DNA from: an uncultured Oscillatoriales cyanobacterium
GTDB lineage: Bacteria > Cyanobacteriota > Cyanobacteriia > Cyanobacteriales > Microcoleaceae
Direction: 5' to 3'
NCBI GenBank assembly: GCA_903893625.1
Contig: CAITND010000201.1
Span: 1-40,626, forward strand
DNA: 40,626 bases
Shown here: positions 1 to 40,626 of the stretch, piece after piece
How positions within the stretch are numbered: the stretch's first letter is position 1
How the letters are laid out: each line of letters begins with the position of its first letter
Translations under genes and position numbers: made by a program
The notes under the pieces: generated by a model
Seen by the model: only the letters and a program-made list of their open reading frames with translations
Told to the model about the DNA's origin: nothing
The model's database searches: none

Positions 1-73
1 AGGGGAGGCAGGGGGAGCAGGGGGAGCAGGGGAGGCAGGGGAGGCAGGGGGAGTAGGGGAGGTAGGGGGAGCG
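1..73 (+). repeat. G-rich low-complexity repeat (GGGGAGGCA / GGGGGAGCA)
   Basis: Imperfect tandem units of 8-9 bases, variants of GGGGAGGCA, GGGGGAGCA and GGGGGAGTA, run from the first base. The same family ends the window (40489-40626) and fills the 3' end of the cyclase gene (10034-10093, opposite strand). The frame of the following DUF1574 gene is open right through it and reads as Gly-Glu-Ala-Gly. Runs of four or five G on one strand could form G-quadruplexes (inference). Confidence 0.9.
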
Positions 74-87
74 TCTTCGCTCGCTAA

Positions 88-183
88 TAGTCAACAGCCA
101 ACCGTCAACAGCCAACCGTCAACCGTCAACCCTCGTAGGGGCGGGGTAACCCCGCCCGTACCAGTCAACAGTCAACAGTCAAC
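88..183 (+). repeat. Degenerate heptamer repeat GTCAACM with an embedded palindrome
   Basis: Copies of GTCAACA, GTCAACC and GCCAACC follow each other on both sides of a palindrome at 139-157 (arms GGGCGGGGT and ACCCCGCCC around one A). Short heptamer tracts of this type are common between cyanobacterial genes. Related tracts occur at 23650-23669 (GGTTGAC) and, with another unit, at 20961-20991. No stop codon interrupts the frame of the downstream gene across this tract. Confidence 0.75.
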
Positions 184-205
184 GATTGAAGTTTCGACGG
201 AAAGT

Positions 206-2908
206 TTGGCGCGACAGGGTTATCCTGATGCGATCGCTAGTTACCTGAGCGAGATTTTAGGGGGGTTAGGAGTTGGGGTCAAAGTCACGATTCGGGAAAA
301 ATCCGCTAAACTCAAAAAAACCGAGAAACAACAACACGAAGATGAAACGGCTCGTCGTTTGTGGGTGTTGTGTGAATCGGCTTATAGTCCTGATCCGTCC
401 TTACTGGCTCAACCCATTGCTCAACGATTACGACAGTTGCAGCTTGAAGGGTTTCGGGATGCTTGTATTTTGTTGCAAGTCCAGGGGGAATCAACTCCCG
501 ACTGGATGTTACGAATTGATTTAACTCCACCGGACAAAATTCTTAAAGAGTGGGGTCGTTGGGGAGATGAACAGGCGATCGCACGATTGCTTAATGATAA
601 ATTTAGTCAATTTCAGGTGGAAGTCCGAACCACCCTAAAAGAATCAACGCTGCATTTATTTTGTCACTGCACAACCAAAGGTCGTAAACGCCAAGTTCCC
701 GATAAACAAACGGTCATGGATATCGTGACCCCCCTGTTGGATCTTCTTGCTCCCCAAGGCATTTGTGCAGCAACGGTATACGGTTTAGAAACCACTGCAA
801 CAAACCCGGCTCCGGGTGCTCCGATTTGGATTGATTGGCTGAATTTACCTGCGGCCAAGCATTCTGACTTACAACCAACGGCCGTAACTTTGGCGCAACA
901 TGGCAATCTTTCCGCCTTACGCTTTATTCTTAGTCGTTTAATTAATCCCGATTTAGAGCTAAAACTAGCTACAGGCGGGATTCGGGTACTGTTATTACAA
1001 AAAGGAGAATTACTGCACGTCATGACGGAAGCAGCCACTTGTCCGTCTCAGTCTCAGGTTGCTCCCGTTATAGCTCAATTTTTACGCACTCATCGGATTA
1101 GTGGCATTGCTGGGGTCAGAATTTATGGCCGTCGTTCGGGACAGAAACTTCCCCTATGGCGCTATGGCGTTTATTTGAAAACCACTCAACCGGATACTGT
1201 TCCCTCGACTTTACCGGATTTTGTTACCCCGACGGAGGAAGCCGAAACATATATCGAGACGAGCCATGTCGCATCTCTACCGGGTAGTTTGGTTCTTCGT
1301 CCTGACTTAAATCTGGAGAGTCTGGAAACAGATTCTCCCAGACCACAAAGCCTAATCTATCCCAATTGGCGAGTGGTTTTAGATCGGAGTGTAGAAGTTT
1401 TAGCGCAAGGGTTGGTCGCTACCCGTTTGTTTGTCAGAGAGAAAGCCATGATGGTTTCTCTTCAGGATCTTAGAACTCGCCGTTATCAAAAAATTGCGTT
1501 AGCTTTGGTTTGGGGAACTTTGGGAGGATTGCTGGTGGTACAACTAGATGGAATCTTAGGTCAATGGTTAGTTGAAATTCCGATGAATGGGATTAGCAAA
1601 ACTGGAATAATACCTTCTAATCAGAGTAATGTAGAGGAAAAAACCTCAGAAGTTGTGATCGCATCAAATTTGACTCAAAATCAGAATAATTCTCAAGAAA
1701 ATGGTGTATTTAATGCCAGTAATTTTATTTCCTCGACTCTGGAAACCAAAAAGTGCAGTTTATCGAATCAAAAATTAGGGCTAGAAGCCTGTAAGTTAGC
1801 TCAATTTCTTTATCCAACATTTAAAAGCCCCCAACTAGATGAGCAATTAGCTCGATATCAACATTATATTTTGACGGAAAAACGACCGCCTGATATTCTA
1901 GTAATTGGCAGTTCTAGAGCATTACGAGGCATTGATCCGGGGGTTTTAGAACAAGAGTTACGATTACGGGGTTATGGGGGATTAAAAGTTTATAATTTTG
2001 GGGTAAATGGGGCAACCTTACAGGTCGTTGATTTGATTATTCGTCAGATTTTGCCTCCTGAACAATTGCCAAGGTTGGTTATTCTGGCGGATGGAGTTCG
2101 TGCCCTCAATAGTGGTCGATTGGATCGGACTTATGAAACGATCTCAAGCTCAGAAGGCTATGAACAAATTGCTCAAGGAACGTTTCAGATCAAATCTCAA
2201 GTTGAGGAGGAAAAATCATTTACTCTGGATTGGCAATATAATTTAGGGGATTTCGCTCAAAAATTTCGTCAAGGAGAGTTAAGTTTTGAGCAGTTTCAAA
2301 CCAGCCTAAATCAACAGTTTGTTGGAGGATCAAAAGCTTATGAACAACGGGATAGTCTCAAATTTCTGTTACAGTCTATGATTAAGGGACAAGCTTTTAA
2401 ACCCCAGGTTGAATCCCCAGTTGATGAAGCAGAACCTTCCCCTGATCAAGAAGTAGAAACCTCACAGTTTCAACCCAATGGATTTTTACCGCTATCGATT
2501 CAATTTAGTCCTGAAGTTTATTATCAAACTCATTCCCAAGTTTCAGGTTATTATGATGGAGATTATCAAGGATTTCAATTAGAGGGAAAACAAACCACTG
2601 CTTTAAAAAGCCTAATTGAATATGTGCAATCGAAAAATGTTGATATCGTGTTTGTCAATATGCCACTTACAGAAGATTATCTTGATCCGATTCGCACAGC
2701 TTATGAAGAAAAATTCCAAGCTCTTATGAAATCTATTAGTGAAGAAACAGGACTAATTTTTATTGACTTATCCAGAGAATGGTTACAAAATCATCATTAT
2801 TTTTCTGATCCTAGTCACTTAAATCAATATGGTGCGGTTGCTGTTTCTCAAAGATTAGTTAAAATTGATCAGATTCCTTGGCCAAAATCAGTTATCAGTA
2901 AACACTAA
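206..2908 (+). CDS. DUF1574 / SGNH-like membrane protein, possibly 5'-partial
   Basis: Residues 1-320 (counted from 206) hold three related modules of the type 'AIA..L...L....V'. A single membrane segment lies near 430-450. The C-terminal half resembles SGNH hydrolases: block I 'VIGSSRALRG' near 568, block II 'NFGVNGAT' near 597 and block V 'DPSHLNQYG' near 867, giving Asp and His. The family is DUF1574; such proteins are thought to act at the envelope, perhaps on acylated polysaccharide (inference). The start is uncertain: 206 is a TTG with a poorly spaced GGAAAG in front. The frame stays open to base 2 with no ATG or GTG, reading through the G-rich and heptamer repeats as a Gly/Ala then Ser/Gln/Pro-rich linker. 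I remember longer family members with an extra N-terminal domain, so the true gene may start outside the window. The stop at 2906-2908 is followed by a perfect palindrome. Confidence 0.8.
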   Translation: MARQGYPDAIASYLSEILGGLGVGVKVTIREKSAKLKKTEKQQHEDETARRLWVLCESAYSPDPSLLAQPIAQRLRQLQLEGFRDACILLQVQGESTPDWMLRIDLTPPDKILKEWGRWGDEQAIARLLNDKFSQFQVEVRTTLKESTLHLFCHCTTKGRKRQVPDKQTVMDIVTPLLDLLAPQGICAATVYGLETTATNPAPGAPIWIDWLNLPAAKHSDLQPTAVTLAQHGNLSALRFILSRLINPDLELKLATGGIRVLLLQKGELLHVMTEAATCPSQSQVAPVIAQFLRTHRISGIAGVRIYGRRSGQKLPLWRYGVYLKTTQPDTVPSTLPDFVTPTEEAETYIETSHVASLPGSLVLRPDLNLESLETDSPRPQSLIYPNWRVVLDRSVEVLAQGLVATRLFVREKAMMVSLQDLRTRRYQKIALALVWGTLGGLLVVQLDGILGQWLVEIPMNGISKTGIIPSNQSNVEEKTSEVVIASNLTQNQNNSQENGVFNASNFISSTLETKKCSLSNQKLGLEACKLAQFLYPTFKSPQLDEQLARYQHYILTEKRPPDILVIGSSRALRGIDPGVLEQELRLRGYGGLKVYNFGVNGATLQVVDLIIRQILPPEQLPRLVILADGVRALNSGRLDRTYETISSSEGYEQIAQGTFQIKSQVEEEKSFTLDWQYNLGDFAQKFRQGELSFEQFQTSLNQQFVGGSKAYEQRDSLKFLLQSMIKGQAFKPQVESPVDEAEPSPDQEVETSQFQPNGFLPLSIQFSPEVYYQTHSQVSGYYDGDYQGFQLEGKQTTALKSLIEYVQSKNVDIVFVNMPLTEDYLDPIRTAYEEKFQALMKSISEETGLIFIDLSREWLQNHHYFSDPSHLNQYGAVAVSQRLVKIDQIPWPKSVISKH

Positions 2909-2910
2909 TC

Positions 2911-2940
2911 AGTAGAGACGCGCCATGGCGCGTCTCTACT
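2911..2940. repeat. Perfect 30-bp palindrome (AGTAGAGACGCGCCA arms)
   Basis: A perfect inverted repeat with 15-base arms AGTAGAGACGCGCCA and no loop, three bases after the DUF1574 stop. Related copies are at 9971-9998, 21852-21875 and 30854-30877, all in gene ends or gaps, so this is a dispersed palindromic element. There is no T-tract behind it, so a classical intrinsic terminator is not supported, though the hairpin may protect or end the upstream RNA. Confidence 0.9.
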
Positions 2941-2953
2941 CAGGATTGAAAAC

Positions 2954-5743
2954 ATGAAAACCAGATTGCCAAAAGGGATAGTACGAATCATGACCAAATT
3001 TAGAAAGGCAAAGCGTTGGGTTTTGTTGGGTTTGATGTCGTTTTTAATTGTAATTGTACGATTATCTCAAGTCAATGCTCAAGAGGTTTCTATCTCCGAA
3101 TTTAGAGGATATTTAGTTGCTCAACAAGTGACCCCACAACCCTTTGAGCAAGTGATTCAAGGAAGTGAAAAATTAGAGGGTTTATTTACAATTTATCAGA
3201 ATAAAGGATCGGGAAAAGTTTATTTAGAATTAAAAGCTGAACAGTTAAATCAAGATTTTCTGTGCTTTGTGACATTAGAATCCGGTATTGGAGAAGAAGG
3301 AATTGTAAGCGGAACTCATCTTAGGGATTTGCTGTTTCAATTCCGTTTGGTGCAAAATCAAATTCAATTTGTTGTTCCTAATATTAATTTTCGTACTGAA
3401 GAAAATGATCCTCAAATTCGTTCAGTCAATCGTTCTTTCAGTGAATCTGTTTTAAAAGCTCTGCCGATTTTAAGTATTCATCCCAAACGAAAAACGGTAT
3501 TAATTGAAATTAGTGATTTATTCAATAGTACCAGTGATTTACCCGGATTAATGATTGAATTTTCAGAGTTTTTAAAGAATAATTATTCTATTGATCCGAG
3601 TAAATCCTATATTTCTCAAATTCAATCCTTTCCTGAAAACGTTGAAATTGAGTCTGTATTCGGATTCTCTCTCGAACAATATGGGGAAGCAAAATCGATT
3701 CCTTCCTTACCCGATAACCGCACTTTTAATTTAAAAGTTCGCTATAGTTTATTAGCTGTTCCTGTTAATAATAGTTATCGTCCTCGGTTAGCCGATGAAC
3801 GAGTGGGATATTTTACAACCACCTATAAAGATTTATCAGGACGAACAGATCGATCTTCCATTGTTCGTTATATTAATCGCTGGAATTTGGAAAAACAAGA
3901 CCCTAATGCTGACATTTCTCCTCCGGTTCAACCGATTACCTTTTGGATTGAAAATACTGTTCCTTTAGAATATCGGGATGCGATTCGAGAGGGGATTCTA
4001 TTCTGGAATAAAGCCTTTGAACAAGCCGGATTTATTAATGCAATTCAAGTGGAACAAATGCCCGATAATGCCCCTTGGAACCCCGCAGATGTTCGTTATA
4101 ATACTATTCGTTGGTCTACTTCTTTTAATGCTGACTTTAGTGGTTATGGCCCCTCCCATGCTAACCCCCTAACAGGGGAAATTTTAGATGCAGATATTAT
4201 CATAGAAAGTAATGCTATTAGGGGTTTATCTGATCAAACAGATGTATTTTTAGGCGAAAATTCCTCAATGATATTGGAGGGAAATAATCTGCCCAATTCA
4301 CGATTAAAGACAGAAGATCAACCTTGTCCGAGGGGATTATCTGGCTATGCGATCGCCAATCAATCTGAATCTCAAAAAAATCAAAAATCCCGGGCTAATT
4401 TTACCCATGAATTGTGCTTTCATCGAGCTTCTAAGCAACAATTTAACGTTGGAATAATGGCCTTGTCTCTTTTGGGAAATGTGATGCCCAATAGCCCTAA
4501 AATGGAAGTCTATATCAAGCAATATTTACGTTCTTTAATCGCCCATGAAGTCGGACATACATTGGGATTAAGACATAATTTTAAAGGCAGTACCCTCCTA
4601 GCTCCAGAGGAATTAAATAATACTGAAATTACCCATACAAAGGGATTAGTGAGTTCCATTATGGATTATGTTCCGGTTAATTTAGCCCCCCAAGGAACAA
4701 CCCAGGGAGATTATTTTACCACCCGAGTTGGGCTTTATGATCAATGGGCAATTGAATATGGTTATCAACCCATAGCAAGTACGACTACAGAAGCAGAATG
4801 GCAAGGGTTACAAGAGATTGCTAAACGAGCAAATCAACCGGAATTAGCCTATGCAACGGATGAGGATTTGGGATCTTTTCTTGACCCAGCAATTAATGAG
4901 GGAGATTTAAGTAATAATATGTTGCAATATTCCCAATGGCAATTAAATAATGCAATTGAGATGTGGAAACGGTTAGAAAAATATACCCCAAGTCGGGGAG
5001 AAGGTTATGATAAAATCCGTAAAATGTTCGGGACAATTTTTAACTATTATTTGACTCAAGCACATAATTTAACTATTTATATTGGCGGACAATCTTTTAC
5101 TCGCACACGCGCCGGAGATGGAAATAGTCGTTTACCTTTGGAACCGATTTCGATTGAAAAACAACGCCAGGCTTTAAAACTATTAGAAACATACATTTTT
5201 ACCGATAAAGCATTTAATTTTTCTCCTGATTTATTAAACAAATTAGCTCCGGCTCGCTGGTTAGATTGGGCAAATCCTGATCAAAATAGTCAGTTAGATT
5301 ATCCTATTACTAGGTTAATTAGTTTCTTACAATCTTCTATTTTACGCAAATTATTTCATCCCATAAGGTTGTTTAGGTTGCGAGATTTAGAGTTAAAAAC
5401 AACGGCGAATAATGCTTTAACCTTACCTGAATTATTTGAAACTATTCAGAATGGAATCTGGACAGAAATTTTAGCCAATAATGGAGAGATTGAAATTTCT
5501 AGTATTCGGCGTTCTTTACAACGGGAACATTTAGAAATTTTGAGTGATATGGTATTGCGAAAAATAACGGTTCCTGAAGATGCAGAAACCTTAGCTTGGT
5601 ATCAACTTCAGCAATTAAATAAACAGTTAGAAGCGACGTTAAAACGGCATCAGAATAAGATAAATCCTTATACCTTAGCACATTTAGAACAAACTCATAA
5701 TCGGATTCAGAAAATATTAGAGGCAGAGGTACAATCGAATTAA
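2954..5743 (+). CDS. Secreted zinc-dependent metalloprotease (DUF5117/DUF4953 type)
   Basis: A 929-residue protein with the met-zincin motif HEVGHTLGLRHN near residue 532: three zinc ligands (His, His, His) and the catalytic Glu. A probable Met-turn 'SSIMDY' follows near 569. Domain order fits the DUF5117 (N-terminal), DUF4953 (C-terminal, catalytic) metalloproteases, which are large extracytoplasmic peptidases. The N-terminus has basic residues, then a hydrophobic stretch 'WVLLGLMSFLIVIV' and an Ala-Gln-type cleavage site 'VNAQE', so export is predicted. ATG 2954 has AGGA eight bases upstream; an ATG at 2990 would give a shorter, more typical signal peptide. The gene follows DUF1574 by 45 bases on the same strand with only the palindrome between, so co-transcription is possible. 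Substrate unknown. Confidence 0.85.
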   Translation: MKTRLPKGIVRIMTKFRKAKRWVLLGLMSFLIVIVRLSQVNAQEVSISEFRGYLVAQQVTPQPFEQVIQGSEKLEGLFTIYQNKGSGKVYLELKAEQLNQDFLCFVTLESGIGEEGIVSGTHLRDLLFQFRLVQNQIQFVVPNINFRTEENDPQIRSVNRSFSESVLKALPILSIHPKRKTVLIEISDLFNSTSDLPGLMIEFSEFLKNNYSIDPSKSYISQIQSFPENVEIESVFGFSLEQYGEAKSIPSLPDNRTFNLKVRYSLLAVPVNNSYRPRLADERVGYFTTTYKDLSGRTDRSSIVRYINRWNLEKQDPNADISPPVQPITFWIENTVPLEYRDAIREGILFWNKAFEQAGFINAIQVEQMPDNAPWNPADVRYNTIRWSTSFNADFSGYGPSHANPLTGEILDADIIIESNAIRGLSDQTDVFLGENSSMILEGNNLPNSRLKTEDQPCPRGLSGYAIANQSESQKNQKSRANFTHELCFHRASKQQFNVGIMALSLLGNVMPNSPKMEVYIKQYLRSLIAHEVGHTLGLRHNFKGSTLLAPEELNNTEITHTKGLVSSIMDYVPVNLAPQGTTQGDYFTTRVGLYDQWAIEYGYQPIASTTTEAEWQGLQEIAKRANQPELAYATDEDLGSFLDPAINEGDLSNNMLQYSQWQLNNAIEMWKRLEKYTPSRGEGYDKIRKMFGTIFNYYLTQAHNLTIYIGGQSFTRTRAGDGNSRLPLEPISIEKQRQALKLLETYIFTDKAFNFSPDLLNKLAPARWLDWANPDQNSQLDYPITRLISFLQSSILRKLFHPIRLFRLRDLELKTTANNALTLPELFETIQNGIWTEILANNGEIEISSIRRSLQREHLEILSDMVLRKITVPEDAETLAWYQLQQLNKQLEATLKRHQNKINPYTLAHLEQTHNRIQKILEAEVQSN

Positions 5744-5767
5744 GTTTACATTCAAAAGAGGTGTTCA

Positions 5768-6553
5768 ATGTCAGATTATATAACTTCAAATCAGATTCCG
5801 TATATCAGTGAACTTCAACAACAAGGAAATGCTTATTTTGAGAAACAACAATTTTTAGACGCAATATCAATTTATGAACAATGTATTTTAGAGTCTCCTG
5901 ATGTTGTTTCTAACTATTGGTATTTAGGATTATTTTGGCTATTGCAAGGAGATCAATTTCAAGCTCAAACCTTATGGTTTTCTGCTTTTACCCAATTTAA
6001 TTTAGATTTAGAAGCAGCAGAAATCACGGCATTTATAGACTTTTTAAAATATCAAGCCAGGGATTATTTATCGTCTCAATATTTTCAATTTGCCCAACTA
6101 ATTTATGAAGCTATATTAGAATGGTGTGATCCTGATATTGAGGTTTATGATAATCTAGGTCATGCCATCGCGCTTCAAGGAGATTTAGAAACAGCAATTC
6201 AGACTTGGCAAAAGGGGATTGAATTACAATCTGATGCTGTTAAAGCTTATCTTAATCAAGCCATTCTTTATCAAAAATTAGAACAGTTTGAAAACGCAAT
6301 TCGATGTTATCAAGAAGTGATTCAACGTTCTCCAGATTATTTAAGTTATTATCAATTAGGACTCTGTTTAACTCAAATTCAACAATGGGAACCCGCTATT
6401 AATGCGTTTCAAAATGCGATTCAACTTCAACCCAATTATGCACCCGCTTACAGTGATTTAGGAATTAGTTTAATAGTTAGGGGATTATTTGAACAAGGGA
6501 TTAATGCCCTCAAACAAGGAATGCAACAACAACCTCAATTTTATCAGGCTTAA
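5768..6553 (+). CDS. TPR-repeat N-terminal fragment of the broken GT61 gene
   Basis: Codes 261 residues made almost wholly of tetratricopeptide repeats. The clearest are 'AYLNQAILYQKLEQFENAIR', 'YYQLGLCLTQIQQWEPAINA' and 'AYSDLGISLIVRGLFEQGIN', with the usual small-residue pattern (G/A at 8, A at 20). AGAGG lies about seven bases before ATG, a good start, 24 bases after the protease stop. TPRs are protein-protein scaffolds; in cyanobacteria they are often fused in front of glycosyltransferases. The stop at 6551-6553 arises from the first frame break rather than a natural end, because the TPR continues in frame 1. Confidence 0.75.
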   Translation: MSDYITSNQIPYISELQQQGNAYFEKQQFLDAISIYEQCILESPDVVSNYWYLGLFWLLQGDQFQAQTLWFSAFTQFNLDLEAAEITAFIDFLKYQARDYLSSQYFQFAQLIYEAILEWCDPDIEVYDNLGHAIALQGDLETAIQTWQKGIELQSDAVKAYLNQAILYQKLEQFENAIRCYQEVIQRSPDYLSYYQLGLCLTQIQQWEPAINAFQNAIQLQPNYAPAYSDLGISLIVRGLFEQGINALKQGMQQQPQFYQA

Positions 6554-6579
6554 TTCAAAGAGTTCAAGACGAATCTTTA

Positions 6580-6927
6580 TTGACCCCTAATATTAATCCA
6601 CTTGCTATTCAACTTTTACAATTATTATATTTTACTTCACAAGAACAGATAGATTTATACCTTTGTCTAGGTAAGATTTTATCTGATTTTGATCCCAACT
6701 CAGCATTAATTTTATTGCAAAAAGCACAAGAGATCGACCCTACTAATTTTGAAGTTTATTTAAGTTGTGGGAATATATTTTATGATCATAAACAGGATTA
6801 TTTAGAAGCAGTCCAGTGTTATTTAGCTGCAAATTTGTCAGGTTCTTTATCTGTCGTCAATACGATTACAAAACCTGATAGTCAAATTTCTCTTGAAGAT
6901 CAAAAAGCTCGTTATCACTTAGCGTAG
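6580..6927 (+). CDS. Middle TPR fragment of the broken GT61 gene
   Basis: Frame 1 is open from about 6541. The nominal first codon at 6580 is a TTG inside the coding stretch and lacks a ribosome site, so this piece is unlikely to be made alone. It carries one recognisable TPR ('LILLQKAQEIDPTNFEVYLS') and part of another ('YLEAVQCYLAANLS'). The stop TAG at 6925-6927 is created by the second frame break. Confidence 0.55.
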   Translation: MTPNINPLAIQLLQLLYFTSQEQIDLYLCLGKILSDFDPNSALILLQKAQEIDPTNFEVYLSCGNIFYDHKQDYLEAVQCYLAANLSGSLSVVNTITKPDSQISLEDQKARYHLA

Positions 6928-7088
6928 GAAAATGTTGGTTAAAATTAGAACAGTATCAAAAAGCTATAACCCATTTTAGAGAAGCAATTCATTTTAATCC
7001 CAATCTGACTGAAGCTTATTATAATTTAGGTTATAGTTTATTTAATAGGGGAGAAATTCATGAGGCAATTTACTGCTTAAAAAAATGT

Positions 7089-8441
7089 TTGAAATTTGCT
7101 CCTGAATCTGCTTTATATTTAGTAAATTTAGGGTTTTTATTATTTTGCAATAAAAATAGAAAAAAAGGTTTATTTTATTTCAAAAAAGCTCTGGAAAATG
7201 AATCATCTATTGCGATTTTAGTTGATAGTTTACTCAAGGATTTATCTAATGCTGGCAAACTAAAACGCTATATTAATCTTTCAGCAATTAAACCGATTAA
7301 TCCTCCCACTCAATTTTATGAATCAACAGAAGATTGGCTAAAATTAGAGCCTGCAAATTACCATAATTATCAGCAAATTTATCCTGAGATAATTGTTCAT
7401 TTAAAAACTCCTAAGTCCATTGATGATTCTATTCATTTTAGTTTTAGATTTGGTCAACAGGTTAAACTTCCTCCCGCTTTTGTTATTAAAATTCTCCAAG
7501 GAAGATTTTGGTTAAGTTCTGATCAGACTCAATCAGCAATTTTAACGAATGAACAGCATTTTTTAGGCGATATTTCGCCTGAATTTCCTTTATTAAGTCC
7601 TGGTCATCCCGCAAAACATCCGAGTCAACATTCTATTTTATCCCAGGGAAAATTACCTCCTATTCATAATATTAACGGCAGGGTTGCTGTTTTAGCAGGA
7701 CTTTCAAACTCGGTTTATTTTCACTGGATGTTAGATGTTTTACCTCGCCTTGAATTATTGAAAAAAAGTAATTTAGATTTAGATAAAATTGATTATTTTA
7801 TTGTTGATAATCGGTTTCATTTTCAACAGGAAACTTTACAATTATTAGGAATTCCCGAAAATCAACAAATCAATATTCATAAACTTCATCATATTCAAGC
7901 AACGGAGTTAATTGTTCCTTCTTTTCCGGGTTGTGTGGCTTGGATGCCAAAATGGACGTGCGATTTTTTAAAACAACATTTTTTGACTCCTGGTTTTATT
8001 TCAAATTCACCCAGTTTTAAACGGATTTATATTACTCGAAATTCAGCAAAAAGCCGTCGCATTTTAAATGAGGATGAATTGTTGAAAATTTTAGAACCCT
8101 TTGGAGTTGAATCTGTTCAATTAGAATCGATGTCTGTTCTCGAACAAGCTGCGTTATTTTCCCAAGCTGAACTGATTATTGCACCTCATGGGAGTGGTTT
8201 AACGAATTTAGTATTTTGTCAACCGGGAACAAAAGTTATTGAGTTATTTTCTCCGAATTATGTCTATCATTGCTATTGGTGGATTAGTAATTTAGTGGAA
8301 TTAGATTACTATTATTATATTGGCGAAACCCTTCCGGGTTACTATCTTCATCGGTTGACTTATCCTAAACATTTTTCAGAAGATATTTTGATTAATATTA
8401 AGCGATTTTTGAGTTTGCTGGAAGCAGTAGAAATGGGTTGA
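7089..8441 (+). CDS. GT61 (DUF563) glycosyltransferase fragment with leading TPRs
   Basis: Frame 0 is open from about 6921, so the nominal TTG at 7089 is internal. TPRs ('AITHFREAIHFNPNLTEAYY', 'GLFYFKKALENESS') precede a complete GT61 domain: 'YFHWMLDVLPRLELL', the 'RIYITRNSAKSRRILNEDEL' segment with its conserved Y-x-T/S-R-x2-A, then 'FSQAELIIAPHGSGLTNLVF' and 'KVIELFSP'. GT61 enzymes transfer sugars such as xylose or GlcNAc to glycans or proteins; here a surface-glycan role is inferred from nearby MBOAT and SGNH genes. The catalytic domain is intact in sequence but cut off from its start codon by two frame breaks. It converges on the MBOAT gene 27 bases away. Confidence 0.75.
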   Translation: MKFAPESALYLVNLGFLLFCNKNRKKGLFYFKKALENESSIAILVDSLLKDLSNAGKLKRYINLSAIKPINPPTQFYESTEDWLKLEPANYHNYQQIYPEIIVHLKTPKSIDDSIHFSFRFGQQVKLPPAFVIKILQGRFWLSSDQTQSAILTNEQHFLGDISPEFPLLSPGHPAKHPSQHSILSQGKLPPIHNINGRVAVLAGLSNSVYFHWMLDVLPRLELLKKSNLDLDKIDYFIVDNRFHFQQETLQLLGIPENQQINIHKLHHIQATELIVPSFPGCVAWMPKWTCDFLKQHFLTPGFISNSPSFKRIYITRNSAKSRRILNEDELLKILEPFGVESVQLESMSVLEQAALFSQAELIIAPHGSGLTNLVFCQPGTKVIELFSPNYVYHCYWWISNLVELDYYYYIGETLPGYYLHRLTYPKHFSEDILINIKRFLSLLEAVEMG

Positions 8442-8468
8442 AATCTCCCCTATTCCCTTTTATAACAA

Positions 8469-9941
8469 TTAAAAATCAAAATAAATATAGGGTAAACCGC
8501 CTTCAGGTGCTAATAGCCAAACGGTGAAGAAACTCAGGGGAACTAAAGCTAATTTGACTGTCCAATTTAACTCTAATTTTAATCCTCGGTTTAGGAATGT
8601 TGTTAAAGTCATTAATCCAAAAACAGAGGATAATAAAATCACAAGATTGTGTCGTTCTAAACCCAAGGATTCAACATAAACTTTATGAGCAAACTGTACA
8701 TCAGCCGGATGACCCCATAAATTATTAATCACCCACCAAGAATCTTGTAAATTTGGAATTCTAAAGAAAATCCAAGCGGTAAATACCATTAATTGAGTGA
8801 TTAACCAAGCGATTAAAACACCGGGTAAGCTTTTCCAAATCCAGGTGATTGATAATTTTGTAAATATGACTTCTGTGAGGCGATGAATTACTAATGCTAA
8901 CCCATGTAATCCCCCCCAAACCACAAACCCCCAGGCGGCACCATGCCAAATTCCAGCGATTAACATTACAATGATTAAATTCAAACAAGTACGGAATAAT
9001 CCTACCCTAGAACCGCCTAATGGAAAATATAAATAATTCCGCAACCAATCCCCTAATGTAATATGCCAACGTCGCCAAAAATCGGCAATACTTGTGGTAA
9101 AATAAGGGGCATCAAAGTTAATTGGTAAACTCAATCCTAATAATAATGCTGTTCCTCTGGCTAAATCGACATAACCGCTAAAATCAAGGTATAATTGTAA
9201 TCCATAGGCAACGATTGCTAACCATAAATCCCCGCTTCCGGCTCGTTGTAAATTACTGAAACTGAGATCAACTAAAATCCCAATATTATCAGCTAAAAGT
9301 CCCTTTTTCATTGCACCTCTAGCCAGTAACCATAATCCGTCTGCAATTTGTTCGGGAACAGGAAATTTTAGGGTTTTAAACTGATTATTGAGATGATGAT
9401 AACGAGTGATTGGCCCCGAAATGAGTTTAGCAAAAAATAATTTATAAGCGGTAAATTCGAGTAAAGAAGTTGCTGGCGGTGCACCTCGATAAACATCGAC
9501 TAAATAGGCGATTAATTCAAAACAGAAGAAACTTAATCCTAAAGGAGCAATAACATATTGATCAATCCAATTTCCCGTATTAATAATAATGGGAATATTC
9601 CAGGCTGTTCCGAGGATATTAAAAATAAAGGGTAAATATTTAAACCCTACTAAAATTAAAACATTTATTACAATTCCTAGTGTTAATAGAAAAGAGCGCC
9701 TCTGATTCCAAGAAATGTGAGGAATTTCCCATTCTTGAGGTTCTACAATTGTTAAGGCTAAACCAAAGTTAAATACTGTCCAAAGTAAAAGTAAGGGCAA
9801 GTATTGAATTTGTAATGTACAATAGAAAATTAAACTTGCGGTTAATAGAATAAAAAGTCGCCAGGATTTCCAAGGAATAATCCAATACAATCCCAATAGA
9901 ATTAATAAAAATAGTCCGTAGGTAACTGAAATAAACGTCAT
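8469..9941 (-). CDS. MBOAT-family O-acyltransferase (AlgI/DltB-like)
   Basis: A 490-residue polytopic membrane protein with about ten hydrophobic segments. MBOAT landmarks are present: 'FFAKLISGPITRYHHL', 'DFSGYVDLARGTALLLGL', 'DFWRRWHITLGDWLRNYLYF', 'PLGGSR' and 'AGIWHGAAWGFVVWGGLHG', in which the His near residue 332 is the conserved catalytic one. Length matches AlgI (about 480-520). AlgI/DltB proteins pass acyl groups across the membrane to polysaccharides or teichoic acids, with an SGNH/GDSL-like partner finishing the transfer; the DUF1574 protein at the left of the window is a candidate partner (inference). ATG has no clear ribosome site. Confidence 0.9.
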   Translation of the reverse strand: MTFISVTYGLFLLILLGLYWIIPWKSWRLFILLTASLIFYCTLQIQYLPLLLLWTVFNFGLALTIVEPQEWEIPHISWNQRRSFLLTLGIVINVLILVGFKYLPFIFNILGTAWNIPIIINTGNWIDQYVIAPLGLSFFCFELIAYLVDVYRGAPPATSLLEFTAYKLFFAKLISGPITRYHHLNNQFKTLKFPVPEQIADGLWLLARGAMKKGLLADNIGILVDLSFSNLQRAGSGDLWLAIVAYGLQLYLDFSGYVDLARGTALLLGLSLPINFDAPYFTTSIADFWRRWHITLGDWLRNYLYFPLGGSRVGLFRTCLNLIIVMLIAGIWHGAAWGFVVWGGLHGLALVIHRLTEVIFTKLSITWIWKSLPGVLIAWLITQLMVFTAWIFFRIPNLQDSWWVINNLWGHPADVQFAHKVYVESLGLERHNLVILLSSVFGLMTLTTFLNRGLKLELNWTVKLALVPLSFFTVWLLAPEGGLPYIYFDF

Positions 9942-9970
9942 GAATTGTTAACTGTTGAGGTGTTGACTGT

Positions 9971-9998
9971 GTACAGACGTGCCATGGCGCGTCTCTAC
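9971..9998. repeat. Imperfect copy of the GAGACGCGCC palindrome
   Basis: Arms GTACAGACGTGCCA and TGGCGCGTCTCTAC differ from a perfect inverted repeat at two positions. It sits between the MBOAT start and the cyclase stop and is flanked by ACTGTTGA-type heptamer pieces, like other copies of this dispersed element. Confidence 0.8.
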
Positions 9999-10024
9999 TG
10001 ACTGTTGAAGAAGACGGAAGTTAA

Positions 10025-11488
10025 TTATTTCTTCTCCTCCCCTGACTCCCCTGCCTCCCCTGCCTCCCCTTCCTCCCCTACTCCCCCTGCTTTCCCTGTG
10101 AACCAATAGGTTCGCATTTCGCCTTTGCCTTTGATTAAAATCATACCGCGTTCTTCAAATAAATAGCTATCTTTGAGTTTTTGATAGGTGGTTTGACTGA
10201 CTTGAATTTGTCCTGATAAACCCTGAGATTCCATCCGAGAAGCAATATTAACCGCATCTCCCCATAAATCATAACTGAATTTTTTTAATCCGATCACTCC
10301 GGCAACAACTGGCCCTGTATTCATCCCCATTCTAAGGTTTAATAATTGATTATCTTGTTGACGAAATTGTTGAATAATAGATTGCATTTCTAATGCCATA
10401 TCTGCGATCGCCTCTGCATGGTCAGGTCTGGGTATTGGAATACCTCCAACAACCATATAAGCATCACCAATGGTTTTAATTTTCTCTAATTGGTATTTAT
10501 CCGCAAGCCGATCAAATTCTGAAAAAATTTCGTTCAAAAAAGTTACAATTTGTGTGGGAGAACGACGAGAAGCGAGTCCGGTAAAATCCGTTAAGTCTGC
10601 AAATAAAATCGTTGTTTCTTCAAATCGATCCGCAATACAACCTTGATTTTGTTTGAGTTTTTCAGCGATCGTAAAGGGTAAAATATTGAGTAATAATTGC
10701 TCAGATTTATCTTTTTCTAACCGCAGATCCGCTTCGGCTCGATTTCGTTCCAGGGTGGCTTGATAAATTTGATCAAACAGGGTTTTAAAGGTGTCAATTA
10801 CATCACCCAGTTCATCATTTCTTTTAATTAATTGGGAATAAAATTTTGGTGTAGGCTGGTTATTAATAATAGCTTTCCCCGCTTCAATTAAATCTAATCG
10901 CAGATTTAGAATCGGAAGAATAACGGTTTTTCCCAAAATAAATAAAGTCGTTGAAGTGACAAAAATAGAAATAATTAAAACTAAACCCGCAATTCTTAAA
11001 ATATAAGCATAAATATCAGCATTGATGCTTTTAGCATCATGACGAATAATTACCAGATATTTATTTTTGATCAAAACCGTATTACAAGCCACATCATAGC
11101 GATCGCCCTGATTTTGACGCAAATATAAGGTTTTTCCTTGTATTGCTTGTGAAAAACTTAGAGCGGGAGCCTCACCAAATTGACCAATTAACTTTCCTGT
11201 TAGACTATAAACGGCTCCTCCTAGAATTTCAGGATTCAAATGATGTAAATGACTTAATTGTTGTAAGAGTTCAGCATCGGAATTATAAGGATAAGTTTCA
11301 ATTATCCAGGCGATTTTACTAGAAGATATTGTAGGTAATTGTTGTAAAAGTTCGTTTTGACGTTGATAAACTGAAGGAATTAAAATCATAATTTCAACAA
11401 AAATTAAGCTTGAAAATACCCAGATTGCAATTGATCGAGAAAGACGAGCATTCAAAAGTTTAAAAAATAATTTCAGTTGTTTTAACAT
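10025..11488 (-). CDS. Membrane-bound class III adenylate cyclase with HAMP
   Basis: 487 residues. A first membrane segment near 18-38 and a second near 164-190 bracket an extracytoplasmic sensor region; a HAMP-like linker follows, then the cyclase domain from about 275. Catalytic residues are visible: metal-binding Asp in 'ILFADLTDFT' and in 'IGDAYMVV', substrate-selecting Lys in 'EKIKTIGD' and Asp in 'YDLWGD', and the transition-state Asn and Arg in 'AVNIASRME'. Lys plus Asp predicts ATP as substrate and cAMP as product. GAGGAG about ten bases before ATG supports the start. The last twenty or so residues after 'YWFTGK' are Gly/Glu/Ala and are coded by the G-rich repeat of the window ends, an unusual repeat-derived tail. 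The signal sensed is unknown. Confidence 0.9.
   Translation of the reverse strand: MLKQLKLFFKLLNARLSRSIAIWVFSSLIFVEIMILIPSVYQRQNELLQQLPTISSSKIAWIIETYPYNSDAELLQQLSHLHHLNPEILGGAVYSLTGKLIGQFGEAPALSFSQAIQGKTLYLRQNQGDRYDVACNTVLIKNKYLVIIRHDAKSINADIYAYILRIAGLVLIISIFVTSTTLFILGKTVILPILNLRLDLIEAGKAIINNQPTPKFYSQLIKRNDELGDVIDTFKTLFDQIYQATLERNRAEADLRLEKDKSEQLLLNILPFTIAEKLKQNQGCIADRFEETTILFADLTDFTGLASRRSPTQIVTFLNEIFSEFDRLADKYQLEKIKTIGDAYMVVGGIPIPRPDHAEAIADMALEMQSIIQQFRQQDNQLLNLRMGMNTGPVVAGVIGLKKFSYDLWGDAVNIASRMESQGLSGQIQVSQTTYQKLKDSYLFEERGMILIKGKGEMRTYWFTGKAGGVGEEGEAGEAGESGEEKK
10034..10093 (-). repeat. G-rich repeat forming the cyclase C-terminal codons
   Basis: On the minus strand the units GGGGAGGCA, GGGGAGTCA and GGGGAAGG are read in the frame Gly-Glu-Ala-Gly as the last residues of the cyclase. 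They are the same repeat and the same translated frame as at 1-73. Confidence 0.85.
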
Positions 11489-11849
11489 GAATTGATTGCT
11501 CCTCTAAATATCTATTTTTATGTCAAAATGCAGATTGATAACTTTCGGGTCAATTCATTTTTTGAAGCCGACTTAAAGCTAATAATCACTAATAATTTTG
11601 GGTTCTTTTTTCCCAGTTTGAGCTATAATCAATCTATAGCAATTCCAAATTTCACAACTCACACCCCGAAAGAATGATCCAATGTTAAGACTGATTTAGT
11701 TAAAATCAGGTAATTTGACTTGAAATAATCTGTCAGCATCAATATATAGCAGTCACTGAAAGCGATTGATTGACATAGACTGACACAGCAAACCTAGACG
11801 GTGAACTGTTAAACTGTTCCCTGTTCCCTGCTATTAATAAGGTTAACCG
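11489..11849. other. Divergent intergenic region between cyclase and pentapeptide genes
   Basis: 361 bases without a convincing gene. It must hold promoters for both divergent genes. A TTGACA at 11770-11775 is a possible -35 for the plus gene, but I see no good -10 at the right distance. Near 11805-11832 there are CTGTTAAACTGTTCCCTGTTCCCTG-like short repeats. A 61-codon open frame at 11492-11677 has no ribosome site or recognisable sequence and I do not call it. Confidence 0.5.
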
Positions 11850-13139
11850 ATGACAATGGAGCCAAACTCATCCTCATCTCATCCCCAAGGCGTTCAGGAG
11901 AACCCTGAAAACCTTAATGGTGGGGTGCTTCAGCATTCCGAACCCCCACAGCCAAAACCCCCAATGGAGGAGATACAACTGAACCCTGGGGAATCTTGGG
12001 AGATCGAAACCCGAGATCTAACTTTGGATGATGATCCCAATTATCTATCGGGTTCAATCGTGGTACTAGCGGCGATGGCATTGATGATTTTAGCGTTAGC
12101 AATCGATAATATTACCCTCGGATATGCCAGTGCCTTCACAACCTTGGTAGTCGCCCTGCGCTTAATCTGGTCAGGTTGGGGCAAAGTTTGGACAACCTTA
12201 ATTCCGGCAAGCTGGCGTAGTCTAATTATTGCTTGTTTCGGAATTTTAGGCTCTTTAATTGGGTTAGTCATTTTTAGTAATGCTAACACCGAAAATGAAG
12301 TCAGTAACATTACGATTAATTGGGATGCTATTGGTGCTTTAGGGGATTTAGGCGGAGCATTAGGTCAGATTTTAATTGCTATCCTCGCCGTTTATGTGGC
12401 TTGGAGACAGTATATTATTTCCAGAGATTTAACGATGCAACAAAACCGAATTACCCAACAACAAACCATTGATGCTTATTTTCAAGGGGTTTCGGATTTA
12501 GCATTAGGAGAACAAGGATTATTAGAAGATTGGCCGCAAGAACGGGTAATTGCAGAAGGACGAACCTCTGCCATTGTTAAAAGTGTGGATGCGGAAGGAA
12601 AAGCCAAAATTCTTAGGTTTTTATCCCAAGCTAAATTAATTACTCCGTTACAACGCGATCGCCATCTCGGACGTCCGATGTTTGATGGAAATGGTAACTA
12701 TGCAGAAGACCGCGCTCATGGGGTGCGAGTAATTGATTTAGGGGCGATGTTAGCGGGTGCAGATTTATCTCAAACCGACCTCCGACGCACGGATTTAAGT
12801 GATGCAAACTTAGTCAAAGCTAATTTAATGGGATGTGATTTAGTCCGGGCTAATTTAAGCCGTGCTATTCTCTATGAAGCCAATTTATCCCATACCAATT
12901 TGCGTGCTGTCAGACTTTTTTATGGTTCCGCAGAAACCGCTTCCCCCCGCAGTCGCACATTAATTCCTGATTTTAACACGGGAGAACATACGGGGACTGT
13001 AGTAGAAAATGCTGACTTTACTGGGGTCGATAATTTATCAGAAGAAAATCGGTATTATTGTTGTTCCTGGTGTGGTTCCAAATCTCGAAAAACTATCCCT
13101 GGAGGTTGCGAAGGAATTCCTAATAAATTAGAGCGATAA
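11850..13139 (+). CDS. Membrane pentapeptide-repeat protein
   Basis: 429 residues. A Pro/Ser/Gln-rich N-terminus of about 60 residues leads into four hydrophobic segments between about 66 and 183 ('IVVLAAMALMILALAI', 'LIIACFGILGSLIGLVIF', 'ALGQILIAILAVYVAW'). A helical cytosolic part follows, then about ten pentapeptides of the A(D/N)LxX type near 307-358 ('GADLSQTDLRRTDLSDANLV'), which form a square beta-helix in known structures. The C-terminus has a Cys-rich 'YYCCSWCGSK' motif followed by 'IPGGCEGIP'. Function unknown; these proteins are frequent in cyanobacteria. AAGG about eight bases before ATG agrees with the start. Confidence 0.85.
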   Translation: MTMEPNSSSSHPQGVQENPENLNGGVLQHSEPPQPKPPMEEIQLNPGESWEIETRDLTLDDDPNYLSGSIVVLAAMALMILALAIDNITLGYASAFTTLVVALRLIWSGWGKVWTTLIPASWRSLIIACFGILGSLIGLVIFSNANTENEVSNITINWDAIGALGDLGGALGQILIAILAVYVAWRQYIISRDLTMQQNRITQQQTIDAYFQGVSDLALGEQGLLEDWPQERVIAEGRTSAIVKSVDAEGKAKILRFLSQAKLITPLQRDRHLGRPMFDGNGNYAEDRAHGVRVIDLGAMLAGADLSQTDLRRTDLSDANLVKANLMGCDLVRANLSRAILYEANLSHTNLRAVRLFYGSAETASPRSRTLIPDFNTGEHTGTVVENADFTGVDNLSEENRYYCCSWCGSKSRKTIPGGCEGIPNKLER

Positions 13140-13277
13140 TTATTGGGGAAACACCAAGACACTAAGACACTAAGAATAAGAGGGATCATCAAGGGGTATT
13201 AAAGTTGTCGGGGCGGGTTCCCTGTCAACCTTGAATACCTACCAACAAATGTTCTAAACCCTCCTCGGCGGTGTTCC

Positions 13278-15101
13278 CTATTTCTGATTGATTTTTTCTA
13301 ATAAAAGTTCAACAATTTCAGTGGACATTAACGCGAAGGTTAATAGAAGTTCAATCAGAAGGAATAATGGAAGTAAAATAATTTGAACCAGCCAGAGTAA
13401 AATTTTATTGCTATTTTTCATTTGAGTTTGAGCCGTCATCATTCGCAGCGCCCGAACTAATATTCGGATTAAGCGAATTCTGTAGCTAATTTTTAAGTCT
13501 TTAACCTTGGGATTATCAAACTGAACTTGACCCGAATCAAAGATTTTATTTAACGTTGAAATTGAACTTTGAGTATCAATTTCTGGAAAGTTTAAATGCA
13601 GCCAAGTTAAGCCACAAAGCCTTCCTAAAATAAAATCCTGTTCTCGATATTTTTTATCAAAAAATCCCCCAAAAGCATTGAGAAAATCTGATGCTAATAG
13701 TTGATCAGCATCCGTTGGTTTTTCGACCATAGGCGTTTTAAATAAGTAGCGAAATTTTTGATAAAGATTTTCCAGTTCATTTCTCGCTTCTAAATTTTCA
13801 ATTGCTGGAATTTGATTTAAAATTAAAGGTGTAATCGGTGATAATTGAATATGATGATAGGGAATTGCTTTTTCTAGGTCAGATTTAATTTGAGAAATCG
13901 TCTCAGCCTGGTTTTCAGATAACGTTTCTAAATGGGATAATATCTTATCTTTGTAATCAACTTGTTGGTTAATTTGAACAATCTGTTTTAACTGCATCGC
14001 GTCCTGTTGAATAGAAGGAATTTTTAATCCCCCAAACAACAAATCCAACAAATTAAAACTATTCTTTTTTAAGCTGGGTTTACTTTCTAAACTTTCTAAA
14101 GAATAGGGAGAAACATAAACATAAAGTCGCTGATCTCGTTCTGTTTTGACTTTGCAGTTAAATTCATGACTAAATTTAATAAAATCTCGACCTTCTTCTT
14201 GAATTAAATACTCGGAATTGGGAAAAGAACTTAAGTGAATATTCGCTTCTAAATCAATAGCTTTCAAAATCGGTAAATTATCTAAAATTCCCCCGTCACT
14301 ATACCAAAACTTAAGATTTTCCTGTGGACAAAACATTGGTAAAGCCGGATCTAGCTTTTGTTCATCGGAATCAGAGCAAATTTTAAAATAAGCCGGACTG
14401 AGATTTTTCAAGTTATAACTTTTAATATTAGAAGCATCTTGAACCGGAGGAAAAGCTAAGGGAAACGCCCCAGAAATTAAGCTAGTATCAAGCACTTTTT
14501 TCCAGATGCTTTGTAAGTGATCGCCTTGACGATTTAACTCAGAATGAAACAAAAACTGACGAACTTCTGCATGATTAATAGCAGGAACACCGGAATAATT
14601 CTGACATTTATTTTCATAAGTTACTAATAGTCCTTGTAAATTCGTGACCGTCATTACTAAGGCTAAAGGTTGATGAACTTTAAGTTGATCTGTATTTTCA
14701 GTAATTAAATTAGCAATATTTTTAATGCCTTTTTGAGACAATAAACTGTCATTTTGACTTTTGAATAAATTCTTTAAAGCTTGACGATAATCTTCAATCG
14801 CAAAAACCGTATCAATATCTTTCATATCGGCCCGTTCTACCCAAGCTCTTTCTAAAAGATTTTGGGATTCATAGTCAGTATCAGGAATCTCTCGATTTAA
14901 TAAATAATAAGCCGTAATAGCTCCCGTCATCGCCCCCGCAGAGGCGCCTGTAATCAAATCAATTAACAGGGGAGAATTGTCTTTTCTCGCCTGTCTCACT
15001 AATTCAAAACACACGCCAGCCATGTAAGCTCCGAGGGCAATTCCTCCTGATAAATTAAGAGAAATAGGACGAGGGTTAGGAGAGGAATTTGTTAATACCA
15101 T
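13278..15101 (-). CDS. Patatin-like phospholipase with C-terminal membrane segments
   Basis: 607 residues. The patatin nucleophile elbow GASAG is near residue 52 (Ser nucleophile), preceded by the glycine-rich oxyanion stretch 'LNLSGGIALGAYMAG'. The catalytic Asp is in 'YSDGGILDNLPI' (D-G-G motif). The protein continues well past the catalytic core, through a helical region to a strongly hydrophobic end ('WLVQIILLPLFLLIELLLTF', near 570-600), suggesting membrane anchoring. Patatins hydrolyse acyl esters of membrane lipids; the physiological substrate is unknown. The hydrophobic tail is worth noting. It converges with the pentapeptide gene (138 bases apart) and diverges from the MmeI-like gene. 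Confidence 0.85.
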   Translation of the reverse strand: MVLTNSSPNPRPISLNLSGGIALGAYMAGVCFELVRQARKDNSPLLIDLITGASAGAMTGAITAYYLLNREIPDTDYESQNLLERAWVERADMKDIDTVFAIEDYRQALKNLFKSQNDSLLSQKGIKNIANLITENTDQLKVHQPLALVMTVTNLQGLLVTYENKCQNYSGVPAINHAEVRQFLFHSELNRQGDHLQSIWKKVLDTSLISGAFPLAFPPVQDASNIKSYNLKNLSPAYFKICSDSDEQKLDPALPMFCPQENLKFWYSDGGILDNLPILKAIDLEANIHLSSFPNSEYLIQEEGRDFIKFSHEFNCKVKTERDQRLYVYVSPYSLESLESKPSLKKNSFNLLDLLFGGLKIPSIQQDAMQLKQIVQINQQVDYKDKILSHLETLSENQAETISQIKSDLEKAIPYHHIQLSPITPLILNQIPAIENLEARNELENLYQKFRYLFKTPMVEKPTDADQLLASDFLNAFGGFFDKKYREQDFILGRLCGLTWLHLNFPEIDTQSSISTLNKIFDSGQVQFDNPKVKDLKISYRIRLIRILVRALRMMTAQTQMKNSNKILLWLVQIILLPLFLLIELLLTFALMSTEIVELLLEKINQK

Positions 15102-15271
15102 AACAACTAATTAAGGATCAAAAATATAAGAAAAGCACTGTTGACTACTCTAATAGAAAAACTACAAAAAGTCAAGGATTATCGAAAAAAAAGGGAGGAA
15201 AGGCATCGCCTATGGTTAGTGCTATTAATAATTAATTAAATCTGGTCAGCCTTTGAGCATGAGGATATATA

Positions 15272-18088
15272 ATGTTAAAGCTGATCGCTGATCCTCATAC
15301 TGTTATAATGACAAATACACTAACTAATATTAACACCTTTATTGACTACGCCCGAACTTTGAAAGGTGACGAAAAAGGGGAGGCGCAAGTATTTTGCGAT
15401 CGCCTATTTCAAGCATTCAGTCATCAAGGTTATAAAGAAGCCGGAGCAGTGCTAGAATATCGGGTAAAAGCTAAAGGAAAAACCACGAAATTTGCTGATT
15501 TATTGTGGCGACCTCGATTATTATTAGAAATGAAAAAACGAGGGGAAAAACTGGAAAAACACTATCAGCAATCTTTTGAATATTGGTTAGAATTAGTGCC
15601 ACAACGTCCTAAATATGTGGTGCTTTGTAATTTCGATGAATTTTGGATTTATGATTTTGATCTTCAGCTTAGGGAACCTGTAGATCGGGTGAGTTTGGAA
15701 GAATTACCTGATCGCTTTACTGCCTTTAACTTTCTGTTTCGTGAAAATAAAAAGCCTTTATTTAATAATAATAAAATTGATGTGACTCGAAATGCCGCGA
15801 ATAAAGTGGCTCAAGTTTTTAATCGCTTAGTAGAGCGAGGCGAAACAGTAGAAACGTCTCAACGGTTTATTCTTCAGTGTGTAGTAGCTTTGTTTGCGGA
15901 AGATATTGATTTACTTCCGAGAGGTTTATTCACTGAATTCTTAACGAATTGCCAAACAAATCGATTTAGTTCTTATGATTTGATTGGGGGTTTATTTCGA
16001 CAAATGGGAAGCTATCGCCCTGCTCCTCAAGATAGTCACTATCACAATGTACCCTATTTTAATGGGGGAATTTTCTCAACTATTGAACCCATACACCTCA
16101 CCAGAAGCGAAATTGACTTATTATTAGAAGCAGCAACAGAACGCTGGTCAAAAGTGGAACCTGCAATTTTTGGCGGGTTATTTGAGTCTAGTATGGGTAA
16201 AGAAGAACGTCATGCTTTAGGTGCTCACTACACCAGCGAAGCCGATATTCAAAAAGTAGTTTTACCGACGATTATCCGCCCTTGGCGAGAACGAATTGAA
16301 GCCGCAAATACTCTAAAAGACTTGCTGGCACTGCGACAAGAATTAATTAATTTTAAAGTTCTTGATCCTGCTTGTGGGAGTGGTAATTTTCTCTATGTTG
16401 CTTATCGGGAACTGAAGCGACTAGAAGCCCAATTACTAACTAAGATTCATGAAAATTTTACTCGTGCTGCTAATACGATTGGTACGATGTCGTTAGTAAA
16501 AACTAGCCAGTTTTACGGTATTGATATTAAACCCTTTGCGGTGGAATTAGCTAAAGTAACCTTAATGTTGGCTAAAAAATTAGCCCTGGATGAAGAAAAT
16601 CAGTCCCTTAATGTGGTGCAGATGAACTTAGCATTAGACATGGATCAGGCGCTACCTCTTGATAATTTAGATCAAAATATTCGCTGTGATGATGCTTTAT
16701 TTTGTGATTGGGAACCAGTTAATGTAGTAGTTGGCAATCCTCCATTTTTGGGTGGTAAGCATATTCGTTTAGTTTTGGGTGATCAATATGTTGATCGCAT
16801 TTTTGCGAAATTTCCTGATGTAAAAGATGTGGATTTTTGCACTTATTGGTTTCGCCTTACCCATAATCATTTGGGTGAAAATTGCCGTGCTGGTTTAGTA
16901 GCAACTAATTCTATTTCTCAGGGAAAAAGTCGTAAAGTTTCCCTAGATTATATTACTCAAAATGGTGGCAGTATTTATGATGTTATCTCTACACAACCTT
17001 GGTCTGGTGAAGCCAATGTACATATCAGTATTATTAATTGGCTAAAAACTTCTGAGAATCAAGAATTAACTTACCGGATAGATCATAAAATTGTCTCAAA
17101 CATTAATTCTTCTTTAAAAGCCGAGGTTGATGTTTCTCAAGCCGTGCGACTGAAGGCAAATCTTAACTTGTGTTTTCAAGGTGTGATTCCTAACGGTAAG
17201 GGATTTTTTGTAACAGAAAGAGAAGTACAACAATGGATTAAAACCGATCCAATAAATCAAACAGTTCTCAAACTCTTTTCTATGGGAGCAAACTTAGCGA
17301 AAAATCCTCACGGTCAACCTGATAGATGGATTATTGATTTTAATGATCTAAGTTTAGAAGATGCTAGTGAGTATGAACTGCCTTTCAATCATGTTAAAAA
17401 GAATGTGAAACCAGAACGAGATACTAATAGAGACAGTAGGGCTAAACAACTTTGGTGGACTTTCCACAGAACTCGTGGCGAAATGCGAAAATCTCTGGCA
17501 ATTTTAACTTATTGTTTTGCTGTTCCCAGAGTATCAAAATGGTCAATTTTTATTCCATTTCCATCGAAATGGTTAGCAGGTGATAAATCAGTTGTTGTGG
17601 CTTCTGATGATTTTTATGTTTTTGGTATCCTAACTTCTAGCACTCATCGCCTTTGGATGCACGCACAAAAATCCACACTTGGAGAGACAACTTGCTACAC
17701 TCATAATACCTGTTTTGAAACCTTTCCTTTTCCCCAAAATTGCCCCGAAAAAATAAAAACTGAAATTCGAGTAGCAATGCAGGCTATCCATGATTATCGC
17801 ACTGAACAAATGGAGCGCAAACAGTGGGGAATTACCCAATTATATAACCAGTTTTTTAATGAATCTGCTAGTCAACTTGCTAAACTCCACGCTCAATTAG
17901 ATCAACTTGTTTATAAAGCCTACGGCATCAAAGCCAACGATGATCCCTTAAAGTTTCTATTAGAATTAAATTTTGAAGTCGCAAATCGGGAATCTCAAGG
18001 TTTATCTGTTGTCGCTCCTGGTTTGCCACCTATTGTTAAAAATGCTCAGGAATTTATTACAGAAGATTGTGTTAGAATGCCAGAATAA
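15272..18088 (+). CDS. MmeI-like type IIL restriction-modification enzyme
   Basis: 938 residues, close to MmeI (about 919). The nuclease motif D76-x9-E86-x-K88 ('FADLLWRPRLLLEMKK') has exactly the spacing of the MmeI family. A helical spacer follows, then the N6-adenine gamma-class methyltransferase core: motif I 'LDPACGSGNFLY' near 364 and motif IV NPPF near 488. A target-recognition region lies about 600-820 and a helical C-terminus after it. Type IIL enzymes recognise asymmetric sites, methylate one strand and cut about 20 bases away, all in one polypeptide, so no separate endonuclease is needed. GAGGA about seven bases before ATG 15272 supports that start; ATG 15308 ('MTNTLTNI') is closer to where homologues usually begin. 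All key residues look intact. The downstream small ORF starts 21 bases on and is probably co-transcribed. Confidence 0.9.
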   Translation: MLKLIADPHTVIMTNTLTNINTFIDYARTLKGDEKGEAQVFCDRLFQAFSHQGYKEAGAVLEYRVKAKGKTTKFADLLWRPRLLLEMKKRGEKLEKHYQQSFEYWLELVPQRPKYVVLCNFDEFWIYDFDLQLREPVDRVSLEELPDRFTAFNFLFRENKKPLFNNNKIDVTRNAANKVAQVFNRLVERGETVETSQRFILQCVVALFAEDIDLLPRGLFTEFLTNCQTNRFSSYDLIGGLFRQMGSYRPAPQDSHYHNVPYFNGGIFSTIEPIHLTRSEIDLLLEAATERWSKVEPAIFGGLFESSMGKEERHALGAHYTSEADIQKVVLPTIIRPWRERIEAANTLKDLLALRQELINFKVLDPACGSGNFLYVAYRELKRLEAQLLTKIHENFTRAANTIGTMSLVKTSQFYGIDIKPFAVELAKVTLMLAKKLALDEENQSLNVVQMNLALDMDQALPLDNLDQNIRCDDALFCDWEPVNVVVGNPPFLGGKHIRLVLGDQYVDRIFAKFPDVKDVDFCTYWFRLTHNHLGENCRAGLVATNSISQGKSRKVSLDYITQNGGSIYDVISTQPWSGEANVHISIINWLKTSENQELTYRIDHKIVSNINSSLKAEVDVSQAVRLKANLNLCFQGVIPNGKGFFVTEREVQQWIKTDPINQTVLKLFSMGANLAKNPHGQPDRWIIDFNDLSLEDASEYELPFNHVKKNVKPERDTNRDSRAKQLWWTFHRTRGEMRKSLAILTYCFAVPRVSKWSIFIPFPSKWLAGDKSVVVASDDFYVFGILTSSTHRLWMHAQKSTLGETTCYTHNTCFETFPFPQNCPEKIKTEIRVAMQAIHDYRTEQMERKQWGITQLYNQFFNESASQLAKLHAQLDQLVYKAYGIKANDDPLKFLLELNFEVANRESQGLSVVAPGLPPIVKNAQEFITEDCVRMPE

Positions 18089-18109
18089 AAAATAGAATTA
18101 TCACACAAA

Positions 18110-18331
18110 ATGTTGAGCATTGCAGAGACTCAAAAATTGTGGCAACCCCTGGCTCATCGGTTAGTAATTCCCCGCGATGAAGCGAGTTATCAACAGCTTG
18201 TGGAATGGCTAGATCAACTCATTGATGAAGTGGGCGAAGATGAACAACATCCTCTCGCCTCACTAATGGATATTCTGGGTATCTTAATTGAGAATTATGA
18301 AAATGAGCATATTCCTGAACTCCAAGGATGA
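18110..18331 (+). CDS. Small HigA-antitoxin-like protein lacking the HTH
   Basis: 73 residues. The sequence 'YQQLVEWLDQLIDE', followed by 'HPLASLMDILGILIENYENE' and 'HIPEL', resembles the N-terminal part of HigA-type antitoxins, where a 'YE.EH.P' segment normally leads into an XRE-type helix-turn-helix. Here the protein ends at that point, and no HTH is seen in any frame downstream. No HigB toxin gene is adjacent; the upstream neighbour is the MmeI-like enzyme 21 bases away. It may be a remnant, a stand-alone regulator, or a partner acting with another toxin elsewhere. Family assignment is from pattern memory, moderate confidence. Confidence 0.65.
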   Translation: MLSIAETQKLWQPLAHRLVIPRDEASYQQLVEWLDQLIDEVGEDEQHPLASLMDILGILIENYENEHIPELQG

Positions 18332-18403
18332 TTACCGCCTCACAATCCTATACTGATAAAATGTTTTAAACAGGATCAATCAGACTGTTAACGGCAAATC
18401 AAT

Positions 18404-20935
18404 TCAAGATTGAAGTTTAGCTTTAGGACGCAAAAACTTCACAATTGGATATAAATCCGGGTCAGTTTTAGCTTCCTCCCGATAACGGGAATTTAGATCA
18501 ATAGCTTGTTCTAAATGCTCAACGGCTAATTCTGTTTGACGTTGTTGAGCATAACTAATGGCTTTATTATAATAAGCATCGGCATAATCGGGCTTTAATT
18601 CTAACGCTCGATCTAAACTTTCTAACGCTTCTTTACCCCGTTTTAACTTAATTAAAACATAACCTCGATAATTCCAGGCTTTAGAATTATCAGGATCAAA
18701 TTCAATCGCTTGATCAAAAGATGTCACTGCATCAGAATAACGTTCAATGGCTTGTAACGCCATCCCCCGATTTAACCACGCCACCCCATCTTCGGGTTTG
18801 ACTTTCACCGCTTGATCAAAGGCTTCAAAGGCATCTTGATGTTTTTGTAATTTACCATAAGTTACTCCTAAATCCACCCAAGCTTGATGATAATCAGGTT
18901 TAATTTCTAAGGCTTTTTTATAGGATGCGATCGCTTCATTTTGACGTTTTAATCGACTTAAAGCCATGCCTCGATTTAGCCAAGATCGATAATCATTCGG
19001 TTGTAATTCTACAACTTGATGAAACGCTCCTAAAGCCTCTTCATAACGTCCTTCTGCAAATAAAATATTCCCCTGGTGAACATAATCATCAATATTTAAA
19101 AATAACTCCGGTTTATTGGATTTTAATCGTTCTAATTGATCCGTAATCGTTTCAATTTTTTGCATCATTTCTGATACCGCCGATTCCACTAAATCTGTCG
19201 GAGCAATTGCTGCCAATTCTTTGAGAATTTCATCTTTTCTCGTTAAGGCTTCCGACTGCATCGCCACTAATTCTTGGAAAATTCCGGCTTTTTGAGTATT
19301 AGCATCCGCTTGAACTTCCGTTAACTGTTCTGTTAACATCGTATCAAATTTATCCAATTTCTTAAAGCTAGAATCCTTGCGAGTTTGTAAATCCCCTCTT
19401 AACTGTTCAATCACCCCATTCACATCTTGATCAAACTTCTCTAACCGTTGGACAATACGTTCTTTTTGGGTTTTCCATCCCGCCTGACTATCAGCAATAA
19501 TCCCAGCATATTCCGCTTCTAATTGTTGTAATCGTTGTAACTTTTCATCTACCTGAGTCTGAATTTGCTGTTGATAGGTAGCGAGTTGAGATTCGGCTTG
19601 CTGTTCTAACTGTTGAATGCGTTGGAGTTTCTGCTCCATTTGTCCCTGAATTCTACCTTGAGAATCCGAGAGTTTTGTCACCGCCTCATTGCCAAATTTC
19701 TCTAAATTTCTCAATGCTAAATCAATTTGTTCTTGAGCTTTTTGTTCCGATTTAATCCGAATTTCTTCTAATTGCGGTGCAAAATCGGTTTCATATCGTT
19801 CTAAACGAGCAAATACCCGATCTTTTTGGGTTTCTGCCTGTTTTTGCAGTTGGGATAACTCTTGAACTAATTCCGCTTCAATTTGTTGTAAATTCTTGCC
19901 AACGGTATTTTTTTGTCCTTCCACATCTGTTTGCCAACCGGAGACTTTTGTTCTGAATTCTACACTCACTTGTTCTAGGCTTTGGAATAGGCGATCGCGC
20001 TGATGTTGGACTTGATATTGTAAATCTGACAATTGGGTAGTTAAAGCCGTTTCCGATTGTTTAAAATGCTCTAAAACTGTATTTTTTTGTCCATCCACAT
20101 CCGCTTGTAACCCAGTAAGATGATTGGCGTAATTCGTTCCCAGTTTATCTAAATTTTGTAAGATTAAATCTTGTTGATTACTGGCTCTGTTTTGTAAATC
20201 TGCCAGTTGTTTAGAAAACTCAATTTCTAAGTGATGAAGTTGTTGCTCAACCTGTTGGGTTTCTTCTTGAAAGTCTTGTAAAGCCCGTTGACGAACCAGG
20301 GATAATTCCGTTAACCATTCCCCAATTTGACTGCGCTGGCTTCCTAATTCATCCTGAAAATCATTGGCTTCTGAATGTAGGTCTTGAGCAATGCGATCGG
20401 TTTCCTGTATTACCGCTTGCATTTGTTGATTTGCGGCTGCTATTTTGCCTTCTAAATCCCCTAATTCATTCAGATGATTTTTAACAATAATCGTCACTTC
20501 TCGAACAACAGAGCGCCGCAATAACCATAACCCCACCAATGTTGCTGCTAATAAAATCCCTAACAGTCCTAACAACAAATTAAACAGCGTCATTGTCTGT
20601 TTAAAGGCCCGTTGAGCTTCCGCTTGCACCTGTTCTTGTAAACGCTGCTGTTCTCGCAGTTGTTCTAGTTCCTGGCGATCCTTGGGGGATATCGTTTCGG
20701 TCGGCGTCGTGGGTTTCGGTTCTGGAGACTTCAGGGGTTTAGACTGAGCAACGCTGACTCCCGCCGACATTAATACTAAAGTCAGAATGGCGCCGCTTCG
20801 GGATACCCACGCCAAAAAATCAAGACGCTTACGAGATGCAGCACCAGCATCAGCCTGTTGATGATGTTGCGTGAATAGCTTTGTCTGCTTAACCAAGTCC
20901 GAGTTCTCCAACCCATCCTTTATAGTTTGACACAT
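18404..20935 (-). CDS. Coiled-coil membrane protein with C-terminal TPRs
   Basis: 843 residues. A hydrophobic segment near 48-64 ends in a signal-peptide-like 'SVAQS'. A Pro/Thr-rich stretch and a second membrane segment near 115-140 ('LLLGLLGILLAATLVGLWLL') follow. From about 150 to 610 the sequence is Gln/Glu/Leu-rich coiled coil with recurring units of about 45 residues ('QKNTVLEHFKQSE', 'QKDRVFARLERYE', 'QKERIVQRLEKFD'), like a long apolipoprotein- or laminin-like rod. Residues about 618-815 hold five or six TPRs ('AWLNRGMALQAIERYSDAVT', 'AWNYRGYVLIKLKRGKEALE'). Probably a scaffold at the membrane; function unknown. The ATG has no clear ribosome site and a heptamer tandem repeat lies just upstream. 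Confidence 0.8.
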   Translation of the reverse strand: MCQTIKDGLENSDLVKQTKLFTQHHQQADAGAASRKRLDFLAWVSRSGAILTLVLMSAGVSVAQSKPLKSPEPKPTTPTETISPKDRQELEQLREQQRLQEQVQAEAQRAFKQTMTLFNLLLGLLGILLAATLVGLWLLRRSVVREVTIIVKNHLNELGDLEGKIAAANQQMQAVIQETDRIAQDLHSEANDFQDELGSQRSQIGEWLTELSLVRQRALQDFQEETQQVEQQLHHLEIEFSKQLADLQNRASNQQDLILQNLDKLGTNYANHLTGLQADVDGQKNTVLEHFKQSETALTTQLSDLQYQVQHQRDRLFQSLEQVSVEFRTKVSGWQTDVEGQKNTVGKNLQQIEAELVQELSQLQKQAETQKDRVFARLERYETDFAPQLEEIRIKSEQKAQEQIDLALRNLEKFGNEAVTKLSDSQGRIQGQMEQKLQRIQQLEQQAESQLATYQQQIQTQVDEKLQRLQQLEAEYAGIIADSQAGWKTQKERIVQRLEKFDQDVNGVIEQLRGDLQTRKDSSFKKLDKFDTMLTEQLTEVQADANTQKAGIFQELVAMQSEALTRKDEILKELAAIAPTDLVESAVSEMMQKIETITDQLERLKSNKPELFLNIDDYVHQGNILFAEGRYEEALGAFHQVVELQPNDYRSWLNRGMALSRLKRQNEAIASYKKALEIKPDYHQAWVDLGVTYGKLQKHQDAFEAFDQAVKVKPEDGVAWLNRGMALQAIERYSDAVTSFDQAIEFDPDNSKAWNYRGYVLIKLKRGKEALESLDRALELKPDYADAYYNKAISYAQQRQTELAVEHLEQAIDLNSRYREEAKTDPDLYPIVKFLRPKAKLQS

Positions 20936-20960
20936 TTCGGGTTTTGGTTGACTGAAAATC

Positions 20961-20991
20961 AGTTATCAGTTATCAGTTATCAGTTATCAGT
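20961..20991. repeat. Tandem heptamer AGTTATC, about 4.4 copies
   Basis: Perfect tandem copies of AGTTATC lie between the coiled-coil/TPR gene start and the TspO-like gene stop. Short heptamer tandems of this kind are typical of cyanobacterial gaps and vary in copy number between strains. Confidence 0.9.
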
Positions 20992-21009
20992 GTAAGAGTG
21001 AAGCGCTAA

Positions 21010-21819
21010 TCAACTGTCCACTTCTTGACTGATTACTGATTTCTTGTGACGCAGAATCGTTAAACTTAATCCAAATAATCCTAATGATAGGGATACGGCG
21101 ATCGCTGTGACTAAAATTAGGGGTTGAGTGGCTTGGCGAACGGCGATCGCACAGATCGCCCACATAATTACAAACGGATAAGCAATTTCATTCCGTTCAA
21201 TAATTAAAATAGCGGCTAAGGTTCCAGCAATGACTAATAAAATTGCTGTCCAGAGTTCCGGTGAAATTCCTCCTCCTGTCCATTGCCAATTTTCTAGGAC
21301 TAAAGCCACATTAACAATTGTTGCCACACTAATCCAACCGAAATAAATACTAATCGGAATATCAACACACCAACGTTCTTTTTGGGCAACTCTAACTTTA
21401 CCAATATTTAACCGTAAATACGCCACAATTAACGAATTTAAAATAGCGATCATTGCCCCTAGTGACAGAAAAAACATTTGATATTGAAATAAAAATACCC
21501 AGATGATCTGGGCAATACAGGCTAAAACAATCGCAAAACCCAATTTTTTTAATCGCGGATTTTCTTGGTTTTGGGGTAAACATTGATAACCCGCAAAAGC
21601 AAATAATCCTACATAAATTAAACCCCAAATTGCAAAGGCATAATTAGCAGGAACAATTTTAACATCCCTAAAAATAGTATTAGAAATTTCTCCAATCGTT
21701 AACCCATTAAAAGGGGCTATATTCGCTAATACATTAATTCCAAATGCGGCTATAATCGCAATTAAATTCGCCCATTGTCTGATCAAGCTAAGATTAGAGT
21801 CCTGAGAATTAGTCTGCAT
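21010..21819 (-). CDS. TspO/MBR-family (tryptophan-rich sensory) membrane protein
   Basis: 269 residues with about seven hydrophobic segments. Landmarks fit the extended TspO/MBR-like family of cyanobacteria: 'VPANYAFAIWGLIYVGLFAF', 'QIIWVFLF', 'IPISIYFGWISVATIVNVAL' and 'ENWQWTGGGI'. Classical TspO has five helices and about 160 residues, so this is a longer relative. TspO proteins bind tetrapyrroles or sterols; the role of this branch is not established. AAGG five bases before ATG supports the start. It is the gene after crhR on the same strand, but an intrinsic terminator separates them. Confidence 0.75.
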   Translation of the reverse strand: MQTNSQDSNLSLIRQWANLIAIIAAFGINVLANIAPFNGLTIGEISNTIFRDVKIVPANYAFAIWGLIYVGLFAFAGYQCLPQNQENPRLKKLGFAIVLACIAQIIWVFLFQYQMFFLSLGAMIAILNSLIVAYLRLNIGKVRVAQKERWCVDIPISIYFGWISVATIVNVALVLENWQWTGGGISPELWTAILLVIAGTLAAILIIERNEIAYPFVIMWAICAIAVRQATQPLILVTAIAVSLSLGLFGLSLTILRHKKSVISQEVDS

Positions 21820-21837
21820 TGCCCTTGGAAAATTAAC

Positions 21838-21876
21838 AACAAAAAAAATTGAGAGACACGATAAATCGCGTCTCTG
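21838..21876 (-). terminator. Intrinsic terminator after crhR, built from a palindromic repeat
   Basis: Read on the minus strand, the stem AGAGACGCGAT / ATCGTGTCTCT (one G.U pair, 3-base loop) is followed by CAATTTTTTTTG, a classic stem plus U-tract. The stem is a variant of the GAGACGCG dispersed palindrome. It ends the crhR RNA and lies just upstream of the TspO-like gene. Confidence 0.8.
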
Positions 21877-21914
21877 TTTCTACTTTAATCGACTTTGAAC
21901 CTTAACGATGAATT

Positions 21915-23321
21915 CTATTCAACGCCTTGGGACACCGAAGGACGAGAAATCCGACGGTTTAATTTAGGTTTAGGAGAAGAAGACATTTGTGTTTCTTCCT
22001 CCTGGTCATCAAAGTCAGAATCCAACCAACTCGGACGAGTTTGATCGTAAGCTAGTTGTAAGGCAGCAGCTGCGACTGCATGGGGATCGTATTCCTCACC
22101 CAAGTGCGCCACAATCGGTAAGAAAGAAGCCACCCGTTCACCGGATAAGGCTTCCCGCACCCGTCCTTGCAGACGTTCAATATAACGGGCTTCAATTTGC
22201 GAGCGCTTAGGAATGGACAACACCGTGAAGTTATGGCGCAAATGACGCTCGATTAACCGCAGTTTCCGGCGATCAATCGGTTGAATCAGCGTAATGGCGA
22301 TTCCGTCCCGTCCGGCGCGACCTGTGCGACCGATGCGGTGAACATAACTTTCGGCGTTATCGGGTAAATCGTAGTTAATAACGTGGCTGAGATGATCCAC
22401 ATCTAATCCCCGTGCCGCGATATCTGTGGCCACGATCCACCGCACTTGACGACGACGGAAGCGTTGCAGCAGCCGTTCCCGTTGGGTTTGGTTCAAGTTG
22501 CCATGATATTCATCGACACTATGACCCGCCGCTTGCAGGAATGTGGTTAACTCCGCAGCAGCCTGTTTGGTGCGAACAAAAATAATCGCCGATTCTGGAT
22601 CTTCTAATTCTAAAATCGGTTGCAACGCCCGTGCTTTTGACCACCCACGGGGAGCCATATAAGCACGCTGTTCAATGCGTTGGGGGGTGGATTTGGGGTT
22701 TTCGGCTTTGATCGTGACTGGATTTTTGAGGAATTTCTTCACCAGTTTCCAAATCGAAGGCTCCATCGTAGCGGAGAAAAAGGCTGTTTGCCGATCTTCG
22801 GCTACAGCTTCGAGAATTTTCTCCACATCTTGAATAAAGCCCATGCTTAACATTTCATCGGCTTCATCCAACACTAACCACTTAATCCGATCAAATTTTA
22901 GATTACCCCGATTGAGTAAATCTAAAATCCGTCCGGGTGTACCGACGACAATTTGAACGCCCTGTTGTAAGCGTTGGATTTGTCGTTCAATGGACTGACC
23001 GCCATATACGGTTAACACATACAAGCTGCGATCATCGGTCATTTTCCGAATCGCTTCTTTGACTTGTAATGCTAATTCACGGGTTGGGGTCAGGATTAAC
23101 GCTTGTACGCCTTTAGCACTTGTGTCTAGTTGCTCCAGAATGGGCAATGAGAAGGCGGCTGTTTTGCCCGTCCCGGTTTGAGCCAGTCCCACCACGTCAC
23201 GTCCAGACAATATATGCGGAATTGCCTCGACCTGAATGGTGGTAGGTTCAGAAAAGCCTATTGTTTCCAGATAACTCGCTCGTTCTTCGGAAATTCCTAA
23301 GCTTGCAAAAGATGGACTCAT
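21915..23321 (-). CDS. crhR: DEAD-box RNA helicase, CrhR type
   Basis: 468 residues with the full DEAD-box set in order: Q-motif 'FSEPTTIQVEAIP', motif I 'AQTGTGKT', Ia 'PTRELALQV', Ib TPGR, II DEAD, III SAT, V 'ATDIAARGLD' and VI 'HRIGRTGRAG'. The C-terminal extension 'ARYIERLQGRVREAL' with an acidic tail is like the cyanobacterial CrhR group (Synechocystis CrhR is about 490 residues). CrhR unwinds and anneals RNA and is cold- and redox-responsive in Synechocystis, where it is the second gene after rimO. The same order holds here. AGGAG five bases before ATG fixes the start. The long leader upstream contains several hairpins. The name could instead be crhB in other genera. Confidence 0.9.
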   Translation of the reverse strand: MSPSFASLGISEERASYLETIGFSEPTTIQVEAIPHILSGRDVVGLAQTGTGKTAAFSLPILEQLDTSAKGVQALILTPTRELALQVKEAIRKMTDDRSLYVLTVYGGQSIERQIQRLQQGVQIVVGTPGRILDLLNRGNLKFDRIKWLVLDEADEMLSMGFIQDVEKILEAVAEDRQTAFFSATMEPSIWKLVKKFLKNPVTIKAENPKSTPQRIEQRAYMAPRGWSKARALQPILELEDPESAIIFVRTKQAAAELTTFLQAAGHSVDEYHGNLNQTQRERLLQRFRRRQVRWIVATDIAARGLDVDHLSHVINYDLPDNAESYVHRIGRTGRAGRDGIAITLIQPIDRRKLRLIERHLRHNFTVLSIPKRSQIEARYIERLQGRVREALSGERVASFLPIVAHLGEEYDPHAVAAAALQLAYDQTRPSWLDSDFDDQEEETQMSSSPKPKLNRRISRPSVSQGVE

Positions 23322-23683
23322 TAATTCTCCTGTCTATGTGTTTTAGCCCGGTTCCTGACCTTACCCTATTCAGTCGAGACACTTTTACTACGATGCAGAG
23401 GTTTATTGGTTTTGCTATAACGCTTGACGTAGCTCTCTACAAAAGTTGAGTTACGCTGTCTCAGGGGCATCTTGGAACCTAATTATATTCCAAGGTCTTC
23501 AAAGTTCCTGAAGTCACTCTTAGTCACAACCTTTTGAGGTTGCTTAGTCAATCAGACCCTTTAATAGACCATCTCTCTCTAGGATAACGCTTAATATTCA
23601 GAAACATAACAACAAATTTCGTAAAGTTTGCCGCGATTTCTCTAAATTGGTTGACGGTTGACGGTTAACCCTCGACGGACAAC
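23322..23683 (-). promoter_or_regulatory. 362-base rimO-crhR spacer / structured crhR leader
   Basis: No gene fits here. Three successive inverted repeats can fold in the minus-strand RNA: CTTGGAA/TTCCAAG at 23471-23494, CTTCA/TGAAG at 23497-23513 and CAACC/GGTTG at 23527-23542. A GGTTGAC heptamer tract lies at 23650-23669, just after the rimO stop. In Synechocystis the rimO-crhR spacer is a site of transcript processing and regulation (established for that species); a like role here is inference. Confidence 0.6.
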
Positions 23684-25000
23684 CTACTCTAAGACATAAC
23701 CATAGAGATCATAAATATCAGCATCGGTGATTTGGACTTTGATCAGTGAACCCAAACGGGCATCGCCTTCAATGTAAACTAAGCCGTCTACTTCGGGGGC
23801 GAAACGGGAAGAACGACCGATCAGTTCGACCGTTTGGGGGTTTTGTTGTTCAATTAGAACGTCTACAACGTTTCCGATCGACTTTTGATTTTGTGTCAGG
23901 GAAATGGGTTGTTGTACCTGCATCAAGGCATCCCGACGGGCATCCATGACCGCTTGCGGGAGTTGATTCGGTAATTCATAAGCGGGGGTTCCTGCTTCGG
24001 GAGAGAAGGTAAACACGCCAACATGATCGAATTGGTGATGTTGCACAAATTCGCGCAGGTGTTCAAAGTGTTCCTCAGTTTCCCCAGGAAAACCGACAAT
24101 AAAAGTGGTACGAAGTACCGCATCCGGGATGGCGGTTTTCAGTTTTTCAATAATCTGATCGTTGACTCGTCCTTGCCAAGGACGGTTCATCGCGCGTAAC
24201 ACATCGGGATGGGAATGTTGTAGCGGTAAATCTAAATAAGGTAAAACGTTAGGGGTGTCTTGAATTGCTGCAATTACTTTTGGGGTTAACCCCGTTGGAT
24301 AGGCATAGTGCATCCGTATCCAGGGAATATCAACTTTTCCTAATGCCCTTAATAATTCTGCCAGTTTGGGTTCACCGTACAGATCTAGTCCGTAGTTGGT
24401 GGTAATTTGGGAAATGAGTATTATTTCCTGAACCCCTTGATCGGCTAATTGTTGGGCTTCAGTAACAATTGATTCTATAGTACGCGATCGTTGATTTCCG
24501 CGCAAGTGGGGAATAATACAAAAGGCGCAACGATAGTCACAGCCTTCTGCCACTCGCAAATAGGCAACGCCCTCACTGGTGGTACGATAGCGAGGGACGG
24601 TTTCATCAGCAATATAGGTGGGTTCGGCGGAAATTTCTTTAACTCTTTCTCCCTGTTCGACCCGTTTGATCACATCGACAATTTTATGATAATCTCCGGT
24701 TCCTACAACGGCAACGGCTTCGGGGAGTTCATCTAATAGTTGTTCTTGGAAGTGCTGCGCCATGCAGCCTGTGATCACAATTTTTTTCTTCGCATCTGCT
24801 AATTCTACCAGGGTGCGAACCGATTCTTCCCTAGCGGCTTCAATAAAACTACAGGTATTGACGATAACGTAATCGGCTAATTCTTCGTTACAATCGACTT
24901 GATAGCCTGCCTGTACCAATAAGCCGAGGATATGTTCGGTATCAATGCGATTTTTTTCGCAACCGAGGTGAGAGATCGCAATCGTTGGCTGAGTTGCCAT
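23684..25000 (-). CDS. rimO: Ribosomal protein S12 methylthiotransferase RimO
   Basis: 438 residues. The UPF0004 domain holds the three Cys of one Fe-S cluster ('LGCEKNRID', '[10 protein letters not shown]', 'ITGCMAQH'). The radical-SAM motif CDYRCAFC (C-x3-C-x2-C) near 150 binds the second cluster. A C-terminal TRAM domain ('[20 protein letters not shown]') binds RNA or protein. RimO adds a methylthio group to a conserved Asp of ribosomal protein S12; the 'LGCEKNRID' start and the length separate it from MiaB. ATG has only a weak ribosome site. It is upstream of crhR on the same strand, the order known in other cyanobacteria. Confidence 0.95.
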
Positions 25001-25088
25001 TCTAATAAAATTCTGTATAAAGATTACACAACCGACCTTACATTATACCTGATATTTGAAGATTTTGCTCAAACTGCCATGATTATTA

Positions 25089-25135
25089 AAATCTGTAGGG
25101 GGTGTAAGCTCCGCGCACGCACCCCCTACAGATTT
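25089..25135. repeat. Long inverted repeat, 16-bp perfect arms
   Basis: Arms AAATCTGTAGGGGGTG (25089-25104) and its exact complement (25120-25135) surround a 15-base GC-rich loop. It lies six bases after the methyltransferase stop and about 90 bases before the rimO start. It may end the methyltransferase RNA, although only TTTT follows the stem on that strand; alternatively it is a dispersed MITE-like palindrome. Confidence 0.85.
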
Positions 25136-25140
25136 ATAGG

Positions 25141-27492
25141 TTATTTCAGACTAGGCGCAATTAAAGTTAACTGAATTTCTCGAATTGCTGTTTCTAAGTT
25201 AACAGGATTGAGCACAGATACTTTTTGGTAAACTTCTACAATCTTTTGAGAAAAACTGTAGACTAATTTATTCTCCATATATAAAGGATGACCAATATAG
25301 TGAGAGTCTTTAAGCAATTTATTCATTTTACTTAATCGTTTAGGAGGAATAATTAAAACCAGACTCTTAGCGAGATTTGGGAAGATTTCTAATAATTCCA
25401 TAAACCGTTCAATTCCAGTTGTAATCGGGGTACTTGTTTCGACTTCAAACGCAAAAACGGGATCACCTTGATTGTCAAACCAAATTAAATCAATTTGCTG
25501 AATTTTATTTTTTTGCCAATCCGTTAGAGGTTTCTTAATGGGCATTTTAGACAAAGATAGTTGATTAAACGCTTCCCCATTCCAGTTGCTTGTCGCTTGT
25601 TCTTTTTTACCAATATGAACTTTTAAACCTACGGATAGAGCTATCTTAGCTAAAATATAAATTATACAATCGTGTTCTATTTTATTGGGATCTTTAGGAA
25701 AACTGAGAGTTGGGAATAAAGGGTTTTCAAAGGAAATTCCTAAATCTAATTCCATTTGAATGATATCAGATTTGCCAAATTGCCAGTGTTTCCCATCGGG
25801 GGAATACGCGATTTTTTCTAAAACATTTAAAATGGTTTGATTAGCCGGGGTTGTACCATTAATTAAATTAGGCATTACATTAAATATAATTTGATCAAAG
25901 GTGGCTGACTGTCCTTGTCTTTCTAGGAATTGTAAATAATCTATAAGATAAAAACGAATCCGATCTTCCAGAGGAATAAAACAACCTATTTTGGTATTGG
26001 GTTTAATCTTCCAAAGATAATCCAATTCAGAAAATATAAATTCTTCTTTAAGAATAGGTGTAATATCATCTAATTGTTTTTTTACTTGTCCTAGAAGTCC
26101 GTTTTCTAACAATTTAGGAATTAAGGCATTATAAATATCTTCAGTAGAAGCTCCTGAGTTTTTGACAATGGTTAATTCAGCTACTTCTTTAATCAATTGT
26201 ACAACATCAGTACCGACTTTAGTAATAGCGATTGTTTTAGGATTTCTAACTTTGCGAAAGTTTAGAACTAACTCACCCGATAAAACTTTGAGAGGATTTT
26301 CTCGTTTGTGCCAAGATTGAATGCTAGAAGGTTGAACTGCTGTATTAACATATTCAAAACCCGCTTCCTGTGATGATTTAACAATAGCATCCCAATAAGC
26401 CGGATCTTTATGAGCAAAAACAATACTCATCCAACGATCAAATTTAAGAACTTTAAACATTTCTTGAATTGAAGTTTCAAGAAGTTTAATATACTCTTGT
26501 TTTGATTTACTTAAATCACCTCCTTCTATTACTTCTATTTTTTTAGTGCTATCACTGACTTCAAAACCTAGCCAAGCATTCCACATTGTAGACAGATCCA
26601 GATATGCGATATGTTGACCGTAAGGGGGATCAGTATAAATATAATCTATAGATTCTTTAGGGATTTCTTGACTAAGTTGAGTTGCTGATAGATTAAATAC
26701 AGAAAAATTATCTTTATAAAAACCATTGATTAATAAGTTGGTTTCTAGCTTAAATTTGACAGTATTTTTAAATTTTTGTTCAAATTGCTCCCACACATTC
26801 AAATCTACTCTCTTACGGAGAACTAAATAACGATAGCAGCGCATAATACCGCTATCTCCACGGCTTGCCTTCCTGCCAGGTGTTCCACTAAAAGTTAAAT
26901 TAGTTTTATTTAAGGTGGCTGAGAATGCAAGTTTCATTAGTCCCCTGATTGTAGGGTCTGAAATTTTGTTTATATAATGCAGGAGAAGCGATAGTGAAAA
27001 AAGTTGACGTTTTGTGTGAAGTTCATAGACATATTCTACGTTGGCTTTTTTGGGTAATTTAATTTCTTGAGGATACCAATATTGAATTTCTAAATTTTCA
27101 GCTTCTTGATCTGACATAGAATAAGCTAAATTAATAGCTTCTTTGCAATTTTTTTCTATTTCATCGAAAGCCATTCTAAAACTTTCGATATTGATCGGAC
27201 TAACAGCAATTTGAGAACAAATAAAATTAGCCATTGGGTTAATATCACAGTGAATAGCTTGGCGACGCAAGACCAAAGCTTCAACTGCTGTGACTCCTGA
27301 ACCCCCAAAAGGGTCTAAAATAACATCTCCGGGTTGGCTAAAAGTGCGAATATATTCTTGAACAACATTCCAAGCACGTCGAGTAAAATAGGGATGGCTA
27401 CCCCAATGACGTTTTGCGCCTTGTTTCTTGGGTTCGATGGGTTGACTAATGGGTTGGATGTTTTGATAATCAAATTGTTGTGAGGGTGTCAT
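25141..27492 (-). CDS. DNA methyltransferase with nuclease-like C-terminal domain
   Basis: 783 residues. Motif I 'VILDPFGGSGVTAVEAL' is near 57-73 and motif IV 'DYIYTDPPYGQH' near 285-295, marking an amino-methyltransferase (N6-adenine or N4-cytosine). About 215 residues lie between them, possibly the recognition region. The N-terminal 'HWGSHPYFTRRAWNVVQEYI' recurs in this type of methylase. After about 430 come helical and winged-helix-like stretches. Near 669-690 is 'IDLIWFD' followed by 'PVFAFEVETSTPITTGIERF', giving D-x12-ExE, which resembles a restriction-endonuclease fold but with Glu where Lys is usual. No separate endonuclease or specificity gene is beside it. It could be a single-chain defence enzyme or a solitary methylase. 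No ribosome site is visible before ATG. Confidence 0.8.
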   Translation of the reverse strand: MTPSQQFDYQNIQPISQPIEPKKQGAKRHWGSHPYFTRRAWNVVQEYIRTFSQPGDVILDPFGGSGVTAVEALVLRRQAIHCDINPMANFICSQIAVSPINIESFRMAFDEIEKNCKEAINLAYSMSDQEAENLEIQYWYPQEIKLPKKANVEYVYELHTKRQLFSLSLLLHYINKISDPTIRGLMKLAFSATLNKTNLTFSGTPGRKASRGDSGIMRCYRYLVLRKRVDLNVWEQFEQKFKNTVKFKLETNLLINGFYKDNFSVFNLSATQLSQEIPKESIDYIYTDPPYGQHIAYLDLSTMWNAWLGFEVSDSTKKIEVIEGGDLSKSKQEYIKLLETSIQEMFKVLKFDRWMSIVFAHKDPAYWDAIVKSSQEAGFEYVNTAVQPSSIQSWHKRENPLKVLSGELVLNFRKVRNPKTIAITKVGTDVVQLIKEVAELTIVKNSGASTEDIYNALIPKLLENGLLGQVKKQLDDITPILKEEFIFSELDYLWKIKPNTKIGCFIPLEDRIRFYLIDYLQFLERQGQSATFDQIIFNVMPNLINGTTPANQTILNVLEKIAYSPDGKHWQFGKSDIIQMELDLGISFENPLFPTLSFPKDPNKIEHDCIIYILAKIALSVGLKVHIGKKEQATSNWNGEAFNQLSLSKMPIKKPLTDWQKNKIQQIDLIWFDNQGDPVFAFEVETSTPITTGIERFMELLEIFPNLAKSLVLIIPPKRLSKMNKLLKDSHYIGHPLYMENKLVYSFSQKIVEVYQKVSVLNPVNLETAIREIQLTLIAPSLK

Positions 27493-27746
27493 TGTTAATT
27501 TTAGGGAATCCTTTATATCCTGTAAAACATTATACCTATGTTCAGGACTAATCTTGTTTCTGAAGCCTTGACTACAGTTTTTTTACTTCTCTGGATGGAT
27601 GACATAGAAACACTCTAGCTCTCAAGATAGGTATATGAGTTAGGCTTAATTATGCGTTGTCTATTCTGTCCCTATCAATTACATCAAGATAAAACCGCAG
27701 CTTGTCCCTATTAAAATATATTCTTCCTCGGTGATGATATCAATCA
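27493..27746. other. Divergent intergenic region (left part)
   Basis: Between the methyltransferase (minus) and the DUF2059 gene (plus). I see no ORF of note. A TATTAAAATATA stretch at 27712-27722 is a possible -10 region for the candidate small RNA described next. An HIP1 site lies further right, at 27824-27831. Confidence 0.4.
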
Positions 27747-27795
27747 CTGCTTTCCTTCGTTTCAACGGAATGCAGGGGATTTTTTATTATTTTTG
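27722..27795 (+). ncRNA. Candidate small RNA with two hairpins and a U-tract
   Basis: After an AT-rich possible -10, the stretch holds a hairpin GTGAT/ATCAC (about 27731-27747). A second stem follows, CTGC.TTCC / GGAA.GCAG (27747-27775, one T.T mismatch on each side), then GGGGATTTTTTATTATTTTT. This looks like a short transcript ending in an intrinsic terminator, about 90 bases before the DUF2059 start. It could alternatively be a leader terminator or attenuator for that gene. No known cyanobacterial sRNA motif such as Yfr1 was recognised. Confidence 0.4.
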
Positions 27796-27869
27796 CTAAG
27801 ATAGAGAGATAGAAAGTTAACGAGCGATCGCATTTTGGCAATATTCTCGCAAAAATCAGGAGGTTTGGT

Positions 27870-28472
27870 GTGTTCTTAAAGCAAATTTTATTACTGGGAA
27901 GCGTTTTATATTTAGGGGTGAGTTTCCCTGCACCTGTGAAAGCGCAATCTGTTACCGAACCTCCCTTACAATTATCTCAACAACCTGTTTCTGAAGAAAA
28001 ACGTCAACTGATTAGGGAATTGATTGAAATCACGGGCGGAGAAAAACTGTTTCGCCAAGTCAGTCAAATTACCGCCGTACAACTGCAACAAGAGTTTAAT
28101 GGGATTTTAAAATCTATTATTCCTGAATCATCGGGAATTTCTGAAGCTAAAAAAGCAGAAATGATTAATAAAATTAACAAGGATATTAATCGAATTGTCA
28201 CTCAATATAATCAAAGATTAATGGAAAAGCTTGATTTTAATACGATTATAGAAACGGTTTATTATCCCCTTTATGATAAATATTTTACCGAAGAAGATTT
28301 GCAGGCGATGATTGATTTTTATAAAACACCAACAGGCAAAAAAACGATTAGTGTCATGCCCCAATTATTGCAAGAATCGATGCAACGAGTCTCCCAAATT
28401 ATTCAACCCGAAGCCACCCGAATTTTTAAAGAAATATTTGAACAGGAAATAGAGCGTTTTAATTCCAAATAA
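27870..28472 (+). CDS. DUF2059 secreted protein
   Basis: 200 residues. A signal peptide ('ILLLGSVLYLGVSFPAPVKAQS') is followed by a DUF2059 domain: 'LIRELIEITGGEKLFRQV' early on, and 'YFTEEDLQAMIDFYKTPTGK', then 'MPQLLQESM', near the end. DUF2059 proteins are small exported helical proteins of unknown function. The start is GTG at 27870, six bases after a strong AGGAGG, so the GTG is well supported. An HIP1 site lies just upstream. Possible regulation by the terminator-like structure at 27747-27795. Confidence 0.85.
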   Translation: MFLKQILLLGSVLYLGVSFPAPVKAQSVTEPPLQLSQQPVSEEKRQLIRELIEITGGEKLFRQVSQITAVQLQQEFNGILKSIIPESSGISEAKKAEMINKINKDINRIVTQYNQRLMEKLDFNTIIETVYYPLYDKYFTEEDLQAMIDFYKTPTGKKTISVMPQLLQESMQRVSQIIQPEATRIFKEIFEQEIERFNSK

Positions 28473-28737
28473 CAAATTCCCGATTCAGACCTCAGACTGG
28501 AGAATTAATCTAGTGTTTGGCCCAGTGCTACATCTACCCTCAGCCGATAACTTAAGGCTATATTAAAATTATCCGAAGTGTGAGGAGAAAAAACGATTAA
28601 CCCAAGTTCCCTTTCGGTTAACTTGTAATTAGATACAGATTTATAGCGGTAGACCCGCCCCGCTTCCTCCGGGATAGAAAAGGCGCATTTTAAACCAAGT
28701 ACATTTAGGCGGGATAGCCAGCCAGAAAGAAAGACCT
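28473..28737. promoter_or_regulatory. Upstream region of the HtrA-like gene with overlapping inverted repeats
   Basis: A TATATTAAAAT stretch near 28557-28568 is a possible -10. Downstream, TTAACC/GGTTAA (28597-28602 and 28616-28621) and CAAGTT/AACTTG (28603-28608 and 28620-28625) overlap, so only one of the two stems can form at a time. A GC-rich stretch CCCGCCCCGCTTCCTCCGGG near 28654-28673 follows. Function is inference. Confidence 0.4.
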
Positions 28738-30225
28738 ATGAATTCCCTATTTTTGCGATTTGCAACATTTGGACTGTTCACTGTTGGAGCCTTAATTAAT
28801 GTCCCGGTTGCCAACGCCAGTCTATCTAAAACGATTTCGATTTTACCTCAATCCTCTGTCTCCGCTCCCGATTTAATTTCTAATTCAGGTGATTCTCGTC
28901 TGATTTTGGCTCAAGAAGCAACGGAAGAAGAAACCAATATTCAAGTCTATGACAAGGCGAGTCCCGCCGTTGTTTCTATTGACACGGAAAAAACCAATGG
29001 CAGTGGAACCATTATTAGTTCCGATGGTTTAGTATTAACTAATGCTCATGTTGTGTCCGGTGGAGGAAGCGTCACCGTCACCTTAGCCGATGGTCGCAAA
29101 TTAGAAGCGGATGTGATGGCTTTTGGTGAAGATGGACTCGATTTAGCGGTGCTGAAAATTCGCAATGGTAGAAACTTGCCGACTATTCCCATTGCTAGTC
29201 CCAATTCGGTGAAAGTCGGTCAACGAGCCTTTGCTATTGGAAATCCTTTTGGTCAATTCCAAAACACCTTAACGGTGGGAATTGTTAGCCGCCTAGATAA
29301 AGAGCGGAATTTGATTCAAACGGATGCGGCGATTAATCCGGGTAACTCCGGCGGCCCTTTACTAAATAGTGCAGGGGAATTAATTGGGGTGAATACAGCA
29401 ATTTTTACACGGGGTCAGGGAGGGGGGAATATTGGTATTGGTTTTGCAATTTCTGTTGATAAAGTCCCTCCGTTTTTGCAAGCGGTGAGAGAGGGACGTG
29501 CTCCGCGCACTCCGCCGCCAGAAACCCCGGCTTTTGAAATGGAGAATGCCAAACGGATTGAATTAAACGGCCCGGAAATTTCAGATATTCTCAAACAGGG
29601 GGATAAAGTTCTACCCTTTGATAATAGTTTTTATCATGTTTATGCCTTTACGGGAAAAGCGGGTCAACAAGTCACTATTGAAATGAATAGCAAAGAGGTT
29701 GATTCCTATTTAATTTTGTTAACAGAAGATGGGAGTGAATTGGCTCAAGATGATGATAGTGGGGGAGAGAAAGATGCAAAAATTAGTATTACTTTACCAA
29801 CGGATGGCACTTATATTTTATTAGTCAATTCCTATGAAGCGGGAGAGTCAGGATCTTATCGTTTGAAGTTGAAAGCAACAGCATCCTCACCTAATGATCC
29901 CACAAAAGGTCTAATTTTAAATCAAGAAGGGGTATTAGAAAATAAAGATTCTGTTTTATCATCTGATGGTAGCTTGTATGATGAATATACCTTTGATGGA
30001 CAGCAAGGTCAGTCTATCTGGATTCGTTTAGAAAGTCGGGATTTTGATCCTTACTTAGCGTTATTTGACCCCAAGGGAGAATTAATTGCTGAAAATGATG
30101 ATGCGAGTCGCTCAGATAAAAATGCAGCCATTCGGGTTACTTTACCCGCCACAGGTCGGTATCGAGTGGTTGTCAATGCTTATGATAAAACGGGTCGAGG
30201 TCAATATTTATTGACCGTTCGTTAA
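28738..30225 (+). CDS. HtrA-like serine protease with two PPC domains
   Basis: 495 residues. After a signal peptide the trypsin-like S1C domain shows the triad: His in 'LTNAHVVSGG', Asp in 'DGLDLAVLKI' and Ser in 'NPGNSGGPLL'. HtrA/Deg proteins normally carry PDZ domains after the protease; this one has none. Instead it has two bacterial pre-peptidase C-terminal (PPC) beta-domains near 275-380 and 395-495 ('YHVYAFTGKAGQQVTIEM', 'YDEYTFDGQQGQSIWIRL'). The likely site is periplasm or cell surface. The ribosome site before ATG 28738 is weak (GAAAGAAAG). The next gene encodes a lone copy of the second PPC domain, so the pair probably arose by domain duplication. Confidence 0.9.
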   Translation: MNSLFLRFATFGLFTVGALINVPVANASLSKTISILPQSSVSAPDLISNSGDSRLILAQEATEEETNIQVYDKASPAVVSIDTEKTNGSGTIISSDGLVLTNAHVVSGGGSVTVTLADGRKLEADVMAFGEDGLDLAVLKIRNGRNLPTIPIASPNSVKVGQRAFAIGNPFGQFQNTLTVGIVSRLDKERNLIQTDAAINPGNSGGPLLNSAGELIGVNTAIFTRGQGGGNIGIGFAISVDKVPPFLQAVREGRAPRTPPPETPAFEMENAKRIELNGPEISDILKQGDKVLPFDNSFYHVYAFTGKAGQQVTIEMNSKEVDSYLILLTEDGSELAQDDDSGGEKDAKISITLPTDGTYILLVNSYEAGESGSYRLKLKATASSPNDPTKGLILNQEGVLENKDSVLSSDGSLYDEYTFDGQQGQSIWIRLESRDFDPYLALFDPKGELIAENDDASRSDKNAAIRVTLPATGRYRVVVNAYDKTGRGQYLLTVR

Positions 30226-30257
30226 CGACGGAATGATCTAATCAATTGAGGTTATTT

Positions 30258-30848
30258 ATGCAAAAAATGTTAATTTGGACAACAACAATGGGGGTATTGA
30301 TTTTGGCTCAAACCCCACTGCTGGATGTCTTGAAAGTTTCTAATTCTACTCTATTAAACGGGTTGACACTGGAAAAAGTTGTAGCTCAAGAAACACCGAC
30401 TCCCCAACCTTCTGTGAGTCCCACCCCAGAGGTTGAAGCAACACCAACACCCGCCGAAACACCAACTCCAACACCCGCCGAAACTCCAACACCTGAACCC
30501 TCTCCAGAAGCCACACCTCCTGCACCCAGTTCAACATTGTTGGACAAGAAAGGGGAACTGAAAGATGGAGATCAGGTTTTGTCTTCTGATCAAAGTTTGT
30601 ATGATGAATACACCTTTGACGGAACGCAAGGTCAACAAATTACCATTTCCTTAGAAAGTTCTGAGTTTGATACTTATCTTGCTGTGTTTACCCCAGATAA
30701 TGAATTACTGCAAGAACATGATGATATTGATCAAAATAATTCCAATTCTCAAATTACTGTCACGTTACCAAAAACAGGAACTTACCGTGTGATTGTTAAC
30801 GCTTATGATAGTAAAGGAAAAGGGAAGTATTTGCTCAAAGTTCAGTAA
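30258..30848 (+). CDS. Secreted single PPC-domain protein with Thr/Pro linker
   Basis: 196 residues from ATG 30258, which has GAGG six bases upstream; a TTG at 30246 in the same frame is less likely. A signal peptide ('MLIWTTTMGVLILAQTPL') is followed by a Pro/Thr/Glu-rich linker with TPTPAE repeats, then one PPC domain. That domain closely matches the last PPC domain of the preceding protease: both have 'LYDEYTFDG', then 'GQ', and later 'YRV(I/V)VNAYD'. It starts 32 bases after the protease stop and is probably in one operon with it. It may bind the same partner as the protease's PPC domains (inference). A wobble hairpin with a UCCG loop follows the stop. Confidence 0.85.
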   Translation: MQKMLIWTTTMGVLILAQTPLLDVLKVSNSTLLNGLTLEKVVAQETPTPQPSVSPTPEVEATPTPAETPTPTPAETPTPEPSPEATPPAPSSTLLDKKGELKDGDQVLSSDQSLYDEYTFDGTQGQQITISLESSEFDTYLAVFTPDNELLQEHDDIDQNNSNSQITVTLPKTGTYRVIVNAYDSKGKGKYLLKVQ

Positions 30849-30853
30849 AGTTT

Positions 30854-30877
30854 AGAGACGTGCTCCGGTGCGTCTCT
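30854..30877. repeat. GAGACG palindrome variant, 10-bp stem with C(UCCG)G loop
   Basis: Stem AGAGACGTGC / GTGCGTCTCT pairs fully if two G.U pairs are allowed, closing a C(UCCG)G tetraloop, a known very stable loop. It lies between the convergent PPC gene and the small conserved gene. No U-tract follows on either strand. Confidence 0.75.
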
Positions 30878-31224
30878 TATAACGCAATACTTTCTAAAAG
30901 CACCCAGTGACGGTTATCAATAATTAATTGACTGATTTGTTCAAAGATTCCGCGACAGTGATTGACACTTTGTAGGGGTAACGCTTCATTTTTAATATAA
31001 ACGGTCATTTTGGTTTCATTTAACGTGGAAGTTGCTGTATCAAATACAACTTCAGCAATCACTAATTCATGTACCGTTACTTTCCCAATGGCTTCCCGTG
31101 CAATAATTGAGCTTGGGGTTTGATAAGTGATCTCCAGATTACAGGATTCTAGGATATCAATCATCATCGGTCGTAGATCTTCGATCCCGACATTAACAAT
31201 AAAGAATCCAGTGTAGCGGGCCAT
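30877..31224 (-). CDS. Conserved small cyanobacterial protein, unknown function
   Basis: 115 residues from ATG at 31224, which has GGAG about seven bases upstream; a TTG at 31251 would add nine residues and is less likely. The sequence has no signal peptide, membrane segment or known motif. Alternating beta and alpha segments ('GFFIVNVGIEDLRPMMIDIL', 'LVIAEVVFDTA', 'KMTVYIKNEALPLQS') suggest a small alpha/beta fold. I recall similar short proteins from other cyanobacteria but no function. It is divergent from tmk. Confidence 0.75.
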   Translation of the reverse strand: MARYTGFFIVNVGIEDLRPMMIDILESCNLEITYQTPSSIIAREAIGKVTVHELVIAEVVFDTATSTLNETKMTVYIKNEALPLQSVNHCRGIFEQISQLIIDNRHWVLLESIAL

Positions 31225-31349
31225 AGAGAACTCCAGAGGTGCGACGGACAATTTTGATCTTAAAAAATCAGGTTAAGTTTACCCTAATTTAAGGGTAATC
31301 GTCTATTCCAGACATTATTATAAGAATACACGATTAGAGAACGTTTTGA

Positions 31350-32015
31350 ATGGTAAGAGATCATCAGCAGATGCGGGGAAAATTAATTGTTTTTGAAGGT
31401 GTTGAAGGTGGGGGAAAAACAACTCAGATGCAGCGTATCCAGGTTTGGTTACAAGGTCTGACGGATGCACCTGTGGTCATGACCCGCGAACCAGGGGGAA
31501 CTCTCTTAGGCCAGGAATTGAGACGTTTATTATTAGAATATCAGGGAGAAGAACCGATTCAAGATCGGGCAGAATTATTGATGTATGCTGCCGATCGCGC
31601 CCAGCACGTTGAGGGGTTTCTTAAACCGTTATTATACCAAGGAACGCTGATTTTATGCGATCGCTATACCGACTCGACCATCGCTTATCAAGGTTATGGT
31701 CGAGGTTTAGATCTGAGTTTAATTGAGCAATTGAATCAGATTGCGACCCAGGGTTTAGAAAGTGATTTAACGCTATGGTTAGATGTGGATGTGGAACTCG
31801 GACTCGCCAGAACTCGCAACCGAGGCAAAATTGACCGCATGGAACAAGCGAATTTAGAATTTCATCAGCGTGTACAACAGGGGTTTCAACGATTAGCTAA
31901 AACTGACCCAGAGCGAATTATAACGATTGATGGAACGTTAAATGTTGATCAAGTTACGGAAAAGATTCAATTGATTTTAAGTCAAAAATTAGCAGAATGG
32001 GGATTAATTCTTTAA
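31350..32015 (+). CDS. tmk: Thymidylate kinase
   Basis: 221 residues. P-loop 'FEGVEGGGKTTQ', the 'CDRYTDSTIAYQGYGRGLD' DR(Y/H) segment and the LID 'ARTRNRGKIDRME' identify dTMP kinase, which makes dTDP for DNA synthesis. Size fits the family (about 210). ATG 31350 is used; ATG 31371 ('MRGKLIVFEG') is closer to most homologues, and neither has a strong ribosome site. It starts a same-strand run with holB (15 bases later) and the FUSC gene. Confidence 0.95.
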   Translation: MVRDHQQMRGKLIVFEGVEGGGKTTQMQRIQVWLQGLTDAPVVMTREPGGTLLGQELRRLLLEYQGEEPIQDRAELLMYAADRAQHVEGFLKPLLYQGTLILCDRYTDSTIAYQGYGRGLDLSLIEQLNQIATQGLESDLTLWLDVDVELGLARTRNRGKIDRMEQANLEFHQRVQQGFQRLAKTDPERIITIDGTLNVDQVTEKIQLILSQKLAEWGLIL

Positions 32016-32030
32016 GTTTATTGAAATAAA

Positions 32031-32996
32031 ATGAATGCTTTTTTTGATCGATTAACTGAACAACAACCTGCGATTGAGTTATTAACCCAAGCTGTGGCAC
32101 AAAATCGCATGGCTCCGGCTTATTTATTTGCTGGAGTTGATGGTATTGGTCGGACGTTAACGGCTAATTGTTTTATTGAATTTTTATTTTGTCAAAATCC
32201 TGATAAAAAAGTTAATGAAAAACAGATTCGCTCTCGAATTCAACAGAAAAATCACCCGGATATTCTTTGGGTAGAACCCACTTATTTACATCAGGGAAAA
32301 AGATTATCTGCAAAAGAAGCCGCAGAAGCCGGAGTTAAACGGAAAGCACCGCCTCAAATTCGGATTGAACAAATTCGAGAAATTAGTCAATTTTTGGGTC
32401 GTCCTCCCTTAGAAGCTTCTCGGTTAATGGTGGTAGTTGAACACGCAGAATCAATGGCAGAATCTGCCGCCAATGGCTTATTAAAAACCTTAGAAGAACC
32501 GGGAAAAGCGACAATTATTTTAATTGCACCGGGAATCGATGCTTTATTACCAACGCTGGTTTCTCGCTGTGCAAAAATCCCGTTTTATCGGTTAACAGAT
32601 GCAGGCATGAAGCAGGTTTTAACCCAACAGAATTATACTGATATTTTATCCAATTCTGAAATTTTAGCAATGGCGCAAGGAAGTCCTGGACAAGCGATCG
32701 CTCTGATGCAACAATTACAAACAATTCCTGTAGAATTGTTAAATAAAGTTAAACAACCTCCGCCTAACTTAAGGTCTGCCTTAGAGTTAGCGAAGGAAAT
32801 TAGTCAAACTTTGGATAGTGAAGCGCAATTGTGGTTAGTGGATTATTTACAACATTGTGATTGGCAAAATCAACAAAAAACGGGAATCATTGATGATCGG
32901 TTTTTAAAACAGTTAGAAAAAACCCGACAATATTTATTAAATTATGTGCAACCGCGATTGATTTGGGAATGTACGTTAATGAGTAAATTTTTATAA
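32031..32996 (+). CDS. holB: DNA polymerase III delta' subunit
   Basis: 321 residues of the clamp-loader AAA+ family. The Walker-A-like 'GVDGIGRT' has Arg where Lys is normal, in line with delta' being a non-ATPase subunit. 'HPDILWVEP', 'IRIEQIREISQFLGRPPLE', 'AANGLLKTLEEPG' and the 'LVSRCAKIPFYRL' SRC motif are typical. The zinc-binding Cys cluster of many clamp-loader subunits is not evident. It loads the sliding clamp together with gamma/tau and delta. tmk-holB adjacency is common in bacteria. It ends ten bases before the FUSC gene. Confidence 0.9.
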   Translation: MNAFFDRLTEQQPAIELLTQAVAQNRMAPAYLFAGVDGIGRTLTANCFIEFLFCQNPDKKVNEKQIRSRIQQKNHPDILWVEPTYLHQGKRLSAKEAAEAGVKRKAPPQIRIEQIREISQFLGRPPLEASRLMVVVEHAESMAESAANGLLKTLEEPGKATIILIAPGIDALLPTLVSRCAKIPFYRLTDAGMKQVLTQQNYTDILSNSEILAMAQGSPGQAIALMQQLQTIPVELLNKVKQPPPNLRSALELAKEISQTLDSEAQLWLVDYLQHCDWQNQQKTGIIDDRFLKQLEKTRQYLLNYVQPRLIWECTLMSKFL

Positions 32997-33006
32997 CGGT
33001 TATTTT

Positions 33007-35250
33007 ATGACTGCAATTTTTGTCAATAAACACTTTAGTTTTCTCCTGCAACCCAGTGGTAATATTAAACTGGCAAGAGGATTAAGAATTGCCATTACAT
33101 TAGGGGTTTCTCTGGTAGTAGGACAATTAACTGCTAATCCTAATATTGGTTTGTCTGTTGGAATTTCTAGCTTATTTTTTCTCCTGAGTGATGCGGGAGG
33201 TTTTTATTCCACAAGGGCAATTTCTCTATTATTTACGGTTTTGATCTCTACGGGATTAGTTGTCTTAGTAACTCTCGTTTCACATCTTCTATTTCTCAAA
33301 CTAATATTAACATTTTTTAGCTTATTTTTAGCGGGGTATATTGCCTTATATGGACATCCCGGGGTTCTCTCTGGAATTGTGATTGGACTGTTTACTTTAT
33401 TTACCCTAAATTTACCGTCTGGAGGTTGGGAAATTGCCAGTCAACGAATGATGATTTGTCTCCTAGCGGGTGGGTGGACAATGATATTATGTTTAGCAAT
33501 TTGGCCTGTAAATCCCTATCTTCCCCTGAAAAAATCGATTACTCAATGTTATCAAGGGATATCAAAATATATTGATCAGGCTCAAAATCGATCTGAAATA
33601 GAAGAGTTAAAACGGGTGATTCAACTTCGAGAAACCCTACAAAATGCACGTCAAGCTTGGACATTAGACCGTAAATTAAGATTAGGAAATACCAGGTTAG
33701 GGGAAGCAGCTATTATTTTAATTCAGGATGCAGATAATTTAATTACATCTATTGTTAATTTAACAGAATTAGTCCAACTCCATCAGCATGATCCCCAATT
33801 TGTCACCGTTTGTATTTTAGTTGATGATGCGTTAGAAAAAATTGCTGTATTTTGTCAAAATTTAGTTAAACTTTTTTGGAATCAATCAGTTTCCGTTGAT
33901 AGTTCTCCCTTAAAACGGATTGTTATTGCGATCGCACAACAAAAAGAACTTCAACAAAAAATAATTGCCGATCATGCAGAAGATTATCCCGCATTAGTCG
34001 TTATAGAACGAATTGTTTCCACCTTAGAAACGATTATTCGTCAATTAGATTGTACGGCGAAAACTGTAACCCAAGTTAGAAATAATCAATCCATTAGTCA
34101 TCCGCAAAAAAATAAAATTATTTCTGAAGAAATTGAAACCATATCAGGATTTAAAATTACCTCTTGGTTTGATCCCTTGCTAGATAACTTTACCTTTGAC
34201 TCTAGCTTTTTTCGTCATGGGTTACGCTTAGGAATTATGACAACTATCGGGGTTGCCATTTATAGTCTAGCACACATCCCCCAGGGAAATTGGTTAACTA
34301 TTACTATTTTAGTGGTCTTACAACCTAATTTTGGCGGAACTTTTCAACGGTTCTTTCATCGGATGTTCGGAACAATTTTAGGGGCAATAATTACTCCGAT
34401 TCTTTGGATGATTATTCCTAATTCATTAATTTTAGAAAGTATTAATTTAGGTTCTATGATTTTAGGATTTTCTTTAGTTCCCTTTCATTATGGTTTAGCT
34501 GTATTTTTTATTTCTATCTTTGCCATTGGATTAGAAATGAGTAGACAAGGGGGAAATTGGGAAGTTGCGATAGTTCGTTTACTCTGTACTTGTGTGGGTG
34601 CAGCTTTAGCTTTTGTGGGTGCGTTTGTGTTATTTAGACATAATGAAAAAGAACAGTTATCGGCTAAATTAGTTAAGGCAATTATAGCTTCTCATGATTA
34701 CTTTAATACCGTTTTATCTGTTTATTTAGGAACGACACCCTATAATTTAAACGTGATCATCAAACAACGACAAAAAACCCGTTTAGCCTATTTTAATGCT
34801 CAAGCAGCTTTACAACAATTAAGTAGTGATCCCTATACTTCTGCTGTGAACATTGAACCGAAAATGACCTTATTAATTTATTTACATCGGTTTAGCCGTT
34901 CTGTGAGTGTTCTATTAGCACAATTGGAACATTTTACTGGGACTGAACCCCATCCTGAGTTAGCGACTTTTGTTGACCAAGTAAATCAATTTTTTCCGTC
35001 ATTAGTTCATGCAATTTTAACAGAAACCTTACCTCCCGCTTTACCCGATTTTGAACCCGCCATTCAATCTATACAAACCCATTTACAAACCTTACAAGTG
35101 ACTCGCTTAGAAGAGTTTGCGACGGATCAAAACTATACCCCTACCCGTCGAGTTTTAAAAGATTATACAATTTTAGGGATTGAACTTAATCAAATGCTCA
35201 ATTCCCTCAATTCTATTGATTCAACGGTTGTTCGTTTGACTTCATCTTAA
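33007..35250 (+). CDS. FUSC-family inner-membrane protein (YccS-like)
   Basis: 747 residues built as two halves: a cluster of about six membrane segments near 20-165, a soluble helical region about 170-395, a second membrane cluster near 405-545 ('GIMTTIGVAIYSLAHIPQGN' and the typical 'WLTITILVVLQPNFGGTFQR') and a helical C-terminus. 'Q-G-x-W-x-x-x-x-x-x-V-x-x-P' and 'R-x-x-G-T-x-x-G' are hallmarks of FUSC_2 / aromatic-acid exporter-like proteins. The role is probably efflux of small organic compounds; substrate unknown. It follows holB by ten bases without a clear ribosome site, so it is probably read through from that operon. It is terminated by the hairpin at 35262-35285. Confidence 0.85.
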   Translation: MTAIFVNKHFSFLLQPSGNIKLARGLRIAITLGVSLVVGQLTANPNIGLSVGISSLFFLLSDAGGFYSTRAISLLFTVLISTGLVVLVTLVSHLLFLKLILTFFSLFLAGYIALYGHPGVLSGIVIGLFTLFTLNLPSGGWEIASQRMMICLLAGGWTMILCLAIWPVNPYLPLKKSITQCYQGISKYIDQAQNRSEIEELKRVIQLRETLQNARQAWTLDRKLRLGNTRLGEAAIILIQDADNLITSIVNLTELVQLHQHDPQFVTVCILVDDALEKIAVFCQNLVKLFWNQSVSVDSSPLKRIVIAIAQQKELQQKIIADHAEDYPALVVIERIVSTLETIIRQLDCTAKTVTQVRNNQSISHPQKNKIISEEIETISGFKITSWFDPLLDNFTFDSSFFRHGLRLGIMTTIGVAIYSLAHIPQGNWLTITILVVLQPNFGGTFQRFFHRMFGTILGAIITPILWMIIPNSLILESINLGSMILGFSLVPFHYGLAVFFISIFAIGLEMSRQGGNWEVAIVRLLCTCVGAALAFVGAFVLFRHNEKEQLSAKLVKAIIASHDYFNTVLSVYLGTTPYNLNVIIKQRQKTRLAYFNAQAALQQLSSDPYTSAVNIEPKMTLLIYLHRFSRSVSVLLAQLEHFTGTEPHPELATFVDQVNQFFPSLVHAILTETLPPALPDFEPAIQSIQTHLQTLQVTRLEEFATDQNYTPTRRVLKDYTILGIELNQMLNSLNSIDSTVVRLTSS

Positions 35251-35261
35251 TAAAATAGAAA

Positions 35262-35285
35262 ACCCCTCAACTGGGGTCGAGGGGT
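35262..35285. terminator. Hairpin between convergent FUSC and DUF4912 genes
   Basis: Arms ACCCCTC and GAGGGGT (7 bp) surround a ten-base loop in the 81-base gap. A-rich sequence on the left (AAAATAGAAAA) gives a U-tract on the minus strand, so it could serve the minus gene well and the plus gene weakly. Confidence 0.6.
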
Positions 35286-35331
35286 GCATCATTCTAAAGT
35301 ATTAAGTTGTTAACGTTTTGATTTCAAAAAA

Positions 35332-37833
35332 TTAGTGCAGCCATTCGGGTACTGCTTCTTCTTTTGTATTCGTATGACGTTCAGGAGTTTCACGCACAAA
35401 CTTGAGGTGAACAGAACGGGTTTGTTCTCCATCCGCAGCAACGGCGAAAATCGGGAAGTCGAGTAAACCGTCTTGGAAGGACATCTGTAACCGGAATGTA
35501 CCATCGGGGTTAAGTTTGATGGGACGTCCGCCAATGGTTAAGTTAGCATCGGGTTCGGTCGCACCATAGATAATTAGTTCAGCATCAGCCACTAACCAGA
35601 ACTCACGAGGACGTACAGGTGGCATTGAGGCGCCCATGCCAATACCGGACATTCCCATACCAGACATTGTATAGCCTAACCCCGCACCGGACTGAGTGTA
35701 ACCAACACCGGACTGAGTATAACCAACACCAGATTGAGTATAGCCAACACCAGACATGGTTTGTCCGACACCGGACTGAGTGTAACCAACACCGGACTGA
35801 GTATAGCCAACACCGGACATGGTTTGTCCGACACCAGACTGGGTGTAACCAACACCGGACTGAGTGTAACCAACACCAGACTGGGTGTAACCAACACCAG
35901 ACTGAGTGTAACCAACACCAGACTGAGTGTAACCAACACCGGACTGAGTGTAACCAACACCAGACTGAGTGTAACCAACACCAGACTGAGTGTAACCAAC
36001 GCCAGACTGAGTATAGCCAACACCAGACATGGTTTGTCCGACACCGGACTGAGTGTAACCAACGCCAGATTGAGTATAGCCAAAACCAGACATGGTTTGT
36101 CCAACACCGGACTGAGTGTAACCAACGCCAGACTGAGTGTAACCAACACCGGACTGGGTATAACCCATACCCACACCGGACATTCCCACACCGGACAGGG
36201 TTTGTCCAATACCGACACCGGACATAATTTGTCCAACACCAGACTGAGTATAACCAACACCGGACTGAGTATAACCAACACCGGACTGGGTATAACCCAT
36301 ACCGACACCGGACATTCCTACACCAGACATGGTTTGACCAATACCGACACCGGACATAATTTGTCCAACACCAGACTGGGTGTAACCCACACCGGACTGG
36401 GTATAACCTATACCGACACCGGACATTCCTACACCAGACAGGGTTTGACCGATACCGATACCAACACCAGACATTCCCACACCGGAAGTGGTGTAACCTA
36501 ATCCCACACCGGACATGATTTCACCAATACCAATACCGGACATTCCGATACCAGAAGTGGTGTAACCGATACCCATACCGACACCGGACATTCCTACACC
36601 CGACATCGTTTGACCAATACCGACACCAGACATAATTTGTCCAACACCAGACTGGGTGTAACCCACACCGGACTGGGTATAACCTATACCGACACCGGAC
36701 ATACCAACACCAGACAGGGTTTGACCGATACCGACACCAGACATAATTTGTCCGACACCGGACAGGGTTTGACCAATACCGGACTGGGTGTAACCCATAC
36801 CGACACCGGACATTCCTACACCAGACAGGGTTTGACCGATACCGATACCGACACCGGACATAATTTGACCAATACCTGCACCGGACATGATTTGTCCCAC
36901 ACCGGACATTCCCACGCCGGAGAAGCTTTGAGTGATGCCGACACCGGACATGGTTTCGCCAACGACCGACGCCCACATTCCCACGCCGGAGGGGAAGATA
37001 AAGGAACTCACTGTCTCTTGGGGTTTGACCACTTGGTGCATGGAACCAAACAGAGAACCTGCGATACGTTTGGCTTCTGCTTCCTTGGATAACCCAAATA
37101 GATCGTCGCGAACTCCTGCAAGGACATAAGTTTTGCTGGGGACGGGGAATTCATAGAAGGTTTTCCCCTGTAATTCTTCTTCCCAGGAAACCGTAATAAA
37201 TTGATCATCAATCCATTCTGCGGGATAAACTGGAGGAATCCGAGTCGCCGCAGAACGGGCTAATCCTAACCAACGGCCATCAACACAGCGATAACCAATT
37301 TCAACTACATAATCGCGGTCACTCACTGGAACTGGTAAATACCACTCCCGCGCCAATTCATCACAGGGATATTCTTGAATACTGTGGGGACTTTGATACT
37401 CTAAATCAATATCAGTGACATCACAGATTCGCAGGGCCAGTTGTTGCCCGCCTTGACGCCGAAACATTTCTTTCTGTTCGTTAGAAACGTCCCAGTAAGC
37501 ATAGGCCCATTCGGGATCTCTGGGCATCATCACGATCTGGCTTTCACCATATCCGACGGGTAAATCGGCTAAACCCTCATCCACAGAGGATAAGGAATCA
37601 CTGATCTGATAGTTTTGACCGACTAGGGAAAACTTTGCGACTTCCACTTCTTCTTGTGCCTCCAATGCGCGTGATGGATTAGGGGTTCCAAACTTCTGAC
37701 TGTCGATTTCCTGAATAGCTTCTAAAAGCTGAGATTTACGCATCCGGCTATAGCGAGAAATGCCATATTCACTTGCTACCCTGCGGAGTTGCCGCAAGGT
37801 CATATCTTCTAAAAGTGGACGTTCCTTTGGCAT
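35332..37833 (-). CDS. Rho_N/DUF4912 protein with long SGVGYTQ-type repeat array
   Basis: 833 residues. Residues about 10-45 ('MTLRQLRRVASEYGISRYSR') form a Rho_N/SAP-like helical module that can bind nucleic acid. The DUF4912 domain follows near 90-240 ('MMPRDPEWAYAYWDVSNEQK'). Residues about 281-736 are almost only Gly, Ser, Val, Met, Ile, Tyr, Thr and Gln: units SGVGYTQ, SGVGQTM, SGVGIGQTL and SGVGM. Nine perfect YTQ units lie in one run coded by 21-base repeats. The C-terminal 97 residues ('EFWLVADAELIIYGATEPDA') are a second DUF4912-type beta domain. Antisense frames across the array are open only because of the repeat. The gene follows ftn2 on the same strand after that gene's terminator, so it probably has its own promoter. 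Function unknown. Confidence 0.85.
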   Translation of the reverse strand: MPKERPLLEDMTLRQLRRVASEYGISRYSRMRKSQLLEAIQEIDSQKFGTPNPSRALEAQEEVEVAKFSLVGQNYQISDSLSSVDEGLADLPVGYGESQIVMMPRDPEWAYAYWDVSNEQKEMFRRQGGQQLALRICDVTDIDLEYQSPHSIQEYPCDELAREWYLPVPVSDRDYVVEIGYRCVDGRWLGLARSAATRIPPVYPAEWIDDQFITVSWEEELQGKTFYEFPVPSKTYVLAGVRDDLFGLSKEAEAKRIAGSLFGSMHQVVKPQETVSSFIFPSGVGMWASVVGETMSGVGITQSFSGVGMSGVGQIMSGAGIGQIMSGVGIGIGQTLSGVGMSGVGMGYTQSGIGQTLSGVGQIMSGVGIGQTLSGVGMSGVGIGYTQSGVGYTQSGVGQIMSGVGIGQTMSGVGMSGVGMGIGYTTSGIGMSGIGIGEIMSGVGLGYTTSGVGMSGVGIGIGQTLSGVGMSGVGIGYTQSGVGYTQSGVGQIMSGVGIGQTMSGVGMSGVGMGYTQSGVGYTQSGVGYTQSGVGQIMSGVGIGQTLSGVGMSGVGMGYTQSGVGYTQSGVGYTQSGVGQTMSGFGYTQSGVGYTQSGVGQTMSGVGYTQSGVGYTQSGVGYTQSGVGYTQSGVGYTQSGVGYTQSGVGYTQSGVGYTQSGVGYTQSGVGQTMSGVGYTQSGVGYTQSGVGQTMSGVGYTQSGVGYTQSGVGYTQSGAGLGYTMSGMGMSGIGMGASMPPVRPREFWLVADAELIIYGATEPDANLTIGGRPIKLNPDGTFRLQMSFQDGLLDFPIFAVAADGEQTRSVHLKFVRETPERHTNTKEEAVPEWLH
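35630..36965 (-). repeat. Tandem 21-base repeat coding SGVGYTQ units
   Basis: The right end (N-terminal) has mixed units of 5, 7, 9 and 11 codons; the left end (C-terminal) is mostly perfect 7-codon units, including nine in a row at about 35840-36028. Third-base variants (CTGAGTG / CTGGGTG) alternate, so copies are not all freshly duplicated. Copy number probably varies between strains. Confidence 0.9.
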
Positions 37834-38032
37834 AAAAGAGTGATCTCCATTGGCTTAAACAGCAGACTGATAACTCTGTAGAAATTCTTCGGGATCATGG
37901 GGATCGCTTGATTAATGACCATCTTGCAGAAAATGTCTGATTTGGTCAAGGGGTAAACAAAGGTATTGATGAGTAAATATACACGGTTTTAAGGGTTTTG
38001 GGGATCATGATGTCATGAAATCCTGACATTTG

Positions 38033-38066
38033 AAAGAAAAAAAATCCTCTTTGGGATCAAAGAGGG
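38033..38066 (-). terminator. Intrinsic terminator of the ftn2-like gene
   Basis: Read on the minus strand, CCTCTTTG / CAAAGAGG (8 bp, 4-base loop, flanked by a further wobble pair) is followed by ATTTTTTTTC. It lies about 35 bases after the ftn2-like stop: a textbook stem plus U-tract. Upstream of DUF4912 the same gap holds ATGTCA/TGACAT at 38010-38029. Confidence 0.9.
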
Positions 38067-38100
38067 AAAAAAAGATAGCTCAAGGGAGGGGAAATCGGGA

Positions 38101-40428
38101 TTAAGGAATGACTTGCCAATCTTCTATCCGCCATTCGCCATCCTTGCGAATAAAGCGATATTGGAGTTGTAAAGAGTCATCTTTACTGTTTTGGACTTGA
38201 CCCTGGCTATAGGATTTGACCTCTTCCTGAACATCCGCATAGGCTACAGCTTGATTGGGATTAGCTTGATCCATCTGTACCTCAGTGACTTTGAGGCTGT
38301 GTTTATAGGTGCGATGGGAACCGTCTTGTTTCATCGTTTCTGCCAGCCCTACCCAACGAGCTAGAGCCGGATCAACTAAAATTTGCCGTAGGGCTTCGAC
38401 TTGATGATCTGGCCCCATCGCTGCGGATTTCGCCGATAACCATTGATTGAGTTTGGCTTCAGCCACTTCCGGCGTAATTTTCTCTGGCTCTGCGGTCACG
38501 GGTTTGGGTTCAGGAATAGCCAACGGAGGCTGGTTTAACTGCACCATTGCCTGTTCCCCTTTCAACGTTGGCCCAGACCATCCCAAAACATTAGCTAAGG
38601 CTCCAAAGGTTCGGGAAAGTAAAAACCACAGTATCCAAACCCCGATTAATCCCCCAACACCGAGAATAATCAACCGACCCCATTTACCAGCCTCATGTTT
38701 CCGTTGAATGCGACGGAGACTACTGCTATTGGCAGGGGGAGAAGCGTTTGTCTGTGCGGAAGTCGGGGGGATATTAGCCGAAGGTGTGGGTTCAGCCGCA
38801 GGAGGTCGAGTTTCCCCAGATGAAGCGGGACTGCGACGGGAAGATTCAGGACTTTTACGGCTTCCTTGTAACGAGGTTGAGGCAGAACCAGTTTCCACAG
38901 AAGTCCGAACACTCGGAGGTGGGGGGGAGGACGGTATCGGGGTGACTGATTCTTTAATCCCAGAACCCGATACATCTGGATTCTGGGCGGTCAGTGTAAG
39001 CGAGGGAGGTTCTGAGGGGGTTTTAGTCAGTTGAATATTCGTGGCCGTTGAACTGGATTTTGGGGCTGGGGACTTGGAGGAGGAAGTTGGGGTTGTGGCA
39101 GGACGGCGAGGCTGAACAACGACCCACTCATTGGAAGCGTTGCCCGTTTCATTGGGCAGGGCTTCCAGATAAGCTTGGACATGGGGATCGGCGAAATAAT
39201 CTTTCAAGGAAACCGACTTATCGAGCAAATCCCGAAAATGGGGAAACACCTCATCTTGTAACCAACTTTCGGCGTAGAGACATAATCCAGGTAACAAATC
39301 CGGGGAATTTTGGGAATTTTCTCGGATAAAAGCAATGGGTTCCCGTTCCTGACTTAATTCTAAGGAACGACTGGCTTCTTCGGTTTGCCCTAACAATAAG
39401 GCACAAACCGCCTTTTCTAAATGCACATCTTGACGCCGCCCCAACTGCATCAGCATTAATTTGGCTTTGCGAATTAGGGCGGGTTGAGCTTCGGCAAATC
39501 CTTGAGCAATTAGGGCATAAACCGCTAAATAGGTAGCAACGGCAGAGGGACGACGAGCTTCGGCTTCAAACAACGCTTGTTGTTCAGTGGTGGTTATGTA
39601 GCGACGGAGTTGCTGCACAAATCGCAGAAAGTCCTCGACGCCTAAACCAGATTGATCCTCCCCTTGACCATCAATGCCGCCCCGTTCATGAAGCATTTCC
39701 CGCAGGAGTTGCAAGCCTTTACGACGTTCTGCGGCTTTTTCTAGGGGAAGTTGGAGTAATTCTAAAATCCGATAGGGACGGAGTTTGTAGAGATCCGTTT
39801 GCATTTCACCTCTCAAACTGGCAAACAAGCTTTCTCTTAATAATAGATTTTGTCCCGCTTCTAAGGAAGAGGCGGCGTTTTCATATTGTCCTTGTTGCCA
39901 CTGCTCTCGACCCAGTTCTAAATAGGCTGAGGTAACGGTCAAAATAATATCAGGAACTATCAGAGCCGGATCACCAAAACGGCCATCTTTTAGACCAATA
40001 CTGCCATTACTGAGATAGGGTTGGCATAATTTCACCACCATTTCATATTCCCCTAATTCATGGAGCAGTAATAATGCCCCCACAAATTGTTTATCCTCGA
40101 TCTCAATACTCGGTGTATGAGAGTCGATGACCGCTTCTAAAGCAGCGGCTTCGCTGCTGGCACGTTTGCCAAAAGCGGGAGTTTTGACTTCTGATTCGGG
40201 TTCGTAGGTTTTGGCCAGAAACCCCATATCATAAGCTTGACGTTGATCGGCATCCGATAGAACTGCATACGCCTCATCAATCAATTGCTTGCGTGCGGTG
40301 ATCGCCAAATCAGAATACTCCCGTCTAGGAAGTTGCAAAGTGCGATCGCGGTGCGCTTGCTTGAGTTGTTCTGGAGTTGCTTGAATCGGTAAGCCTAATA
40401 TTCGGTAATAATCGAGTGGAATACGCAC
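38101..40428 (-). CDS. ftn2: Cell-division protein Ftn2/ZipN (ARC6 homologue)
   Basis: About 775 residues. An N-terminal J-like domain ('[20 protein letters not shown]', '[16 protein letters not shown]') lacks the HPD motif of true DnaJ, as in ARC6/Ftn2. Long helical repeats follow to about 400, then a Pro/Ser/Thr-rich linker, one membrane segment near 590-612 ('[20 protein letters not shown]') and a C-terminal IMS domain ('[20 protein letters not shown]', ending '[11 protein letters not shown]'). It tethers FtsZ to the membrane and organises the division ring. GTG 40428 gives the usual '[14 protein letters not shown]' start; a TTG at 40443 would add five residues. A TAATAT at about 40463-40468 on the minus strand is a possible -10. 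The G-rich repeat begins about 20 bases further upstream. Confidence 0.9.
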
Positions 40429-40488
40429 GAGCCACTTCCCCAACGGTGAGAAACTGATGTAGCTATATTAGCAGGGAATGGCGGAATG

Positions 40489-40626
40489 GGGAGAAGAGGG
40501 GTAGGGGGAGAAAGGAGCAGGGGGAGAAGAGGAGCAGGGGGAGAAGAGGAGCAGGGGGAGCAGGGGGAGCAGGGGGAGCAGGGGGAGCAGGGGGAGCAGG
40601 GGGAGCAGGGGGAGCAGGGGGAGCAG
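40489..40626 (+). repeat. G-rich tandem repeat, unit AGCAGGGGG, running off the window
   Basis: Mixed GGGGAGAAGAGG units lead into about eight perfect 9-base AGCAGGGGG copies (about 40550-40626) that continue past the edge. It is the same family as 1-73 and 10034-10093. Runs of five G every nine bases could form G-quadruplexes (inference). It lies just upstream of the ftn2-like promoter region. Confidence 0.95.

Follow-up and report, generated by a model that had tools for sequence, protein, structure and literature searches.

The transcription terminator Rho consists of a Rho_N domain followed by an RNA-binding domain and an ATPase domain. In cyanobacteria, Rho_N also precedes DUF4912, in a protein whose ordinary form has about 410–420 aa and a linker of ~100 residues with about four SG; this short form is the commonest among the matches listed. 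Of 386 genomes drawn from the phylum, 201 contain a DUF4912 match: 184 of these share the class or a nearer rank (a count that includes the own genome) and 17 share the phylum. At the family level, 56 of 61 genomes match. The genomes without a match comprise two at the order level or nearer and 18 at the phylum level among those listed, and 165 further ones. Among the papers listed in literature searches, none gave an experiment on this protein or a function for it; DUF4912 is named in a table of a cotton transcriptome study (PMC7713314).

The window, i.e. the whole stretch of 40,626 nucleotides that was analysed, encodes a lengthened member of this family (Table 1). The initial annotation had described an open reading frame with Rho_N, DUF4912 and then a 455-residue array, and this description was confirmed: the coordinates are exact, the product has 833 aa, and both domains exceed the Pfam gathering scores (DUF4912, PF16258, 145.8 bits against 29.4; Rho_N, PF07498). 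A conserved Ig-like domain after the array had been overlooked; PF09136 (glucodextranase domain B-like Ig fold) is its candidate family and is absent from the Pfam list at E 0.001. At that threshold, Pfam found no domain besides Rho_N and DUF4912 in the 833-aa protein, and an identity with Rho itself was therefore rejected. Foldseek returned no match at E 0.001 or better, and no viral copies of the gene were confirmed in one scan. The gene is probably a lineage-expanded form of a widespread protein with the order Rho_N, DUF4912 beta-sandwich, flexible linker and Ig-like domain. Ordinary-length proteins, such as those of Planktothricoides (L070) and Fischerella (L036), have the same four-part order, match the window protein at 72–73% of aligned positions and carry a common SGVGMWA...SGVGxS seed, whereas their linkers have 96–98 aa with 4 SG and that of the window protein has 515 aa with 61 SG.

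Table 1. Features of the array gene and of the gene next to it (positions in the window).
Feature	Position	Strand	Basis
Whole gene: Rho_N, DUF4912, repeat array and Ig-like domain, 833 aa	35332..37833	(-)	ORF, Pfam
Rho_N helical domain, residues 8–40	37714..37812	(-)	Pfam, E 1.3e-11
DUF4912, residues 95–210, predicted beta-sandwich, weak fn3-like matches	37204..37551	(-)	Pfam, E 8.4e-43
Conserved linker seed SGVGMW, residues 282–287	36973..36990	(-)	SGxGxW in 116/134 pooled linkers
455-residue low-complexity stretch, residues 282–736, bounds of the initial annotation	35626..36990	(-)	Unit count
59 tandem units (5/7/9/11 residues), residues 296–728	35650..36948	(-)	Unit count, DNA-level arrays
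C-terminal Ig-like domain, residues about 745–813	35395..35601	(-)	
ftn2/zipN (ARC6-type) gene, directly upstream	38101..40443	(-)	Pfam ARC6, Arm_PDR, ARC6-like_IMS, DnaJ

Upstream DNA extends to at least 4.9 kb at 64 loci, and at 28 of them ftn2 lies upstream on the same strand. It is not so placed at the other 36 and was not accepted as an established partner; its proximity is a weak hint at a role in division. In Anabaena, zipN is followed after 165 bp by all2706, whose transcription is reported to appear independent (PMC6391411). Other observations in the window include an MmeI-type restriction-modification protein (15272–18088, Pfam) and short tandem repeats of 9 bp, rich in purines on one of the strands, at the two window ends (1–72 and 40488–40626) and once inside (10036–10098). 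The heptamer ATCAGTT is present in 4.9 perfect copies at 20958–20991, which we take to resemble the cyanobacterial STRR repeats. Five more open reading frames (151–255 aa), found in other frames on both strands between 35619 and 37092, overlap the array and are by-products of the repeat.

The first unit, SGVGMWASVVGETM, has 14 residues; its length is even, and it lies outside the regular array. The 59 units that follow (10 of 5, 32 of 7, 14 of 9 and 3 of 11 residues) are all odd and comprise 19 distinct types. The formula first proposed for them, SGVG-(xG)n-xxx, holds as SGxG(xG)n-xxx for 48 of the 59, while 10 are bare SGxGx pentamers with no xxx tail; the remaining unit reads SGVGITQSF. Glycine makes up 31% of the array, followed by S (14%), V (12%), T (10%), Q (10%), M (7%) and Y (6.6%). 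Only two of the 455 residues are D, E, K, R or H, whereas such residues make up 28% of the protein outside the array; D, E, K and R together amount to 0.7–7.1% in 14 further arrays measured. At the DNA level, Tandem Repeats Finder reported arrays with periods of 21, 27 and longer, and a search of the organism's own genome matched the array at its own place only.

The four closest loci, three from Planktothrix and one from an Oscillatoriales MAG, are 91–93% identical over the N-terminal 228 residues, which places the window in Planktothrix or very close to it. Among 33 aligned short homologues, the invariant linker residues include S283, S284, S289, G292, W294, A295, S310, G311 and G313 (L070 numbering), and the short-form linkers conserve the motifs SGxGxW, SSYxxPSG and SGVGM. 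SGxGxW occurs in 116 of the 134 linkers pooled, truncated and paralogous rows among them, and each of the 10 rows seen from the small-genome family f25 has it (nine in the pool, plus L142). The array was thus built from old, conserved material. A second DUF4912 protein in the same genome (L002, G000:C266:12612–12956) has an N-terminal hydrophobic stretch and, ahead of DUF4912, its own repeats of another kind (around PDIPIKSPIVEP). Long proteins with many tandem DUF4912 matches are found at G431:C79, G387:C10 and G422:C301, the last a 2292-aa frame with at least ten.

The initial annotation held that unit lengths are always odd. This is true of the 59 units after the even opener and of all 453 counted units (58 types) in nine Planktothrix arrays, one of which ends at a contig end and one of which was counted only up to a frame change; copies within one array are not independent, and the 453 of 453 carries no probability. 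A wider count took in 44 arrays from 11 groups and gave odd lengths for 1359 of its 1398 SG units, with units of <4 or >12 residues and units with W excluded (W was allowed in L124), sequences cut after masked letters and L005 cut after its frame change. The loci with six or more SG units left out of this count are L001 (cut from the window's own place), L015, L025 (counted in the SSY/GS-type set), L083, L089, L094, L097, L099, L102, L107, L148 and L149. By group, the odd units number 133 of 135 in Arthrospira, 79 of 79 in Lyngbya, 370 of 371 in Okeania and kin, 153 of 163 in Microcoleus and kin, 33 of 35 in L051, 12 of 15 in L077, 55 of 56 in L124, 35 of 35 in L132 and 20 of 20 in L133. Seven of the ten even units of Microcoleus have ten residues and were read as two pentamers minus one glycine. 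Arrays of the SSY/GS type in five genes have 338 odd units out of 346, excluding units of >16 residues and masked letters. The rule is broken in L128, with octamers and 20 of 36 units even (three of the 20 precede the regular array) and 16 odd, and in L170, with 8 of 15 units even (6-, 8- and 10-mers) and 7 odd. An odd-unit rule was thus rejected as a family-wide trait; it is strict within the Planktothrix arrays seen, common elsewhere and fails in two lineages.

The related claim that length changes by dipeptides was supported. In Planktothrix, the tails YTQ, YTT, QTM and QTL recur at 7, 9 and 11 residues and QIM at 7 and 9; as one tail recurs at lengths two apart, the step of two is shown directly. 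Hexamer slippage was not singled out as the source of these steps, since 20 successive xG hexamer pairs are no more alike than randomly paired xG hexamers. Recombination between heads and tails could generate such length sets from few events. The further claim, that odd lengths keep side-chain parity along a beta strand, was incorrect: side chains alternate at each residue along an extended strand, so that an odd unit inverts parity and puts the next serine on the opposite face, and the regular feature is the step of two. Dipeptide steps would hold register only within a strand that ends in a turn. The odd regularity may result from seeds of odd length (5 and 7 residues) that grow and shrink by dipeptides, rather than from a rule of beta folding.

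Long SG-type arrays are found in Planktothrix, Arthrospira, Lyngbya, Okeania, Pantanalinema and several further genomes; the expanded lineages are presumably mostly filamentous genera. Three unit types occupy the same linker position: SGVG, in 11 groups and L170; SSYxV, in Phormidium (L048), Argonema (L066), Microseira (L082) and Oscillatoria (L025 and L027); and GS-Q, in L025 and L133 beside their other units. On a quick tree built from 105 conserved cores (linker excluded, L128 and L170 outside it), the expanded state changes eight times; this tree leaves 44 of its 102 inner branches without support and does not distinguish gain from loss. Removal of seven truncated or near-threshold rows leaves four changes, or seven if SG, SSY and short are treated as three states; the starred branches of the 105-core tree alone force four changes with the SG label and two with the SSY label. 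The number of origins is uncertain because of the unsupported branches and the gain/loss ambiguity of these counts, and the differing unit types argue better than the tree for separate growth.

The arrays could be neutral products of slippage in a linker that tolerates length, growing and shrinking with no function beyond harmlessness. This explanation is rather unlikely, and survives best among the alternatives. It would account for the many short homologues, the array lengths that differ among close species and the unit types that differ between lineages. It also fits the frame shifts in or near the arrays of L005 (5001–7946), L033, L110 and L097, in which the Ig-like domain is lost and the frame stays open; these may reflect assembly error or frame switching driven by the repeats. 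However, pN/pS between equal-length units (Nei-Gojobori) is 0.06–0.66 and thus below 1 in 21 of 21 comparisons from nine genes, even if sorting the units by SG start and length alone lowers pN somewhat and recombination among copies can add likeness. The units retain their protein sequence while synonymous sites differ, which shows constraint at the protein level. Moreover, the seed itself is conserved, and seven of nine Planktothrix genes seen carry a long array in frame to the Ig-like domain; of the other two, one ends at a contig end and one changes frame.

The initial annotation likened the array to silk-like or beta-solenoid folds, suggested a condensate or scaffold protein or an intracellular surface-like fibre, and proposed structure prediction and a survey of strains as checks. 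This interpretation was partly supported. The counted Planktothrix units are all odd, L128 and L170 have many even ones, and prediction gave no confident fold. An AlphaFold2 model from 36 sequences has a mean pLDDT of 41.6 and a pTM of 0.28, with Rho_N reaching 90 and the array near 30 without secondary structure, and a model of a 265-residue block alone has a mean pLDDT of 29 and short strands scattered along it. AlphaFold2 performs poorly with repeats and with assembled states; the low pLDDT means that no fold was predicted with confidence and does not prove that an assembled array is disordered. A silk or beta-solenoid fold found no support in the two models, which lack confident strands and come from a method blind to assembled states. 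More broadly, a beta structure (silk-like sheet, amyloid-like fibre or beta-solenoid), with SGVG(xG)n as a short strand and xTx as a turn, is distinctly unlikely. Glycine does alternate with hydrophobic residues, dipeptide steps would keep register within a strand, the block model contains its few strands, and phmmer matched the array to a chain of the BpaC autotransporter (E 1.2e-7, probably compositional). These points are countered by the pLDDT of about 30 in both models, by the even-length units of L128 and L170, and by the sister arrays SSYxV and GSGQMVT, which lack alternating glycine. The stretching of one linker with different repeats in different lineages points to a flexible sticky scaffold rather than a folded fibre.

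An entropic spacer between DUF4912 and the Ig-like domain, in which length matters and sequence does not, would suit the three unit types at one position and the low charge of all 14 further arrays measured, but is very unlikely, as the upkeep of unit sequence within lineages exceeds what a spacer needs.

The preferred explanation, with a probability of roughly 0.5, is that a cytoplasmic scaffold carries the array as a disordered, multivalent and weakly self-associating arm. What was observed is a conserved anatomy, multiplied linker motifs, low charge and the lack of a confident fold; we infer self-association, nucleic-acid binding and a part in a cell process. Array copies would arise through slippage and unequal recombination, and would link copies of the protein through weak contacts. 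The end domains may bring cargo, nucleic acid via Rho_N and a partner via the Ig-like domain, such that linked copies and cargo could assemble into a cytoplasmic scaffold or, judging from sequence, a condensate. Array length, which varies in Planktothrix (open frames of 677–915 aa in the seven genes that are complete with the C-terminal domain), would tune the strength of association. The many relatives without an array are a point against this arm-and-scaffold explanation. It is unlikely that the linker motifs of an old and widespread protein were multiplied independently in several lineages, into arrays hundreds of residues long, to give a natural series of multivalent scaffolds with tunable strength and differing unit chemistry, a cyanobacterial counterpart of prion-like or FG-type domains on a Rho_N/DUF4912 platform. 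The same linker with different repeats and many unexpanded relatives provides a natural experiment on the contribution of the array, by swap or deletion. The locus also carries a caution, in that unit-length parity does not reveal the fold.

Among known systems, the heptads of the RNA polymerase II CTD resemble the array in being many and short (phmmer E 4.6e-6 to 2.8e-5); the phmmer matches in the PDB to RPB1 and BpaC were taken as compositional. Silk repeats are even in length and secreted. Fibroin-type GAGAGS/GVGAGY sequences share with the array the alternation of glycine with small or hydrophobic residues and the scarcity of charges, whereas the array has odd units, xTx interruptions, Rho_N from residue 8 and no confident predicted fold. 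FUS/hnRNP-type low-complexity domains combine a nearly charge-free arm rich in G, S, Y, Q and T with a nucleic-acid-binding-type module, as here. In contrast to these domains, the array is built of strict short units, and the arrays of Lyngbya and two Okeania lack tyrosine; the likeness is one of composition.
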